From positions 62,001-126,000 of the forward strand of contig NZ_JACDXV010000003.1 of assembly GCF_015158295.1 (NCBI RefSeq): DNA of 64,000 nt. The letters run 5' to 3'. Positions 1-64,000 of this stretch are shown here, one piece after another. This stretch comes from Devosia faecipullorum. GTDB lineage: Bacteria > Pseudomonadota > Alphaproteobacteria > Rhizobiales > Devosiaceae. The notes beneath the pieces were generated by a model that ran no database searches, was not told the origin of the DNA, and saw only the letters and a list, made by a program, of their open reading frames with translations. The translations under genes and the position numbers were made by a program. Each line of letters starts with the position of its first letter. The stretch's first letter is position 1.

Positions 1-1
1 C

Positions 2-463
2 GAGTTGATCACGGTCGAGACCGGGGCCGTCTACAAGAAGTATTGCGCACCGACCTATCGCATCGCCATGATCGGGCAGCCGAACGACGACCTGCGCCGC
101 TTGCATGATGCATCGCGCGATGCCCTGTTGGCGGCTCTGGAAAAATTCGGGCCTGGCATGACCTCGCACGAGGGCGACCGGATCGTCCGGGACTCCATTG
201 AACGCTCGGGCTACCTCGATTATTTCACCGTCCGCGCTGCCTACAGCATCGGCCTCGGCTTCTCGCCCAGCTGGGATGAGGATCACATCATGAAGCTGCG
301 CCCCAATGACAATCGCGTCGTTCAGCCGGGCATGGTCTTCCACGTGGTGCCTGCGCTCTACAAGCCGGGCGCGGGGGCGGTCTGCTGCTCCAACACCGTT
401 CAGATCACTGAAAACGGCGCCAAGGCACTGGTTCCGGTCGAGGCCGAACTGCTGGTCGTCTAA
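2..463 (+). CDS. M24-family peptidase/creatinase-like protein, C-terminal part
   Basis: The reading frame is open from the first base, so the N-terminus lies upstream of the window. The visible ~153 residues match the C-terminal pita-bread half of the M24 (aminopeptidase P/creatinase) family, with the typical segment AAYSIGLGFSPSW followed by a GMVFHVVP stretch. The usual histidine before the xxGYSIG element reads as R-A-A-Y, so it may not be a normal metallopeptidase. It ends 12 bp before the ABC transporter genes and is probably cotranscribed with them. That suggests hydrolysis of an imported amide, cyclic amine or dipeptide. The substrate cannot be named. Proline dipeptidase, creatinase or ectoine-hydrolase-like roles all remain possible. 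Confidence 0.8.
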   Translation, partial: ELITVETGAVYKKYCAPTYRIAMIGQPNDDLRRLHDASRDALLAALEKFGPGMTSHEGDRIVRDSIERSGYLDYFTVRAAYSIGLGFSPSWDEDHIMKLRPNDNRVVQPGMVFHVVPALYKPGAGAVCCSNTVQITENGAKALVPVEAELLVV

Positions 464-475
464 CAAGGGCAGAAC

Positions 476-1240
476 ATGACTGCATTGCTGGAAGTCTCGG
501 ACATCAGGAAGAGTTTTTTTGCTCTTGAAGTCCTCAAGGGTGTGTCTCTGACGATCGAGGAAGGCACTATTACGGGCATCATTGGTCCCAATGGTGCCGG
601 CAAGAGCACCTTTTTCAACACGCTTGCTGGCGAGTTGTCGTCCGATTCCGGCTCCATCCGTTTTGCGGGTGAGGACATCACCAGGCGTTCCTCTTACGAG
701 GTCGCTCGCCGCGGGATGGTGCGTAGCTTCCAGATCTCGCGCGGCTTTCCCAACCTGACCGTCATGGAGAGCCTGCTCGTCTATGGCAGCAACCAGCCGG
801 GCGAAAAATTCTGGCCGGCGCTGCTGGGAACGAAGGCGGCGCGGCAGCGCGAAGACGAACTGGTCGAGAAGGCCCGCGGCATTGCCGAAAAGCTTCGCCT
901 CAGCCATGTGCTCAACAACCTCGCCACCCAGATCTCGGGCGGGCAAAAGAAGCTCCTCGAAATTGGCCGCGCCCTGATGGCCGACCCACGGCTTATCCTG
1001 CTCGACGAACCCATGGCGGGCGTGAACCCCTCCCTTGGCAACGAGATCGGCGAGCAGATCCGGGCCCTGAACGCAGAGGGCTACACCTTTGTCATCATCG
1101 AACATGACATGAGCTGGGTCGGCAAACTCTGCAATCCGGTCATCGTGCTCGCAGACGGCAAGGTGCTGACGCAGGGCACCTTCGACGAGGTGATCTCGGA
1201 CCCGCGTGTCCAGGACGTTTACATGGGCATCGACGCATGA
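476..1240 (+). CDS. livG: Branched-chain amino acid/amide ABC transporter ATP-binding protein (LivG type)
   Basis: 254-residue ABC ATPase with Walker A GPNGAGKST at about residues 37-45, signature ISGGQKK near residue 158, and Walker B LILLDEP followed by MAGVNP, a LivG hallmark. It energises import by the LivHM membrane pair on the cytoplasmic face. The length is normal for LivG. It lies 12 bp after the M24 gene and overlaps livF by 4 bp (ATGA), so translation is probably coupled. HAAT family membership is clear. The solute is not, because this family carries leucine, amides, urea and other small polar compounds. Confidence 0.95.
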   Translation: MTALLEVSDIRKSFFALEVLKGVSLTIEEGTITGIIGPNGAGKSTFFNTLAGELSSDSGSIRFAGEDITRRSSYEVARRGMVRSFQISRGFPNLTVMESLLVYGSNQPGEKFWPALLGTKAARQREDELVEKARGIAEKLRLSHVLNNLATQISGGQKKLLEIGRALMADPRLILLDEPMAGVNPSLGNEIGEQIRALNAEGYTFVIIEHDMSWVGKLCNPVIVLADGKVLTQGTFDEVISDPRVQDVYMGIDA

Positions 1241-1944
1241 GCCTTCTGACCATCAAGTCCGCCATCGCCGGCTATTCGCAGGCAGACATGATCCTCAAGG
1301 GCGTGGATTTCACCGTCAACAAGGGCGAGATCGTCGGCATTTTCGGCCCCAATGGCGCCGGCAAGTCCACCATGCTCAAGCTGGCCGCCGGCCTGCTCAC
1401 CCCGCGCGAGGGCAGGGTGGAGCTCAAGGGCGAGAATATCGGCGGGCTGTCGCCGCGCAATATTGCGCGCCGCGGCATGGTTTTTGTTCCGCAGGAAGCC
1501 AATGTCTTCACCTCGCTGACCGTGCGTGAAAACCTGGAAATGGGCGCCTTCCTCTACAAGGGCCGTCCGCGTCAGCGCATCGAAATGATGCTCGAAAAAT
1601 TCCCCGACCTGGGGCGTCTCCAGCACATCAAGGCGCGGGGGCTGTCAGGCGGCCAGCGCCAGGTGCTGGCTATGGCCACCGCCCTCTTGGTCGAGCCCGA
1701 AATCATGTTGCTGGATGAGCCGACGGCTGGTCTTTCCCCCATCGCCGTACTCGAACTCCTCCAGAACATCCGCGACATCAACAAGATGGGCATCACCATC
1801 GCCATCGTTGAGCAGAATGTCGCTGCGGCCCTGAAAATTCTCGATCGGGCCTACATCCTCGTCGACGGAAAAAATGCCGTCGACGGACCCGCTGCGGAAA
1901 TTGCCAGCGACCCAGAGGTCAAGCGCAAGTTCCTTGGCGGCTAA
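1237..1944 (+). CDS. livF: Branched-chain amino acid/amide ABC transporter ATP-binding protein (LivF type)
   Basis: 235-residue second ATPase of the importer. Walker A GPNGAGKST, signature LSGGQRQ and Walker B IMLLDEPTAGLSP are all present. The short length and the 'AGLSP' ending distinguish LivF from LivG. It pairs with LivG as the nucleotide-binding heterodimer under LivH/LivM. The start overlaps the livG stop in an ATGA. It is followed by a 30-bp gap with a GGAAGGAAGG purine tract that serves the binding-protein gene. Confidence 0.95.
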   Translation: MSLLTIKSAIAGYSQADMILKGVDFTVNKGEIVGIFGPNGAGKSTMLKLAAGLLTPREGRVELKGENIGGLSPRNIARRGMVFVPQEANVFTSLTVRENLEMGAFLYKGRPRQRIEMMLEKFPDLGRLQHIKARGLSGGQRQVLAMATALLVEPEIMLLDEPTAGLSPIAVLELLQNIRDINKMGITIAIVEQNVAAALKILDRAYILVDGKNAVDGPAAEIASDPEVKRKFLGG

Positions 1945-1974
1945 GAGGGAACAAAGGAAGGAAGGAAGAACACT

Positions 1975-3177
1975 ATGAACAACCTGATCCAGCGCCGCAC
2001 GCTGATCAAGGCCGGCATTGCCGGTCTGTCAGTGGCCATGCTGCCCCGCATGGCCTTCGCTCAGTCAGAAGGACCGATCAAGATCGGTTCGCTCACCCCG
2101 ATGACGGGTGCCGGCGCCAATTATGGTGGCCGCATGCGCGATTCCATCGCAGCCGTCATCGACGCGGTGAACGCAGCCGGCGGAATCAAGGGCCGCCAGC
2201 TCCAGCTGGTCAGCGAAGACGACCAGACCAACCCGGAAGCAGCCGTTCGCGCCGCGCGCAAGCTGATCGACGTCGATGGCGTCTCCGCCATCCTCGGCAC
2301 CTGGGCTTCGTCGGTCACCACCGCTGTCGCTCCCCTGTGCTGGGAAAGCAAGATCATGCTGATGTGCACCTCAGGTGCCGACACCATCACCCAGCTGCCG
2401 CATCAAGGCTATGTGCTGCGCACCGAGCCGGGTACTGAACTCGTCCAGACCAAGAACGCTCAGTTCATGGTCGATGAAGGTGGCCAGAAGATTGCCTTTC
2501 TCGGCGTCCAGACCCCGTTCGCCCAGGACCTTGCCAATGTGATGAAGGGCGTTGCCGACGCAGCAGGCATCGGCTTTGCCCAGATGATCTACGAAGCTGA
2601 CAAGACCAGCTACCGTACCGAAGTCGACCAGCTTCTGGCCGAAAATCCCGACTTCATCTTCCTTGGCGGCTACACTCCGGACACCATCGTTGTGCTTCGC
2701 GACCTGTTCCGCGCCGGCTATACCGGCCGCGCGTTGTCGCCCTCCTACACCATCGACGAGACTGTCCTGGAGGCGCTCCCGGCGGATGTTCTGGAAGGTG
2801 TCTTCACCTATAGCGCGATGACCCCGGAAACCGCTCCTGGCCTCATCGAGGCCAAGAAACTGCTGGGCGCTGACTATATCGACCCCTACACGGCCCAGAC
2901 CTACGACCACGCAACACTGACCGTTCTCGCTCTTGCCGCTGCCGCCACCCAGGACGGGGAAGGCATCCGAGACAATGTCCGTGTCGTGTCTCAGGGCGAC
3001 GGTGAGCCAGTGGCCAGCGCCGTTGAAGGCATCAAGCTTCTCTCCGAAGGCAAGTCGATCAATTACGACGGCGCCAGCGGCGAGCTGATCTTCAACGAGC
3101 TGGGTGACATCACCACGCTCGACGTCCGCTTCGACGTCATCAAGAACGGCGCATTCGAAGTCTACAAGACTCCCTAA
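1975..3177 (+). CDS. ABC transporter substrate-binding protein (LivK/amide type)
   Basis: 400-residue periplasmic type-1 binding protein (Peripla_BP_6). The N-terminus has a twin-arginine-like signal (RRTLIKAGIAGLS...AFAQ) with probable cleavage after AFA near residue 29. The mature protein starts with the family motif IKIGSLTPMTGAGANYGG and continues through two Rossmann lobes. A strong purine-rich ribosome-binding site lies just upstream. The gene sits between the ATPase and permease genes of the same importer. Ligand specificity cannot be read from sequence. The linked M24 hydrolase suggests something other than plain leucine. Confidence 0.93.
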   Translation: MNNLIQRRTLIKAGIAGLSVAMLPRMAFAQSEGPIKIGSLTPMTGAGANYGGRMRDSIAAVIDAVNAAGGIKGRQLQLVSEDDQTNPEAAVRAARKLIDVDGVSAILGTWASSVTTAVAPLCWESKIMLMCTSGADTITQLPHQGYVLRTEPGTELVQTKNAQFMVDEGGQKIAFLGVQTPFAQDLANVMKGVADAAGIGFAQMIYEADKTSYRTEVDQLLAENPDFIFLGGYTPDTIVVLRDLFRAGYTGRALSPSYTIDETVLEALPADVLEGVFTYSAMTPETAPGLIEAKKLLGADYIDPYTAQTYDHATLTVLALAAAATQDGEGIRDNVRVVSQGDGEPVASAVEGIKLLSEGKSINYDGASGELIFNELGDITTLDVRFDVIKNGAFEVYKTP

Positions 3178-3210
3178 GCGACTGATCTGCACCAATAATC
3201 GAGAGTGGGA

Positions 3211-4068
3211 ATGTTCCTGCAGTATATCGTAAATGGCATCTTTTATGGAGCCACTCTGGCGCTGCCAGCGATGGGGCTAACGCTCATTTTCGCCGTACTG
3301 CGCTTTCCCACTTTCGCCCTGGCAGCCCATCTGGCAGTCGGCGCCTATGCCGGCTACGTGCTGAATGTCTGGTTCGGCGCGCCGCTGGTGCCCTCCTATG
3401 TCATCGCCTTCCTCGTGGCGGGACTGGTGGGCGTCATCGGCGATGAAGTTGCCGTCAAACCCCTCGATGGCCGCGGATCGCTTTCCGTGGCCATCGTGAC
3501 CATCGCCTTGAGCATCATCATCGAAAACATCATGCGCTTCAGCTTCGGCAACGAACTGCGTGGCTTTGACGTCCCGCTCTATCGCGACTCTGTTGTCGGC
3601 GGCATCCGATTCGGCGTGCAGCAGCTGATCAATTTCGGCGCCGCCTTGGCGATCATGGTGGTCGTCTTCGCGTTCCTGACGTTCACCACACTCGGCAAGG
3701 CGATGCGTGCTGTGGCGGACAATCCATCCCTGGCCGCGCTTCGTGGCATCAATCCCCATTTCATCCGGCGCTTTGCCGTGTTCCTCGGCATGGGCCTGGC
3801 GGGTCTGGGTGGCGCGCTGATCGCCGCCGAAACCAGCGTCGACCCTCTGATGGGCACCCGCACCATGCTGCCCATCTTCGCCGCTGCCATTCTGGGCGGG
3901 CTCGGAAGCATTCCCGGTGCGGTGCTCGGCGCCATCATCATCGGCGTTATCTCCGAAACTTCGCTCATGTTCATCCCGCCAACCTATCGCTCGGGCGTGA
4001 GCTTCTTCGTGCTCATCATCGTGCTGTCGTTCCGCCCGCAGGGCATCCTCGGCGAAATAAAGAAATAA
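3211..4068 (+). CDS. livH: Branched-chain amino acid/amide ABC transporter permease (LivH type)
   Basis: About 285-residue multi-pass inner-membrane protein of the HAAT permease family, opening with MFLQYIVNGIFYGATLALPA, the usual LivH start. The ATG at 3211 is preferred over the in-frame GTG at 3205 because GAGAG sits at 3201-3205. Near the C-terminus, AAAILGGLGSIPGAVLGA is the conserved loop contacting the ATPase. It forms the translocation channel with LivM. Confidence 0.93.
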   Translation: MFLQYIVNGIFYGATLALPAMGLTLIFAVLRFPTFALAAHLAVGAYAGYVLNVWFGAPLVPSYVIAFLVAGLVGVIGDEVAVKPLDGRGSLSVAIVTIALSIIIENIMRFSFGNELRGFDVPLYRDSVVGGIRFGVQQLINFGAALAIMVVVFAFLTFTTLGKAMRAVADNPSLAALRGINPHFIRRFAVFLGMGLAGLGGALIAAETSVDPLMGTRTMLPIFAAAILGGLGSIPGAVLGAIIIGVISETSLMFIPPTYRSGVSFFVLIIVLSFRPQGILGEIKK

Positions 4069-4080
4069 GGCTCAGCAGCG

Positions 4081-4974
4081 ATGGAAAACTACATCCTTGG
4101 CATCCTGACCACATCCGGGGTCTATGCGCTTCTGGCGCTCGGGCTCAACATGACCTGGGGCGTCACCGGCATTGCGAATTTCGGTCTGGCCGGGTTCTTC
4201 GCGGTCGGCGCTTATGCTGCGGCCATCGGGTCGACCGTGCTGGGCCTGCCCATCTGGGCCTGCGCCATTTTGGCGATAATTGTTGGCGGGCTGTTCGGCC
4301 TGCTGGTCTCGGTTTCTACCATTCGGCTGCGCGGGGATTATCTTGCCATCGTGACGCTTGGATTCACCGAGGTCGTTCGCCTCGTGGCCAGCAACGAAAC
4401 CTGGCTGACCAAGGGCACGGATGGCATTTCGGGCATTCCAGGGCCGTTCCGTGGTCAGGTGACGCCGACGGAATATAACATGATCTCGCTGGGCATCGTC
4501 ACCATCGTCGTGATCGCGGCGCTGATCTTCTGCGTGAGACTGGTCCAGTCCCCCTATGGCCGTGTGCTGCGAGCCATCCGGGACGACGAAGACGTGGCCA
4601 TGGCCGCCGGCAAGAATGCCACAATGTTCAAGTTGCAGGCCTTTGTCATCGGCGCGGCGCTGATGGGCCTGGGGGGCGCTGTCTATGCCCACTATCTGTC
4701 CTACATCTCGCCGGATCTCTTCCGCCCACTCATTTCCATCTACATTTTCCTCGCCCTCACCATCGGCGGTAGCGGCAATAATTTCGGCGCAGTCCTGGGC
4801 TCGATCCTGCTGCTCGTCCTGCTTGAGGGCAGTCGCTTCGTCATGGAATGGGTGCCCAACCTGACCGGTGTGCAGTCGGCGGCAATGCGCGAAGCCATTA
4901 TCGGGCTAACGCTTATTCTTGTGACGCGGTTTGCCGCTCAAGGGCTGCTGCGGGAGCGCAACAAACAATATTAG
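4081..4974 (+). CDS. livM: Branched-chain amino acid/amide ABC transporter permease (LivM type)
   Basis: 297-residue hydrophobic HAAT permease partner of LivH. It shows the family elements LNMTWGVTGIANFGLAGFFAVGAY near the N-terminus, IRLRGDYLAIVTLGFTE in the middle, and TIGGSGNNFGAVLG in the ATPase-contacting loop. It starts 12 bp after livH and is the last gene of the importer. A GC-rich hairpin follows about 40 bp after the stop. Confidence 0.93.
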   Translation: MENYILGILTTSGVYALLALGLNMTWGVTGIANFGLAGFFAVGAYAAAIGSTVLGLPIWACAILAIIVGGLFGLLVSVSTIRLRGDYLAIVTLGFTEVVRLVASNETWLTKGTDGISGIPGPFRGQVTPTEYNMISLGIVTIVVIAALIFCVRLVQSPYGRVLRAIRDDEDVAMAAGKNATMFKLQAFVIGAALMGLGGAVYAHYLSYISPDLFRPLISIYIFLALTIGGSGNNFGAVLGSILLLVLLEGSRFVMEWVPNLTGVQSAAMREAIIGLTLILVTRFAAQGLLRERNKQY

Positions 4975-5011
4975 CCACTGGCTGGAAAGCGCCCGCTACG
5001 GGCCCATCCGG

Positions 5012-5038
5012 GCGCATCGCCGACCGCCGGCGATGCGC
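5012..5038 (+). terminator. Putative terminator of the liv operon
   Basis: A perfect 11-bp stem (5012-5022 with 5028-5038, loop ACCGC), followed by the T-rich run TCATTTCTTTG. It lies 38 bp after livM and before a convergent gene, so intrinsic termination is the likely role. Confidence 0.6.
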
Positions 5039-5086
5039 TCATTTCTTTGCCCCGGCAAAGCTGCCGGAGTGCGCCAGGCACAGAAA

Positions 5087-5114
5087 GGCCGCAGTTCCAA
5101 TCTGAACTGCGGCC
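5087..5114 (-). terminator. Putative terminator of putA
   Basis: An 11-bp perfect stem GGCCGCAGTTC/GAACTGCGGCC with a 6-nt loop. Read on the minus strand it is followed by TTTCTG, 26 bp beyond the putA stop. This fits a rho-independent terminator for putA. Confidence 0.65.
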
Positions 5115-5139
5115 CGAAGGTCTGTTCTGCCTGCCGGTG

Positions 5140-8100
5140 TCAGGCGGCCGAAACCATCAGCGTAGCATTGCCACCCGCCGCGGTCGTGTCGATGCAGACA
5201 TGGCGCTCATGGATCATGCGATCGAGCTGACCCGCGTCGGTGACAAGCGGCAAGATCGGCCCGCTGCGACGCGACAGCGCCTTGCGAATCTCGACAGCCG
5301 CCGGTGCGGACATATCGAAATAGGCTATGGCAGAAAAGCCGGTCAGCGTTTCCAGCGCGGCGATGTCTGACGTGCTCGCGGTGATCCCGGCAACACCAGC
5401 TTTTTCCGCCATGGCCTTCTGGGCCAGGATGTCAGCCGGCGCGGGACCGAGGCAGAGCAGCGGACCGCGCGCCACCACGGACAGAATGTTGCTTTCCCCG
5501 GTCGGTCCGGGAAGAGCCAGATCACCGGTCGACAGCGGCGCGCTTTGCGTGGTGAAGCGCGGCAGATAGCGAGGTCCGCCTGCCTTGGGACCAGTGCCCG
5601 AGAGGCCTTCCCCGCCAAAGGGTTGGGATCCCACCACGGCGCCGATCTGGTTGCGATTGATGTAGATATTGCCGGCGTGAACAGCTGTCGACACCTTGCG
5701 AACGCGCGAGGAGATACGAGTATGCATGCCGAAGGTCAGACCATAGCCGCTGGCATTGATCTTCTCGATCACCGCCTCAAGGTCTGCGGCCCGGAAGGTG
5801 GCGACATGCAGGACGGGACCGAAGATTTCTTCCGGCATGTCTTCGATGCCGTTCACCTTGAGCACAGTGGGGGCAAAGAAGGTTCCCGCTTCAGGCGCCG
5901 CGAGCTGATGCAGCACATTTGCCCGGCGTGCATCGACATAGGCTGCGAGCTTGTCGCGTGCGGCCCTGTCGATGATCGGCCCGATGTCCTTGTCGAGCGT
6001 CCAGGGATTGCCCAGGCGCAGCTCGTCCATCGCGCCCTTGATCATCTCGATGGTCCTGTCGGCGGCCTCGTCCTGCACATAGAGGATACGCAGCGCCGAA
6101 CAGCGCTGTCCCGCTGACTGGAAGGCCGATGCCAGCACGTCGCGCACGGCCTGTTCGGTCAGGGCCGTCGTGTCGACGATCATGGCGTTGAGACCACCGG
6201 TTTCGGCGATCAATGGGGCCGCCGGAGACACATTGTCTGCCATGGCCTGATCGATCCGGCGCGCCGTGTTGAGCGAGCCGGTGAAGGCCACGCCGGCGAC
6301 TGCCGGGTTGGACGTGAGCAGGCCGCCAATTTCAGGACCGCCGGGAAGCAGTTGCAGCGCATCCCGCTCAATGCCGGCTTCATGCAGCAATTGGACGGCG
6401 CGATGGGCCACAAGCGGCGTCTGAGGTGCCGGTTTTGCCAGAACCGGATTGCCAGCCGCGAGCGCGGCAGCGATTTGCCCGCTGAAAATGGCGAGAGGGA
6501 AATTCCAGGGCGAAATGCATATAAAGGGTCCGCGGGCTGCCCCGGTCAGGCCAGCCGACTGGTCGGCATAATAGCGCAGGAAGTCCACGGCCTCGCGGAT
6601 TTCCGAGATGGCGTCCTGCCAGGACTTTCCTGCTTCGCGCGCCAGCAGAGCGAGGAGTTCGGCGGTGTTTGTCTCATAGAGATCCGCAGCGCGACGTAGG
6701 ATTTCTGCTCGGCGCGGCTGTGGGGTCTGGCTCCACATCGAGGCTTTTGCCGAAGCAAAGGCAGAGGCCACTGTCTCCGGTGTCGCTTGAATCACCTGCC
6801 CGACAATGTCGCTATGGTCAGCCGGATTGATCACAGGTTCAGGCCGTCCTCCCGCCTGCGGCATGACGGTTATCGGCGCGGCCTCCCAGCGATGGGTCCG
6901 GTGGGTGTCGCGGCGATCGCTGGCGGCGCCAAAGGTGATCGGGTCGGCCACGTCAAGACCCAGCGAATTGCGGCGATCGCCGAACAGGGCAAGCGGGGCC
7001 GGAATGGCCGGATTTGGAATGTTGTCGCCCAGCGCCAGGGTCTTGGCGATGGGGTCTTCGGCAACGGCTTCTGCCGGAACGTTCTTGTCGGCAATCTGAT
7101 AGACAAACGAACCATTTGCCCCATTCTCGAGCAAACGGCGCACCAGGTAGGCCAGCAGGTCCTTGTGCGGGCCGACCGGCGCGTAAATGCGGGTGGTGAC
7201 GCCATGGCGTCGGCGCAGGGTTTCGTGGAGCTGCTCGCCCATGCCATGCAGACGCTGCAGCTCGAACGTGTCCTTGCCGCGCCCGGCCTGTTCGGCCAGA
7301 TAAAGCACTGTCGTTGCCGTATGCGCGTTATGGCTGGCGAACTGGGGATAGATGTTCCCGGCCGCGAACAGTTTGCGGGCCGCCGCCATATAGCTGATGT
7401 CGGTCGACGACTTGCGCGTATAGACGGAATAGGCTGGCAGGCCCAAGACCTGGGCCCGCTTGATTTCGGCGTCCCAATAGGCCCCCTTGACCAGGCGGAC
7501 CATGATCTTGCGCTTGAGCGTGCCTGCCATTGCGTCGAGCCAGTCGATCAACGGCAGGACGCGCTTGCCATAGGCCTGAACCACGATGCCGAAACCGCTC
7601 CAGCCTTCAAGCTCCGGCGATGCCAGCACGGCTTCGATAATGTCGAGGGACAGGTCGAGGCGCTCGACTTCCTCGGCGTCGATGTTGAAGCCCATATTGG
7701 CTTGCGCTGCCGCGATGGCGAGCTTGCGGGTTGCGTCGACCAACTCGGTCATCACCCGATCACGCTGGCCCACTTCATAGCGTGGATGGAGGGCGCTGAG
7801 CTTGACCGAAATGCCGGGATTGTCGCGGACCGCCTTGCTCTGACAATGGGGGGCGAGGCTGTTGATGGCATGCAGATAGGCGTCGAAATAGCGCTTCGCA
7901 TCGGCTTCGGTGCGGGCAGCTTCGCCCAGCATGTCGTAGGAATAGCGATAGCCAAGGCTTTCCGGCTTCCTGGCATTCCTGATGGCCTCGTCGATGCTGC
8001 GGCCAAAGACGAACTGACTGCCCAGGATGCGCATGGCATGCGCGACAGCGGTGCGGATGACCGGCTCGCCAAGGCGCGCGACGGCGCGATGCAGGGCATT

Positions 8101-8517
8101 TTTCGGACCGACTTCCGGCTCACCCAGAACGTCGGCCGTGAGATTGAGCGCCCAGGACGAGAAGTTGACCAGCGCATTTTCGGAACCGCCAAAGTGGCTG
8201 GCCCAGTCGGCGCCGGCAACCTTGTCATGGATCAGGGCGTCGACAGTTTCGGCGTCGGGGACGCGCAACAGCGCTTCGGCCAACGACATCAGGGCGACGC
8301 CTTCGTCGCTGTCGAGGCCATATTCGGAGAGAAAGCTCTCCATCAGACCGAGCTTGCTCTCAGCGCGGACCTCGTTGACGAGGTCTGCGGCACGACTGGC
8401 AATGGACTGGCGCTCGTCCTCGGTGAAGCCCGCGTCGCTGATCAATTGCCTGACCAGGCTGGTTTCATCCGCATAGAGAAGGGAGTGGATTTCGGAACGC
8501 GCGCGATCTTGATTCAT
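5140..8517 (-). CDS. putA: Bifunctional proline dehydrogenase / L-glutamate gamma-semialdehyde dehydrogenase
   Basis: About 1125 residues; oxidises proline to glutamate using FAD and then NAD+. The N-terminal half carries the proline dehydrogenase barrel (YSYDMLGEAAR, LVKGAYWDAEIKRAQ, FASHNAHT and the RRLLENGANGSF substrate-arginine motif). The C-terminal half is an aldehyde dehydrogenase (SPWNFPLAIF, general-base region IAETGGLNAMIVD, nucleophile SAGQRCSALR). There is no N-terminal ribbon-helix-helix domain, so unlike the E. coli protein it should not be its own repressor. A divergent Lrp-type gene probably takes that role. An ATG at 8517 was chosen; an upstream in-frame TTG at 8532 is possible. 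Confidence 0.96.
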   Translation of the reverse strand: MNQDRARSEIHSLLYADETSLVRQLISDAGFTEDERQSIASRAADLVNEVRAESKLGLMESFLSEYGLDSDEGVALMSLAEALLRVPDAETVDALIHDKVAGADWASHFGGSENALVNFSSWALNLTADVLGEPEVGPKNALHRAVARLGEPVIRTAVAHAMRILGSQFVFGRSIDEAIRNARKPESLGYRYSYDMLGEAARTEADAKRYFDAYLHAINSLAPHCQSKAVRDNPGISVKLSALHPRYEVGQRDRVMTELVDATRKLAIAAAQANMGFNIDAEEVERLDLSLDIIEAVLASPELEGWSGFGIVVQAYGKRVLPLIDWLDAMAGTLKRKIMVRLVKGAYWDAEIKRAQVLGLPAYSVYTRKSSTDISYMAAARKLFAAGNIYPQFASHNAHTATTVLYLAEQAGRGKDTFELQRLHGMGEQLHETLRRRHGVTTRIYAPVGPHKDLLAYLVRRLLENGANGSFVYQIADKNVPAEAVAEDPIAKTLALGDNIPNPAIPAPLALFGDRRNSLGLDVADPITFGAASDRRDTHRTHRWEAAPITVMPQAGGRPEPVINPADHSDIVGQVIQATPETVASAFASAKASMWSQTPQPRRAEILRRAADLYETNTAELLALLAREAGKSWQDAISEIREAVDFLRYYADQSAGLTGAARGPFICISPWNFPLAIFSGQIAAALAAGNPVLAKPAPQTPLVAHRAVQLLHEAGIERDALQLLPGGPEIGGLLTSNPAVAGVAFTGSLNTARRIDQAMADNVSPAAPLIAETGGLNAMIVDTTALTEQAVRDVLASAFQSAGQRCSALRILYVQDEAADRTIEMIKGAMDELRLGNPWTLDKDIGPIIDRAARDKLAAYVDARRANVLHQLAAPEAGTFFAPTVLKVNGIEDMPEEIFGPVLHVATFRAADLEAVIEKINASGYGLTFGMHTRISSRVRKVSTAVHAGNIYINRNQIGAVVGSQPFGGEGLSGTGPKAGGPRYLPRFTTQSAPLSTGDLALPGPTGESNILSVVARGPLLCLGPAPADILAQKAMAEKAGVAGITASTSDIAALETLTGFSAIAYFDMSAPAAVEIRKALSRRSGPILPLVTDAGQLDRMIHERHVCIDTTAAGGNATLMVSAA

Positions 8518-8644
8518 GGAGAGAGAGCTCAACGGTTTTGCCCCGCTGATGTACCAGAAACGAAATAGTTGATTTCCCTTAACTTGACCTATCTGCTAGA
8601 GAAATAGCCTGAACTCTGTCGAAAAACTGAGAGCAAATCACGCA
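8518..8644. promoter_or_regulatory. Divergent putA / Lrp-regulator promoter region
   Basis: 127-bp AT-richer region between divergent genes. A direct repeat GAAATAG occurs at 8562-8568 and 8601-8607, 39 bp apart, close to four helical turns. That is the sort of spacing used by Lrp-family octamers. No exact promoter was assigned. Confidence 0.4.
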
Positions 8645-9109
8645 ATGTCATCAAAATTAGGCCGTTTGGATGAGATGGACGAACGCATCCTTGATGAGCT
8701 GCGTCGGGACGGCCGCATCAGTGTCACCGAACTCAGCCGCAAGGTGAATTTGTCCAAGACTCCCTGCCAGAACCGCATCAAGCGGCTCGAGGAAGAAGGC
8801 TACATTCTGGGCTACCGCGCCGTGGTCGATCCGCATCGATTGGGCCTGCCGCACGTGGCCTTTGTCGAAGTCCGGCTGAGCGATACCCGCAAGGCGGCAC
8901 TGGACGCGTTCAACAGGGCTGTGCGGGAACTGCCCGAGGTGGAGCAGGCGCATATGATCGCCTCGAGTTTTGACTATCTGCTCAAGGTGCGGACCAAGGA
9001 CATCGCCGCCTATCGGGAAGTGCTGGGGGAGAAGATCTCGGCGCTGCCGCATGTTTCAAACACTTCGACGCATGTGTCGATGGAAGCGGTCAAGGACGAA
9101 TCCGAATAG
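8645..9109 (+). CDS. Lrp/AsnC-family transcriptional regulator (probable proline-responsive activator)
   Basis: 154 residues: an N-terminal winged helix (LDEMDERILDELRRDGRISVTELSRKVNLSKTPCQNRIKRLEEEG, residues about 6-55) and a C-terminal RAM/AsnC ligand-binding domain. The closely divergent position relative to putA matches the PutR arrangement known in alphaproteobacteria, where the regulator activates putA in response to proline. That role is inferred from context. The family assignment is firm. Confidence 0.93.
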   Translation: MSSKLGRLDEMDERILDELRRDGRISVTELSRKVNLSKTPCQNRIKRLEEEGYILGYRAVVDPHRLGLPHVAFVEVRLSDTRKAALDAFNRAVRELPEVEQAHMIASSFDYLLKVRTKDIAAYREVLGEKISALPHVSNTSTHVSMEAVKDESE

Positions 9110-9136
9110 AAAAAGGGCCCGCCACTGGCGAGCCCT
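9109..9136 (-). terminator. Terminator between convergent genes
   Basis: Stem AGGGC-c-CGCC / GGCG-a-GCCCT (9114-9136) with a 3-nt loop and one internal mismatch. On the minus strand it is followed by a run of five T, giving a convincing intrinsic terminator for the M24-type gene. It may also stop the convergent Lrp gene. Confidence 0.7.
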
Positions 9137-9144
9137 CGGACCTC

Positions 9145-10308
9145 TTAGCCGATCAGGATATCGCGCGGGAAGTCGGTGATCGTGCGCGAGCCGGTCTCGG
9201 TGACGATCAATACGTCGGAGTGACGGAATCCGCCGAGGCCGGGAATATAGACGCCCGGCTCGACCGAGTTGGCCATGTTCGGGAGGAGCTTGGTCTTGTT
9301 GTAGGGACGCAGCTCACCCTTGTCTTCGCGACTGGCGGCGCCGATCATGATGCCATGCGCGTGGCCGGTGCCGTGCCGCACATACTGGGCCAGGTCGTAT
9401 TTGCGCAAGACTTCGGTACAGGCCGCGTCAACTTCCGACATGACGGCGCCGGGCATGAGAAGCTGCTTGCCCAGATCGAAGGATTCGTTGACGGCGTCGA
9501 GCGGACGCTGCTGCTCCTTGGTGGCGCCGCCATAGACGAAGGTGCGCTCGAGTTCGGCGCAATAGCCCCAGAGAACCGGGAAGATGTTCAGCGAGACGAT
9601 ATCGCCGCGCCTGAGCCGACGGCTGGTCGGGTGCAAGTGCGGAATCATCGTGTTTTCGCCGAACTGGGCATAGACGTAGCTGCTGGTGAGGCCGTTGAAC
9701 GAGATGGCGCCCATGGCCTTCTCGACTTCAGCCAGAGCATGGGCAGCCACGGCAAGCTCGGTCACACCTTCATGCAAAGCATTGAGGAAGGCGTCCGCCC
9801 CGATCTTGGCCAGGGTGGCGCCGACTTCGAGCAGGTGCAGTTCCTCGTTCGACTTCACCAGGCGCAGTTCGCCAACCAGATCGCCGACTTCAACGAATTC
9901 GGCTCCCGGGAAACGCTCCTGCAGGGCGCGATAGATGCCGAGCGGAATGACTTCAGCCTCAATGCCGATGCGGGCCTTGGGCGAAATCGACCCCGAAATG
10001 AAGTCCGAGCACAGCTTGAGGCTGGCCTTCACCACGTTCTCGTCGTCGTTATAGACGAGCACGTCGTCAAACGAGGAGTGCAGTTCCATGTTTTCGCGCT
10101 CGATGGCCGCGCCGCAAACAGCACTCTTGCCGGCGGCCGGGAGGATGGCCCACATCGGGCGCCCCCATTCTGACAGCAGCGGCACGCCGGACATGTAGAA
10201 CACGTTGTCGGCGCTGGAGAGGAAGGCAACGTCGATATTGTTCTCGGCAAGCTTCTTGCGCAGGCCAGAGATACGACGGTTCATTTCCTGGGAAGTAAAG
10301 GCAGGCAA
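9145..10308 (-). CDS. M24-family protein with degenerate metal-binding residues (creatinase-like)
   Basis: About 387 residues: N-terminal creatinase/prolidase domain (to about residue 130) followed by the M24 pita-bread fold. Family landmarks include HGTGHAHGIMIG and SVEPGVYIPGLGG. Several positions that hold metal ligands in true aminopeptidases differ: the usual D-x-G reads LNIFP, the usual Asp before T-R-T reads AELERT, and the usual R-x-E-D near the end reads FRHSD. This resembles metal-independent relatives such as creatinase and ectoine hydrolase. The TTG at 10308 is preferred because AGGAG precedes it by 6 nt; ATG codons at 10335 and 10344 are alternatives. It follows an Lrp-type gene by about 20 bp, probably as an operon. 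Confidence 0.85.
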   Translation of the reverse strand: MPAFTSQEMNRRISGLRKKLAENNIDVAFLSSADNVFYMSGVPLLSEWGRPMWAILPAAGKSAVCGAAIERENMELHSSFDDVLVYNDDENVVKASLKLCSDFISGSISPKARIGIEAEVIPLGIYRALQERFPGAEFVEVGDLVGELRLVKSNEELHLLEVGATLAKIGADAFLNALHEGVTELAVAAHALAEVEKAMGAISFNGLTSSYVYAQFGENTMIPHLHPTSRRLRRGDIVSLNIFPVLWGYCAELERTFVYGGATKEQQRPLDAVNESFDLGKQLLMPGAVMSEVDAACTEVLRKYDLAQYVRHGTGHAHGIMIGAASREDKGELRPYNKTKLLPNMANSVEPGVYIPGLGGFRHSDVLIVTETGSRTITDFPRDILIG

Positions 10309-10327
10309 TCTACACTCCTGGTCGGGA

Positions 10328-10840
10328 TCAATCATCACCGACATTATCGGCAGGCTCAATATTGGGCCCGCCACTACGCTTTGCGACGCCCACAGGCCCC
10401 CCATACTTTTCATGCTTGAGGATCATGAAGGAGTGCGAATCCTCGATCCCCTCAACACTCGCCAGTTCGACGAGGATGAAATCATAGAGTTCCCGTAGAT
10501 TCTTGAAGCAAGCCTGGAACATGAGATCATATGGGCCGGTGGTCACCGCAACGCTCTCGACAAAGGAGAATTGCTTCAGCACCTCGGCAACGTGATTTAT
10601 GTGGTCACGCATCACATCGACGCCGATAATGGCTGACGCCTCAAAGCCGAGAGCCACCGGGTTGGACACAGCCCGGATGTGAACCGTGCCGCTCTCAAGC
10701 AGATGCGACAACTTCCGCCGAACCGTGGGTTCGCTCACCCCGATCCGCCGCGCCATTTCCGACGTGGCCATTCGTCCATCTTCCTGCAGAAGAAGAACGA
10801 TCTGCTGCTCAGTTTCTCCGAGTGGGGAAATATGTTCCAT
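10328..10840 (-). CDS. Lrp/AsnC-family transcriptional regulator
   Basis: About 170 residues. The winged helix covers about residues 5-55 (LGETEQQIVLLLQEDGRMATSEMARRIGVSEPTVRRKLSHL) and an AsnC-type ligand-binding domain follows. A C-terminal tail rich in G, P and N is unusual. The gene is immediately upstream of the M24-type gene on the same strand and probably controls it. An Lrp-type regulator beside an M24 hydrolase is also seen in ectoine-degradation clusters, but the deacetylase expected there is absent. The ATG at 10840 was taken; an ATG at 10846 is also in frame. Confidence 0.9.
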   Translation of the reverse strand: MEHISPLGETEQQIVLLLQEDGRMATSEMARRIGVSEPTVRRKLSHLLESGTVHIRAVSNPVALGFEASAIIGVDVMRDHINHVAEVLKQFSFVESVAVTTGPYDLMFQACFKNLRELYDFILVELASVEGIEDSHSFMILKHEKYGGPVGVAKRSGGPNIEPADNVGDD

Positions 10841-10865
10841 TCTCATATCCAGCTGCGTTATAAAC

Positions 10866-10904
10866 TTCGTATATCGAACATTCCATGTCAAGATATTTTC
10901 GAAA
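10866..10904. promoter_or_regulatory. Palindromic sites and promoter elements upstream of the Lrp-type gene
   Basis: TTCG-TATAT-CGAA (10866-10878) and TTTCGAAA (10897-10904) are two related inverted repeats about 28 bp apart. On the minus strand a TTGACA hexamer lies at 10886-10891, between them. These are probably -35 and operator elements for autoregulation. No good -10 could be assigned. Confidence 0.4.
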
Positions 10905-10936
10905 TTGGTATTTTTGGACCAGAGCAAGCCTTGCAC

Positions 10937-11146
10937 TGCAATCCTGTACGCCCCCCCTCAGAAGGACGACGCCCTCACCACACGCCTTCGGTTCCACAAG
11001 GGGCCCAGTTCACGAATTTTGATGAGGCAGGCAAGCGCTCGACCTGCCCCCCGCCAGGCTCGAAAACTTCAGAAATCCAGCGTCGTGCAAAACATGAATT
11101 CGGAGGCATTCCAGCGCACCGAATCGAACGCTAATGGATTACAATA
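10937..11146. other. Intergenic stretch with no recognisable gene
   Basis: Part of a roughly 500-bp non-coding interval between the Lrp-type gene and the cassette. Open frames here are short, lack ribosome-binding sites and show no family motif. It could contain decayed sequence next to the tRNA-like remnant that follows. Confidence 0.5.
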
Positions 11147-11208
11147 ACGGCACAATTTCTGCCTTGCCAAGGCTGGCGTCACGGGCCTGAATCCCGTCGG
11201 CCGTTCCA
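11147..11208 (+). pseudogene. tRNA-Gly(GCC) 3' remnant
   Basis: The segment holds an anticodon arm with GCC anticodon (GCCTTGCCAAGGC, 11161-11173) and a 5-bp T-stem ACGGG/CCCGT (11181-11185 with 11193-11197). Acceptor strand CGGCCGT, discriminator T and an encoded CCA (11206-11208) follow. The T-loop reads CCTGAAT instead of TTCGAAT and there is no D-arm, so it cannot be a normal tRNA. ACGGC at about 11148 could be a relic of the 5' acceptor. Together with the similar end at 17209-17236 it marks a possible integration boundary. Confidence 0.6.
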
Positions 11209-11221
11209 GTTGCCAAAGGCC
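11181..11221 (+). repeat. Left copy of a degenerate direct repeat flanking the cassette
   Basis: 41-bp segment (T-arm, acceptor end, CCA and 13 bases beyond) that aligns without gaps to 17209-17249 at 29 of 41 positions. The similarity continues past the CCA (GTTGCCAAAGGCC versus ATTACCAAGGGCC), which chance or shared tRNA structure would not require. Confidence 0.55.
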
Positions 11222-11346
11222 CCCAAGTCATTAATTGCAAAGGGCCCTAGGAGGTCCGCTTTGCATTTCAGGGGAGGCGGAAAGCCGTCAGGCTGGAGGT
11301 CGCGGCGCCATTTCGGGTCCGAGCACCGTGCTTCGCCGCGCCATCT

Positions 11347-12018
11347 TCAGCCGATGTCCGAAACCTTCCTGAAGATGTGCTGGCGCAGGGTTGGGTAGAT
11401 CACCTCGCGGTCGGCGGACAGAATCGCGGCCTTGAGCGCCTGATGCTCGGCCACCATGGTCACGATGGCCTTCTCGCTCAGAATTTCGCGACCGAACACG
11501 ATTCGAACATGGCGGGAGATCGCCTGCCACAAGGTCCAGGCGATCTTGTTGCCCGACAGGAGGCAAATTTCCGAGTGGAATGCCAAATCCTCTCGATTGA
11601 TGGCAATCAGGTCTTTGCGGGCAATCTCGGCCTCCAGCGCCCCGATCCGCATGGTCAGCGCGGCGTCCAGTTCAGCCAGGCGCTCCGGCGATGATACAAT
11701 GGCGTCGATGGCCAAGGACTCGACCGCGAGCCGCGCGCTGCAGATCTGCTCGATGGCGACATCATCGACAGCCATCACATAAAGGCCGCGATGCGACTCG
11801 CCCTCCAAGATCCCCTGAGTGGAAAGGATTTTCAGCGCCTCGCGCACCGGCACACGGCTGACTTCAAATCGCGCCGCGATCTCCGTTTCGACGACACGAG
11901 CTCCCGGCTTGATCATCCCAAGACCGATTGCTTCCACCAAGGTGTCCGAAATCTGCTCCGCAAGGCTCTTGCGCCGCTCCAGCCTCAAACCATCAGCAGT
12001 TTCTATCCCGTTCAGCAT
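11347..12018 (-). CDS. GntR-family transcriptional regulator, FadR/FCD type
   Basis: 223 residues. The N-terminal winged helix (about 10-75, with VVETEIAARFEVSRVPVREALKIL) is followed by an all-helical FCD ligand-binding domain. The metal-binding pattern D-x3-H (REDLAFHSEI, then SGN) and a later AEHQ...RQH are visible. FCD regulators usually repress catabolic operons and are released by a carboxylate. It is divergent from the cassette's transporter operon, with an 8-bp palindrome TGTATACA between them, so it is probably the local repressor. Confidence 0.92.
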   Translation of the reverse strand: MLNGIETADGLRLERRKSLAEQISDTLVEAIGLGMIKPGARVVETEIAARFEVSRVPVREALKILSTQGILEGESHRGLYVMAVDDVAIEQICSARLAVESLAIDAIVSSPERLAELDAALTMRIGALEAEIARKDLIAINREDLAFHSEICLLSGNKIAWTLWQAISRHVRIVFGREILSEKAIVTMVAEHQALKAAILSADREVIYPTLRQHIFRKVSDIG

Positions 12019-12087
12019 ATGGGCCGGCTCCGCATTTTCCGGGACAATCCCTAAACCAACGCGCCCGCGAAAGCCATATTCCTTAAA

Positions 12088-12095
12088 TGTATACA
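12088..12095. promoter_or_regulatory. Candidate GntR operator TGTATACA
   Basis: Perfect 8-bp palindrome within the only AT-rich segment between the divergent regulator and transporter genes. FCD-type GntR proteins often bind short palindromes of this sort. A weak promoter (TTGACT at 12110-12115, then TTTACT about 18 bp on) lies just downstream, so binding would be well placed to affect the transporter operon. Confidence 0.45.
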
Positions 12096-12204
12096 GTTAG
12101 AAAGTCTTATTGACTAATTCATGGCAAAGTGTCTTTACTCTGCCTGCACGGCCCCGCATCACCTGATGTCGGACCGTCAAGGGATGAGGGTTTTGGAGGA
12201 AATT

Positions 12205-13044
12205 ATGAAACCGGGGATTTCAACACGCGCCGTTTTGAGCGCTGCAATGGTTTTTGCCCTGACGGCAACCACGGCCAATATGGCCATCGCCGCCGATGTT
12301 CCGGCGCAAGGCGTCAGCCAACGCGTTGACGAGATTAAGGCCCGCGGATCGCTGCGCGTTGCAGTGCTGGGCGAGATGCCGTGGCTCATCGAGAACACGG
12401 CCGGCGAGGGCGAGGCCTTTAGTGGTCCGTCCTGGGTTCTGGCAAATGAATATGCCAAGCAGCTTGGGGTTTCGCTTGAGCTTGTGCCCGTCAGCCACGA
12501 AACAAAGATCCCGATCATCGCGACGGGGCAGGTCGATGTGACCATCGCCCCGCTTTCGATCACGGCAGAGCGCGAGAAAGTGGTCGATTTCGCGATCTAT
12601 TCCAAGTCGAGCATCTGTCTGGTGGGCAAGGCTTCGGACCCCAAACTTGCCGATGTCGCGACGGTGGACGACCTCAATCGTGACGACATCACCATGGCCT
12701 TCTTTGTCGGCACCGCTGTTGAGCCCTGGGCCAATGGGCGCCTCCCCAACATGCAGGTTCGTGGCGTCGGCGGCACCGGCGCAACCGCTCCGATCGAAGA
12801 ATTGCAGTCCGGCCGCGCCAATGTCGTGCCGCTGGACAACACCAAGTGGCCTGAATTGGACAAGGCCGTTTCCGGCCTGACCGTTTTCCCTGCGGACTGC
12901 CTGGCGAGCCAGGAAATGGCGACCCCGGTCGGCCATGCGATCGACAAGAACCAGCCTGAATTCCTGGCATTCCTGCGCGCCGTCGCGGAGGAAGTTCAGC
13001 CGCTGGTCACGGCAGAGGAAATTCGCGTTATCACCGGCGAATAA
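12205..13044 (+). CDS. Polar amino acid-type ABC transporter substrate-binding protein
   Basis: About 280 residues with a signal peptide (MKPGISTRAVLSAAMVFALT...AIAAD) and an SBP_bac_3 fold. Recognisable stretches are RGSLRVAVLGEMPWLIE, IIATGQVDVTIAPLSITAEREKVVDF, and a second lobe beginning near SICLVG. The ATG at 12205 follows GGAGGA by 4 bp and opens the signal peptide; an upstream ATG at 12121 has no such support. This family usually binds amino acids, opines or related charged compounds. The neighbouring sugar-acid-like enzymes make the ligand uncertain. Confidence 0.92.
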   Translation: MKPGISTRAVLSAAMVFALTATTANMAIAADVPAQGVSQRVDEIKARGSLRVAVLGEMPWLIENTAGEGEAFSGPSWVLANEYAKQLGVSLELVPVSHETKIPIIATGQVDVTIAPLSITAEREKVVDFAIYSKSSICLVGKASDPKLADVATVDDLNRDDITMAFFVGTAVEPWANGRLPNMQVRGVGGTGATAPIEELQSGRANVVPLDNTKWPELDKAVSGLTVFPADCLASQEMATPVGHAIDKNQPEFLAFLRAVAEEVQPLVTAEEIRVITGE

Positions 13045-13108
13045 GGCCCTTCTGGTTCCCGGCGGCCGGCAATGACCGGCCGCCAAGTGTTTTGCTGGTG
13101 GATCCGGA

Positions 13109-13774
13109 ATGATTTTCGATTTCTCGTTTCTTCTCGATTATTGGCGCTTCCTGCTGGGCGGCGTGTGGATCACCCTCTCCATCAGTGCGGCAGCCATCGG
13201 CGTTGGCTTCGTCGTCGGGCTGATCGTGGGCATCGCGCGCACTTATGGTGGGCGGCCTGTCGATTTCATCCTGTCGCTTTATGTCGACACGATGCGGTCA
13301 ATTCCGCTGCTGGTGATCCTGGTGTGGATTTTCTTCGCCATGCCCCTCGTCACCGGACATTCGATGACACCCATTACCGCCGGCATTCTGGGGCTAGGCC
13401 TGCATCTGGGCGCCTTTGTTGCCGAGCTCGTTCGAGCCGGTCTGACCTCGGTTCGACCTGGCCAGATGCGCGCGGCCTTGGCCTTGGGGATGAGTCCCGC
13501 ACAGGCGGTCCGCATCGTCATCCTGCCCCAGGCATTGGTGCGCATGCTGCCCAATTTCGGGTCGCTGCTCGTCATCACGATCAAAGACAGCGCCATTGCC
13601 TCGGTGATCGCCGTGCCCGAACTGCTGCGGCAGAGCCAGGTGGTGGTGGGACAAACCTACAAACCCTTCGAGACCTTCACCGTCGTGATACTCATCTACT
13701 TCGTCATCAGCTGGCCGGTGGCACGCGGTGTTGACTATATCTATCGGCGCATTGCGCACCTGGGTGCGTCATGA
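13109..13774 (+). CDS. Polar amino acid-type ABC transporter permease
   Basis: 221-residue HisM/GlnP-type inner-membrane permease with about five membrane segments. The ATPase-docking loop [27 protein letters not shown] lies in the last third. It overlaps the second permease gene by 4 bp (ATGA), so the two are expected to form a heterodimeric channel. Confidence 0.92.
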   Translation: MIFDFSFLLDYWRFLLGGVWITLSISAAAIGVGFVVGLIVGIARTYGGRPVDFILSLYVDTMRSIPLLVILVWIFFAMPLVTGHSMTPITAGILGLGLHLGAFVAELVRAGLTSVRPGQMRAALALGMSPAQAVRIVILPQALVRMLPNFGSLLVITIKDSAIASVIAVPELLRQSQVVVGQTYKPFETFTVVILIYFVISWPVARGVDYIYRRIAHLGAS

Positions 13775-14430
13775 CCTTTGATTGGAGCGTCATCACCAAC
13801 AATTGGCCCCTGCTGTTGCAGGGGGCGGGCATGACGGTGCTGCTGGCGGCAGCGTCCATGGCCCTGGCCATACCCGGGGGGCTGCTGCTGGCGCTGGCGC
13901 GCATGTCCTCCTTCGCCCCGATCCGCATTCTGGCGACCGCCTTTGTGGAGTTCTTTAGAACCACGCCGGTCATGTTGCAGGTCTATTGGGTGTTCTATGT
14001 CCTGCCCGTCCTGACCGAGATCCGCGTCGATGCCTTCAGTGCGGGTCTCGTGGCGCTGGCCTGCAACGTCTCGGCCTTCAACTCGGAAACGTTCCGCTCC
14101 GGCATCAACTCGATCCGCGCAGGTCAAAGGCAGGCAGCGCTGGCGCTCGGCATGAGTGAAGCCGAAGCCATGTGGCATGTCATCCTTCCCCAGGCGGTGC
14201 GGCGCGTCCTGCCGGCTTTGGCGAGCACCTGGGTCTCCTTGTTCAAGGACACTTCACTGGTCTCGATCATCGCCGTTGCCGAGCTGTCCTACGTGGGTCT
14301 TCAGCTGCGCTCGCAGACATTCCGGGTCTTGGAAGTGCTCACGGCGATGGCGGTCCTCTACTGGCTGATGGGCTACCCGCAGGCGAAGCTCACCGACTGG
14401 ATACATAGAAAGTTCAAGGTCACAGAATGA
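13771..14430 (+). CDS. Polar amino acid-type ABC transporter permease
   Basis: 219-residue paralogue of the preceding permease. The EAA-type loop reads [28 protein letters not shown]. An early segment, [22 protein letters not shown], is typical of the family. Both ends overlap neighbours by 4 bp, indicating tight translational coupling within the operon. Confidence 0.92.
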
Positions 14431-15206
14431 CTCAAAGGCCGCAATCCGAGCCCATCCTGCATATGTCGGACGTCAGAAAGCGCTACGGGACTCTCCAGGC
14501 GCTGGACGGAGTGTCCCTGGACGTGAAGGCGGGAGAAGTGGTTTGCCTGATCGGGCCGAGTGGCTCGGGTAAATCCACCTTGCTCCGCTCCATCAATGCA
14601 CTTGAAACAATAGATAGCGGGGTCGTGCGGTTCGACGGCGCCGATGTTCACGCCAAGACGACAAGCCTGCGCCATCTGCGCCAGCGCATGGGCATGGTGT
14701 TCCAGAACTTCGAACTGTTTCCGCATATGACAGCGCTGGGAAACGTGTCGGTCGGGCCGCACAAGATACTGAAACTTGACGCTGAACTATCCAGGGCGCG
14801 CGCGGAACAATTGCTGCACAAGGTGGGCTTGTCGGATCGGATGCATATGCGTCCTGCCGAATTGTCTGGCGGTCAGCAGCAGCGCGTTGCCATTGCCCGC
14901 GCCCTGGCGATGCAACCGGACATGATGCTGTTTGATGAGCCGACTTCCGCACTCGACCCCGAGACGATCGGTGAAGTGCTTTCGGTGATGAAGCAGCTGG
15001 CGGACGAGGGCATGACCATGGTCGTGGTCACGCATGAAATGACCTTCGCGGCGCGCGTCGCCAATCGCGTCGCCGTTTTCGATCGCGGCAAAATCATCGA
15101 AACGGGCCCGCCGAAACAGATTTTTGAAGCGCCGACAGTGCCAAGAACCCAGGAATTCCTCAAGCACCTGGGTTGGGATGGCACGAGCGCTGCTCTGCAA
15201 CAATAG
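14427..15206 (+). CDS. Polar amino acid-type ABC transporter ATP-binding protein (GlnQ type)
   Basis: 259 residues with Walker [11 protein letters not shown]-loop region [19 protein letters not shown], signature [15 protein letters not shown] and Walker [14 protein letters not shown], then the switch histidine in VVTHEM. This is the GlnQ/HisP pattern. It completes a full importer: binding protein, two permeases and an ATPase. The enolase-superfamily gene follows after 18 bp. Confidence 0.95.
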
Positions 15207-15224
15207 CTTTTACAAGGAGCGGTC

Positions 15225-16394
15225 ATGAAGATCGTCGACATTGAATGCCACGTCTTGCTGGCACCTAACATGAATCCGGGCGCCACGTCGTCGGCACAGG
15301 ATAGTTTCATCGTCATCGTTCGGACCGACGAGGGCATTTCGGGTATCGGGGAATCCGATGTCAGCCCATGGATTGCCAAGGCCTGCGTCGAGGCGCCAGG
15401 CACCCACACCATGTCGCTCAGCCTGCGCGACATGCTGATCGGTTCGGACCCGCTGAACCCGGAAGCGGTTTGGCGCAAGCTATATGTCGGCTCCGCCATG
15501 AGTGGCCGGCGCGGTGCCGTCATTCATGCCATGGGTGCCATCGACATGGCCCTCTGGGACATCAAGGGCAAGGCCGAAGGCAAGCCGATATTCGAGCTTC
15601 TCGGTGGCCAGAAGCAAGACAAGGTCGTGCCCTATGCCTCCCTGCAGCCAGCCGGAAATCGTTGGGAAGAATACCGCGATTCCCTGTGCGAATGGGCCGA
15701 ACGGGCGCGCAATCTCGGGTTCAAGGCCGTGAAGGCCGAGGTGACCATGAATGGTCCTTATGCCCATGATGGCATGCACGAACCCTACGAAAACCACACC
15801 AAGGTGATCGAAGCGGTGCGCAAGACCCTGGGCCCGGACATCGCGCTGATGGTGGACGTTCAATATATGTGGCCCGATGCCGAAACGGCACTGCGGACGG
15901 TTCGCGACTGGGCCGAGTTCGACCTGTTTTTCCTTGAGACGCCGCTGTGGATCGACAATCTCGATGACTATGCCCGTCTGCACGAGGAAGCACCGATGAA
16001 GATCGCCGCCGGTGAATGGCAGGCGACGCGGTATGAATTCGAAGAATTGATGGACCGCGGCAAGGTCGACGTCGCCCAGCCTGACGTCGGTCGTGTCGGT
16101 GGCTTTGCCGAAGCCAAAGCGGTTTGTGACATGGCGGCAGAGCGTGGGCGCATAATCGTTCCCCATTGCTGGAAGACCGGGATTTCCGTAACCGCAACGG
16201 CGCATCTGGCATTCAACACCCCACATTGCCGCTTCATTGAATATTTGCCGCCCGCACTGTGCGTGGACACCCTTCGCAAGGAATTGGCCGTGGACGGTTT
16301 CACCTTCGTGGACGGCATGATCGAGGCGCCGACCAAGCCCGGTCTGGGTGCCGAACTGAATGAAGACGCACTCCGCGCCTACAAGGTGGCATGA
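15225..16394 (+). CDS. Enolase-superfamily (mandelate racemase/muconate lactonizing type) acid-sugar dehydratase-like enzyme
   Basis: 389 residues. The N-terminal capping domain spans about 1-125 and a (beta/alpha)7-beta barrel follows. Visible elements are a strand-2 lysine (GFKAVKAEV), metal ligands D (LMVDVQYMW), E (FFLETPLW) and E (IAAGEWQ), the QPDVGRVGG aspartate, and a histidine in VPHCWKTG that would form the His-Asp dyad of the mandelate-racemase subgroup. Such enzymes abstract a proton next to a carboxylate, most often dehydrating sugar acids. The strand-2 motif KAE, rather than KxK, differs from mandelate racemase itself. The substrate is unknown. Tight linkage to the transporter and the SDR implies one pathway. 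Confidence 0.9.
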   Translation: MKIVDIECHVLLAPNMNPGATSSAQDSFIVIVRTDEGISGIGESDVSPWIAKACVEAPGTHTMSLSLRDMLIGSDPLNPEAVWRKLYVGSAMSGRRGAVIHAMGAIDMALWDIKGKAEGKPIFELLGGQKQDKVVPYASLQPAGNRWEEYRDSLCEWAERARNLGFKAVKAEVTMNGPYAHDGMHEPYENHTKVIEAVRKTLGPDIALMVDVQYMWPDAETALRTVRDWAEFDLFFLETPLWIDNLDDYARLHEEAPMKIAAGEWQATRYEFEELMDRGKVDVAQPDVGRVGGFAEAKAVCDMAAERGRIIVPHCWKTGISVTATAHLAFNTPHCRFIEYLPPALCVDTLRKELAVDGFTFVDGMIEAPTKPGLGAELNEDALRAYKVA

Positions 16395-16466
16395 CGTTCA
16401 ACCTCGAACAAAGGTCGGCAGGGCAGATGCATTTGTGAATGCCTGCCCCGCCGTTTGGAGGAAGCA

Positions 16467-17198
16467 ATGAGTGATCTACACGGCAAAGTCGTCCTGCTGA
16501 CTGCGGCGGCGCAAGGCATTGGGCGCGCATCTGCGCTGGCATTCGCGAAGGCAGGAGCGCGCGTCTTCGCGACCGACATCAATGGCGCAAAACTGGCAGA
16601 ACTGGAGGGGGTGGCAAACATCGAAACGCGCCCGCTCGATGTGCTTTCCGATTCCGCGGTGAATTCCCTCGTGGCCGCTCTCGGCCGTGTCGATGTGCTG
16701 TTCAATTGCGCCGGCATCGTACATAGCGGCACGATCCTCGAAATGTCGGATGCCGATCTGGATCTGGCGCTGGATCTCAATCTGCGTGCGCAGGTGCGCA
16801 CCATCAGGGCGGTCTTGCCGCAAATGGTTGACCGCCGCGATGGCGCCATCATCAACATGGCGACCGTGGCGTCTTCGGTCAAAGGCGTGCCCAGTCGCGC
16901 CGCCTATTCCATTTCAAAGGCGGCGGTTATCGGGCTCACCAAATCCATCGCCGCCGACTACGTTGCCGCCAATATCCGGGTCAACGCCATTTGCCCCGGC
17001 ACAGTGGAATCTCCGAGCCTGCACGAGCGCTGGCACGCGACCGGCGATTTCGAAGCGGCTCAGCGAGCGTTCATTGCGCGGCAGCCGATCGGTCGCATCG
17101 CCCAGCCAGAGGAAGTGGCTGATCTTGCAACCTATCTAGCAGGCGCGCGCTATACGACCGGCCAAATTCATATCATCGACGGCGGCTGGACCGGCTAA
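16467..17198 (+). CDS. SDR-family dehydrogenase, 2-keto-3-deoxy-L-fuconate dehydrogenase-like
   Basis: 243 residues with a classical SDR layout: nucleotide loop TAAAQGIG, NCAG, catalytic serine in ATVASS, and YSISK. The stretches KAAVIGLTKSIAADYV, NAICPGTVESPSL and FIARQPIGRI resemble 2-keto-3-deoxy-L-fuconate dehydrogenase and its relatives. That would suit oxidation of the keto-deoxy acid released by the preceding dehydratase. The ATG at 16467 follows GGAGGAA by a few bases; a TTG at 16455 also opens the frame. It is the last gene of the cassette. Confidence 0.9.
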   Translation: MSDLHGKVVLLTAAAQGIGRASALAFAKAGARVFATDINGAKLAELEGVANIETRPLDVLSDSAVNSLVAALGRVDVLFNCAGIVHSGTILEMSDADLDLALDLNLRAQVRTIRAVLPQMVDRRDGAIINMATVASSVKGVPSRAAYSISKAAVIGLTKSIAADYVAANIRVNAICPGTVESPSLHERWHATGDFEAAQRAFIARQPIGRIAQPEEVADLATYLAGARYTTGQIHIIDGGWTG

Positions 17199-17208
17199 GG
17201 CCCGCTCC

Positions 17209-17236
17209 CCGGGTTCGAAGCCCGCCATCCGCTCCA
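17209..17236 (+). pseudogene. tRNA-Gly-like 3' end (T-arm plus acceptor, CCA)
   Basis: 28 bp beginning 10 bp after the SDR stop: T-arm with a canonical TTCGAAG loop (17214-17220), acceptor strand CATCCGC, discriminator T73 and an encoded CCA (17234-17236). The U73-CCA ending is typical of glycine tRNAs. There is no anticodon or D-arm upstream, where the SDR gene ends, so only the 3' end is present. It resembles the 11147-11208 remnant and may be the other boundary of an integrated segment. Confidence 0.6.
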
Positions 17237-17249
17237 ATTACCAAGGGCC
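17209..17249 (+). repeat. Right copy of a degenerate direct repeat flanking the cassette
   Basis: Aligns without gaps to 11181-11221 (29 of 41 identical), including bases beyond the CCA. Its last nine bases also form the left arm of the following hairpin. Confidence 0.55.
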
Positions 17250-17262
17250 GGCAGGCCCTTGG
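17241..17262 (+). terminator. Hairpin after the cassette, probable terminator
   Basis: Perfect 9-bp stem CCAAGGGCC/GGCCCTTGG with a GGCA tetraloop, 42 bp after the SDR stop. There is no long T run, only TTGC, so termination may be weak. In this position it resembles the hairpins that follow tRNA genes. Confidence 0.45.
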
Positions 17263-17416
17263 TTGCAGGCGTTCCTCGCACCCCGTCTGCAATGCCAGGA
17301 TAGGCCAAGCGTCTTGGATTCCGCGTTTCCAATTCGGTTTCACCGGCATTTGTGTGCCGCTCAAGATCTACGCCATCCGACCCTGAATTCCGGAACGATG
17401 GGAGCCTATCACCGGA

Positions 17417-17791
17417 TCAGGCGCTGGCGGCCGACAGGCCCAGTTCCGCCCGTTGCTTCCGGGTCAGCTTGCCCGCGATCAGGCGGTGCGCCGCCTCGAT
17501 ATAGGCCCGCAAATCGTCGTCGCTGAACCGGCTTTCGGGTGCGATGGCGACCCAGCCGGCGCGGGCAAAATAGGGAGCGGGGCGAATGCCGGGCTCGTCC
17601 CGCATCATTTCGAACGTCATGTCGGAGACTTTGAGCCAGATTTCCCCGCTGGCCGGAACCAGCAGGCAGAAGACCTTGCCGCCCAGCTTGCCCACCGAGG
17701 CATTGCCCCATTGGCGCACCAGCATCGTGCCGGGCAGGCCGAGCACGAAGGCTTCGAAATCGGGACGCTTGCGGAGCGTTTCACCCTTCAT
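17417..17791 (-). CDS. MmcQ/YjbR-family protein
   Basis: About 124 residues matching the small MmcQ/YjbR family of double-wing fold proteins (RPDFEAFVLGLPGTM...QWGNASVGKLGGKVFCLLV, then APYFARAGWVAI). The family is associated with DNA binding but has no settled function. The ATG at 17791 was chosen; a TTG at 17821 has no ribosome-binding site. It follows msrA on the same strand by about 60 bp. Confidence 0.8.
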   Translation of the reverse strand: MKGETLRKRPDFEAFVLGLPGTMLVRQWGNASVGKLGGKVFCLLVPASGEIWLKVSDMTFEMMRDEPGIRPAPYFARAGWVAIAPESRFSDDDLRAYIEAAHRLIAGKLTRKQRAELGLSAASA

Positions 17792-17852
17792 GCGATCTGC
17801 AAACCTTGCTTTGGCGGACAATCGGGCTGGCCCGGTCCGGCCCCAACGGCGC

Positions 17853-18509
17853 TCAGCCCGCCGTCACCCCGAGCCCGATGGGGCAGCTCACCCCGGTCCC
17901 CGCCAGCCCGCAATAGCCATTGGGATTTTTGGCCAGATATTGCTGGTGATAGGTTTCGGCATAATAGAACGGCCCGGCCGGCCCGATTTCGGTGGTGATG
18001 GGTCCGAGCCCCCTCGCCTTGAGCGCTGCGCCATAGGCGGCGCGGCTGCCCTCGACGATTTCGGCCTGTTGCGCCGTCGTCGTATAGATGGCCGAGCGAT
18101 ATTGGGTGCCCATGTCATTGCCCTGCCGCATGCCCTGGGTGGGGTCGTGCTCTTCCCAGAACAATTGCAACAGGCGCTCGAGGTCGATGCGCCCTGGATC
18201 ATAAACCACCTTGACCGCCTCGGTATGCCCGGTCAGGCCCGAACAGGCTTCCTCATAGGTCGGGTTGGGCGTGTGGCCGCCCTGATAACCCACGGCGGTG
18301 ACGATCACCCCATCGAGCTGCCAGAACAGCCGCTCGGCGCCCCAGAAGCAGCCCATGGCGAAATAGATAGTGCCCGCACCCTCGGGATAGGGCCCCTTGA
18401 GCGGGGCGCCATTGACGACATGATCGGACGCGATGGGCATTTCGGCGGCGCGCCCGGGCAGGGCCTCGCTGGCGGAGGGAATGGTCATCGGCTTTTGACG
18501 GAAGAACAT
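17853..18509 (-). CDS. msrA: Peptide methionine-S-sulfoxide reductase MsrA
   Basis: 218 residues. Active-site motif [13 protein letters not shown] (nucleophilic Cys near residue 53), then [26 protein letters not shown] and a [15 protein letters not shown] segment. Two cysteines near the C-terminus (NGYCG...VSCP) can act as resolving residues. It repairs oxidised methionine using thioredoxin. The ATG at 18509 has AGGAG about 6 bp upstream; the frame extends further 5' but without support. Confidence 0.95.
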
Positions 18510-18610
18510 CTGATGCTCCTTTCGCTTCTCATATGGGACATTAAGCCGGACAATTTGAGGGGAACAGCCGAGAAAATGCCGCTTCATCCTGCTCTTTCTC
18601 CCAAACAACA

Positions 18611-18634
18611 GGGCCGGCGCCCCGGCGCCGGCCC
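18611..18634 (-). terminator. Hairpin after tctA, probable terminator
   Basis: Near-perfect GC palindrome of arms GGGCCGGCG and CGCCGGCCC (loop CCCCGG), about 30 bp beyond the tctA stop. It is followed on the minus strand by TGTTGTTT. Confidence 0.5.
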
Positions 18635-18663
18635 GTCCCGCCAAAAATTGCGCCCGCTCAGGC

Positions 18664-20169
18664 TCAATCGTCCTCGACGAAGACCTCGGCGCGCTTGCGG
18701 CGGATCGAGGGCAATACCGCGATGAGCACCGCCAGCAGCGCCAGTCCCAGCAGCGTCGCCGAAATCGGCCGGGTGACAAAGATCATCGGATCGCCGCGCG
18801 AAATGATCATGGCGCGGCGCAGATGTTCCTCGAGCAGCGGCCCCAGGACGAAGCCGAGCAGGAGCGGCGCCGGCTCGCAGCCGAAACGGATCAGCAGATA
18901 GCCGACCGCCGCGAAGAAGGCGATGGCATAGACGTCATAGATATTCTGGTTGATCGAATAGGTGCCGATACAGGCGAACAGTACGATGGCCGGGAACAGC
19001 ACCCGATAGGGAATGGAGAGCATCTTCACCCAGAGCCCGATCAGGGGCAGGTTGAGGATGATCAGCAAGAGATTGCCGATCCACATCGAGGCGATGATGC
19101 CCCAGAACAAGGCCGGCTGTTCGTTGATGACATTGGGGCCGGGGGTAATGCCCTGGAGGATGAAGGCCCCCACCATCAGCGCCATCACCGGATGGGCGGG
19201 AATGCCCAGGGTCATGAGCGGAATGAACGAGGTCTGCGCCGCCGCATTATTCGCCGATTCCGGCCCCGCCACGCCCTCGATGGCGCCCTTGCCGAATTCG
19301 TCCGGATGCTTGCTCAGCCGCTTTTCGGCTGAATAGGAGGCGAAGGAGGACAGGATATGGCCCCCGCCCGGCAGGACGCCGAGCAGCGAGCCGAGCCCGG
19401 TGCCGCGCAGGATCGGGGCCCAGATGCGCTTCCAGTCGGCGCGGGTCAGCCAGAGGTTCTCCACCTTCTTGACGCCCACTTCGCGCTCGGTCTCGTTTTC
19501 GAGATTGCGCAGGATTTCGGCGATGCCGAAGACGCCCACCGCCACGGCGACGAAATTGAGCCCGCCGAACAATTCGCGCAGCCCGAAGGTGAAGCGCGGG
19601 GTGCCGGTATAGATGTCCTGCCCCACCATGCCGAGCAGGAGCCCCAGAACGATCATCGCCAGGGCCTTGAGGATGGAGCCATGCGCCAGAGCAATCGAGA
19701 CCAGCAGGCCGAGCACGATCAGCGAGAAATATTCCGGCGCCCCGAAATTGAGCGCCGCTCGCGCCAGGGGCGGGGCGAAGAAGGCCAGGATCAGCGTCGC
19801 CACCGACCCGGCGAAGAACGAACCGATGGCGGCAGTGGCCAGCGCCTGTCCGGCGCGGCCCTGGCGGGCCATCTGATAGCCGTCAATGGCCGTCACCGCC
19901 GAGGAGCTTTCCCCCGGCAGGTTGATGAGGATGGCGGTGGTGGAGCCGCCATATTGGGCGCCGTAATAGATGCCGGCCAGCATGATCAGCGCCGTTGCCG
20001 GGCCGAGGGTGAAGGTGATGGGCAGGAGCATGGCGATGGTGGCGGTCGGGCCGATGCCCGGCAGCACCCCCACCAGCGTGCCCAGAAGGACGCCGATGAA
20101 GCAATAAAGGATATTGGTGGGGTCGAGCGCCACCGAAAAGCCCAGCGCCAGCGAGGAGATCAGGTCCAT
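18664..20169 (-). CDS. tctA: Tripartite tricarboxylate transporter, large membrane subunit TctA
   Basis: 501 residues with about eleven or twelve membrane segments. Family signatures are [56 protein letters not shown] and [18 protein letters not shown]. It is the main translocation subunit for citrate-like carboxylates, working with TctB and the periplasmic TctC. It lies 9 bp after tctB in a tctC-tctB-tctA operon. The exact substrate is not determined. Confidence 0.95.
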
Positions 20170-20178
20170 GATGTTCTC

Positions 20179-20640
20179 CTAGAATTTGAGCCAGGGGCCG
20201 AATAGCGGCACCAGCATGCCCAGCCCGACCACGAAGACGAGATAACAGAGCATGGTGAGGCCCAGGGCGATGACCAAAGCCGAGAGCATGGTGTTGCGGC
20301 TGCTCGAGGCGGCGGTGACGAAAGCGGTGATGGCCACGACCGGGATGAAGCCCAGCCCGCGAATGGTGGCGGCGAAAAACACGATAATGCCCAGCACCAG
20401 CGCGATGCCGCGCAGCGGCCAGGCATGCGGGGCCTCCTCGTCAGGCCGGCCGATGCCCTTGGCGGCGACGGCAATGCCCAGGGCCACCAGGATCCCTCCC
20501 AGCACGATCGGCATGAAGCCGGGCCCCATGCGGAACGGCGTGCCGAATTCATATTTCATCGCTTCGAGCGCGAAGAACGAGCCGAAGGCGACAAACATCG
20601 CCCCCGCCGCGAGGTCATTGCGCGACGCATTGAGAGCCAT
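20179..20640 (-). CDS. tctB: Tripartite tricarboxylate transporter, small membrane subunit TctB
   Basis: 153-residue protein with four predicted membrane segments. It shows TctB features such as FGTPFRMGPGFMPIVLGGILVALGIAVA. Small TctB proteins are poorly conserved, but the position between tctC and tctA settles the call. Confidence 0.9.
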   Translation of the reverse strand: MALNASRNDLAAGAMFVAFGSFFALEAMKYEFGTPFRMGPGFMPIVLGGILVALGIAVAAKGIGRPDEEAPHAWPLRGIALVLGIIVFFAATIRGLGFIPVVAITAFVTAASSSRNTMLSALVIALGLTMLCYLVFVVGLGMLVPLFGPWLKF

Positions 20641-20680
20641 TTTCTACCCCTGATTTTGCAAATCACCGATGCTGAAGCGA

Positions 20681-20799
20681 GCGCCCCCCTTTGAAGGGAG
20701 GGCGGGGATGGGGGTTCTGCGACATCAAAAAGCTTATCGCTCAGAGATGGTTCTGAACCCCCACCCGCAATCCCTCCCCTCAAGGGGGGAGGGAGGCGC
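20681..20799. repeat. Imperfect inverted repeat between tctC and tctB
   Basis: Arms at about 20681-20717 and 20755-20799 are imperfectly complementary. Both share GCGCC...CCC, TTGA(A/G)GGGAGGG and a terminal GGGGGTTC. The unit is a GC-rich, hairpin-forming element inside the operon. It looks like a dispersed intergenic repeat or small MITE and could attenuate expression between tctC and tctB. Confidence 0.55.
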
Positions 20800-20833
20800 A
20801 TCCAGTATATGGCGACGTCTTGCGAGCCCCGAC

Positions 20834-21817
20834 TTACTGCGCCGAAACGCCGGCTGCCGAGATCACTTCTTTCCAGAGCGCGATCTGGCCTTCGAGCATG
20901 GCGCTCAAAGCCGCAGGAGTGGCCTGATCGGCCGGCACCGGATAGGTGCCCAGTTCGGCAAAGGAGGTGCCGACCTTTTCATTGGCCAGCGCCACCTGCA
21001 AAGCCGCAGTCAGGCGTTCGACAATGGCCGGATCGGTGCCGGCGGGCGCATAAAGGCCATGCCAGATCGAAAGGTTGAAATTGTCGATGCCGCCTTCGTC
21101 CAGCGTCGGCAGGTCGGGCAGGACGGCGATGCGCTCGGGCGTCGTCACCGCATAGGCCTTGATCTCGCCGGCATGGATCTGGCTGGTCGTATTGGTGGTC
21201 TGGTCACACATCATGTCGATCTGGCCGCCGAGCAGGTCGGTCATGGCCGGACCAGTCCCCTGATAGGGCACTTCGGTCATCTTGGTGTCCAGCGCATCCA
21301 TGATCAGCAGGCCGCAGAGCTGGCTGGCAGCGCCGATCCCGGCATTGGCATAGGTGATGTTCTCGCCGTTCTCCTTGATATAGGCGATGAGGTCTTCAAG
21401 ATTGGTCGGCTCGAAATCGCGGCGCGCCACCACGGTCATCGGCACTTCGGTGACAAGGCCGATCGTGGCGAAATCGGTCAGCGGGTCATAGGGCAGGCTG
21501 GCATAGAGCGCAGGAGCGGTGGACATGCCGATATGGTGCAGCAGCAAGGTATAGCCATCGGGAGCGGCTGCAGCCACCTGCCCCGCGCCCAGCGTGCCGC
21601 CGGCGCCGCCGACATTCTGCACCACGACCTGCTGGCCCAGCTCGTCGCTCATCGCCGCCGCGACCAGACGGGTGACCGTGTCGGTCGGGCCGCCGGCGGA
21701 GAAGGGCACGACGATGGTGACCGGCTGGCTCGGATAATCCTGCGCGCTGACACCGATGGCGCCCAGCGCCGTGGCCGCGACCAGGGCGGCGGACAAAGTG
21801 CGGATAACAGTCTTCAT
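20834..21817 (-). CDS. tctC: Tripartite tricarboxylate transporter substrate-binding protein TctC
   Basis: 327 residues, with signal peptide MKTVIRTLSAALVAATALGAIGVSAQ. The mature start, YPSQPVTIVVPFSAGGPTDT, is the canonical Bug/TctC sequence, and GAGQVAAAAPDGYTLLLH follows. It binds a carboxylate in the periplasm and delivers it to TctAB. GGGAGGAG lies about 9 bp upstream of the ATG. It is the first gene of the operon, with a sigma-54 promoter about 60 bp upstream. Confidence 0.95.
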   Translation of the reverse strand: MKTVIRTLSAALVAATALGAIGVSAQDYPSQPVTIVVPFSAGGPTDTVTRLVAAAMSDELGQQVVVQNVGGAGGTLGAGQVAAAAPDGYTLLLHHIGMSTAPALYASLPYDPLTDFATIGLVTEVPMTVVARRDFEPTNLEDLIAYIKENGENITYANAGIGAASQLCGLLIMDALDTKMTEVPYQGTGPAMTDLLGGQIDMMCDQTTNTTSQIHAGEIKAYAVTTPERIAVLPDLPTLDEGGIDNFNLSIWHGLYAPAGTDPAIVERLTAALQVALANEKVGTSFAELGTYPVPADQATPAALSAMLEGQIALWKEVISAAGVSAQ

Positions 21818-21876
21818 GATTTGGAACTCCTCCCGAAGTGGACCCCGGTTTCCTCCCTGGGGCTGCCCAATAGGAT

Positions 21877-21892
21877 TGCAAAGGCCGTGCCA
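21877..21892 (-). promoter_or_regulatory. Sigma-54 (-24/-12) promoter of tctCBA
   Basis: On the minus strand the sequence reads TGGCAC-GGCCT-TTGCA, matching the RpoN consensus TGGCACG-N4-TTGC exactly, with correct GG-to-GC spacing. It points at tctC with a predicted leader of about 50 nt. The adjacent NtrC-family regulator gene supplies the activator such a promoter requires. Confidence 0.85.
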
Positions 21893-21945
21893 AGATTAAA
21901 ATGCAAGGCAGATATGCATTTTTGATGGAGCATGTTAGGATTTCT

Positions 21946-21995
21946 GGCAAGAACTTGCCGGCATTTCGCCCAAAGCCCGGCAAATTCTTGCCGGG
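21946..21995. promoter_or_regulatory. Tandem upstream activator sites GGCAA-N4-TTGCC
   Basis: Two palindromes: GGCAA-GAAC-TTGCC (core 21946-21959) and CCCGGCAA-ATTC-TTGCCGGG (21976-21995). Their centres are 33 bp apart (about three helical turns), 87 and 120 bp upstream of the predicted tctC start site. This is the classical layout for an NtrC-type enhancer. The likely ligand is the response regulator encoded at 23932-25278. Confidence 0.7.
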
Positions 21996-22008
21996 AGGAC
22001 AGGATCGC

Positions 22009-23916
22009 TTGGGCAATGCATTGCGCAATCTGGTGGATCGCCGCCATTTCATCGGCGCCGGACTGGGGCTGATCCTGGTGGCGCTGGTCGGCTGGGTCAG
22101 CTTCGAAATGGCGCTGACCGGCGCCATTCGCCATGCCGAGGAGCAGGCGCAGCGGCGGCTGGTTCTGTTCGAGCGCACGCTCGAAGCCATTATCGAGCGC
22201 TTCCATTATCTGCCGGTCGCCATTTCGCAGGCGCGCGAAGTGCGCAATGCGCTGGACCACCCGGACGATGCCAATGCCGTGGAGGCGGCCAATGGGTTTT
22301 TGAGCAAGCTCAATGAAACGGCGGGGGCCGGCGAGATCTTTCTCATGGACGAGAATGGCAGCGTGGTCGCCGCCTCGAACTGGTGGACGCTCACCTCGCT
22401 CGTGGGCACCGATTATTCCTTCCGCCCCTATTTTGCCGATGCGATGGAGCGCGGCAAATCGCAATATTACGCCTTTGGCATCTCCACCAGCGTGCCCGGC
22501 TATTTCCTCTCCCAGCGGGTGGATGGGCCGAGCGAACCCATCGGCGTGGCGGTGACGAAAATCCATCTCGGCGAGCTGGAAGCCATCTGGTGGCGCTCGG
22601 GCGAATTGATCGGCATTGCCGATGTCAATGACGTGGTCATTCTCTCGACCCGGCCCGACTGGCGCTACCGGCCGCTGCAAACCATTGCCCCGTCCCGGGC
22701 GGAGGAGATTTCCAGCCAGCAATTTTATGGCGGCAATGGCATCACCAATAAAGGCATCGTCGCCGATCGCTGGCAATCGCGCGGCGCCGAATTCGCCTTT
22801 ATCGCGGGCAGCGACAAGGAGGGCTCGGGCTATTTCGTGCTCGAAGAACTGCGCCTGCCCAAATTGGGCTGGCGGCTGGTCTCCTTCATTCCACTGGCCC
22901 CGCTTCAGGGGGGAGCGATGATCCTGGCCAGTGCGGCGGCCCTCGGCTGCGCGGCGCTGCTGCTGATCGTCATATTGGTGGTGCAGAGGCGGCGCCTGGC
23001 GGCGCAAAGGCTGGGCGAGCATAGCCGGCTCGAACAGCGCGTGGCCGAGCGGACCGAAGACCTGCATGCCATGAACGAGCAATTGCGCGCCGAGATCGCC
23101 GAGCGGGTCCGCGCCGAAAAGGCGGAGCGCGAGGCCCAGGCGGGCCTCGTACAGGCGGCCAAGCTCGCCAGTCTCGGACAGGCGCTGGCCGGGGTGGCGC
23201 ATGAAATCAGCCAGCCGGTGGCCGCGCTCTCCACCCATCTGGCCAGCGCCCGCCTCCTCGACCGGCGCCAGGGCGGCTCGGAGCTTTCCCCGGTCATTGG
23301 CGCCATGGACAAGGTGGTGGACCGGCTCGCCAATCTCACCGGCCACCTCAAGACCTTTTCCCGCAAGGAAAGCCGGACGAGCCTTGTTGCCGATTGCGGC
23401 ACGGCCATCGCCAATGCGCTGGATCTGGTGGATCACCGGCTGCGCCAGGCCGGCGTGGATGTGGATTATCGCCGGCCCCATCCTCCGGTCAGCGCCGGTT
23501 TCAATCCGGTGCATCTCGAACAGGTGCTGATCAACCTTTTCGCCAATGCCGCCGACGCCATGGTTGGCCGCCCATTGCGCCTCCTATCCATCGCCGTCAC
23601 CGCCGAGAACGGCGTCGTGCGCCTCGTCGTCGCCGATACCGGCCAGGGCATGACCCCGGAGGACATGAGCAATCTCTTTGACCCCTTCTTCACCACCAAG
23701 CCCGCCGGAGAGGGGCTGGGGCTGGGCCTGGCCATTTCCAACGGCCTTGTCCGGGACAGCGGCGGCACGCTCTCGGCCCGGTCCGAGCCGGGCAAGGGGA
23801 CGACGTTCACGATATTGCTGCCGCAAGCGAGCGCGGAGCGCGCCGTCCCAATGCCGTCCTCCCGCTTGCCGGAAGGGGATGAAAAAATGGCATCACCGCG
23901 CCGAGCGAAACGATAA
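22009..23916 (+). CDS. Sensor histidine kinase, DctB-like
   Basis: About 635 residues. Membrane segment near residues 12-32, a periplasmic double-Cache-type sensor domain of about 270 residues, a second membrane segment (GGAMILASAAALGCAALLLI), a coiled coil, then the kinase core. H-box GVAHEISQPVAAL, N-box LINLFANAADAM, G1 VADTGQGM and G2 GEGLGLGLAISNG are visible. The TTG at 22009 has GGGAGGA 9 bp upstream and leaves the activator palindromes outside the gene; ATGs at 21901 and 21925 would place them inside coding sequence. It precedes its response regulator by 15 bp. Confidence 0.9.
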   Translation: MGNALRNLVDRRHFIGAGLGLILVALVGWVSFEMALTGAIRHAEEQAQRRLVLFERTLEAIIERFHYLPVAISQAREVRNALDHPDDANAVEAANGFLSKLNETAGAGEIFLMDENGSVVAASNWWTLTSLVGTDYSFRPYFADAMERGKSQYYAFGISTSVPGYFLSQRVDGPSEPIGVAVTKIHLGELEAIWWRSGELIGIADVNDVVILSTRPDWRYRPLQTIAPSRAEEISSQQFYGGNGITNKGIVADRWQSRGAEFAFIAGSDKEGSGYFVLEELRLPKLGWRLVSFIPLAPLQGGAMILASAAALGCAALLLIVILVVQRRRLAAQRLGEHSRLEQRVAERTEDLHAMNEQLRAEIAERVRAEKAEREAQAGLVQAAKLASLGQALAGVAHEISQPVAALSTHLASARLLDRRQGGSELSPVIGAMDKVVDRLANLTGHLKTFSRKESRTSLVADCGTAIANALDLVDHRLRQAGVDVDYRRPHPPVSAGFNPVHLEQVLINLFANAADAMVGRPLRLLSIAVTAENGVVRLVVADTGQGMTPEDMSNLFDPFFTTKPAGEGLGLGLAISNGLVRDSGGTLSARSEPGKGTTFTILLPQASAERAVPMPSSRLPEGDEKMASPRRAKR

Positions 23917-23931
23917 AGTCGGAGGCCCAGC

Positions 23932-25278
23932 ATGACCGAGCCCAAAATCCTTATCGTCGATGACGAAGACATGATGCGCACCGCTCTCGAGCAATGGCTG
24001 CGCCTGTCCGGCTTCGAGGTCAGAACCGCGGGCAATGCCCCCGAGGCGCTGCGCCTCGCCGATGACTGGCATCCCCATGTCATTCTCACCGATGTGCGCA
24101 TGCCCGGCCTTGGCGGGCTCGATCTTCTGCGCTCGATTCAGGAAAGCGGCCTGCCCATCGAGATCATTCTCATTACCGGCCATGGCGACGTGCCCATGGC
24201 GGTCGAGGCCATGCGCGCCGGCGCCTTCGATTTTCTGCAAAAGCCCTATGTGCCCGAGCAATTGGTCAATTCGTTGACCCGCGCCGCCGAGCGGGCAAGG
24301 CTCAAGCGCGAGATCGCCGATCTGCGCCGCCGGCTCGATGGCGGCGACAATGAACTGGCCAATCGGCTGATCGGGGTCGCGCCTTGCATGCAGGCGCTCA
24401 GGCGCTCCATTCTCGAGCTGGCGCCCATTCCCGCCGACATCATCCTTCTGGGCGAGACCGGCACCGGCAAGGAAGTGGTGGCGCGGTGCCTGCACGATTT
24501 CTCGCCTCGCGCCGAAAAACCCTTCGTCGCGGTCAATTGCGCCGCCATTCCCGCCGAGCTGATCGAGAGCGAATTGTTCGGCCATGAAGCCGGCGCCTTT
24601 ACCGGGGCGGGCGGGCAGCGGATCGGCAAGTTCGAATATGCCAATGGCGGCACGATGCTGCTCGACGAGATCGAATCCATGCCCCTGCTGGCCCAGGCCA
24701 AGGTGCTGCGGGTCATTCAGGAGCGGGTCGTGGAACGCCTGGGCTCGAACCGGCAGATCGCCCTCGACCTGCGGATCGTCGCCACTTCGAAAGTCGATCT
24801 GGAGCTGGAGAGCGCCGCCGGACGCTTCCGCGCCGACCTCTTCTACCGGCTCAACATGGCGACGCTGCACCTGCCGCCCCTGCGCGAGCGCGGCGATGAC
24901 AGCGTCCTGCTGTTCCATCATTTCCTGGCGCTGGCCGCCCGGCGCTTCGGGCGCGAGCCGCCCGAATTGCATCCCGCTGACATCGACGCCATCCTCACCC
25001 ATGCCTGGCCGGGCAATGTGCGCGAATTGCGCGCCGCCGCCGACCGCTTCGCCCTGGGCCTCAATGGCAATGGCCGGGCACTGGGCCACATGCTGGGCAA
25101 TCGCGCCCCCGACCTCGGGGGCGGCGCATTGGCCGAAAGGGTCGCCAATTATGAGCGGCACATCATCGAGACCGAATTGCGCCGCCACGATCATTCCGTC
25201 GCCGCCGTGGCCGAAGCGCTGCACGTGCCGCGTCGGACGCTGAGCGAAAAAATGGCGCGGCTGGGCGTCAGCCGCTAG
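23932..25278 (+). CDS. Sigma-54-dependent response regulator, DctD/NtrC family
   Basis: 448 residues in three domains. The receiver (1-120) has acidic pair D10-D11, phospho-acceptor D54, T82 and K104. The AAA+ domain has Walker A GETGTGKE near 172, the sigma-54 contact loop GAFTGA near 222, Walker B GTMLLDEI and arginine-finger region FRADLFYRL. A C-terminal Fis-type helix-turn-helix (VAAVAEALHVPRRTLSEKMARLGV) ends the protein. It should be phosphorylated by the upstream kinase and activate the sigma-54 promoter of tctCBA through the tandem palindromes. Confidence 0.95.
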   Translation: MTEPKILIVDDEDMMRTALEQWLRLSGFEVRTAGNAPEALRLADDWHPHVILTDVRMPGLGGLDLLRSIQESGLPIEIILITGHGDVPMAVEAMRAGAFDFLQKPYVPEQLVNSLTRAAERARLKREIADLRRRLDGGDNELANRLIGVAPCMQALRRSILELAPIPADIILLGETGTGKEVVARCLHDFSPRAEKPFVAVNCAAIPAELIESELFGHEAGAFTGAGGQRIGKFEYANGGTMLLDEIESMPLLAQAKVLRVIQERVVERLGSNRQIALDLRIVATSKVDLELESAAGRFRADLFYRLNMATLHLPPLRERGDDSVLLFHHFLALAARRFGREPPELHPADIDAILTHAWPGNVRELRAAADRFALGLNGNGRALGHMLGNRAPDLGGGALAERVANYERHIIETELRRHDHSVAAVAEALHVPRRTLSEKMARLGVSR

Positions 25279-25414
25279 GTCCGGACCCGGTTTATCCCCC
25301 GGATGGGCCAAGTGTTGGCAATGCGCTGACCAGATGCTGCCAGAGGTGACGAAAATGCCATGTCCGGCACCACCGCAGGCTATCGGTAGAGCCGGTTCAT
25401 GACACTGCTTCGGC

Positions 25415-26470
<1,056 letters not shown>

Positions 26471-26494
26471 GAGCCCTGTCTCCTGCTGCCAATG

Positions 26495-27574
26495 CTATCG
26501 GTATGCTGCCGGCACCCAGCTCTCATAGAGTGGGTGGTCGGGCCCGAGCGGCAGTACGACTTCCTGATGGGTGGAGGATGAATGATAGAAGGCCGTCACC
26601 AATTCCAGGGCGCGGCGCGAATCCCTGCTGGTCACCGGCAAGGGGCCCTTGCCGGATATGGCGTCATGGAACCGGGCCATCTGGGTCTGGAAACGCGATG
26701 GAACATGCTGCCAATTGGCTAATAGCGCATCAATCCTGGCCTTGACCTCGTCATTGCGCGGCAGAATTTTCCAGGGCTCCTGGCCCGGATTATAAGGCGC
26801 ATGGTCGCTTTCGATGGTGACGTTTTCGAATTGCAGCCGGATGCGGGTGATCTCGTCCACCGAGCCCAGGGTGGCGGTAAAACTGGCAAGCGCGCCGCTT
26901 TGCATTTCGAGCGAGGCGGAAATGACGTCCTCGACCTCGATCGGGTTCACCCGCGTCGCCACCCGGCCGAACATGCGGGCAATATCGCCCATGAGATAGG
27001 TGAAGATGTCGTGGGGGTGAATGGCATGGCCCATGAGCACACCGCCCAGCTCGGTCTTCCACTTGCCGCGCCAGGGCACCGCATAATAGGGCGCCTCGCG
27101 CCGCCACATGGTTTCCACGGTGCCGCAATAGGCCTTGCCGGCAATACCGGCATCGATGACGGCCTTGGCCTGCTCGATGCCGTCGCCGAAACGATATTGG
27201 AAGACGGGCATCAACAGGCCCCTGGCGCTCTTTTCGAGCTCCATGATCGCATCGACATCCTTGAGCGAGCCGACCAACGGCTTCTCGCAGACCACGTGCT
27301 TGCCGGCCCTGAGCGCTGCCGACACCATGGACAAATGGGCGCCCGGCGGCGTGCACACATCGATGACGTCGATGTCGTCCATGCCCAGCAGATCATCAAA
27401 ATTGACGGCGCGGCGCTCGATGCCGAATTCCTCGCCGATCTGGTCGAGCTTTTCCTGATTCAGATCGCACAACGCCACCACCCTGAACTTGTCGGCATTG
27501 GGCAGATAGCCTTCAACAATATGGGAGCGGCCGATGCCGCAGCCGACGACGGCGACGTTGAGAATCCGGTTCAT
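26495..27574 (-). CDS. Gfo/Idh/MocA-family oxidoreductase
   Basis: About 359 residues. N-terminal Rossmann domain with VAVVGCGIGRSHI, then a conserved VCTPPGAH and the family lysine in HVVCEKPL; a C-terminal alpha/beta domain has GHAIHPHDIFTYL with a catalytic-type histidine. Such NAD(P)-dependent enzymes oxidise or reduce sugars, inositols or derivatives. The ATG at 27574 overlaps the stop of the upstream paralogue by 4 bp. It probably acts on the sugar imported by the adjacent transporter. Confidence 0.92.
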   Translation of the reverse strand: MNRILNVAVVGCGIGRSHIVEGYLPNADKFRVVALCDLNQEKLDQIGEEFGIERRAVNFDDLLGMDDIDVIDVCTPPGAHLSMVSAALRAGKHVVCEKPLVGSLKDVDAIMELEKSARGLLMPVFQYRFGDGIEQAKAVIDAGIAGKAYCGTVETMWRREAPYYAVPWRGKWKTELGGVLMGHAIHPHDIFTYLMGDIARMFGRVATRVNPIEVEDVISASLEMQSGALASFTATLGSVDEITRIRLQFENVTIESDHAPYNPGQEPWKILPRNDEVKARIDALLANWQHVPSRFQTQMARFHDAISGKGPLPVTSRDSRRALELVTAFYHSSSTHQEVVLPLGPDHPLYESWVPAAYR

Positions 27575-28587
27575 CGTGCCCACTCCGTTCCCTGTTCGGC
27601 CATGGCCTGGGCCGTCAGCGCCATCTTCATGGCATTGTAGCAGCGCTGCTGCGGCATGGCGGTTTCGGTGCGATCGCGCACGTCGTCGAGGAATTGGCGT
27701 CCGAACGGAATATCGACATTGGAGCAATCGATATGCTGCACGCCCTTGCGGTCGACGAGGAAGAGGTGGTTGTCGCCCGGACGCCCGGCAATATCGACAT
27801 ATTTCCGAAGCTCGATATAGCCGTCGGTGCCCAGAATGGTCAGGCGTCCGTCGCCCCAGGTCGGCAGCCCTTCGGGTGTGAACCAGTCGACGCGGATATA
27901 GCCGGTGGTGCGGCCTGTGCGGATATGGGCATCGCCGACATCCTGCAGGCCCGGTCGGTGCGGATGATTGCGATTATGGACATTGGCCGAGACCACCTCC
28001 CCATCCATGGCGCCGGAGAAGAACAGGAATTGCTCGAACTGGTGGCTGGCAATATCACAGAGAATGCCGCCATAGCGATTGCGGGTGAAGAACCAGTCGG
28101 GACGATTGTTGAGCCGCAGCGAATGAGGACCGAGGCCCACCGTATTGACCACCTCGCCGATGGCGCCCTGGGCGATGAGATTGCCCGCTTCCACGGCGGC
28201 AGGCACTTCGAAATGCTCCGAATAGAGCACCGAGAAGATGCGCCCAGTCTGCTCCTGCACCCGCTTGACCTCCTCGAGTTGAGCAAAGGTGGTCATGCCG
28301 GGCTTGTCGGTCAGCACATCCTTGCCATGCTGCATGGCGGCGATGCAGATGGCGGCGCGATCGCCGGGAATGGCCGCCGTGGTCACCACTGCGATCGAGG
28401 AATCTTCGAGGATTTCGCACGCATCGGCGACACGCCTGGCTTCGGGATATTTCTGGCCGAAGGTTGCGGCCAGATCGTCCTCAACGGCATGGAAGGCCAC
28501 GAACTCCGCCCCGGCGCGCTTCAGGCAATCGACCTGACCGTAGATATGGGCGTGATTGATGCCGATGGCGGCAAATTTGATGGTCAT
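27571..28587 (-). CDS. Gfo/Idh/MocA-family oxidoreductase
   Basis: 338 residues. The N-terminus, FAAIGINHAHIYGQVD, is a variant of the usual GxGxxG dinucleotide loop. The family lysine is in KDVLTDKPGMTT, and GGILCDIASHQFEQFLFF carries the conserved histidine of the C-terminal domain. It is divergent in sequence from the next gene, so the pair probably catalyse two different steps, not duplicates of one. The start is set by the ATG at 28587. Confidence 0.9.
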   Translation of the reverse strand: MTIKFAAIGINHAHIYGQVDCLKRAGAEFVAFHAVEDDLAATFGQKYPEARRVADACEILEDSSIAVVTTAAIPGDRAAICIAAMQHGKDVLTDKPGMTTFAQLEEVKRVQEQTGRIFSVLYSEHFEVPAAVEAGNLIAQGAIGEVVNTVGLGPHSLRLNNRPDWFFTRNRYGGILCDIASHQFEQFLFFSGAMDGEVVSANVHNRNHPHRPGLQDVGDAHIRTGRTTGYIRVDWFTPEGLPTWGDGRLTILGTDGYIELRKYVDIAGRPGDNHLFLVDRKGVQHIDCSNVDIPFGRQFLDDVRDRTETAMPQQRCYNAMKMALTAQAMAEQGTEWAR

Positions 28588-28655
28588 TTCTGAACCTAAT
28601 CCTGGTCGTCTCTGGTGGCTGGAGCGCGATGTCGGCCGCGCTCCGAACATATGGG

Positions 28656-29543
28656 TTAGCGCTTCATGCCCGTGGTCGCGATGCCTTCGATCAGAAGGCG
28701 CTGGAACAGGAGAAAGAAGACAAAGATCGGCACGAGGCTGAGCACGCTCATGGCGAACATGCCGCCGTAATCGGACATGCCGGTGGAATCGGTGAAGGTG
28801 CGCAGGCCAAGCATGACCGTGTATTGGCGCAGATCGCTCAGATAGATCAGCGGACCGAAGAAATCGTCCCAGGTCCAGATGAAGGTGAAGATCGCCGCCG
28901 TCGCCAGAACCGGCATGGAAAGCGGCAGGATGATCTTCCAATAGATGCGCCAGGGGCCGGCGCCATCCATGCGCGCAGCCTCATCGAGTTCCTTGGGGAT
29001 GCCGCGGAAAAACTGCACCATGAGGAAGATGAAGAAGGCATCGGCGGCAAGGAATTTCGGCACGACCAGCGGCAGGAAGGTATTGACCCAGCCCATATTG
29101 AGAAACAGCACATATTGCGGGATCAACGTCACCTGATAGGGCAGCATCAGGGTCATCAGCATCATGGCGAACCAAAAACTCCTTCCGGCAAATTCGAGCC
29201 GCGCAAACGCATAGGCCGCCAGCGAACAGGCAATGACATTGCCGGCAACGCTCAGGATCGAGATGACGAAGGAATTGATGAAAAGCTGGCCGAAACTGAC
29301 GCGCAGGCCATTCCAGCCGCGAATATAGGAATCAAGGCTCCAGTCGAGCGAGGGCAGCACTGAGACACCGGAGGTGAAAATCTCGTTTCCGGGCCGGAAC
29401 GAGGCCGCCAGCAGCCAGAGCAAGGGATAGAGCATCACCATCGAGGCGGCGATCAGCAGCGCATGCGCCACCACAGACATGATCCGGCGACGCGACGGGG
29501 AAGAGCCGGTGACGACGGTGAGGCTTTCTGCATCAGTCGTCAT
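28656..29543 (-). CDS. Carbohydrate ABC transporter permease (MalG type)
   Basis: About 295 residues with six membrane segments. The docking loop reads EAARMDGAGPWRIYWKIILPLSMPVLAT. N-terminal MSVVAHALLIAASMVMLYPLLWLLAASFRPGNEI is typical of CUT1 second permeases. The ATG at 29543 overlaps the upstream permease gene by 11 bp. Confidence 0.93.
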   Translation of the reverse strand: MTTDAESLTVVTGSSPSRRRIMSVVAHALLIAASMVMLYPLLWLLAASFRPGNEIFTSGVSVLPSLDWSLDSYIRGWNGLRVSFGQLFINSFVISILSVAGNVIACSLAAYAFARLEFAGRSFWFAMMLMTLMLPYQVTLIPQYVLFLNMGWVNTFLPLVVPKFLAADAFFIFLMVQFFRGIPKELDEAARMDGAGPWRIYWKIILPLSMPVLATAAIFTFIWTWDDFFGPLIYLSDLRQYTVMLGLRTFTDSTGMSDYGGMFAMSVLSLVPIFVFFLLFQRLLIEGIATTGMKR

Positions 29544-30480
29544 AATGCACCCAATATTTGGAGGTGAAGAAAGAGAAGGCGGTAAAGAGCGCCACGATGG
29601 CCAGCAGCACCCAGGCCAGGGCCGAGGCATAGCCCATGCGGAAGAAGCCAAAGGCCTCGTTGTAGAGATAGAGCGTGTAGAACAGGGTCGAATTGATCGG
29701 CCCGCCGGTGCCGCCCGAAATAATGAATGCCGGGGTAAAGCTCTTGAAGGCTTCGATGGTCTGGATGATGCCGTTGAAGAACACCACCGGCGTCAGCATG
29801 GGCAGGGTGATCTTCCAGAACTGCCGCCATTTGCTGGCGCCATCGAGGCTCGCCGCTTCATACATGTCCTGCGGAATCTGTCGCAGCCCTGCGAGGAAGA
29901 TGATCATGGGCGAGCCGAACTGCCAGACGGCCAGGATGATCAGGGTCCAGAGTGAAGTATTGGGATTGGAAATCCAGCTCGGGCCCTGAATGCCGAAATT
30001 GGCAAGGATCTGATTGACCAGACCATTGCCGGCGAAAATCTGGCGCCAGAGAATGGCGATGGCAACCGAAGCGCCCAGCAGGCTCGGGAGATAGAACAGA
30101 GCCCGGTAGACCGGCAGTCCCTTCATGCCGCGATTGAGCAGCAGGGCCACACCCAGCGCGAAAGCCAGCTTGAGCGGCACCGAAAAGATCACGAAGAAGA
30201 ACGTAACCCGCATGGAGGCGGCGAATTTCGGATCATTGGTGAACATGCGCACGTAATTGTCGATACCGGTCCAGCGCGGCGCGGTGAGCAGGTCGAAATG
30301 GGTGAAGCTGAGATAGAAGGAGGTAAGGATCGGCCCGATGGTCAGGCCGAAAAAGCCGATGAACCAGGGCAGAAGGAAGAGGTAGCCGGGGGCATGGTTC
30401 TGCCACACCCCCGACCAGAAGGATGGAGAGGCCACGCGGCCGGCTCCGGTTGAAGCACTGTTGTCGACCTGCGTGGCCAT
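29533..30480 (-). CDS. Carbohydrate ABC transporter permease (MalF type)
   Basis: About 315 residues with six membrane segments: an initial APGYLFLLPWFIGFFGLTIGP and the EAA loop EAASLDGASKWRQFWKITLPMLTP. It is the first permease of the importer, 13 bp after the binding-protein gene. The ATG at 30480 (MATQVDN) is chosen over an upstream ATG that lies inside the binding-protein gene. Confidence 0.93.
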   Translation of the reverse strand: MATQVDNSASTGAGRVASPSFWSGVWQNHAPGYLFLLPWFIGFFGLTIGPILTSFYLSFTHFDLLTAPRWTGIDNYVRMFTNDPKFAASMRVTFFFVIFSVPLKLAFALGVALLLNRGMKGLPVYRALFYLPSLLGASVAIAILWRQIFAGNGLVNQILANFGIQGPSWISNPNTSLWTLIILAVWQFGSPMIIFLAGLRQIPQDMYEAASLDGASKWRQFWKITLPMLTPVVFFNGIIQTIEAFKSFTPAFIISGGTGGPINSTLFYTLYLYNEAFGFFRMGYASALAWVLLAIVALFTAFSFFTSKYWVHYDD

Positions 30481-30493
30481 ATTCTCGTCCCGA

Positions 30494-31789
30494 TCAGCTT
30501 GCGCGCTGCAGAATGGCTGCCGCTTCGGAAACGAAGTACTGGCCGGCATCTTCCGGCGAACGGGCGCCGAAGGCTACTTCCTGGCTCAATACCCGGAGCA
30601 GCGAAATGTCGATCTCACCGGCAGCGGCGGGTGGCGGCGGCGGCAGCGGGCCGAGCAAATCGCCCAGATTGGCCACGAAATTGAGGGCGATCTGGTCCTG
30701 CTCATTGAGCGAGGGCGCGATGGCGTCGCGAACCTTGTCTATGCAGGGAATACCGCGTTCGACGCCCAGCACTTCACCGGCCTTGAGGTCGTTGATGAAG
30801 AAGCTGAGATATTCGGCCGAAAGGTCCTTGTTCTTGGACGAGCCGCCAATGGAGAAGAACATCGAGGGCTTGCGGTAATGTCCGCCACCGACGCCGGCAG
30901 CGATGCGCGGGTAATTGGTGATGGTGAGCGTGTCCTGCATCAGGGCCTGGAAGCCGACGAGCTGGTTGGAATTGGACGGCATCATCGCTGCCTTGCCCAG
31001 CACCACCATCGTGGTTTCGAGCGGCCCATTGGTATCGAGGGCCTGGGTTTCGGCATCGACGCAGATGCCGTCGGCGCGCAGCTGGTTCCACATGGCGAAC
31101 CATTCGATCGCCGCATCGGCGTCGAAACCGAGCTTGCCATCGGCAGTGTAGAGCGCCAGCTTCTTCTGGCGCAGCCAATTGTCGAGCATCGGCTCAGAGC
31201 CTGAACCGTCGGCGATCACCTTGATGCCGCCGCGGATATTGGCGGACTTGAAGGCCTCGCCCATGGCACGGATATCATCGAGGGTGGTGTCGCGGTTCGG
31301 CGGCTCGATGCCGGCTTCCTCGAAAGCCGAGAGGTTCACCAGCTGGGCGACGGAATTGGCGCCAAGGCTAATGCCATAGAGCTTGCCATCAACTCTGCCG
31401 CCTTCGAGCTGGTCCGCGTCGAAGCCGTCGAGCTTGAGCGCGCCACCAACAAATTCATCCAGCGGGGCAATGGCGCCGCGCTTGGCATATTCGACGATGA
31501 AACGGTAATCCATCTGCACGATGTCGGGGGCATTGCCGCCGGCGGTTTCCGTCGCCAGCTTGGGCCAGTAGTCGCCCCAGCCCAGGAAGCTGCTGTCCAC
31601 AGCCGCGCCATTGGACGCGGCGAACAGATCGTTGACCGCATAGGTGCGGTCGGCGCGCGCCTGACCACCCCAGAAGAATTGGCGCAAGGTAGTACCCTGA
31701 GCCCAGGCCGGGCCGGTGCCAAAGGCTGCGACGGCAGCCAAAGCCGACGATCCCATCAGGAACTGGCGGCGTCCGAGTCGAATGCTCAT
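30494..31789 (-). CDS. Carbohydrate ABC transporter substrate-binding protein
   Basis: 431 residues. The N-terminus carries a twin-arginine signal (GRRQFLMGSSALAAVAAF...AWAQ), so it may be exported folded. An SBP_bac_1-type mature domain follows, and its first strand reads TTLRQFFWGGQ. GAGGAAAA sits just before the ATG at 31789. First gene of the sugar importer operon; the sugar cannot be named. Confidence 0.92.
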   Translation of the reverse strand: MSIRLGRRQFLMGSSALAAVAAFGTGPAWAQGTTLRQFFWGGQARADRTYAVNDLFAASNGAAVDSSFLGWGDYWPKLATETAGGNAPDIVQMDYRFIVEYAKRGAIAPLDEFVGGALKLDGFDADQLEGGRVDGKLYGISLGANSVAQLVNLSAFEEAGIEPPNRDTTLDDIRAMGEAFKSANIRGGIKVIADGSGSEPMLDNWLRQKKLALYTADGKLGFDADAAIEWFAMWNQLRADGICVDAETQALDTNGPLETTMVVLGKAAMMPSNSNQLVGFQALMQDTLTITNYPRIAAGVGGGHYRKPSMFFSIGGSSKNKDLSAEYLSFFINDLKAGEVLGVERGIPCIDKVRDAIAPSLNEQDQIALNFVANLGDLLGPLPPPPPAAAGEIDISLLRVLSQEVAFGARSPEDAGQYFVSEAAAILQRAS

Positions 31790-32227
31790 GTGTTTTCCTC
31801 CCATGAAACTTAGAGGCTCCGCTGAGCGGAACCACGGTGCGCGCGGCAGCCTCCCTGCCACCAACTCACCAACTGGTTACTACAGTACCAGCCCACCAAT
31901 CACCCTATTGCTCCCTGCAAATAGGCTATTATCGAAAGATTTCGTCCCTGGCGCCTGACCAGCATATAACCAGCCGGTTACGGCTTAGCATACAAGACTC
32001 GTCCAAAGCAATCGTCTTGTATGGAAGTTAAAAACGTAAAAATACGCGGCGGCTGCCAAGAGAAATTGCCGATCCCTCCCCTATTTGACCCGACCTCCCA
32101 GGCAGGGTCCGGCCATGTCCCGAGATTTTCCGGGCCGATCCGGGAGCCAGTCTGGAACAAAAAAACCGACTGGCAAACTACGAAATCATCCGCGTATTAT
32201 AGAAAAAATCTATGCCAAGGGACGAGA
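31790..32227. other. 438-bp divergent regulatory interval
   Basis: No gene seen. It separates the sugar-importer operon (minus) from the LysR gene (plus) and is AT-richer than its surroundings. It holds the repeated CYGGTTA motifs described separately and presumably the promoters for both directions. Confidence 0.6.
31873..31981. promoter_or_regulatory. Candidate operator cluster with CTGGTTA/CCGGTTA repeats
   Basis: CTGGT-N9-ACCAG (31873-31891) is one inverted repeat. TAACC-AGCC-GGTTA (31967-31980) is a second. CTGGTTA occurs at 31873 (plus) and 31967-31973 (minus), and CCGGTTAC at 31975. The shared motif at two places about 90 bp apart suggests a regulator binding cooperatively, either the divergent LysR protein or an unlinked GntR/LacI-type repressor. 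Confidence 0.45.
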
Positions 32228-33151
32228 ATGGACAAGTTGCTCAATCAATTCCTCGCCGTGGCCGATGCGGGTTCGCTCAGCGGCGCGGCCACCAATCTTT
32301 TCATCACCCAGCCAACCCTGACCTTCAATATGCGCAAGCTGGAAGAACAGATAGGCACGCCGTTGTTCGAGCGTTCCTCGCGCGGCGTCCGGCTTACCCG
32401 TTATGGCGATACGCTCTATGAAAACGCGCAACTCATGCGCCGACTCTATGACAATACGCTCGACGCCATTGCCGACCAGCAGCGCGGCACCGAGCGCGGG
32501 CTCTCCATCGGCTCGGGTTATTCATGGTGGACCATGTTTCTCAAGGACATGATCATCACCTATCAGCGCGAATTCCCCAAATCTCCGGTGCAGGTCAGCC
32601 TGGGCAACCAACTCCGGCTGATGGATCAATTGCTCTCGGGCGACATCTCCATGTTCCTGGCGCACGAAATCGACGGATTGAGCTCGGCGATCGGCACCGA
32701 TTTTGTGCCGCTGACTCGCGTCTACAACGCCTTTTTCGTACGTGCCGGACACCCGCTTCTCGGGGACGGTCGCAGCCAATCGGATGTAGATGCCTATCCG
32801 GTTGTCATTTCTTCGCTTGCCGAAAGCCGGCATGAACGCTTCTTCGATCCGTCCCGCAGGCGAACGCGCGTAGAGACGGTGTTCGACCATGCCACCTATG
32901 CCTTCCGCTCCAATTCGCTGGCGGCCTGCATCGACTACACCCTGAGCACCGAGGCTGTTCTGCTGCACACCCACATGATGCGCGACGATTTCCGCGAGCG
33001 GGGATTGTTCGAAGTCGAGCAATCGGGGGAGCCGCGCCGCGCCGTCACCGGCATCTATGTGCTCAAGGAGCGTCGCGGCGACGAGCGCATCGAGGACATG
33101 ATCCTGCGCATCACCAAGGCCGCCCATGCTGTATTGCCGCCACTTGCATGA
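32228..33151 (+). CDS. LysR-family transcriptional regulator
   Basis: 307 residues. The N-terminal winged helix is canonical (LNQFLAVADAGSLSGAATNLFITQPTLTFNMRKLEEQIGTPLFERSSRGVRLTRYG), followed by a periplasmic-binding-like effector domain. The ATG at 32228 with upstream AAGGGACGAG is preferred over a start at 32021. It is divergent from the sugar importer and 41 bp upstream of the FAD/Fe-S dehydrogenase gene, so it could control either. Confidence 0.92.
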   Translation: MDKLLNQFLAVADAGSLSGAATNLFITQPTLTFNMRKLEEQIGTPLFERSSRGVRLTRYGDTLYENAQLMRRLYDNTLDAIADQQRGTERGLSIGSGYSWWTMFLKDMIITYQREFPKSPVQVSLGNQLRLMDQLLSGDISMFLAHEIDGLSSAIGTDFVPLTRVYNAFFVRAGHPLLGDGRSQSDVDAYPVVISSLAESRHERFFDPSRRRTRVETVFDHATYAFRSNSLAACIDYTLSTEAVLLHTHMMRDDFRERGLFEVEQSGEPRRAVTGIYVLKERRGDERIEDMILRITKAAHAVLPPLA

Positions 33152-33171
33152 ATCCGCTTCGCTTTGGCAAG

Positions 33172-33183
33172 CTAACATGTTAG
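33172..33183. promoter_or_regulatory. 12-bp perfect palindrome CTAACATGTTAG
   Basis: Perfect dyad in the 41-bp gap between the LysR gene and the dehydrogenase gene, ending 9 bp before that gene's ATG. Being so close to the start codon, a bound protein would block transcription or translation initiation. The binding protein is unknown. Confidence 0.45.
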
Positions 33184-33192
33184 TGACCCAAC

Positions 33193-36108
33193 ATGCAGCA
33201 CACCCCCTCCTTCTCGCTTCAACCCCATGCTCCCACCCCATTGCGCCTCGCCGCCGGCGAACGCGTTGCCCTGCGCCTAAAGGGGCGCGTAAACGGCGCG
33301 ATCCATACCGATCCGCTGATGACCTATGCCTGGAGCGGGGATGCGAGTTCCTATCGGCTGATCCCAGCCGTGGTGGTCTTCGTCAATTCCGAGGACGAGG
33401 TGCGCGCCGTGTTCGAGGCAGCCCGGGCCGAGGGTCTTCCCGTTACCTTCCGCGCTGCCGGCACTTCGCTATCCGGGCAGGCGGTGACCGATGGCGTCCT
33501 CGCCGTGCTGGGCGATGGCTGGCGCAAGCTGGAAATCCTGGACGGCGCGGAGCGGATCACCCTCGGACCGGCCATAATCGTGGCCGAGGCCAATCGGGCG
33601 CTCAAGCGCTTCGACCGCAAGATCGGGCCCGATCCGGCAAGCCAGGCCACCTGCAAGATCGGCGGCGTAGTCAATAACAATTCCTCGGGCATGTGCTGCG
33701 GGGTGGCGCAGAATACCTATCACACCATGGCGCGGCTCAGGATCGTGCTGGTGGATGGCACCATGCTGGATTCGGGCGACGAGGCCAGTTGCGATGACTT
33801 CCGCCGCAGCCATGCCGGCATGCTGGAGCAGTTGCACGCCCTCCACCACGAGATCATGGCCGATGCCGACCTGGCCGGCTTGATCCGCGAAAAATACCGC
33901 ATCAAGAATACGGTCGGATATTCGCTCAATGCCCTGGTCGACTACCACGACCCGCTCGACATCCTCATCCACCTGATCGTGGGTTCGGAAGGCACGCTCG
34001 GCTTCGTTTCCGAAGTCACTTACAATACCGTGCCCGAACACCCCTTCAAGGCGACCGGGCTCATTCCCTTTCCCGATCCGCAATCGGCAGGCCGCGCCAT
34101 CATCGAAATGGCCAATGGCGGCGTGCAGGTGACGACGGGGGTGACGGCGGCCGAATATATCGAGCGGCGCGCCTTGGCGACGGTGGAGCATCTGGCGCCC
34201 ATGGCTCCGCTTCTGCCCTGGCTCACCGAAAACTCTCCCGCCGTGCTCATCGATGTGACCGCGCCTGACGCGGAAACACTGGTCAGCGAGGTAAAAAAAG
34301 CCGAGGCCCTACTCGCCCGGCACGGCGCCGCCCATATCGATCTTTCCACCGACGAGCATCGCAGCCACGCGTTGTGGGACATCCGCAAGGGGTTTTTCAC
34401 CTCGGCGGGAGCAGCGCGCCCCAAGGGCAGCATCATGCTCACCGAGGACGTGGCCGCGCCCATCGAGCGGCTGGCCGATTTCGTGATCGACCTGCGGGCT
34501 TTGCTCGACGATCACGGCTATGCCGACGCAGTGATTTTTGGTCATGCCCTAGCGGGCAATCTGCATTTCCAGATGGGCGACGATTTTTCCAAGCCCGGCG
34601 CGGCGGAGAAATTCGATCTCTTCAACCAGGAATTGAGCCAGCTGGTGTCACTGCGCTACAAGGGCTCGCTCAAGGCCGAGCACGGCACCGGCCGTGCCAT
34701 CGCCCCCTTCGTCGAGGTCGAATGGGGCGCCAAGGCCTATGCGATCATGCATAAGATCAAGGCGATCTTTGATCCGGAACGCCTGCTCAACCCCGGCGTG
34801 CTGCTCAATGACGACGACAAGATCCATGTCAAGAACCTCAAGGTCATGCCGCTGGCCGACGAAATGGTCGACCTGTGCATCGAATGCGGGTTCTGCGAGC
34901 CAGCCTGCCCCAGCCACCACCTGACCCTGACGCCGCGCCAGCGTATCGCGGTGACGCGCGAGCGGGCACGGTTGCGGGAAAGCGGCGAAGACCCGGCGCG
35001 GCTGGCCCGTTTCGAGGCGGATTTCCAATATGCCGGGCTCGATACCTGCGCCGCCTGCAATCTCTGTTCACTGCGCTGCCCCGTCGGCATCGAAACCGGC
35101 ACGATGATCATGGGCGAGCGCGCCCGCCGCCGCGGCGGCACCGCCCGAACCATTGCAAGCTTCGCCGCCGATCATCGCGGCGCGGTCGAAACCATGATGC
35201 GGGGCGGGGTAGCCATCGCGGACGCCGCCCGCACCGTGTTTCCGGCCCCCGCTCTCGAAGCGGTGACCGAAGCGGCGCGACGGCTGACCGGCAAGCGCGT
35301 GCCGCGCGTCTCAAGGGCGCTGCACCATGGTCCGGGTACGCCCAAGGCCCGCGATACGCACCAGGATCCGCGCCAGAGCGGATTTCCCGTGCCTATTGCC
35401 CAGACCGGGCGGCCGTCCATCGTCTATTTCCCCTCCTGCCCCAATCGCATGTTCGGCACGCCGAAAACCGCACATGGCCTCTTGCAAACGTCAGAAGCCA
35501 TGGTCCTCCTGCTCGAACGCGCTGGCTATGACGTCATCATTCCCGACCATCTCAATGGCCAATGCTGCGGCCAACCGTTTCAGTCCAAGGGCTTTCCCGA
35601 GGAGGCAGCGCGGGTGGGCGGCGCGCTCAACGCCGAATTGTCCACGTTGAGCGAAGCGGGCCGACTGTCGGTGGTCACCGATGCCTCAACCTGCGCCAAG
35701 CATTTGCAGGAATTTCCCGGTGACGCCGCCGTCGCCGATTCGGCGCAATTCCTCTTCACCCATGTCCTGCCCAAACTGACCATTGCCCAAACCCTGCCGG
35801 TCGTCGCAGTGCACCACAATTGCTCGGCTCAGCGCCTGGGGGAGCAAAGCATGACCGAGGCCATCGCCGCGGCCTGCGCAGAATACGTCGCGGTCCTGTC
35901 CTCAATCACCTGCTGCGGCTATGCCGGGGACAAGGGCCTGTTCGTGCCCGAACTCAATGCCCATGCGACGCGCCGGGTGCAGGCGGATATTCCCGAAGGG
36001 TGTGAATTGGGGATTTCGACCATATCGACCTGCGCTTCGGGGCTGTCCGAACATGCCGGCCTGCCCTTTGTCGGACTGGCCAGCCTGCTCGAATGGGCGA
36101 CGCGGTAA
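33193..36108 (+). CDS. FAD-binding and Fe-S-binding 2-hydroxyacid dehydrogenase (D-lactate/D-2-hydroxyglutarate type)
   Basis: 971 residues with three parts. The N-terminal FAD-binding PCMH domain has TFRAAGTSLSGQAVT and GSEGTLGFVSEV, and an FAD-oxidase C-terminal domain ends near LNPGVLLND. A ferredoxin-like section follows with two cysteine clusters, CIECGFCEPACP and CAACNLCSLRCP. The end is a GlpC-like CCG region, including NGQCCG and ITCCGYAGDKG. This is the YdiJ-like fused architecture that oxidises D-2-hydroxyacids and passes electrons to the respiratory chain. A palindrome just before the start suggests regulation. The substrate is uncertain. Confidence 0.92.
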   Translation: MQHTPSFSLQPHAPTPLRLAAGERVALRLKGRVNGAIHTDPLMTYAWSGDASSYRLIPAVVVFVNSEDEVRAVFEAARAEGLPVTFRAAGTSLSGQAVTDGVLAVLGDGWRKLEILDGAERITLGPAIIVAEANRALKRFDRKIGPDPASQATCKIGGVVNNNSSGMCCGVAQNTYHTMARLRIVLVDGTMLDSGDEASCDDFRRSHAGMLEQLHALHHEIMADADLAGLIREKYRIKNTVGYSLNALVDYHDPLDILIHLIVGSEGTLGFVSEVTYNTVPEHPFKATGLIPFPDPQSAGRAIIEMANGGVQVTTGVTAAEYIERRALATVEHLAPMAPLLPWLTENSPAVLIDVTAPDAETLVSEVKKAEALLARHGAAHIDLSTDEHRSHALWDIRKGFFTSAGAARPKGSIMLTEDVAAPIERLADFVIDLRALLDDHGYADAVIFGHALAGNLHFQMGDDFSKPGAAEKFDLFNQELSQLVSLRYKGSLKAEHGTGRAIAPFVEVEWGAKAYAIMHKIKAIFDPERLLNPGVLLNDDDKIHVKNLKVMPLADEMVDLCIECGFCEPACPSHHLTLTPRQRIAVTRERARLRESGEDPARLARFEADFQYAGLDTCAACNLCSLRCPVGIETGTMIMGERARRRGGTARTIASFAADHRGAVETMMRGGVAIADAARTVFPAPALEAVTEAARRLTGKRVPRVSRALHHGPGTPKARDTHQDPRQSGFPVPIAQTGRPSIVYFPSCPNRMFGTPKTAHGLLQTSEAMVLLLERAGYDVIIPDHLNGQCCGQPFQSKGFPEEAARVGGALNAELSTLSEAGRLSVVTDASTCAKHLQEFPGDAAVADSAQFLFTHVLPKLTIAQTLPVVAVHHNCSAQRLGEQSMTEAIAAACAEYVAVLSSITCCGYAGDKGLFVPELNAHATRRVQADIPEGCELGISTISTCASGLSEHAGLPFVGLASLLEWATR

Positions 36109-36117
36109 CCGCTGGGC

Positions 36118-36675
36118 CTAGTCGAAGACTTCGTCGGGATAGACGCCCCAGATTTCTTCCTGGCTCACCCAGCCCGAATAGGTGCCACTCTCCCCGCTCT
36201 GGCTGGCCGAAACCCGGCACCAGGCGCCATCGCATTCGCTGACGCTGACGCGCACGCCGCCCGCCAGCCGGGCGCGCACTGGCGCCTCACTCGAGCCATT
36301 GACCCGCATCTCGACTTCGCCATTGGCCAGAAGTGGCACGGCATAGCCGACACGTGTGCCGGCGAGCAGGCTTTGGTGAACCCAACCCTCGTCCCCGTCG
36401 AAATCACGGATTTTTCGCCAGGTGTCGAATTCCTGGATGATTTCCACCGGCACGCCGGGAACTAGAAAATTCCAGGCGATCTCATAGCGCGTGCCGGGGC
36501 CGACACGCACATTGATCGGGCTGGAGCGGGTACTGACGAAGCGCGGCAGTTTGAGGCCGCTGGGATTATCCTGCGCCAAAATCGGCATGGGCGCCGCCGG
36601 AATCAGCGCCGCCAGAGCCAGCAGAACCAGTAGAATGGGGCGCATAAGGCCCGGAAAAGCGGGCAAACGGAACAT
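36118..36675 (-). CDS. Secreted SH3-domain protein
   Basis: About 185 residues. Signal peptide (MRPILLVLLALAALIPAAPM...LAQ) followed by a bacterial SH3 domain (PINVRVGPGTRYEIAWNFLVPGVPVEIIQEFDTWRKIRDFDGDEGWVHQSLL) and a second SH3-like half. Such proteins act in the cell envelope, often in peptidoglycan contact. The start is uncertain: ATG 36675 or 36645, neither with a clear ribosome-binding site. The gene is convergent with the dehydrogenase gene, 9 bp away. Confidence 0.82.
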   Translation of the reverse strand: MFRLPAFPGLMRPILLVLLALAALIPAAPMPILAQDNPSGLKLPRFVSTRSSPINVRVGPGTRYEIAWNFLVPGVPVEIIQEFDTWRKIRDFDGDEGWVHQSLLAGTRVGYAVPLLANGEVEMRVNGSSEAPVRARLAGGVRVSVSECDGAWCRVSASQSGESGTYSGWVSQEEIWGVYPDEVFD

Positions 36676-36778
36676 CGCTTTGCAGACGGAATAGAATTGC
36701 CCTATCACTAACCCATGATCCTTAATGGTCGCTAAAGCTGCGCGAAAGCCCGGCCCGAACGAACCGCATCCGGTCCGC

Positions 36779-37798
36779 ATGACATCAAGCAAACCCAAGA
36801 TCCTGGTCACCAGACGCCTGCCCGAAGCCATCGAAGCGCGCATGGCAACCCTGTTCGAAACCGATGTCAACGAGGCCGATCTGGCGCTCACCCATGAGGA
36901 TATCCTCATGGGCCTCGAGGGCAAGGACGTCCTGGTTTCCACCATTACCGACCGGATCGACGCCGAGCTGATCGCCCGTCTGCCCAAAAGCGTGCGGCTC
37001 ATTGCCCAATTTGGCAATGGGGTCGACAATATCAATCTCGAAGCGGCCTGGGCGGCGGGCCTCACCGTCACCAATACGCCTTCGGTGCTCACCGAGGACA
37101 CTGCCGACATGGCCACAGCGCTAATGCTGGCGCTGCCACGGCGTCTTGTGGAAGGCACGCAGATGCTGTTGCGCGACCGGGCCTGGGCCGGCTGGTCGCC
37201 CACGTCAATGCTCGGCCATCGCCTGCGCGGCAAGATGCTGGGCATAGTGGGCATGGGGCGGATCGGCACCGCCGTCGCCAATCGGGCGCGGGCCTTCGGG
37301 CTTTCCATCCATTATTATTCCCGCAATCGCCGTCCTCCCGGCATCGAAACGCCACTGGGCGCCACCTATTGGGACGATCTCGGCGCCATGCTGGCCGCAG
37401 TGGACATCGTCTCGCTCCATACCCCGCTGACCCGCGACACGCACCGCATCCTTTCCGCCAGGCAGCTTGCCTCCATGAAAAAGGGCGCGCACCTGATCAA
37501 TGTCAGCCGCCCCGAATTGCTGGATGAAGAAGCACTGATCGCCCAATTGGAAGCCGGCCATCTTGCCGGCGCCGCCCTCGACGTCTTCGACAATACCAAT
37601 GGCATCAATCCGCGCCTTCTGGCACTAGCCGAGGCCGGGCGGGTGGTGCTTACCGCCCATATGGCCTCGGCGACGCTGGAGGCGCGCGTCGAGATGGGCG
37701 AGGCAGTGATCGTCAATATCCGCACCTTCATGGACGGACACCAGCCGCCCCACCGCCTGCTCCCCGAAACCCCGATTCCCCGCGCGGCGCGCGCCTGA
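36779..37798 (+). CDS. D-isomer-specific 2-hydroxyacid dehydrogenase (glyoxylate/hydroxypyruvate reductase-like)
   Basis: About 339 residues. The dinucleotide site is MLGIVGMGRIGTAVA. The catalytic arginine sits in NVSRPELLDEEAL and the catalytic histidine in LTAHMASATLEARVEMG, with a conserved LFGNGV-like segment, AQFGNGVDNINLEAA. NRR after the second strand suggests NADP preference. It probably reduces glyoxylate or hydroxypyruvate. The ATG at 36779 was chosen (MTSSKPKILVTRRLP); an upstream ATG at 36725 would add 18 residues. Confidence 0.9.
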   Translation: MTSSKPKILVTRRLPEAIEARMATLFETDVNEADLALTHEDILMGLEGKDVLVSTITDRIDAELIARLPKSVRLIAQFGNGVDNINLEAAWAAGLTVTNTPSVLTEDTADMATALMLALPRRLVEGTQMLLRDRAWAGWSPTSMLGHRLRGKMLGIVGMGRIGTAVANRARAFGLSIHYYSRNRRPPGIETPLGATYWDDLGAMLAAVDIVSLHTPLTRDTHRILSARQLASMKKGAHLINVSRPELLDEEALIAQLEAGHLAGAALDVFDNTNGINPRLLALAEAGRVVLTAHMASATLEARVEMGEAVIVNIRTFMDGHQPPHRLLPETPIPRAARA

Positions 37799-37928
37799 CT
37801 GTTGCAGCATTTCCGCAGCCAGACGGGCTTTGCAACAGTGCCGGATCGATCTGCTTGCGCGGCGCGGTTTTCAACCCTAATGGTCGGCCTGTCCGCTCCG
37901 GCACGGGGGCATGCCAGAGGCGGATGCC

Positions 37929-37947
37929 ACGAGGCTGATCGCCTCGT
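37929..37947 (+). terminator. Hairpin after the 2-hydroxyacid dehydrogenase gene
   Basis: 7-bp stem ACGAGGC/GCCTCGT with loop TGATC, followed by CCTTTGGGTTT. It could be a weak terminator, or a hairpin close to the ribosome-binding site of the next gene. Confidence 0.35.
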
Positions 37948-37969
37948 CCTTTGGGTTTAGGAGAGCCCT

Positions 37970-38629
37970 GTGTCGAAGACCAGATCCGCCATAATTTTCC
38001 TGGCAGGCGCCATGCTTGCGCTGCCCGCCACTGCCCAGCAGGACGCCGCGCCGCTCGTGGTCGATGGCGAACAGCTGGTATTGAGCGCGCTCGGGCAGGA
38101 TCTTGCCCTGCCATTGCCGAATTGGGGGGAATTGGACGGCGCCACGCCAGCAAATCTGCTCGACCTGGTCTCGGTCTATTTTCGCGAAGACGCCGGGCAG
38201 GCGCGGCTCGAAATCTATCCACGCGGCGAGGGCGAGGCGCTCTGGACCCGGCTTTATGGGGCACGTTTGTTCGATCAGCCAGGACTTGCGCTGACCAATC
38301 TGCGCTCGGTGATTGTCGACGTCTATGCGCGCGCCTGCCGCCCCGACAGCGTGGCCCTGTTCCAGCTCGAAGCCGACAATGGCGACGCTATTCCTCCGCT
38401 GGGCTTTGTCTGCGGCGCCTATCGCGACCTGCCCGGCTATGCCGGACAGGGCGAAGTGATGGTCATGGGCTTTTCCAAATCCGACAAGGGCGTGGCCATT
38501 GTCTATGAGGAATGGCGGGGCAAAGCCTTCGATCCGGCGGATTCTGACACCTGGCCGGTCTCAACCGAGCAGATCGAGGCGCGGATCGCCCAGTTCAAGG
38601 CCGAGGCGTCATTGACGCCGGTGGATTGA
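37970..38629 (+). CDS. Secreted protein of unknown function
   Basis: 219 residues starting at GTG with GGAGAG upstream. A signal peptide (MSKTRSAIIFLAGAMLALPATAQ) indicates export. The mature part has a pair of cysteines (YARACRPDS, LGFVCGAY) that could form a disulfide. I do not recognise a family. It lies just before rbfA on the same strand, but its job is not implied by that. Confidence 0.8.
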   Translation: MSKTRSAIIFLAGAMLALPATAQQDAAPLVVDGEQLVLSALGQDLALPLPNWGELDGATPANLLDLVSVYFREDAGQARLEIYPRGEGEALWTRLYGARLFDQPGLALTNLRSVIVDVYARACRPDSVALFQLEADNGDAIPPLGFVCGAYRDLPGYAGQGEVMVMGFSKSDKGVAIVYEEWRGKAFDPADSDTWPVSTEQIEARIAQFKAEASLTPVD

Positions 38630-38662
38630 CGCCGCCCTCCTTAGGCCGTAAGCCGCTTTCCC

Positions 38663-39076
38663 ATGAAAAAAGACCCAAAAGCCGCCGGCCCCAGCCAGCG
38701 CATGCTGCGCGTCGGAGAACTGGTCCGCCATGCTCTGGCGGCGCTGTTCGCGCGCGGCGAAATCGAGGATGAGGCCTTGCGCGGCGCGGTAGTGACCGTG
38801 CCCGAGGTGCGCATGACCCCCGACCTCAAGCTCGCCAATGCCTATGTCATGCCGCTGGGCGGCATGCATGCCGAAGAGATCGTCGCCGCGCTCAACCGGC
38901 ACCGCAAGTTCATCCGCGGCCGCATTGCCCCGCAGATCGATCTCAAATACGCGCCCGAGGTCCGCTTTTTCGTAGACGACACTTTCGAGGAAGCCGGCCG
39001 CATCGACGCGCTGCTGCGCTCTGACCGGGTCAAGCGCGATCTCGATGACGACAGCGACGAAACCAGCGAAGACTGA
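38663..39076 (+). CDS. rbfA: 30S ribosome-binding factor RbfA
   Basis: 137 residues with the KH-like RbfA fold: [18 protein letters not shown] at the start, [24 protein letters not shown], and [26 protein letters not shown] near the end. It assists late 30S maturation and cold adaptation. An acidic tail ([10 protein letters not shown]) follows. It overlaps truB by 32 bp. Confidence 0.95.
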
Positions 39077-39992
39077 TTCAACCTTGACGCAAGCCAAGTC
39101 GAAAAAGCGCGCCATCTCCGGATGGATCGTGCTCAACAAGCCCTATGACATGACCTCCACCCAGGCGGTGGGCAAGGTGCGCTGGCTGTTTTCCGCCGCC
39201 AAGGCGGGCCATGCCGGCACGCTCGATCCGCTGGCGACGGGCATATTGCCCATTGCGCTGGGCGAGGCGACCAAGGCCGTGCCCCAGGTCCAGGACGGCA
39301 CCAAGATCTATCGGTTCACCATTGGCTGGGGCAAGGCCACTTCCACCGATGACATCGAGGGCGAAGTCATCGCGACGTCAGAGGTGCGGCCGGAGCGGGC
39401 AGCGCTCGAAACGGTGCTGCCGCGCTTTACCGGCACGATCATGCAGCGCCCTCCCGCTTTTTCCGCGATCAAGGTCGATGGCGAACGGGCCTATGATCTG
39501 GCCCGTGCCGGCGAGCAGGTGGAACTGGTGGCCCGCCCCGTCGATATCGACGCTATCGAGCTGGTCGAACATGGCAGCGAGAGCACCATTCTCGAGGTCA
39601 CCTGCGGCAAGGGCACCTATGTGCGGGCGCTGGCGCGCGACATTGCCGAGGCCCTCGGCACGTTTGGCCACGTCACCAGCCTGCACCGCGCGGCGGTCGG
39701 CCCGTTCACCGACGCCAATGCCGTGACCATCGAAGCGCTGGAGGCGGCGGAGGCCGGGCCGGCGCGGGATGCACTGATGGCGCCGCTGGAGCTGGGATTG
39801 GCCGACCTGCCGGAAATCCGGCTCGATGCCAGCCAGGCCAATGCGGTGAGCCATGGCAATGCCGTCTTGCTGACCGGCGCGGGGGCGCCGGTGTCGGAGG
39901 ACGAGTGCTGGGTCAGTTTCAAGGGGAAGGTGCTGGCGACCGGCGCGGTCGAGTTCGGCCAGTTCAAGCCCCGGCGCGTCTTCAACCTCTGA
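39045..39992 (+). CDS. truB: tRNA pseudouridine(55) synthase TruB
   Basis: 315 residues. The motif [23 protein letters not shown] contains the catalytic aspartate, and [20 protein letters not shown] and [20 protein letters not shown] follow. It converts U55 in the T-loop of tRNAs. The ATG at 39045 overlaps the end of rbfA; a TTG at 39084 is an alternative start. The rbfA-truB pair is the usual one, but no rpsO or infB is adjacent. Confidence 0.95.
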
Positions 39993-40001
39993 CCGTCGTT
40001 T

Positions 40002-40466
40002 TCAGCGCAGACCGGGATCCATCAGCCCATGGATGCGATCCGCGCCCAGCCGTGCCAGCTTGAGCATCAGCGCCTTGCGGCGCGCCGGAGCCAGGGGCGT
40101 ATCGGGACTATCGCGCAGGATGGCTCCATCATGGCCATCGGCGACGATCAATCCCTCGCTGTCCGGAAAGATCGCCGCATCCAGTTCCGGCGGCTTGGCA
40201 AAGAAGAACTTGTCGGAAAATTCCCTGTATTCGGGCCATTTTCGGTCCACCTGGAAGTCGATCAGGCTCGACTTGATCTCGATGATCCAGATTTCGCCCT
40301 TGGGGCCGACCGCCAGGATATCGGCGCGGCGACCATTGGCCAGCGGCACTTCGGCATAGCACGCCATGTCATGGCGCTCGCGCAACATGCGCATGGCGCC
40401 GCGCTGTACCCGCAATGCCGTCGCCGATTGGCGCAGATCGACAAGGGGTTCGCGCCCGTCACCCAT
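40002..40466 (-). CDS. mmcB: MmcB-family DNA repair protein
   Basis: About 154 residues. The nuclease-like core shows EVPLANGRRADILAVGPKGEIWIIEIKSS, matching the D...E-x-K pattern of restriction-endonuclease-like folds. This is the MmcB/DUF4440-unrelated small protein found in the alphaproteobacterial SOS regulon and linked to ImuABC-type mutagenesis. The ATG at 40466 overlaps the end of the upstream MFS gene by 8 bp, so it is last in a three-gene minus-strand operon. Confidence 0.85.
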   Translation of the reverse strand: MGDGREPLVDLRQSATALRVQRGAMRMLRERHDMACYAEVPLANGRRADILAVGPKGEIWIIEIKSSLIDFQVDRKWPEYREFSDKFFFAKPPELDAAIFPDSEGLIVADGHDGAILRDSPDTPLAPARRKALMLKLARLGADRIHGLMDPGLR

Positions 40467-41649
40467 TGGGGCCCAAAGGCTCGGGCGGCAGGCCCACCGG
40501 CGCCTCGATCTTGCGCTCGCCCAGTGCAAAGCTCGAAGCCCAGAGGCCGGCCAGAAGCAAGGGCAGGCAGATGAGGTATGAGGCCCTGATATTGATGAAT
40601 TCGGCCACGAAGCCGAGCAGTGGCGGTGCCAAGAAGAACACCACGAAACTCACCTGGCCGAGCGCGGCGACATTGACGGCTGCGGGCCGGTCGGTGCGCT
40701 GGGCCGCCGCCGATACGGCCAGCGGATAGACCGCCGAGCAGCCTGCGCCCATCAGCGCAAATCCAAGCAAGGCCAGTTCCGGACCCGGCGCGGCGCCCAC
40801 AAGCAGCGCCCCGAAACTGGCCAGGGTCAGCATGACCATGGCCACATTGCGCGGTCCGAAACGGGCGACGATGGGGTCGGCAGTCAGCCGCATCAGCGCC
40901 ATGAAGAAGGCGAAGAGCGTGAGCCCCATGCCGCCCACAAAGGGCTCGGCGGCGAATACGTCGCGCATGTAGATGGCCGACCAGTCGATACCGGCCCCCT
41001 CGACGAGGAAAGCAGCAAAACCGATGAGGCAAAGCGGCAGCAGCCCGATCGTGGGAAAGGCGAAACGGTGCTCGCTCGTCCCTTGCCCGGTGCGAACGGG
41101 CCGGGGCTCGTTGCTGGCACCGTAGATCAGGTAGCCGCCGATGCCGACGACAACAATGGCGACGATGCCCATATGCATGCCGGCGGACAGGCCCGATTGG
41201 CGGATCATGGCGCCAAACAGGGCGGTGATGAAGAAACCGACGCTCCAGAAACCATGGGCCCGGTTCATGAAGCGCTTGCCGGTCCGGGTCTCCAGCCGAT
41301 CGATCTCGACATTGAGATTGATTTCCAGCGCTCCCGACAACAGCCCGACGATGAATAGGACGCCGAACATGGCAGGGGCATTGGGCAGCCAGGGAATGGT
41401 GGCAAAAAGGATCGCCGGGCCGAGCGTGGTGAAAAATGCCGTGGTGCGGAAACCCAGCCGGTCGATGATCGGCGCCCCGATGGTGAGGGAAATGAGCGAG
41501 CCGATGGCCATGCCGATCATGGTGAGGCCGAGCTGGCCTTCGCTGACCCCGAGATGAGTCTGAATATCGGGCAGGCGCGCCATCAGCGCCCCGGTGGTGA
41601 CCGCGAAGAAGAAGAAGCAGGCATAGATGCGGTGCTGAGGCGCGATCAT
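40459..41649 (-). CDS. MFS transporter
   Basis: 396 residues with 12 predicted membrane segments in two six-helix halves. Landmarks are MARLPDIQTHLGVSEGQLGLTMIGMAIGSLIS, RAHGFWSVGFF and VEGAGIDWSAIYMRDVF, shared with the adjacent downstream-coordinate paralogue. Solute unknown; the family includes sugar and drug exporters of the YbjJ type. It overlaps the paralogue by 4 bp. Confidence 0.88.
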   Translation of the reverse strand: MIAPQHRIYACFFFFAVTTGALMARLPDIQTHLGVSEGQLGLTMIGMAIGSLISLTIGAPIIDRLGFRTTAFFTTLGPAILFATIPWLPNAPAMFGVLFIVGLLSGALEINLNVEIDRLETRTGKRFMNRAHGFWSVGFFITALFGAMIRQSGLSAGMHMGIVAIVVVGIGGYLIYGASNEPRPVRTGQGTSEHRFAFPTIGLLPLCLIGFAAFLVEGAGIDWSAIYMRDVFAAEPFVGGMGLTLFAFFMALMRLTADPIVARFGPRNVAMVMLTLASFGALLVGAAPGPELALLGFALMGAGCSAVYPLAVSAAAQRTDRPAAVNVAALGQVSFVVFFLAPPLLGFVAEFINIRASYLICLPLLLAGLWASSFALGERKIEAPVGLPPEPLGPNG

Positions 41650-42818
41650 GGCGTTGCCGTTCTGGTCACGGGCCGTGGCGCCAGCACATGGGCAGTGGCG
41701 AGGCCCAGCGCCACCAGCGGCAGGCCGACGCCAAAGGTCCATTGGATGCCGTAATGCTCGGCGATGAGGCCAAGAAGCGGCGGGCCAAGCAGGAAGGCGG
41801 TGAAGGAGAATTGCGCCAGCGCGGCGACATTGATCGCCGCCGGACGATCGGTGCGCTGCGCGGCAGCGGACATGGCGAGCGGAAAGAGGGCGCTGGAGCC
41901 GATGCCGATCATGGCAAAGCCGAGATAGGCGGCCCAGGCCGATGGCGCCAGGAACACGATGACGACGCCGATGCCCAGAATGCACAGCAAAATGCGCGCC
42001 ACCCGCACCGGGCTAAGGCGATCGACGAAGCCATCGGCGAAGAAGCGGGCAAAGGCCTGAGAGCCTGCAACAATTGCCACGGCAAAGCCGGCCCAGAAGG
42101 GTTCGGCGCCGAAAATGTCGCGCATATAAATGGCCGACCAGTCGATGCCGGCGCCCTCCATCAGCATGGCCGAGAGGCAGACCCCGACCAGCAGCATGAT
42201 GGCGGTTGTCGGCCGGGCAAGGCGGGGCGTTTCATCGGTGCTGGACGTCGCCCGGTGCGGCGCGGGCTGAAATTGACCAAGGATAACAAGGGTCGCGACG
42301 AGCACGACGGGGATCATCGCGATGAGGTGAAGCTGGGGCGAGACGCCCATTTGCGCGACTAAGGCGCCGACCATGCCGGCGGAGAAAAAACCCAGGCTCC
42401 AGAAGGCGTGGGCGCGGCTCATGATGCGCTTGCCGACGGCGTGTTCCACCCGGTCGGCCTCGATATTGATGATGATTTCGATGGCGCCGATGGTGAGGCC
42501 CACCGGGATCAAAAGCAGAAAGAACATCAGCGGCCCATTGGCCCACATGGCCAGCGCATAGAGCATGGAGAGCAACGGAATGGCGAAAAGCAGCGTGCGC
42601 CGATAGCCGATCCGCTCGATGATGCGACCGGCAAAAGTCAATGAAATCAAGGTGCCTACGGCCGAACCGACCAGGGCCAGGCCCAGCTGGCCCTCGCCCA
42701 CACCCATGGCGCGCTGGATGTCGGGCAGGCGGGGAAACATCGAGCCCATACAGAATGAATAAACGAAAAACGCCCCAAAGACCTTAATCTGGGGCGACAG
42801 GGCTAGGCCGAATCGCAT
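41646..42818 (-). CDS. MFS transporter, tandem paralogue
   Basis: 390 residues with 12 membrane segments. It shares FPRLPDIQRAMGVGEGQLGLALVGSAVGTLIS, RAHAFWSLGFF and MEGAGIDWSAIYMRDIF with the neighbouring transporter, indicating tandem duplication followed by divergence. It is first in the operon. The pair might form a heterodimer or have split specificities, but neither has been shown. Confidence 0.88.
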   Translation of the reverse strand: MRFGLALSPQIKVFGAFFVYSFCMGSMFPRLPDIQRAMGVGEGQLGLALVGSAVGTLISLTFAGRIIERIGYRRTLLFAIPLLSMLYALAMWANGPLMFFLLLIPVGLTIGAIEIIINIEADRVEHAVGKRIMSRAHAFWSLGFFSAGMVGALVAQMGVSPQLHLIAMIPVVLVATLVILGQFQPAPHRATSSTDETPRLARPTTAIMLLVGVCLSAMLMEGAGIDWSAIYMRDIFGAEPFWAGFAVAIVAGSQAFARFFADGFVDRLSPVRVARILLCILGIGVVIVFLAPSAWAAYLGFAMIGIGSSALFPLAMSAAAQRTDRPAAINVAALAQFSFTAFLLGPPLLGLIAEHYGIQWTFGVGLPLVALGLATAHVLAPRPVTRTATP

Positions 42819-43093
42819 GTCTGGAAATGCTCAAAAGATCAGTCCGCGCCAGACTAGGATATTTTCGCCGGGCTGAGAATGGGCTTGTTGTAACGATGCC
42901 AATGATGACGCGAGGGCGGTATAGCGGTGGCTTTTCGCGCCCCGATCAGCAGCACACTGACCCCGTTTCGTCGCCGCAAGGAGCGATTGGTTAACAGACT
43001 GCCAACACCAATCCGCCGGTGGCGCGACGGCAAGAAAAAAGGACCGCCCCACGGAAGGGGGCAGCCCTTTGCAACGTCCCGGGAGGAGACGGA

Positions 43094-43447
43094 TTATCCT
43101 TCGGCAATGCACACAGTGGTGACGCCGCGATTGCGGAAGCCGAGCGCGGTGGCTGCGGCCTTGGAAAGATCGATGATACGCTTGCCGTGGAACGGGCCGC
43201 GGTCATTGATGGTGACTTCGACGGAATTTCCGGTCCGTTGGTCGACGACTTCGACCTTGGTGCCGAATGGCAGGGTACGATGCGCCGCCGTCATGGCGTT
43301 CTCGTTGAAGGTTTCGCCCGATGCGGCCTTTTTCCCATGGAAACCGGGGCCGTACCAGGAAGCGCCGCCACATTGGGCATAGGCTGCACTGGAAAAACTC
43401 AAGACACTTGCAGCACAGATGGCGGCGATAACGGCTTTCTTAGTCAA
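43094..43447 (-). CDS. rlpA: RlpA-like double-psi beta-barrel protein
   Basis: About 117 residues: signal peptide (KKAVIAAICAASVLSFSSAAYAQ) followed by a double-psi beta-barrel (GGASWYGPGFHGKKAASGETFNENAMTAAHRTLPFGTKVEV...INDRGPFHGKRIIDLSKAAATALG). RlpA proteins cleave naked glycan strands at the septum. No SPOR domain is present, so this short form may act differently. The TTG at 43447 has AGGA just upstream and opens the signal peptide; the frame runs further to 43525. Confidence 0.87.
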   Translation of the reverse strand: MTKKAVIAAICAASVLSFSSAAYAQCGGASWYGPGFHGKKAASGETFNENAMTAAHRTLPFGTKVEVVDQRTGNSVEVTINDRGPFHGKRIIDLSKAAATALGFRNRGVTTVCIAEG

Positions 43448-43885
43448 TGATCCTGGCTCACTGATGTTGATGATGCCGGGGGTCTTAAGGAGGACGCCGG
43501 GCCACAATGTGAGCAAAACCGGCACTTTCGGCCGCCGGGGGCCGATTGTTGCGCCTTTGCCGCAGGTGGAAAGCGGAAAACTGTTAACTTTAACAGCCCG
43601 AGTCTTGGAAAATGTAGAAATCGAATCCGCGAGTCAGACGAATCATTATTGCCAGACTGCTGGATTCAACCGGACTCGAGAACCAGTTTGCGACCTGTGG
43701 CCGATAGGCAACGGTTCCGGCAAAGCTGACCTGTTCTGCGCTTTTTGCGGGTTCCCCGGTGGAAAAGTGCCGGAATTCCGGCCTTGCGGACCGGGTTTGG
43801 GGCGGGAATGTGGCGGAAAGACTGGCGCGCTTGCGCGGTCGCCACAGGTTCGTCCGGCAATCCATTAGTTGGATCGGTGAACTGG

Positions 43886-43908
43886 ATTGCCCGGACAAGC
43901 CGGGCAAT
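43886..43908. repeat. Dispersed hairpin repeat, copy 1
   Basis: ATTGCCCGG-ACAAG-CCGGGCAAT, a 9-bp perfect inverted repeat with a 5-nt loop, flanked by CTGG and GACG. The same unit with compensated arms occurs at 46340-46362, which marks it as a REP-like family. Confidence 0.7.
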
Positions 43909-43987
43909 GACGATAGAAGGGAGGCGTTCGGGCCAGACCGGGACACGCCGGGCAAGGGCGAGGGGCAGACATGGGGCACGCGGCTAC

Positions 43988-44018
43988 AAAAAGGGCGATG
44001 GCACAGCCACCGCCCTTT
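43988..44018 (-). terminator. Terminator of the peroxiredoxin gene
   Basis: Stem AAAGGGCG/CGCCCTTT (43990-43997 with 44011-44018), followed on the minus strand by a run of five T. It lies about 25 bp beyond the stop codon. Confidence 0.75.
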
Positions 44019-44042
44019 CGGTCACGGAGATGTCGGGATGGA

Positions 44043-44678
44043 TCAGCCCTTGGGCTGGGCCACGATGCGCAGATAGGGCTTGAGCTCTTTCCAGCCCTCG
44101 GGGAACTTGGTCTTGGCGTCTTCATTGGAGACGGAGGGGACGATGATGACGTCCTCGCCATTCTCCCAATTGACCGGGGTAGCCACCTGATGCCTGGCGG
44201 TGAGCTGGAGGCTGTCGATGACGCGCAGCACTTCATTGAAATTGCGGCCGGTGGACGCGGGATATTCGATCTTGAGCTTGACCTTCTTGTCCGGCCCGAT
44301 GACGAAGACCGAGCGCACGGTCAGCGTGTTGTCGGCATTGGGATGGATCATGTCATAGAGACGGGCCACCTCGCCCTTGGGATCGGCCAGGAGCGGGAAA
44401 TTGAGCGCGGTGCCCTGCGTCTCCTCGATGTCGCCGACCCAGCGGCGGTGATCCTCGATCGGGTCGACCGAAAGGCCCAGAACCTTGACGCCGCGCTTTT
44501 CGAATTCGGGCTTGAGCTTGGCGGTAAAGCCCAGTTCGGTGGTGCAGACGGGGGTGAAATTGCGCGGATGGCTGAACAAGACCGCCCATGAACCATCGAT
44601 GTAATCGTGGAAATGGATATTGCCCTCGGTGGATTCGAGGGTGAAATCGGGGGCGGTGTCGCCAATCAGGATAGCCAT
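44043..44678 (-). CDS. 1-Cys peroxiredoxin (Prx6 type)
   Basis: 211 residues. Thioredoxin fold with peroxidatic cysteine in SHPRNFTPVCTTE and the characteristic Prx6 C-terminal extension (SNEDAKTKFPEGWKELKPYLRI). No resolving cysteine is apparent, so an external reductant is required. It detoxifies hydrogen and lipid peroxides in the cytoplasm. The ATG at 44678 has AAGGAAGA upstream. Confidence 0.95.
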   Translation of the reverse strand: MAILIGDTAPDFTLESTEGNIHFHDYIDGSWAVLFSHPRNFTPVCTTELGFTAKLKPEFEKRGVKVLGLSVDPIEDHRRWVGDIEETQGTALNFPLLADPKGEVARLYDMIHPNADNTLTVRSVFVIGPDKKVKLKIEYPASTGRNFNEVLRVIDSLQLTARHQVATPVNWENGEDVIIVPSVSNEDAKTKFPEGWKELKPYLRIVAQPKG

Positions 44679-44840
44679 TATCGTCTTCCTTGCCCGCCAA
44701 TGCGGGTCCATATGCACTTCAGTCAGAATATCGTGCTCAAAGCCACTGGTTGAAGCGGCCGGGAGCGGAATGGTTTTGCCTTGTTTGCCGCCGGTTGGGC
44801 AAGCCTTTGCCGGCAGATCGGGCGTGGCGAAACGCCTCGA

Positions 44841-45371
44841 TTATTCGCCCTGCACCATGACCGAGTCCTGAACGGGCTTGGCCGCGGGGGCGCCCCGCGT
44901 CCAGGTCACGTCCTGTCCGCCAAGGGGAATGACCGAAAGGCTCATCTTGCCTGAACCCTGCTGCAATTGGCGGGCATGGGCGAGATAGATCAGCGCATTG
45001 TTATTGGCATCGTAGATGCGGGTGACGCGCAGCGATTTCCAGATCAGCGAACGGCCCTGCTGGAAGATTTCCTGGCCGCCGGCGCTGGTGCGGATATTGC
45101 CGATGGTGATGGGACCGGTCGCCGAGCAATCGAGCGCCGAATAGGAGGGATCCTCGAACCAATTGCCCTGGCTGATCCGATCGATGAAGGAGCGGTTGAA
45201 GAAGGCCAGATGGCAGACGACGCCGTCCACGTCGGGATCGGCCAGCGCCTCGATGGAAATGTCATTGCCGGTCCAGTCCACGCCGACATTGCCCACTTCC
45301 CCACCCCGTCCGCAGGCGGCCAGCGCCAGCGCGGCAAAGGCGATGATGGCGAAACGGGCGGTTCTTCGCAT
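44841..45371 (-). CDS. creA: CreA-family lipoprotein
   Basis: 176 residues. A lipobox (LALAAC) near residue 20 predicts a lipid-anchored protein. The mature part matches the CreA family (VDWTGNDISIEALADPDVDGVVCHLAFF...DPSYSALDCSATGPI). The function is not established; the family is widespread in proteobacteria and often near creB in enterobacteria, which is not seen here. Confidence 0.88.
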   Translation of the reverse strand: MRRTARFAIIAFAALALAACGRGGEVGNVGVDWTGNDISIEALADPDVDGVVCHLAFFNRSFIDRISQGNWFEDPSYSALDCSATGPITIGNIRTSAGGQEIFQQGRSLIWKSLRVTRIYDANNNALIYLAHARQLQQGSGKMSLSVIPLGGQDVTWTRGAPAAKPVQDSVMVQGE

Positions 45372-45429
45372 GGCAATCTCCAGATGTTGACCAACAGATG
45401 GGGTGCGAAAGGGCCGCTGGCAAGCCCGT

Positions 45430-46251
45430 TCAGGTCCGCATGCGGGTATCCATCACCCGCTCCAGCCAGCGCACCAGCAGGGAAAGCGAAATGGTCATGG
45501 TGAGATAAAGGAAGGCGACGACATTATAGGTCTCGAAAAACAGAAAGCTTGATGACGCGGAAAGCTTGCCCAACAAGGTGATGTCCTGCACCCCCAGGGC
45601 CGAGACCAGCGCCGAATCCTTGACCATGGAAACAAAGTCATTGCCCAGCGGCGGCAGGATGGTGCGCAGGGCCTGAGGAAAGATGATGAAGCGGAAGCAA
45701 TGAAAGCGGCTGAGCCCCAGCGAGCGCGCCGCCTCGATCTGGCCGCGCCCCACCGCCTCGATGCCGGCGCGGAAAATCTCGGCGATGAAGGCCGAATAGC
45801 AGATGGTGAGCGCGAAAATGGCGCGCCAGACGAAATCGAAGCCGCGCACGCTGGCCTGGGGAAGAAGGCCCCATTCGATCAGCGGCGCGAAGAACCAGTT
45901 GAAGCCGGCGACCATGGCGGGGGCGGCGACGAAGGCGATGTAGAAGAGAAAGACCAGGATGGGGATGCCACGGATGATCTCCACATAGAAGGTGGCGATT
46001 TCGCGCAGCACCCGGATCGGGGAGGTGCGGGCCAAGGCGACCAGGAGGCCAAGCAGGGTGGCCGCGATGAAGGCGACGAAGGTGACCCAGAGCGTGGTCA
46101 GCACGCCCCCCGACAGGGTGCGGAAAATGTCGGCATAGGTCTGGTTGGCGGTGATGGCCCAGAGCCCGATGACAAACAGCAACAGGATGGCCAGCAGCCA
46201 ATAGGGCAGGCGGGCAAAAAGAGACGGACGGCGGTGCGGGCGAGAGGTCAT
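45430..46251 (-). CDS. Polar amino acid ABC transporter permease
   Basis: 273 residues, with a hydrophobic N-terminal segment before the normal domain. Typical elements are EIIRGIPILVFLFYIAF and the docking loop EAARSLGLSRFHCFRFIIFPQALRTILPP. It pairs with the binding protein at 46393-47181. No ATPase gene is adjacent, so it must borrow one or use one elsewhere. Confidence 0.92.
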   Translation of the reverse strand: MTSRPHRRPSLFARLPYWLLAILLLFVIGLWAITANQTYADIFRTLSGGVLTTLWVTFVAFIAATLLGLLVALARTSPIRVLREIATFYVEIIRGIPILVFLFYIAFVAAPAMVAGFNWFFAPLIEWGLLPQASVRGFDFVWRAIFALTICYSAFIAEIFRAGIEAVGRGQIEAARSLGLSRFHCFRFIIFPQALRTILPPLGNDFVSMVKDSALVSALGVQDITLLGKLSASSSFLFFETYNVVAFLYLTMTISLSLLVRWLERVMDTRMRT

Positions 46252-46339
46252 GAGGCGGACTGGAAGGCGGCGAGCGCCGAACTCTTGATAAAAGTCACCA
46301 AAGGGCTTGCCCCGCTGGTCCAGGCTCGTTGCGCGCTGG

Positions 46340-46362
46340 ATTGCCGGGACACGCCCGGCAAT
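46340..46362. repeat. Dispersed hairpin repeat, copy 2
   Basis: ATTGCCGGG-ACACG-CCCGGCAAT, flanked by CTGG and GACG like copy 1. It sits in the 141-bp gap between the permease and binding-protein genes, so it may modulate the relative expression of the two. Confidence 0.7.
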
Positions 46363-46392
46363 GACGTTTGTGAAGATGGCGCGACGACAGGA

Positions 46393-47181
46393 TCATTCCG
46401 CCGAATATTGGAAGAACCAGTAATTGATGCGCTCATCGAGCCAGCCTTCCTCGCGCAATTGGTCGAGAGCGGCGTTGAAGGGAGCGACCAGATCGGAGCC
46501 GGGGGTCAGGATGAAACCGAGCGGATCGGACTTGATGGATTCGCCCACCTGCTTGAAGGCCCCCGGATCGGCGCCGATATAGCCGCTGGCTGCCGCCTGA
46601 TCGGCGATGACGGCATCGACGTCGCCGGCCTTGACCGCCTGCACCGCCGCCCCGAAGCTGTCGAAGGTCTTGACGCGCGGATTGGCCTCGTCGCCGTCGA
46701 GCACGTCATAGATGGCCGAGTAGAAGGACGAGGTGCCGGCCTGGGCGCCGAACAGCAGATCGGCGTTTTCGGCAAAGCTCTCGGGACCGTCAATGCGCTC
46801 CTCGTCGGCGCGCACCAGGAAATATTGTTCGACGGTGATGAAGGGCTCGGTGAAGTCGATCTGCTGGGCGCGTTCCTCACTGATGGTGATGCCATCGGCG
46901 CCGATGTCGAACTGGCCGCTGCGCACGCTCTCGATCATCACGTCCCAGGCGGTCAGCTGCCATTCGACCTGGGCATTGAGCCGCTTGGCGATTTCATTGA
47001 TGACGTCATATTCCAGCCCGATGCCATTGCCATCCGCATCGGCGAAATTGAGCGGATAATAGGCATTTTCGGTGACCGCATGGATGGTTCTGCCACCCAG
47101 ATCGGGCAGGGACTGGGCCAAAGCGGGGGTGGCGGCCAGCACCAGGGCGGCGCTGGCGAGAAGAGCGGTGATCTTGATCAT
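46393..47181 (-). CDS. Polar amino acid ABC transporter substrate-binding protein
   Basis: 262 residues with signal peptide (MIKITALLASAALVLAATPALAQ). The SBP_bac_3 fold shows GIGLEYDVINEIAKRLNAQVEWQLTAWDVMIESVRSGQFDIGADGITISEERAQQIDF, a classical amino acid-binding pattern. It is upstream of its permease gene on the same strand, separated by the hairpin repeat. Ligand not determined. Confidence 0.93.
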   Translation of the reverse strand: MIKITALLASAALVLAATPALAQSLPDLGGRTIHAVTENAYYPLNFADADGNGIGLEYDVINEIAKRLNAQVEWQLTAWDVMIESVRSGQFDIGADGITISEERAQQIDFTEPFITVEQYFLVRADEERIDGPESFAENADLLFGAQAGTSSFYSAIYDVLDGDEANPRVKTFDSFGAAVQAVKAGDVDAVIADQAAASGYIGADPGAFKQVGESIKSDPLGFILTPGSDLVAPFNAALDQLREEGWLDERINYWFFQYSAE

Positions 47182-47247
47182 GAGGCTGACATCTCCCGGA
47201 AGGTTCCGCCGGGAGACTAGACCAAGGGGATCGGCTTTGGGAATAGA

Positions 47248-47616
47248 TCAGGCGAGGTCGTTAACTTCGGCACCGGGGCCGTTCTTTTTCAGCGAGTCGA
47301 TGGCGTTCTTGGCGCTGGCCTTGGACGTATAGGTTTCGGTGCGCACCATGGTCTCGCCATTGCTGGCGACGAAGCGCACGAAATGCTGGCCATCCTTGGA
47401 GGCGACGATCTCGAAGCGATAGCCGGTGCCGGTTTCGTCCTTGGAAAGATCAACGACAGCGGCTTCGGGAGCGTTCTTTTTCAGCGATTCAATGGCACTT
47501 TTGGCGCTGGCCTTCTGCTTGTAATTCTCGGACCAAAAAATCTTCTCCGCATTGTAGGAAAAGTCGAACTTGAACTGATCGTTCGCCGCTGCGGTGACAT
47601 TGAACTTGTGTGCCAT
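47248..47616 (-). CDS. YegP-type protein with two DUF1508 repeats
   Basis: 122 residues built from two ~50-residue repeats, each of a beta hairpin followed by ASAK(S/N)AI(E/D)SLKKN. This defines the DUF1508/YegP family, whose function is unknown. It is transcribed alone on the minus strand. Confidence 0.85.
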   Translation of the reverse strand: MAHKFNVTAAANDQFKFDFSYNAEKIFWSENYKQKASAKSAIESLKKNAPEAAVVDLSKDETGTGYRFEIVASKDGQHFVRFVASNGETMVRTETYTSKASAKNAIDSLKKNGPGAEVNDLA

Positions 47617-47756
47617 GACGCTGGCCTCCCGTGAATCTTGCCGACAAAGACTAACGCAAAGTCGGCAATTGAAAAGGCATTAATTGCGCGCCGGGGGTGT
47701 ACGGGGTCGCCGCTGTGGCGCTAGGGTCGGAGGTACAAAGCGAAAAGGAGCGCGCC

Positions 47757-49415
47757 ATGACCGTATGTCTGCATTTCCACGGCGCGGCGGGCACGGTCAC
47801 CGGCTCGTGCTACCGGATCGTGCATCCGGGGGGACAATTCCTCGTCGATTGCGGCCTGTTCCAGGGCAATAAGAGCGTGCGCGACCTCAATCTCAAGCCG
47901 ACGCCCTTCGATCCGAGGCAGATCGACTTCCTCTTACTCACGCATGCCCATATCGATCATGCGGGCCTGTTGCCCAAGCTCTATGGCGAGGGCTGGCGCG
48001 GGCCGATGTGGATGACCGAACCCACTGCGGGATTGCTCGAATACCTCTTGCCCGACAGCGCCGGCATCCAGGAAAGCGAGGCCGAGCGCGAAACCAAAAA
48101 GCGCGGCAGGCGCGGGGATGAGCCGGCCAGGCCGCTTTATACGATGGAAGATGCCGAAGAGGCGCTCAACCATCGCCGGACCTGCCAATATCGGGAATGG
48201 TTCGAGCCGGGGCCGGGGGTGAGGGCGCGCTATTGGAATGCCGGGCACATTATCGGCTCGGCCTCGATCGAGGTGGAGGTCCGGAACGGGGACGGCGAGC
48301 CGGTGCGGCTGATGTTTTCGGGCGATATCGGGCCGGACGAGAAAGTGTTCTATGCCGAACCCGAAGGCCCGTCGGGCTTCGACTATATCCTTTGCGAAAG
48401 CACCTATGGCGGCCGCGAAAGGGTCGATTACACGCTGGCGCAGCGGCGCGAGGCGCTGAAGAGCGAAATCAACACTGCCCTGCAACGGGGTGGCAATCTG
48501 ATCATTCCGGCCTTCGCGGTGGAGCGCAGCCAGGAATTGCTGCACGATATCGGCCTTCTGATCAAACAGGGGGAGATCGATCCGCGCCTCGTCGTGCTCG
48601 ACAGCCCGCTCGCCAGCAAGGTCACCGGCGTCTATCGCAAATATGCGCGCATGTTCGAGGATACCGAGCTGTCCGCCGACGAATTGTTCAGCGATCCGCG
48701 CTTCCGCATCATCGAGGCGGTGGAGGAATCCAAGGCGCTGAACGCCATCAAGGGCGGCGCCATCATCCTGTCGGCCTCGGGCATGGCCGATGCCGGCCGC
48801 ATCAAGCATCACTTGCGCAACAATCTCATCCGCGCCAATGCCACGGTGCTGTTCGTGGGCTATCAGGCGCCAGGCACGCTGGGCCAGATCATTCTCTCGG
48901 GAGCGCGGGAAGTACGCATCCACGGCAATCTGGTGCCGGTGCGGGCGGCAGTGCGCGCCATGGGCAATTATTCGGCCCATGCCGACCATTCCGAATTGAT
49001 GGACTGGATCGCCGAGCGCCTGCCGGCGCATGGGGCGCTGTTCCTCACCCATGGCGAGGACGAGGAGCGCCATGCCCTGCGCGACGCCGTGCTGGCCACC
49101 GGCAGGCTGGGTGGCGACCAGGTGATCCTGCCCCAGCTCGACGATTATTTCGAGCTGACCGTCGCCGGCATAAAGGCGGCGCGGCAGCCGGAAGCGCGAC
49201 GGGTCGATCTGCGGCAGCTGCCGCAGGACTGGCACAATCAATTTTCCGATTTCACCATCAGGCTGAGCCAGCGCCTGCATGAATTGCCCGACAAGGACAA
49301 GCTGACGCTGATGCTGGCGCTGCAGGGGCAATTGTCGGCATTGGGGGCCGAGGAAAGCCCCCGCCCGGTGCCGACGCCGGTGACCCCGGTGGAGACGCAG
49401 GCCTTCGACGAATAG
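47757..49415 (+). CDS. Metallo-beta-lactamase/beta-CASP family RNA-processing-like hydrolase
   Basis: About 552 residues. The metallo-beta-lactamase core has the zinc motif THAHIDHAG, then MFSGDIGPDE. A beta-CASP domain follows, and the RMMBL region has NYSAHADHSEL and LTHGEDEE. Bacterial YsmI/CPSF-like members are candidate RNases. The C-terminal ~80 residues are extra and rich in charged and proline residues. The ATG at 47757 has AGGAG at the right spacing; the frame is open further upstream. Confidence 0.9.
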   Translation: MTVCLHFHGAAGTVTGSCYRIVHPGGQFLVDCGLFQGNKSVRDLNLKPTPFDPRQIDFLLLTHAHIDHAGLLPKLYGEGWRGPMWMTEPTAGLLEYLLPDSAGIQESEAERETKKRGRRGDEPARPLYTMEDAEEALNHRRTCQYREWFEPGPGVRARYWNAGHIIGSASIEVEVRNGDGEPVRLMFSGDIGPDEKVFYAEPEGPSGFDYILCESTYGGRERVDYTLAQRREALKSEINTALQRGGNLIIPAFAVERSQELLHDIGLLIKQGEIDPRLVVLDSPLASKVTGVYRKYARMFEDTELSADELFSDPRFRIIEAVEESKALNAIKGGAIILSASGMADAGRIKHHLRNNLIRANATVLFVGYQAPGTLGQIILSGAREVRIHGNLVPVRAAVRAMGNYSAHADHSELMDWIAERLPAHGALFLTHGEDEERHALRDAVLATGRLGGDQVILPQLDDYFELTVAGIKAARQPEARRVDLRQLPQDWHNQFSDFTIRLSQRLHELPDKDKLTLMLALQGQLSALGAEESPRPVPTPVTPVETQAFDE

Positions 49416-49439
49416 AAAATGGCGGGAAAGGGAGCGCGC

Positions 49440-50462
49440 TCAGCGCGCCCCCAGGGCCTCCACCTGCCCCGCCAATTCCTGCACCGCCCGGATCAGGGGG
49501 GCGATGAACTGGTCGTAGCGCAGGGCCTGCAAACTCTCCGGTTCGGCGGGATCGGCCAGGACGTGACCGCCGAATTTGTGGCCGGCGAGAATTTCGGCGA
49601 CCTCCTGGGCGATGAGGCCGTAATGGACAAAGCCATCGTCCTCCTTCCAGGAAAAGCGCACCGGCCGGAGCGCGGCGATGAACGCCAGGCCGAGATCGGA
49701 GGGCGCGATGCGGGCCTTGTGGCGGGCGTCCGAGGTCTGGATGGTGCCGGTGGCCGACCAGATCGCCGACCAGCGCGCGCCCGAGGCGCCAAGGGCCTCT
49801 GCATTATCGGCGGCAGGGCGCAGATTGCCGGAAAAAATGGCGGCGCCGGTCGTCGCATCGATGGTCAGCGCCTCAAGCCAGTCGAGGCCATCGGCACTGA
49901 CCTTGATGCGCCAATTGTCGTCACCCATGAGACCCATTTCGGCGCGGCCGGACCAGTTGGACTGGAACAGCAGGCTGGCGGTGTCGGCGGAAGCGGCCTT
50001 GTTGATCTTGAGCTGGTGGCCGGCGCCCTCATGACTGAGCAGCGACGCCGCGGCGGCCACGGCGAGGCGATTGACCGGATCGGCGGACGTATTGACGCCC
50101 CATTGCGGCAGGCCGGGACCGAAAGCGGCGACCGGCACCCATTGGCTGCCCGAATAGATCAGCAGCGCATCGCCGGCCCGGTCAAAGACCTGCCAGCCCT
50201 CGGCCGGATCGTAAAAACGCCAGGCGCCGGACTGGAAGGCGGCGATCTCGTCGCCATGGCCGGCCCAGGCGCCGCTGGCCGCTTCGGGCACGATCCAGGC
50301 CTCGCCGGGCAGCGGCGAGACCGGCGGCGCGGCGAGGAGCCGGGACTGGACGATGGGCTGCACCAGCGCGTCGAGCCGTTCGAGCGCTTCGTTATGGGTG
50401 ATGTGCTTGAGGGCCTGTCCGGCCATGATGAAGGGCAGGTCGAGGCGGGCGGTGTGATCCAT
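49440..50462 (-). CDS. Phage-tail-like protein: DUF2793 plus S74 intramolecular chaperone
   Basis: 340 residues. The N-terminal part (about 1-110) matches DUF2793, found in alphaproteobacterial tail or gene-transfer-agent-associated proteins. A beta-rich middle follows. The last ~100 residues look like an S74 intramolecular chaperone (TSDARHKARIAPSDLGLAFIAALRPVRFSWKE...YGLIAQEVAEIL). S and K in the SDARHK motif fit the autocleavage dyad. No other phage genes surround it, so it is an orphan tail fibre or receptor-binding protein. Confidence 0.85.
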   Translation of the reverse strand: MDHTARLDLPFIMAGQALKHITHNEALERLDALVQPIVQSRLLAAPPVSPLPGEAWIVPEAASGAWAGHGDEIAAFQSGAWRFYDPAEGWQVFDRAGDALLIYSGSQWVPVAAFGPGLPQWGVNTSADPVNRLAVAAAASLLSHEGAGHQLKINKAASADTASLLFQSNWSGRAEMGLMGDDNWRIKVSADGLDWLEALTIDATTGAAIFSGNLRPAADNAEALGASGARWSAIWSATGTIQTSDARHKARIAPSDLGLAFIAALRPVRFSWKEDDGFVHYGLIAQEVAEILAGHKFGGHVLADPAEPESLQALRYDQFIAPLIRAVQELAGQVEALGAR

Positions 50463-50531
50463 GATCGGGCTCCAAAATGATGGGGAGCTCAGTCTGGGAC
50501 CGCGGCAAAGGGCGGGGATAAGCGGAAGAAA

Positions 50532-51227
50532 TCAGGAGCTTTCCGGCAGTTTTGCTGCTTTCGGGCGTGGAGAAAGCCCGTGCATGAACAATTGCTCGAG
50601 ATAGAGCGCAGCGTCGTCGAACCGCCCCTCGCCGTTGCGATTGCCACCGAGGACGGCGCGGACCTGCACGTCGAAATCGGCGTAATGCTGGGTGGTGGCC
50701 CAGATGGAAAAGATCAGGTGATAGGGATCGGCGCGGGCCAGCTTGCCCTGGTCCATCCAGAGCAGCAGGATCTTGGCCTTTTCATCGACGAGGTTTTTCA
50801 GATCGACCTCGATCATGTCGATGACATGCTCGGCCCCGCGCAGCATTTCATTGGCAAAGAGCCGGCTTTCGCGCGGGAAGTCGCGCGCCATTTCCAGTTT
50901 GCGGCGGATATAGGAGCGGATTTCGGAAAAGGGGTCGCCTCTTTCGTCCATCTCGCGCAGGGGGGCGAGCCAGGTATCGAGCAGCGTGCCGATGAGGCGG
51001 CGGTGAATCTCTTCCTTTTTGGGAAAATAATAGAGCAGGTTGGGTTTGCTCATCCCCGCCACTTCGGCGATCTGGTCGATGGTTGAGCCGCGAAAGCCGT
51101 GCACCGAAAACACCTCCAGCGCCGCTTCGAGAATGATGTCCTGCTTTTCCTTCTGGATACGGGTCAAGGGACGCTGGCGCGCCGCCGCTTTTGCGGGGGT
51201 GACGGATTTCACTTTTCTCGGTGCCAT
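50532..51227 (-). CDS. rutR: TetR-family regulator, RutR-like
   Basis: 231 residues. The N-terminal helix-turn-helix (ILEAALEVFSVHGFRGSTIDQIAEVAGMSKPNLLYYFPKKEEIHRRL) is TetR type. The C-terminal ligand domain resembles RutR, the uracil-responsive regulator. It is divergent from the pyrimidine catabolic operon, with a RutR-like box in between. The ATG at 51227 was chosen; an upstream frame adds about 29 residues without support. Uracil or a related pyrimidine is the expected ligand, by analogy. Confidence 0.9.
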   Translation of the reverse strand: MAPRKVKSVTPAKAAARQRPLTRIQKEKQDIILEAALEVFSVHGFRGSTIDQIAEVAGMSKPNLLYYFPKKEEIHRRLIGTLLDTWLAPLREMDERGDPFSEIRSYIRRKLEMARDFPRESRLFANEMLRGAEHVIDMIEVDLKNLVDEKAKILLLWMDQGKLARADPYHLIFSIWATTQHYADFDVQVRAVLGGNRNGEGRFDDAALYLEQLFMHGLSPRPKAAKLPESS

Positions 51228-51262
51228 TTTCGCCTTGCGGGAATGTGTAGGGATGCTAACAT

Positions 51263-51278
51263 TTTTCCAACTGGTCAA
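51263..51278. promoter_or_regulatory. RutR-type operator
   Basis: TTTTCCA-AC-TGGTCAA matches the RutR consensus TTGACCA-N2-TGGTCAA at 12 of 14 fixed positions, with a perfect right half-site. It lies between the divergent regulator gene and the aminotransferase gene, so it could control both. Confidence 0.7.
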
Positions 51279-51352
51279 AATTTCTTGGGTTCGCGTTCCA
51301 ACGTCAAGACCCAAAACAGAATCCAGTCCTTTTCATCGGGAGCGAGAGTTTC

Positions 51353-52681
51353 GTGTCCACTTCATCCAACGTTGCGCCGAACGACCTCAGCGCGTTCTGG
51401 ATGCCCTTTACGGCAAACCGGCAATTCAAGAAATCCCCGCGCATGTTCGTGGCGGCCAAGGACATGCATTACACGACCAGCGATGGGCGGCAGGTGCTGG
51501 ACGGCACGGCGGGCCTGTGGTGCGTCAATGCCGGCCATGCGCGGCCCAAAATCGTCGAGGCCATTGCCAGCCAGGCGGCTGAACTCGACTATGCCCCCGC
51601 TTTCCAGATGGGCCATCCCAAGGCGTTCGAGCTGGCCAACCGGCTGGTGGACCTCGCCCCCGAAGGGCTCGACCACGTGCTGTTCACCAATTCGGGCTCC
51701 GAATCGGTGGATACGGCGCTCAAGGTGGCGCTGGCCTATCACCGCGCCAAGGGCGACGGCAGCCGTTTCCGCCTGATCGGGCGCGAGCGCGGCTATCACG
51801 GGGTCAATTTCGGCGGCATTTCGGTCGGCGGCATCGTGCCCAACCGCAAGATGTTCGGCACGCTGCTCACCGGCGTCGATCACCTGCCCCATACCCATAA
51901 CCTCGCCAAGAACGCCTTTTCGCGCGGCGAGCCGGAACATGGCGCCGATCTGGCCGATGAACTCGAACGCATTGTGGGCCTGCACGACGCCTCGACCATC
52001 GCGGCGGTCATCGTCGAGCCGGTCGCCGGTTCGACCGGCGTGCTGATCCCGCCCCCGGGCTATCTGCAGCGCCTGCGCGATATCACCAAGAAGCACGGCA
52101 TCCTGCTGATCTTCGACGAAGTGATCACCGGTTATGGGCGTCTGGGCACCCCGTTCGGCGCCGATTATTTCGGGGTCGTGCCGGACATCATGATCACCGC
52201 CAAGGGCCTGACCAATGGCGTCATTCCCATGGGCGCGGTCTTCGTCTCCAAGGACATTCACGACGCCTTCATGACCGGGCCGGAACATCTGATCGAGTTC
52301 TTCCACGGCTATACCTATTCGGGCAATCCGATAGCCTCGGCGGCGGGCCTCGCCACGCTGGAGACCTATAAGGAAGAAGGACTGCTCACCCGCGGCGCGG
52401 AACTGGCCAAGGTGTGGGAAGACGGGCTGCATTCCCTCAAGGGGCTGCCCCATGTCATCGATATCCGCAATATCGGGCTGGTCGGGGCCATCGAGCTCAA
52501 GCCCATCGATGGCGCGCCGACCAAGCGCGCTTTCGCCGCCTTCCTCAAGGCCTATGACCAGGGCCTGTTGATCCGCACCACCGGCGACATCATCGCCCTG
52601 TCGCCGCCGCTGATCGTGACGGAAAGCCAGATCGATCAGATCATTACGACACTTTCGGGCATCCTCAAGACGCTTGAGTAA
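51353..52681 (+). CDS. Aspartate aminotransferase-family (class III) protein, probable beta-alanine:pyruvate aminotransferase
   Basis: 442 residues. PLP-dependent class III fold with FTNSGSESVDTALKVA, catalytic-site segment IFDEVITGYGRLG and the PLP lysine in ITAKGLTNGVIPMG. In this pathway it would convert beta-alanine (from uracil) or 3-aminoisobutyrate (from thymine) to the semialdehyde. It starts at GTG 51353 (GGGAG upstream) and heads the operon. The role is inferred from the neighbours. Confidence 0.92.
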   Translation: MSTSSNVAPNDLSAFWMPFTANRQFKKSPRMFVAAKDMHYTTSDGRQVLDGTAGLWCVNAGHARPKIVEAIASQAAELDYAPAFQMGHPKAFELANRLVDLAPEGLDHVLFTNSGSESVDTALKVALAYHRAKGDGSRFRLIGRERGYHGVNFGGISVGGIVPNRKMFGTLLTGVDHLPHTHNLAKNAFSRGEPEHGADLADELERIVGLHDASTIAAVIVEPVAGSTGVLIPPPGYLQRLRDITKKHGILLIFDEVITGYGRLGTPFGADYFGVVPDIMITAKGLTNGVIPMGAVFVSKDIHDAFMTGPEHLIEFFHGYTYSGNPIASAAGLATLETYKEEGLLTRGAELAKVWEDGLHSLKGLPHVIDIRNIGLVGAIELKPIDGAPTKRAFAAFLKAYDQGLLIRTTGDIIALSPPLIVTESQIDQIITTLSGILKTLE

Positions 52682-52684
52682 AAT

Positions 52685-52726
52685 GGAACGAACATTCTAT
52701 AGATTGGAATATGGAATTTTCGTTCC
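52685..52726 (+). other. Intercistronic inverted repeat
   Basis: GGAACGAA (52685-52692) and TTCGTTCC (52719-52726) are perfect complements around a 26-bp spacer that contains a second partial repeat, ATTC...GAAT. In RNA this gives a hairpin beginning a few bases after the aminotransferase stop and ending 21 bp before the next start. It could be a processing or attenuation element. Confidence 0.5.
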
Positions 52727-52747
52727 CGAAAAGGAGGGGATCATCTG

Positions 52748-54244
52748 ATGCAGATCATCGAGAATGCCGTCGCCGGCAAGCGTTACGTTTCATCATCGAC
52801 GCGGCGCGTGCCCGTGTTCAATCCGGCCACCGGCGAGCAGAGCGCCGAATTGCCGCTCTCGACCCTTTCCGAACTCGACGCGGCGGTGGCGTCGGCGGTC
52901 AAGGCGCAGGTGGCCTGGGGCAGCACCCCGCCCATGAAGCGGGCGCGCATCATGTTCAAGTTCAAGGCCCTGCTCGACCAATATGCCGACGACCTGGCGC
53001 GCGAGATTTCCAAGGAACATGGCAAGGTCCATGACGATGCACTGGGCGAAGTGGCGCGGGGCATCGATTGCGTGGATTTCGCCTGCGGCATTCCCCAGCT
53101 GCTGAAGGGCGAATTCTCCCGCAATGTGGGGCCCAATATCGACACCTATTCGGACCGCCAGCCCCTGGGCGTGGTGGCCGGGATCACCCCGTTCAACTTC
53201 CCGGCCATGGTGCCGATGTGGATGTATCCGGCGGCCATTGCCTGCGGCAATGCCTTCATCCTCAAGCCTTCCGAGCGCGATCCCTCCGCCCCGATGCTGG
53301 CCTGGAACCTGTTCATGGAAGCAGGGCTCCCCGAAGGCATCCTCAATATCGTGCATGGTGACAAGGAAATGGTTGATGCCATTCTCGACCATGACGACAT
53401 CAAGGCGGTCTCCTTTGTCGGCTCCACCCCGATCGCCGAATATGTCTATCAGCGCGGCACCAAGGCCGGTAAGCGCGTCCAGGCGCTGGGCGGCGCCAAG
53501 AACCACATGATCATCATGCCGGACGCCGATCTCGATCAGGCGGCAGACGCGCTGATGGGGGCCGGCTATGGCTCGGCGGGCGAACGCTGCATGGCCATTT
53601 CCGTGGCCGTTCCCGTCGGCAAGGAAACCGCCGACGCGCTTGTTGCAAAGCTCAAGCCGCGCGTCGAGAGCCTCAAGATCGGCCCCTCGACCGACAAGGA
53701 CGCCGAAATGGGTCCGGTGGTCACCAAGATGCACCGCGACAAGATCGTCTCCTATATCGACAAGGGCGAGGAACAGGGCGCCAAGCTGGTGGTCGATGGC
53801 CGCGGCTTTTCGCTCCAGGGCTATGAAAACGGCTATTATGTCGGCGGCACCCTGTTCGACGATGTCGAGCCGCATATGGACATCTATAAGGACGAAATCT
53901 TCGGGCCGGTGCTTGCCGTGGTGCGCCGCGACAGCTTCAAGGACGCGGTCGATCTGATTCATGGCCACGAATATGCCAATGGTACGGCGATCTTCACCCG
54001 CGACGGCGACGCCGCCCGCGAATTTGCCGACAAGATCGAAGTGGGCATGGTGGGCATCAACGTGCCGATCCCGGTGCCGGTGGCCTATCACTCCTTCGGC
54101 GGCTGGAAGCGGAGCCTTTTCGGCGACCATTCCATCTATGGGCCCGAAGGCATCCACTTCTATACCCGCCTCAAGACCGTCACCACCCGCTGGCCCGCAG
54201 GCATCAAGGGCGGGGCGGAATTTTCCTTCCCCAGCGTGAAGTAG
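52748..54244 (+). CDS. mmsA: CoA-acylating (methyl)malonate-semialdehyde dehydrogenase
   Basis: 498 residues of the aldehyde dehydrogenase family. Conserved parts are GITPFNFPAMVPMWMYP, KPSERDP, FVGSTPIAEYVYQ, the nucleophile in GYGSAGERCMAIS, and EIFGPVLAVVR. The MmsA pattern predicts oxidation of malonate or methylmalonate semialdehyde to acetyl-CoA or propionyl-CoA. It fits the aminotransferase just upstream as the last step of pyrimidine breakdown. Confidence 0.93.
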   Translation: MQIIENAVAGKRYVSSSTRRVPVFNPATGEQSAELPLSTLSELDAAVASAVKAQVAWGSTPPMKRARIMFKFKALLDQYADDLAREISKEHGKVHDDALGEVARGIDCVDFACGIPQLLKGEFSRNVGPNIDTYSDRQPLGVVAGITPFNFPAMVPMWMYPAAIACGNAFILKPSERDPSAPMLAWNLFMEAGLPEGILNIVHGDKEMVDAILDHDDIKAVSFVGSTPIAEYVYQRGTKAGKRVQALGGAKNHMIIMPDADLDQAADALMGAGYGSAGERCMAISVAVPVGKETADALVAKLKPRVESLKIGPSTDKDAEMGPVVTKMHRDKIVSYIDKGEEQGAKLVVDGRGFSLQGYENGYYVGGTLFDDVEPHMDIYKDEIFGPVLAVVRRDSFKDAVDLIHGHEYANGTAIFTRDGDAAREFADKIEVGMVGINVPIPVPVAYHSFGGWKRSLFGDHSIYGPEGIHFYTRLKTVTTRWPAGIKGGAEFSFPSVK

Positions 54245-54251
54245 GGACGAG

Positions 54252-54812
54252 ATGGTGAGCGCTCGCACCAGCACCGCCCCCCTCACCCCAGCCCTCTCCC
54301 CGGAGGGGCGAGGGGGCGCTGGGGGCAGTGCTGGTGACGAAGCCGATGCAAATGTTTCGGCTCTCAACTCGCCTCGCTCCGTCAAGACAAGAGGCCGCAA
54401 GGCACAGCCCGGGCAGGTCACGCGGGCGCGGATCCTGCGGACCAACATGACGGACGCGGAAAGCCGGCTCTGGCATTGCCTGCGCGACCGCCGACTGCTC
54501 GGCTTCAAATTCGTGCGCCAATATCCGATCGCTCCCTATTATGCCGACTTCGCCTGTCGCGAGGCCATGCTGGTCGTCGAAGCCGATGGCGGACAGCATG
54601 ACCTGGCGTGGGATGCGGTTCGGGACAGGATCATCGGCTCGGCGGGCTACAAAATCCTGCGTTTCTGGAACAATGGCATCCTGAGCAATACCCAAGCGGT
54701 GCTGCAGGTCATCCACAATACCCTCGCTTCCTGCGTCCCCTCGCCCCTCCGGGGAGAGGGCCAGGGTGAGGGGTCTATCCAAACCACCCAAACCAACGAG
54801 TATGTTCCATGA
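54252..54812 (+). CDS. DUF559 (Vsr-like endonuclease superfamily) protein framed by inverted repeats
   Basis: Open frame of 187 residues. The core (about 58-165) is DUF559: RARILRTNMTDAESRLWHCLRDRRLLGFKFVRQYPIAPYYADFACREAMLVVEADGGQHD, with the E/D residues of a restriction-like fold. N- and C-terminal segments (PLTPALSPEGRG and PSPLRGEGQGEG) are encoded by the flanking inverted repeats, so they may not be functional; the real start could be near 54420-54447. It overlaps the amidohydrolase start by 4 bp (ATGA). It appears foreign to the pathway. Confidence 0.75.
   Translation: MVSARTSTAPLTPALSPEGRGGAGGSAGDEADANVSALNSPRSVKTRGRKAQPGQVTRARILRTNMTDAESRLWHCLRDRRLLGFKFVRQYPIAPYYADFACREAMLVVEADGGQHDLAWDAVRDRIIGSAGYKILRFWNNGILSNTQAVLQVIHNTLASCVPSPLRGEGQGEGSIQTTQTNEYVP
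54279..54315 (+). repeat. Left 37-bp inverted repeat of the DUF559 unit
   Basis: GC-rich repeat starting CCCCTCACCCC and ending CGGAGGGGCGAGGGG. It is the reverse complement of 54737-54773 at 35 of 37 positions. It contains its own small hairpin (CTCTCCCC-GGAGGGG). Confidence 0.8.
54737..54773 (-). repeat. Right 37-bp inverted repeat of the DUF559 unit
   Basis: Reads CCCCTCGCCCCTCCGGGGAG...GGTGAGGGG on the plus strand. It pairs with 54279-54315. No obvious target-site duplication was visible outside the repeats. Confidence 0.8.
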
Positions 54813-56059
54813 CCTCTCCCGGCGAAAACCTTCGGATCAATGGTGACAGGCTCTGGGAGAGCCTGATGGACATGGCCAAGGTCGGGCCGGGCATTGCCGG
54901 GGGCAATAATCGCCAGACGCTGACCGATGCGGACAAGGAAGGGCGCGCGCTGTTCCAATCCTGGTGCGAAGACGCGGGGCTCTCCATGGGCGTCGACAAG
55001 ATGGGCACCATGTTCATGACGCGCCCGGGCACCGATCCCGAGGCGCTGCCGGTCTATATCGGCTCCCATCTCGACACCCAGCCGACCGGCGGCAAATATG
55101 ACGGGGTGCTCGGGGTGTTGGCGGGGCTCGAAGTGGTGCGCTCGATGAACGATCTGGGCATCAGGACCAAGCATCCCATCGTCGTCACCAATTGGACCAA
55201 TGAAGAGGGCGCGCGCTTTGCCCCGGCCATGCTGGCCTCGGGCGTTTTCGCCGGCGCCATCCCCATGGACCATGCCTATGCGCGCCAGGATCCAGACGGC
55301 AAGAGCTTCGGGGAAGAACTCGAACGCATCGGCTGGGTGGGCGAGGAAGAGGTGGGCGCGCGCAAAATGCATGCCTATTTCGAATATCACATCGAGCAGG
55401 GCCCGATCCTCGAAGCCGAGGACAGGCAGATCGGCGTCGTCACCCATTGCCAGGGATTGTGGTGGCTCGAATTCACCCTCACCGGCAAGGAGGCCCATAC
55501 CGGCTCGACGCCGATGAATATGCGCGTCAATGCCGGGCTCGCCATGGCGCGGATCATCGAGATGGTGCAGGAGGTGGCCATGGCGGCCCAGCCCGGCGCC
55601 GTGGGCGGGGTGGGGCAGGTAAAATTCGCGCCCAATTCGCGCAATGTGCTGCCCGCCAAGGCGGTGTTCACCGTCGATATCCGCTCCCCCGATCAGCAGA
55701 AGCTCGATGGCATGCGCGCCGAGATCGAAAAGCGCGCCGCCGCGATCTGCGCCGAAATCGGGGTCGGCTGCGCGGTGGAGGCTATCGGCCATTTCGATCC
55801 GGTGACCTTCGATCCGGTGCTGGTGGGGCGGGTGCGGAGCGCAGCGGAAAAGCTGGGCTATTCTCACATGAACATCATTTCGGGCGCCGGGCACGATGCC
55901 TGCTGGGCGGCCAAGGTGGCCCCGGCGACGATGATCATGTGCCCGTGCGTGGATGGACTATCGCATAACGAGGCCGAGGATATTTCGCTCGAATGGGCGG
56001 CTTCCGGGTGCGATGTGCTGTTCCATGCGGTGCTGGAGACGGCTGGGATCGTGGATTAA
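54809..56059 (+). CDS. Zn-dependent M20-family amidohydrolase, N-carbamoyl-beta-alanine (beta-ureidopropionase) type
   Basis: 416 residues. M20 di-zinc ligand motifs are visible: GSHLDTQ, GGKYDGVLG, TNWTNEEGARF, YFEYHIEQGP and, near the end, GLSHNEAED. It hydrolyses N-carbamoyl-beta-alanine to beta-alanine, CO2 and ammonia. Allantoate and other carbamoyl amino acids are family alternatives. Position between the aminotransferase/dehydrogenase genes and dihydropyrimidinase supports the pyrimidine role. Confidence 0.92.
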   Translation: MTSPGENLRINGDRLWESLMDMAKVGPGIAGGNNRQTLTDADKEGRALFQSWCEDAGLSMGVDKMGTMFMTRPGTDPEALPVYIGSHLDTQPTGGKYDGVLGVLAGLEVVRSMNDLGIRTKHPIVVTNWTNEEGARFAPAMLASGVFAGAIPMDHAYARQDPDGKSFGEELERIGWVGEEEVGARKMHAYFEYHIEQGPILEAEDRQIGVVTHCQGLWWLEFTLTGKEAHTGSTPMNMRVNAGLAMARIIEMVQEVAMAAQPGAVGGVGQVKFAPNSRNVLPAKAVFTVDIRSPDQQKLDGMRAEIEKRAAAICAEIGVGCAVEAIGHFDPVTFDPVLVGRVRSAAEKLGYSHMNIISGAGHDACWAAKVAPATMIMCPCVDGLSHNEAEDISLEWAASGCDVLFHAVLETAGIVD

Positions 56060-56129
56060 GGCAAAACGACCCCGTCCGGCGCTCAGGAGAAAGGCGCGGG
56101 ACGGGCAGACTGAAAGACAGGGAACGAAA

Positions 56130-57581
56130 ATGAGCAAAGTCATCAAGGGCGGCACCGTGGTCACCGCCGATCTCAGCTACGAAGCCGATGTGAAGATCGA
56201 AGGCGACGTAATCGTCGAGATCGGGCAGAACCTGGACGGCGACGAGGTGCTGGACGCCAAGGGCTGCTATGTCATGCCGGGCGGGATCGATCCTCATACC
56301 CATCTCGAAATGCCGTTCATGGGCACCTATTCGGCCGACGATTTCGAGAGCGGCACACGGGCGGGCCTTGCCGGCGGCACGACCATGGTGGTGGATTTCT
56401 GCCTGCCCAACCCCGAGCAGAGCCTGCTCGAAGCGCTCAAGATGTGGGACAACAAGACCGGAAAGGCCTCGGCCGATTATTCCTTCCACATGGCCATTAC
56501 CTGGTGGGGCGAGCAGGTCTTCAACGAAATGGCCGAAGTGGTGGATCGCGGCATTACCAGCTTCAAGCATTTCATGGCCTATAAGGGCTCGCTGATGGTC
56601 AATGACGACGAGATGTTCGCGTCATTCCAGCGCTGCGCGGCGCTGGGCGCCCTGCCCCTGGTCCATGCCGAAAACGGCGACGTGGTGGCGGCGATGACGG
56701 CCAAACTGCTGGCCGAAGGCAATAATGGCCCGGAAGGCCATGCCTATTCCCGGCCACCGGAAGTGGAGGGAGAGGCCACCAACCGCGCCATCATGATCGC
56801 CGACATGGCGGGCGTGCCGCTCTATGTGGTGCACACAAGCTGCGAGCAGGCGCATGAGGCCATCCGCCGGGCGCGGCAGAAGGGTATGCGGGTCTATGGC
56901 GAGCCGCTGATCCAGCATCTGACACTGGACGAGGGTGAATATTTCAACGCTGACTGGGACCATGCAGCGCGGCGGGTGATGTCGCCGCCCTTCCGCAACA
57001 AGAGCCATCAGGATTCGCTCTGGGCCGGGCTGCAATCGGGCTCGCTCTCCTGCGTCGCCACTGACCATTGCGCCTTTACCTCCGCGCAGAAGCGCACCGG
57101 GATCGGCAATTTCGCCAAGATCCCCAATGGCACGGGCGGGCTTGAAGATCGGCTGCCGGTGCTGTGGACCGCCGGGGTCAATACCGGTCGCCTCACGCCC
57201 AATGAATTTGTCGCCGTGACCTCGACCAATATCGCCAAGATCCTCAACATGTATCCCAAAAAAGGTGCGGTCATGGTGGGGGCGGATGCCGACCTCGTGG
57301 TCTGGGATCCCAAGCGCAAGAAGACGATTTCGGCCAAGAACCAGCAATCGGTGATCGATTACAACGTCTTTGAAGGCTTCGAGGTGACCGGTCTGCCGCG
57401 CTTCGTGTTGAGCCGAGGCAAGGTCTCCATCGTCGAAAACGAGGTCAAGGCCGAGCCGGGCCATGGCAAGTTCGTGGCGCGCGAAGCGAAGAATCCTGTG
57501 AACCGGGCGCTGAGCCAGTGGAAGGAAATCGTCGCGCCGCGCAAGGTCGAACGCAGCGGCATTCCGGCAAGCGGGGTCTAG
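56130..57581 (+). CDS. hydA: Dihydropyrimidinase (D-hydantoinase)
   Basis: 483 residues of the amidohydrolase superfamily. Metal ligands are seen in GIDPHTHLEMPF, a carboxylated lysine in SFKHFMAYKG, HTSCEQAHEAI, and the aspartate in ATDHCAFTS. It hydrolyses dihydrouracil and dihydrothymine to N-carbamoyl-beta-amino acids. The start at 56130 follows AGGGAACGA and is preferred to a longer frame that overlaps the preceding gene. Confidence 0.95.
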   Translation: MSKVIKGGTVVTADLSYEADVKIEGDVIVEIGQNLDGDEVLDAKGCYVMPGGIDPHTHLEMPFMGTYSADDFESGTRAGLAGGTTMVVDFCLPNPEQSLLEALKMWDNKTGKASADYSFHMAITWWGEQVFNEMAEVVDRGITSFKHFMAYKGSLMVNDDEMFASFQRCAALGALPLVHAENGDVVAAMTAKLLAEGNNGPEGHAYSRPPEVEGEATNRAIMIADMAGVPLYVVHTSCEQAHEAIRRARQKGMRVYGEPLIQHLTLDEGEYFNADWDHAARRVMSPPFRNKSHQDSLWAGLQSGSLSCVATDHCAFTSAQKRTGIGNFAKIPNGTGGLEDRLPVLWTAGVNTGRLTPNEFVAVTSTNIAKILNMYPKKGAVMVGADADLVVWDPKRKKTISAKNQQSVIDYNVFEGFEVTGLPRFVLSRGKVSIVENEVKAEPGHGKFVAREAKNPVNRALSQWKEIVAPRKVERSGIPASGV

Positions 57582-57713
57582 TCTGGCGGCACGCTGCTGA
57601 AAAAGAAGGCACAGGCCGAAGGGAGCGGAATGGCAGGGAGCAAAAAATCCCGCTTTTCCGGGATCGGCATGGGTCTTGCAATCACTCTTGCCGCAGGCAA
57701 GCGCAACCGGCAG

Positions 57714-57732
57714 GGCCGTCCATGTGACGGCC
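57714..57732. other. Hairpin in the 190-bp gap before the transporter genes
   Basis: 7-bp stem GGCCGTC/GACGGCC with loop CATGT, in the non-coding gap between dihydropyrimidinase and the ABC ATPase gene. A weaker stem ATCCCG/CGGGAT lies at 57647-57664. No gene is supported in the gap; the structures could separate or attenuate the transporter genes. Confidence 0.4.
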
Positions 57733-57771
57733 TGAGCCGGCCGAAGAAGAACACCTAGAGGGGCTGAACTT

Positions 57772-58608
57772 TTGTCCGAAACGTCGTCCAATCATGCAGC
57801 GGGAGGCTCGGCCGGGCCGGGCATTGCCGTTGTCCGCGCCGAACATCTTGGCCTCACCTTCCCCTCGGGCGACGGCGACATCGTCGCGCTGAGCGATGTG
57901 AACCTCACCATCGAAAAGGGCGACTTCGTCTCCTTTATCGGCCCTTCCGGCTGCGGCAAGACCACGTTCCTGCGCACTATTGCCGATCTTGAAAAGCCGA
58001 CATCAGGAACGCTGAGCGTCAATGGCATGAGCGCCGAAGCGGCCCGCAAGGCCCGGGCCTATGGCTATGTGTTCCAGGCCGCCGCGCTCTATCCCTGGCG
58101 GACGATCGAGAAGAACGTCGCTCTGCCGCTCGAAATCATGGGCTATGGCGCGAGCGAACAGGCCGAACGGGTGAAGCGGACGCTGGAACTGGTCAATCTG
58201 TCGGGCTTTGAGAAGAAATATCCCTGGCAGCTTTCCGGGGGCATGCAGCAGCGCGCCTCCATCGCCCGCGCCCTCTCCTTCGACGCCGACCTGCTGCTGA
58301 TGGACGAGCCGTTCGGCGCGCTGGACGAGATCGTGCGCGACCATCTCAATTCCGAATTGCTCAAGCTCTGGGAACGCACGCAGAAAACCATCTGCTTCGT
58401 CACCCATTCGATCCCCGAAGCGGTCTATCTCTCGACCAAGATCGTGGTGATGTCGCCGCGCCCCGGCCGGGTGACGGACATCATCGAAAGCACCCTGCCG
58501 CGCGAAAGACCGCTCGACATCCGCGAAAGTCCCGAATTCCTCGCCATCGCGGCGCGGGTGCGCGACGGCCTCAGGGCCGGGCATTCCTATGACGAGGAGC
58601 ATGTGTGA
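57772..58608 (+). CDS. ABC transporter ATP-binding protein (SsuB/TauB/ThiZ type)
   Basis: 278 residues. Walker A GPSGCGKTT, Q-loop YVFQAAALYPWRTIEKNV, signature LSGGMQQRASIARAL and Walker B LLLMDEPFGALDEIVR fit the nitrate/sulfonate/pyrimidine importer family. It starts with TTG 57772 after AGAGGGG. It serves the two permeases and NMT1-type binding protein that follow, probably importing a pyrimidine-related nutrient. Confidence 0.92.
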   Translation: MSETSSNHAAGGSAGPGIAVVRAEHLGLTFPSGDGDIVALSDVNLTIEKGDFVSFIGPSGCGKTTFLRTIADLEKPTSGTLSVNGMSAEAARKARAYGYVFQAAALYPWRTIEKNVALPLEIMGYGASEQAERVKRTLELVNLSGFEKKYPWQLSGGMQQRASIARALSFDADLLLMDEPFGALDEIVRDHLNSELLKLWERTQKTICFVTHSIPEAVYLSTKIVVMSPRPGRVTDIIESTLPRERPLDIRESPEFLAIAARVRDGLRAGHSYDEEHV

Positions 58609-58654
58609 TGGGGAGGGGCTTTAGGCCAATGCCTCTGGTGGAGGTGGTGATTTC

Positions 58655-59521
58655 ATGACCCGCATCATCCCCGTCCTCACCATTCTTCTGGCCATTATCC
58701 TGTTCTGGTATGCCATGGCCATTCACATGAACGCGCCCTGGCAGAACACGCTGAACAATCGCGCCGGGCTCACCGACGTGCCCTTCGTCACCTTTGCGCA
58801 ACAGACCTGGGCGCAGGACAAGCCGGTGCTGCCGGCTCCCCATCAGGTGGTCACCGAAATCTGGAACGCCACCATCGCGCTGGAGATCACCTCGCGCCGC
58901 TCGCTGGCCTATCACGGCTGGATCACGCTCTCGACGACCCTGCTCGGCTTCGTGTTCGGCACGGCGCTGGGGGTGCTGCTGGCCGTGGCCATCATCCATA
59001 ACGATGCCTCGGACCGCTCGCTCATGCCCTGGATCATCGCCAGCCAGACCATTCCGATCCTCGCCGTGGCACCCATGGTGGTGGTGGGGCTGGGCGCGGT
59101 GGGGCTGACCGGACTGGTCCCCAAATCGCTGATCTCGATGTATCTGTCGTTTTTTCCGGTCGTGGTCGGCATGGTCAAGGGCCTGCGCTCGCCCGAATCC
59201 ATCCAGCTCGACCTGATGCGCACCTATGACGCCAGTGGCTGGCAGGTGTTCTGGAAGCTGCGCTGGCCCGCCGCCATGCCGTTCCTGTTCGCCTCGATGA
59301 AGGTGGGCATCGCCATTTCACTGATCGGGGCGGTGGTGGCCGAACTCTCCAACGCTTCGGGCGGCGGGCTGGGCGTGCGCCTGCTCACCGGCTCCTATAA
59401 TGGCCAGACCATCCAGATCTGGGCAGCCTTGTTCATCGCCGCCGGGCTCGCCGCCCTGCTCGTCGCCATTGTGGGGAGCGCCGAAAAATGGGTGAATGGC
59501 CGGATGGGAGCACGCGCATGA
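58655..59521 (+). CDS. ABC transporter permease (SsuC/TauC type)
   Basis: 288 residues. The BPD_transp_1 docking segment is RTYDASGWQVFWKLRWPAAMPFLF. After the first membrane helix there is a ~75-residue extracytoplasmic stretch (IHMNAPWQNTLNNRAG...), longer than usual for TauC-type proteins. It overlaps the next permease gene by 4 bp (ATGA). Confidence 0.9.
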   Translation: MTRIIPVLTILLAIILFWYAMAIHMNAPWQNTLNNRAGLTDVPFVTFAQQTWAQDKPVLPAPHQVVTEIWNATIALEITSRRSLAYHGWITLSTTLLGFVFGTALGVLLAVAIIHNDASDRSLMPWIIASQTIPILAVAPMVVVGLGAVGLTGLVPKSLISMYLSFFPVVVGMVKGLRSPESIQLDLMRTYDASGWQVFWKLRWPAAMPFLFASMKVGIAISLIGAVVAELSNASGGGLGVRLLTGSYNGQTIQIWAALFIAAGLAALLVAIVGSAEKWVNGRMGARA

Positions 59522-60621
59522 AAACGCTCACCCTGTTGCAGCAGACCCTCGCCTGGATCGGCGGCCTTGCTGCCCTCGCTGGGCTGGCCTTCAGCCTCCC
59601 CAATCTCGGCGCAGCGCCGCTATTGGCGCTGTTCTTCGCCCTGGCCGGGGCGACGCTTTTGCGGCACTTTTTCCCCGTCAGCCTCTGGGTCGATGGGGCG
59701 CTGACCCTGTTCGGCGCGGCGGCGCTGATCGTGGCGCTGCCCGAAGGCGGCATGCCGGGCCATTACTGGCTGGCGCTGGTGTCGGCCTGGGCCTTTGCCT
59801 GGCTCTTCGTCGAGCGGCTCTCGGCGGCGATCCGCGCCGGCACCCTGCCCGAAAGCGGCATCGGCCTCGTCATTCCCATCATGTTCGGGTTGGCGCTCTT
59901 GGCGGTATGGGAAGTGGTGACGCGCGGGGCCAATGTGCCGCCGGTGCTGTTGCCGCCGCCCTCGTCCATCGCCGCGCGCTTCATGGCGGAAACCGGCATT
60001 CTCTGGGCCGATTTCGTCCAGACCTTCATCAAGTCGGTGCTGCCCGGCTATGCCATCGGGTGCCTCGCAGGTCTCCTCGTCGCCATCGCGGTGGACCGCT
60101 CGCCCTTCCTCAAGGCGGGCTTGTTGCCGATCGGCAATTTCATGTCGGCGCTGCCCATTATCGGCATCGCCCCGATCATGGTGATGTGGTTCGGCTTCGA
60201 CTGGCAGAGCAAGGCGGCCGTCGTCGTCGCCATGACCTTCTTTCCCATGCTGGTCAACACCGTCGCCGGGCTCAATGCCGCTTCCGCCATGGAACGCGAC
60301 CTGATGAGCACCTATGCCGCCTCCTATTGGCAGACGCTAATGAAGCTCAGGCTGCCCGCCGCTGGCCCCTTCATCTTCAACGCCCTCAAGATCAACTCGA
60401 CTCTGGCCTTGATCGGCGCAATCGTAGCAGAATTCTTCGGGACGCCCGTTGTGGGAATGGGCTTCCGGATATCGACCGGGGTGGGGCGTCTCGCCATCGA
60501 CCTGGTCTGGGCGGAGATCGCTGTTGCGGCGGTCGCGGGGTCCGCCTTCTACGGAGTGATCGCCCTCATAGAAAGGGGCGTCACTTTCTGGCATCCGTCT
60601 GTCCGTGGTGGACGGGCGTAA
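59518..60621 (+). CDS. ABC transporter permease (SsuC/TauC type) with extended N-terminus
   Basis: 377 residues, about 100 more than typical. The extra N-terminal region contains roughly four hydrophobic segments before the normal core. The core has the loop STYAASYWQTLMKLRLPAAGPFIFNALK. A heterodimer with the preceding permease is likely. The gene ends 20 bp before the binding-protein gene. Confidence 0.9.
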   Translation: MKTLTLLQQTLAWIGGLAALAGLAFSLPNLGAAPLLALFFALAGATLLRHFFPVSLWVDGALTLFGAAALIVALPEGGMPGHYWLALVSAWAFAWLFVERLSAAIRAGTLPESGIGLVIPIMFGLALLAVWEVVTRGANVPPVLLPPPSSIAARFMAETGILWADFVQTFIKSVLPGYAIGCLAGLLVAIAVDRSPFLKAGLLPIGNFMSALPIIGIAPIMVMWFGFDWQSKAAVVVAMTFFPMLVNTVAGLNAASAMERDLMSTYAASYWQTLMKLRLPAAGPFIFNALKINSTLALIGAIVAEFFGTPVVGMGFRISTGVGRLAIDLVWAEIAVAAVAGSAFYGVIALIERGVTFWHPSVRGGRA

Positions 60622-60640
60622 AAGGGAAAAGGGAAACACA

Positions 60641-61621
60641 ATGAAAAAACTGATCACGGGATTGATGGCGGGCACGCTGCTGCTGAGCGGCGCCGCGGGG
60701 GCGCTGGCGGCCGATGCCCTGACCTTGCAGCTCAAATGGGTGACGCAGGCCCAGTTCGCCGGCTACCTCGTCGCCGAGGCCAAGGGTTTTTATGACGAGG
60801 AAAACCTCGATCTCACCATCCTGCCCGGCGGCCCCAATATCGCCCCCGAACAGGTGATCGCCGGCGGCGGCGCCGACATCATCGTCACCTGGATGGCAGC
60901 CGGCATGGCGGCGCGCGAAAGCGGGGTGCCGCTGGTCAATATCGCCCAGCCCTACAAGCGTTCGGGCCTGATGATGATCTGCCCCACCGAAACCGGCATC
61001 ACCTCGGAAGCCGATTTCCCCGGCCATACGCTGGGCGTGTGGTTCTTCGGCAATGAATATCCGTTCTTTGCCTGGATGAACAAGCTGGGCCTGGCCACCG
61101 ACGGCTCGGAAGGCGGGGTGACGGTCCTGCAGCAGAGCTTCGACATTCAGCCGATGATCCAGGGCCAGGCCGACTGCATCTCGGTCATGACCTATAACGA
61201 GTTCGGTCAGGCGCTCCAGGCCGGTTATGGCCCCGACAATCTCACCATCTTCAACTATACCGAAATGGGCAATGACCTGCTCGAAGACGGCCTCTATGTC
61301 ATGGAAGACAGCCTCGACGATCCGGCCAAGGTGGACGCCTATACCCGCTTCGTGAAGGCCTCGATGAAGGGCTGGCAATATGCCATGGACCATCCCGATG
61401 AGGCTGCCCAGATCGTGGTGGATGCCGACGAGACTGGCGGCGCCGAATATGACCTGCAATTCTATATGGTCGGCGAAGTCTCCAAGCTGGTCGATGCGTT
61501 CGACCCGGCGCTGGACATGACCACCTATGAGCGCACGGTCAAGGCGCTGCTCGACCAGGGCATCATCAAGGCCGAGCCGACCGGCGCCTATACGAGCGTG
61601 GTCACCGACGGCCTCAAGTAA
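60641..61621 (+). CDS. ABC transporter substrate-binding protein, NMT1/ThiY type
   Basis: About 326 residues with signal peptide (MKKLITGLMAGTLLLSGAAGALAA). The NMT1-family mature start TLQLKWVTQAQFAGYLVAEAKGFYDEENLDLTILPGG is clear. Relatives bind thiamine precursors (hydroxymethylpyrimidine), riboflavin or nitrate/taurine-like ligands. A pyrimidine or ureide ligand is suggested by the operon. AAGGGAAA precedes the ATG at 60641. Confidence 0.92.
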   Translation: MKKLITGLMAGTLLLSGAAGALAADALTLQLKWVTQAQFAGYLVAEAKGFYDEENLDLTILPGGPNIAPEQVIAGGGADIIVTWMAAGMAARESGVPLVNIAQPYKRSGLMMICPTETGITSEADFPGHTLGVWFFGNEYPFFAWMNKLGLATDGSEGGVTVLQQSFDIQPMIQGQADCISVMTYNEFGQALQAGYGPDNLTIFNYTEMGNDLLEDGLYVMEDSLDDPAKVDAYTRFVKASMKGWQYAMDHPDEAAQIVVDADETGGAEYDLQFYMVGEVSKLVDAFDPALDMTTYERTVKALLDQGIIKAEPTGAYTSVVTDGLK

Positions 61622-61643
61622 GCGGCGCGATATGCAGTAAAAG

Positions 61644-61670
61644 CGGGCGGGGAGCGATCCCCGCCCGTTT
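61644..61670 (+). terminator. Terminator at the end of the pyrimidine/transport operon
   Basis: Perfect 10-bp stem CGGGCGGGGA/TCCCCGCCCG with a GCGA tetraloop, followed by TTTGCTTT. It starts 23 bp after the binding-protein stop. Confidence 0.75.
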
Positions 61671-61703
61671 GCTTTGGCGCCGCGTGCGCCCGGGGGCGGG
61701 GCG

Positions 61704-62684
61704 TCAGAAGCTGCCGATGAGAATGCCGGCGGCAAAGACCAGCCCGCCGCCCAGCACCACCTGCAGGACCGCGCGCCAGAACGGGGTCTGCATATAGCGC
61801 TTCTGGATCCAGGCAATGGCCCAGAGTTCGATCACCACGACGATGGCCGCGACGCTGGTGGCCAGCCAGAAATCGGGGATGAGATATGGCAGAGCGTGGC
61901 CCAGCCCGCCAATGGCGGTCATGATGCCGGCGGCAAGGCCGCGCTTCAGCGGCGAGCCGCGCCCGGTGAGCTTGCCATCGTCGGAAGCCGCCTCGGTAAA
62001 GCCCATGGAAATGCCGGCGCCCACGGCCGCAGCCAGCCCGACCAGAAAGGTCTGGTGGGTGTCGCCGGTGGCGAAGGCGGCAGCAAAGACCGGGGCCAGA
62101 GTGGAGACCGAGCCGTCCATCAGCCCGGCAAGACCGGGCTGCACATAGGTGAGGACGAATTGGCGATGAGACTGCGCCGCCTCCTCCTCCCGGCCTTCGG
62201 GGCCCAGAACCTCGGCATCGATCTGATCGGCGCGTCGTGCATGGCCCTTTTCGGCGGCGGCCAGATCGCCCAGGAGCTTGCGGATGCCGGCATCGCTCAC
62301 CTGGTCGGCGGCGGCGAGGTAGAAGCGATAGGCCCCCTCCTCCATTTCCCAGACCTGCTGGCGCGCCTGATCCAGTGTCAGGCTCTTTTGCAGCCAGAGC
62401 GGCTTGTGCTCGAGAAAGCCGCGCACATGCTCACGGCGAATGGGCACCAGGCGCTGGCCGAAGCGGGCGACATACAGATCGAGCAGGCGGCGGCGATGCT
62501 CGTCCTCCTCGGCGGCCATGCCCTCGAACAGGGCGGCGCTGCCCGGATAAAGCTCGCCCAGACGCGTCGCATATTCGGAATAGATGCGCCCATCCTCCTC
62601 CTCGGCGGCAATGGCCAGGGAGAGGATTTCGCGCTCGGACAGGGTGGAGAAATCGCGGCGATTATCAGGCCAGAAACGGAACAT
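61704..62684 (-). CDS. mbfA: Membrane-bound ferritin MbfA (ferritin-like plus VIT1/CCC1 domain)
   Basis: About 326 residues. The N-terminal ferritin-like domain (about 1-150) has iron-ligand patterns LAIAAEEEDGRIY, AAEEDEHRRRL, WEMEEGAYRFY and AAAEKGHARRA. The C-terminal half is a VIT1-like membrane domain (QPGLAGLMDGSVSTLAPVFAAAFATG). MbfA exports iron and protects against iron and peroxide stress. The start at 62684 has GAGG nearby and lies directly against an Irr-type box. Confidence 0.93.
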   Translation of the reverse strand: MFRFWPDNRRDFSTLSEREILSLAIAAEEEDGRIYSEYATRLGELYPGSAALFEGMAAEEDEHRRRLLDLYVARFGQRLVPIRREHVRGFLEHKPLWLQKSLTLDQARQQVWEMEEGAYRFYLAAADQVSDAGIRKLLGDLAAAEKGHARRADQIDAEVLGPEGREEEAAQSHRQFVLTYVQPGLAGLMDGSVSTLAPVFAAAFATGDTHQTFLVGLAAAVGAGISMGFTEAASDDGKLTGRGSPLKRGLAAGIMTAIGGLGHALPYLIPDFWLATSVAAIVVVIELWAIAWIQKRYMQTPFWRAVLQVVLGGGLVFAAGILIGSF

Positions 62685-62697
62685 GACGCCCTCATAG

Positions 62698-62714
62698 ATT
62701 AGAACCATTCCAAA
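62698..62714. promoter_or_regulatory. Iron-control element (Irr box) at mbfA
   Basis: TTAGAACCATTCCAAA fits the Irr iron-control element consensus TTTRGAAYNRTTCYAAA almost throughout. It begins 14 bp from the mbfA start, a position fitting repression of mbfA under low iron. The divergent small gene could also be affected. Confidence 0.75.
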
Positions 62715-62846
62715 TTATCGCTAAAACCATTTCTGGCTTGAAGCAATGGCTTTCTTGCGCTGCGACAATATGGGGACCGCGCGAGACGGGCATGATGGCT
62801 TGAGAACAGGCCAGTGGCAGGCTATGCCAGCAAGGCGAGGACGATG

Positions 62847-63233
62847 ATGGCTCAGAACCAGCAGAGATTAATGCGCGAAACCGGCGCGGCTTTGGCCGTG
62901 CTCGCGCTTTACCTGCTGACGCTGCTCCTGCCGCTGCATCAGGCGTCCGGCCTGCAACGCGACCTCAATGCCATCGGCTATTCGACGCTCAGCGCCTGGT
63001 CCCTGTGCGGCGACATGAGTGAAAATGGCGAGGACGAGCCGCTTCCGGCAGCGCTGACATGCCCGGCCATGTCCATCGCCAAGCAATCGCTGATCCCGGC
63101 CTTGCCGCCGGCCCTGCGCATCGCGCCGCCGATCCGGTCCGGCGTGTTCCGTCCGGCGTTCGATTTCCACACAGCCGGTCCCGGCCTGCCGCCGCATATC
63201 GGACAATCGCGCGCACCACCCGTCACGGCCTGA
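62847..63233 (+). CDS. Small membrane protein (DUF2946-like), function unknown
   Basis: About 128 residues. One N-terminal membrane segment (ALAVLALYLLTLLLPLHQASG) precedes a soluble or periplasmic tail with two cysteines (WSLCGDMSE, ALTCPAMS). The shape resembles DUF2946 proteins found near copper genes. The ATG at 62847 is preferred for spacing from GAGGA. It lies just before the YcnI-type gene. Confidence 0.72.
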   Translation: MAQNQQRLMRETGAALAVLALYLLTLLLPLHQASGLQRDLNAIGYSTLSAWSLCGDMSENGEDEPLPAALTCPAMSIAKQSLIPALPPALRIAPPIRSGVFRPAFDFHTAGPGLPPHIGQSRAPPVTA

Positions 63234-63287
63234 ACTCATCAATGGCGGCCTGCCGCCCGATCAGACCTTTTGACTGGAGATCATCAC

Positions 63288-64000
63288 ATGATCCGTTCTG
63301 TTACCGGTGCGGCGCTGACCGCGACCCTGCTTGCCGCCTTGTCGGCCCCCGCAATGGCCCATTCGAGCTTTTTGGTGCAGGAGGCCGAAATCGGCGCGTC
63401 CTTCCGGGCGGCACTGCGCGTGCCCCATGGCTGCGGCGCGGAGGCCACCCACACGATCCGCATCCAGATTCCCGAAGGGTTCTATGCGGTCAAGCCGATG
63501 CCCAAGGCCGGCTGGACGCTCGAGACCCTGACCGGCCCCTATCAGCATATTTATCGCAATCATGGCGAAGAGGTGAGCCAGGGCGTCACCGAAATCATCT
63601 GGTCGGGCGGCGATCTGGCCAGCGATTTCTACGATGAATTCGTCTTTGTCGGCACCTTTGCCGATCGGCTGGAGCCGGGCGACATGTATTTCCCGGCCAT
63701 CCAGGAATGCGCCAATGGCCAGGAGGCCTGGACCGATATCGGCGGCAATGGCGAGATGCCGGCGCCGAAAGTGCGGCTGGTCGCGGGCGCACAACACGCT
63801 CATGATGACCATCACCAAGACGCGCCCACGAACGCCGTCACCGTCGGCGACATCGCCATTTCCGGGGCCTTCACCCGCGCCACCCTGCCCAATGCGCCGG
63901 TGGCCGGCGGCTTCCTGACACTGACCAATAATGGCAGCGCGGACGACGTGCTGGTCTCGGCCAGTTCGGACGTGGCCAAGGAGACCCAGATCCATGAAAT
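63288..64000 (+). CDS. YcnI-type copper protein with a PCuAC-like second domain, 3' end beyond window
   Basis: At least 237 residues, cut by the window edge. A signal peptide (MIRSVTGAALTATLLAALSAPAMA) leaves a mature protein that starts with histidine (HSSFLV), a copper-binding feature of DUF1775/YcnI proteins. YcnI continues to about residue 165 (EVSQGVTEIIWSGGDL...FPAIQEC). A His-rich linker (HAHDDHHQD) leads into the start of a PCuAC-type domain (AFTRATLPNAPVAGGFLTLTNNG). It probably handles periplasmic Cu(I) delivery or resistance. Confidence 0.88.
   Translation, partial: MIRSVTGAALTATLLAALSAPAMAHSSFLVQEAEIGASFRAALRVPHGCGAEATHTIRIQIPEGFYAVKPMPKAGWTLETLTGPYQHIYRNHGEEVSQGVTEIIWSGGDLASDFYDEFVFVGTFADRLEPGDMYFPAIQECANGQEAWTDIGGNGEMPAPKVRLVAGAQHAHDDHHQDAPTNAVTVGDIAISGAFTRATLPNAPVAGGFLTLTNNGSADDVLVSASSDVAKETQIHE

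Follow-up and report, generated by a model that had tools for sequence, protein, structure and literature searches.

Comparative analysis of a 64,000-nucleotide stretch of the Devosia faecipullorum genome (hereafter, the window) points to a DctB/DctD-type two-component pair that would drive the divergently oriented tctCBA genes through two upstream palindromes and a sigma-54 promoter. On the combined evidence of gene content, motif spacing and conservation across the genus, we assign this mechanism, taken in full, a probability of about 0.87.

Organization of the region between tctCBA and the kinase-regulator pair

The features of the locus, in window coordinates, are as follows.

18664-20169, minus strand: tctA (Pfam TctA)
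20179-20640, minus strand: tctB (Pfam TctB)
20834-21817, minus strand: tctC, BugD-like TTT receptor (Pfam TctC; best solved relative BugD, 2f5x)
21892-21877, minus strand: predicted -24/-12 sigma-54 promoter of tctCBA, TGGCACGGCCTTTGCA (36 of 39 upstream regions match exactly, the other 3 with one mismatch)
21903-21917, minus strand: third conserved element, GCATATCTGCCTTGC, 25 bp before the -24 box (TGG) in 36 of 39 upstream regions
21946-21959: proximal palindrome, GGCAA-N4-TTGCC, exact; presumed regulator site (at most one mismatch in 34 of 39)
21979-21992: distal palindrome, GGCAA-N4-TTGCC, exact; presumed regulator site (at most one mismatch in 35 of 39)
22012-22025: imperfect third palindrome (one mismatch), another 33 bp out
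22009-23916, plus strand: DctB-like sensor kinase (homology to DctB; TTG start at 22009 preferred)
23932-25278, plus strand: DctD-like response regulator (domains and key residues)

The promoter and both palindromes lie between the divergent tctCBA and kinase-regulator genes. The promoter carries the -24 GG and -12 GC at the right spacing and is conserved across the genus, and its -12 G at 21879 places the predicted tctC start near 21867, with a leader of approximately 50 nt. The palindromes are 33 bp apart from start to start, with centres at about -85 and -118 relative to the predicted tctC start, close to the 87 and 120 bp given by an earlier sequence-only reading of this DNA, which had also correctly placed a sigma-54 promoter on the minus strand upstream of tctC and a DctB-like kinase and GAFTGA-bearing regulator in the next genes. 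The imperfect palindrome at 22012-22025 was considered as a further member of the array and rejected: among the 39 upstream regions compared it is listed for the window only, and it is therefore treated as probably incidental. The genome encodes rpoN, and an exact -24/-12 match is found just 5' of the rpoN frame itself (L018, G000:C3:179289-179304), perhaps indicating autoregulation.

Although the kinase frame extends back to an ATG at 21901, we prefer the TTG at 22009, located just before the first hydrophobic stretch, because a start at the ATG would cross both palindromes and because the frame opens only further in for some relatives (e.g. L053 and L064). Residues 89-332 of the kinase align with DctB (2zbb, 1e-35); the Pfam search placed HATPase_c above its cut-off and reported dCache_1 and HisKA below theirs, and together with the DctB alignment this gives the dCache, HisKA and HATPase_c composition of a DctB-like kinase. 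The regulator has the receiver, AAA+ and Fis-type helix-turn-helix architecture of DctD: its receiver aligns with the DctD structures 1qkk and 1l5y, and the protein presents Asp54, a Walker A motif at 174, a Walker B motif, GAFTGA at 221-226 and a Fis-type helix-turn-helix with VPRRTLSEKM at 432.

TctC, TctB and TctA are encoded in one operon-like row, as expected of a TTT system. The gap between tctC and tctB (20641-20833) measures 193 bp here and ranges from approximately 56 to 300 bp in relatives, with tctB and tctA tightly spaced in most. Compared with solved structures, TctC matches BugD best (2f5x, 2.5e-105), followed by 6hke, which we take to be MatC (1.2e-75), with 4x9t the last of 11 (8.6e-32). 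In PMC5812351, 4x9t is named TctC and BugD is described as holding aspartate, and MatC is reported to bind malate at about 0.02 uM in a paper whose title speaks of a C4-dicarboxylate receptor (PMC8556258). The receptor does not fall nearest to the citrate TctC group, as the label of citrate-type transporter applied by the earlier reading would have required, and this ranking lowers the likelihood of citrate as the substrate. With a sensor nearest to DctB and a receptor nearest to BugD and MatC, a C4-dicarboxylate or aspartate is the likelier ligand.

Conservation of the regulatory region across Devosia

At least 42 of the 61 genus genomes, that of the window included, encode an orthologous regulator (37 near full length and five partial, among the matches listed), and the loci of 39 of the 41 other genomes were compared. 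In all 38 loci that reach tctC, the gene is divergent from the kinase-regulator pair; the L071 contig ends inside tctA. One locus (L079), where the contig ends, provided no upstream sequence, and the upstream comparison accordingly comprised 39 regions, including the window. The palindromes are 33 bp apart in 32 of these regions and 32 bp apart in four, and the proximal palindrome lies 67 bp from the promoter in 33. Repeated at six displaced positions, the search yielded 1, 0, 0, 0, 0 and 0 of 39. A palindrome with at most one mismatch was missing in five regions for the proximal copy and in four for the distal copy, which we counted against the best explanation. L086-L088 were scored as failures because the search range missed their palindromes; by eye, they carry GGCAA-N4-TTGCC and a two-mismatch copy (GGCGGATTTTTGCC) approximately 32 bp further out, approximately 14 bp farther from the promoter than usual. 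Mean conservation reaches 0.90 and 0.91 in the two palindromes and 0.85 in the promoter, as against 0.44 between the palindromes, 0.68 from palindrome to promoter and 0.56 in the leader. The palindromes, that is, keep their arms and their spacing while the intervening DNA drifts.

The loop threonine is kept in all 40 tct-linked Devosia regulators, and the phospho-acceptor aspartate in all 38 rows where it is readable. The exact GAFTGA loop is present in only 16 of the 40 orthologues, a point also counted against the best explanation; the remainder have GAFTSA (12), GSFTGA (seven), GAFTGS (four) or GAYTGA (one). All 12 loci with GAFTSA have an exact -24/-12 promoter. The regulator frame is in pieces in L084, L087 and L088, as is the kinase frame of L088, through either assembly error or decay.

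As judged from sequence comparison, the co-occurrence of the promoter, the palindromes and the neighbouring genes is confirmed as real and beyond chance. The search target proposed by the earlier reading, palindrome pairs near tctC homologues, is conserved at tctC within the genus with fixed spacing, which supports viewing the promoter, the paired palindromes, the DctB-like kinase and the GAFTGA-type regulator as one conserved unit with tctCBA.

A third conserved element next to the tctC promoter

The earlier description of this regulatory region held for the promoter and the palindromes and missed a third conserved element. In the window, GCATATCTGCCTTGC sits inside a perfect repeat, AAAATGCA-N9-TGCATTTT (21922-21898). 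Among the regions carrying the element, 17 are exact, ten have one mismatch, four have two and five have three to five. L086-L088 do not have it at the usual offset; a GCA-N9-TGC sequence that looks inverted is seen further out in these loci. Its motif, GCATAYCWGCNTTGC, occurs in 34 of the 61 genus genomes, once in each, with a single match for the control pattern. By coordinates, 32 of the 34 matches are at the tctC locus; these 32 include G016 and G049, where the contig is short and carries part of the regulator gene. With two of 34 genus matches off the locus against one control match, a role as a regulon motif was rejected, and since nearly all matches are at the tctC locus the element is considered local to the tctC promoter. 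At roughly -50 to -36, it is suitably placed to bind a second regulator or a DNA-bending protein, or to form part of the promoter of the kinase. Two specific assignments, as a second sigma-54 site and as a sigma-70 promoter of the kinase, were rejected on spacings that do not fit by eye, and for the latter no sigma-70-like site was found.

Distribution of the promoter and palindrome patterns

When up to one mismatch is allowed, the window contains four matches to the promoter pattern against 2.5 expected, and exact matches in the 3.4 Mb genome number five, against three for the reversed pattern. At such near-chance frequency the promoter motif proves nothing alone, and its conservation across the genus is decisive. 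Exact copies of GGCAA-N4-TTGCC are found at 13 places in the genome, versus one for the control. The genome-wide search for palindrome pairs proposed by the earlier reading returned this locus as the sole place where two exact palindromes accompany an exact promoter; weaker combinations involving two-mismatch palindrome copies are found elsewhere in the genome (e.g. L006 and L010).

In a sample of 385 genomes of the class, in which the genome of the window was the single Devosia representative, the compound pattern of both palindromes and promoter was detected only in that genome (control, 0). A collection scan with the compound pattern returned 60 stretches, 17 of them located before tctC; Devosia marina, D. 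limi and D. psychrophila are among the species represented. Five precede a single receptor cluster (in Hoeflea, Geopsychrobacter and other records), and the four of these that were run all matched Pfam NMT1_3. Many others are Sphingomonad records with a shorter gap between palindromes and promoter (L142, L113, L121, L156, L164 and similar loci are mostly Sphingomonad); the gene downstream of L142, the sole Sphingomonad stretch tested, is a flagellar rod protein by Pfam. These matches outside the genus led us to reject the palindrome-promoter pattern as exclusive to Devosia. Within the genus, Devosia ginsengisoli has a second pair of palindromes accompanied by a -24/-12 match (L144, 276-377), before an M28-type peptidase gene.

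Paralogous regulators and their palindromes

Devosia genomes also encode a paralogous pair, approximately 50% (regulator) and 36% (kinase) identical to the tct-linked one, before Pfam NMT1_3 receptors (two run), presumably those called TAXI, and equipped with its own -24/-12 site. The associated palindromes are GGCGGA..TCCGCC or GGCGAA..TTCGCC, approximately 31-33 bp apart in clear cases, and the recognition helix reads RRTLNEK, as against RRTLSEK in the tct-linked regulators (the tct-linked L082 also has N). A further group has SRK-x-LYEK in the recognition helix and is often found beside GGGTGG-type palindromes. Such joint differences in helix and palindrome are as expected if each regulator binds its adjacent palindromes, and the correspondence, drawn from few groups, is suggestive.

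The TAXI loci of Devosia and Hoeflea share with the tct locus a related regulator and kinase, a palindrome pair and a -24/-12 promoter, and differ in having an NMT1_3 receptor instead of TctC and, in Devosia, other palindromes. Related regulators with the same promoter type also precede DctP-type receptors, and two further loci combine a sigma-54-type regulator with TctC: L297, with a one-mismatch site, and L279, where TctC is only 35% identical. The circuit was initially put forward as distinct; in the sense of a lone case, the word goes too far.

Loop residue and promoter type in the wider order

A close TctC relative was found in 36 of 297 genomes of the order, and 25 of the best 30 loci lie outside the genus. 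Eight of these 25 loci have a related regulator or kinase no more than 1.5 kb upstream. Of the eight regulators, seven have GAFPGA or GSFPGA and are without a -24/-12 match at up to one mismatch. The eighth locus, L216 (the same place as L297), has a divergent kinase, a GAFTGA loop, palindromes of the GGCGGA type and a site with one mismatch. The earlier reading overlooked the regulators at similar tctC genes elsewhere in the order, most of which have GAFPGA and no -24/-12 site.

The comparison was widened to 20 + 80 loci, giving 140 rows with the Devosia set. The count covered loci with a receptor downstream, other than L108, L281 and the Devosia tct loci, and accepted -24/-12 sites that face the receptor gene with at most one mismatch and intact GG and GC. 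Where the loop has Thr or Ser, such a site is present in 28 of 31 loci (20 of them exact); where it has Pro, Ala or Leu, in none of 29, eight of which are beside tctC. Searches of the opposite strand and with the mirrored pattern each gave 0 of 60. A looser count of both sides (leaving out, as in the tree-based counts, L079, L087, L088, L108 and L281) gave 30 of 32 versus one of 29, the single exception (L252) not facing its receptor. Three threonine rows, L093, L273 and L278, lack a site; that of L278 is exact in other scoring and falls outside the gap as cut, so that it was counted as absent. Most of L239-L259, together with L091, L103, L104, L106, L107 and others, have regulators with GAFPGA, GAFAGA or GAFLGA and lack a -24/-12 site ahead of the neighbouring receptor gene.

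On a tree inferred with a quick method, the loop residue changes once, with L302 on a long branch, so that the set provides one independent contrast and not sixty. Correlated evolution of loop and promoter was consequently rejected as a claim: there is one independent pair, where a significance level of 0.05 would take at least six that differ in the second trait, and a Fisher value of 6e-14 counts relatives and is no test. TctC-linked regulators occupy at least two separate places on the regulator tree. An evenly balanced case can be made that DctBD-type control of carboxylate importers runs along two sigma routes, with Devosia and L297 using the threonine loop and a -24/-12 site and a large sister clade having lost the threonine once and adopted sigma-54-free promoters, tctCBA having joined each clade separately and half-site and recognition helix having changed together. 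Were this so, the two clades would supply natural swap pairs for the change from an enhancer-type to a conventional activator. Replacing the loop threonine by proline is reported to inactivate Bradyrhizobium NifA, with GSFTGA among the variants taken as active (PMC4641369), and regulators without GAFTGA are described as acting at sigma-70 promoters (PMC10274813); a switch of this kind is hence not new.

Proposed mechanism and alternative readings

In the mechanism that we favour, a C4-dicarboxylate-like acid, or aspartate, would be sensed in the periplasm by the dCache domain of the DctB-family kinase, which would phosphorylate its DctD-family partner. The regulator would then bind both GGCAA-N4-TTGCC palindromes, which are separated by three helical turns, oligomerise and, through its GAFTGA loop, activate sigma-54 RNA polymerase at the -24/-12 promoter, switching on tctCBA, a BugD-type importer probably for the same class of acid. 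The sequence-only reading had termed the locus a complete circuit. The genes with their domains and key residues, the sites with their spacing and conservation, and rpoN were all found; the term is too strong for phosphotransfer, DNA binding, sigma-54 dependence, the ligand and the match of regulator to palindrome, which we infer.

Position alone does not reveal which protein binds the palindromes, and the sites could be real and yet serve another NtrC-family activator, with the neighbouring pair controlling something else; seven Sigma54_activat matches above 150 bits are present in the genome, this regulator included, and any of the other six could in principle use them. We consider this improbable, given that genes and sites occur together in 38 of 38 testable loci, that no other place in the genome combines an exact promoter with two exact palindromes and that recognition helix and palindrome differ together in the paralogues. 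Somewhat less probable again is that the palindromes mainly autoregulate the kinase-regulator operon, leaving tctC to sigma-54 with another activator or with the protein that binds the third element. The palindromes are indeed flanked by divergent genes, 16 bp separate the distal copy from the presumed start of the kinase, and the third element adjoins the tctC promoter; however, the fixed 67 bp between the proximal palindrome and that promoter in most regions fits an activator of tctC. Autoregulation of the pair may also coexist with tctC activation. Chance resemblance, with an ordinary sigma-70 promoter at tctC, would agree with a promoter motif that is about as frequent genome-wide as its control, but is made negligible by retention of the promoter in 39 of 39 regions with fixed spacing, against 0-1 of 39 in the displaced controls, and to a small degree by the finding of no sigma-70-like site in 21800-22020, weak evidence with 0.2 expected.

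Relation to known systems

Two-component control of TTT operons is itself familiar, TctD being an OmpR-type regulator. Like the Devosia pair, TctD, BctDE and CitAB control a TTT operon, with regulator genes adjacent in the first two; unlike it, they are tied to citrate, and the same source describes two-component systems beside tctCBA as not uncommon (PMC5812351). The words sigma and DctB are absent from the text of that article.

Sinorhizobium DctB/DctD resembles the Devosia pair in its homologous sensor and receiver, sigma-54-type regulator and paired upstream sites, and differs in its target, which is DctA, for C4-dicarboxylates, and not a TTT (PMC4077058, PMC7962211). Pseudomonas AauS/AauR is likewise a DctBD-type pair; AauR is reported to bind the 5-N4-5 palindrome TTCGG-N4-CCGAA, and two such motifs lie before a -12/-24 promoter (PMC7962211). 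Its half-site differs and its target, aatJQMP, encodes an ABC-type importer of acidic amino acids. In Pseudomonas MifS/MifR, another DctBD-type pair drives with RpoN a carboxylate transporter gene, PA5530, which, unlike tctCBA, encodes a single-protein alpha-ketoglutarate transporter (PMC4482717). Taken together, these articles report DctBD-type systems with RpoN for DctA, DctPQM, PA5530 and aatJQMP (PMC4482717, PMC7962211). A word search of the main text of two sigma-54 surveys returned no TctC (PMC3162934, PMC12316311), and within the portions of the open-access PMC literature covered we recognised no report of a TTT under DctBD and sigma-54.

The locus is a real, conserved and well-formed regulatory unit. 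It appears to apply a familiar type of circuit to a class of transporters not reported under such control in the literature covered, and a sister clade has apparently given up sigma-54. Its novelty resides in the pairing with a TTT, the same regulator module also serving TRAP-type receptors. The proposed mechanism would place a TTT under a DctBD-type pair and sigma-54, with the exact bases and spacings specified, and would re-point the transporter from citrate to C4-dicarboxylates or aspartate. The threonine-loop regulators with their -24/-12 sites and their proline-loop sisters would, in turn, make the change from sigma-54-dependent to sigma-54-independent control addressable with closely comparable parts.
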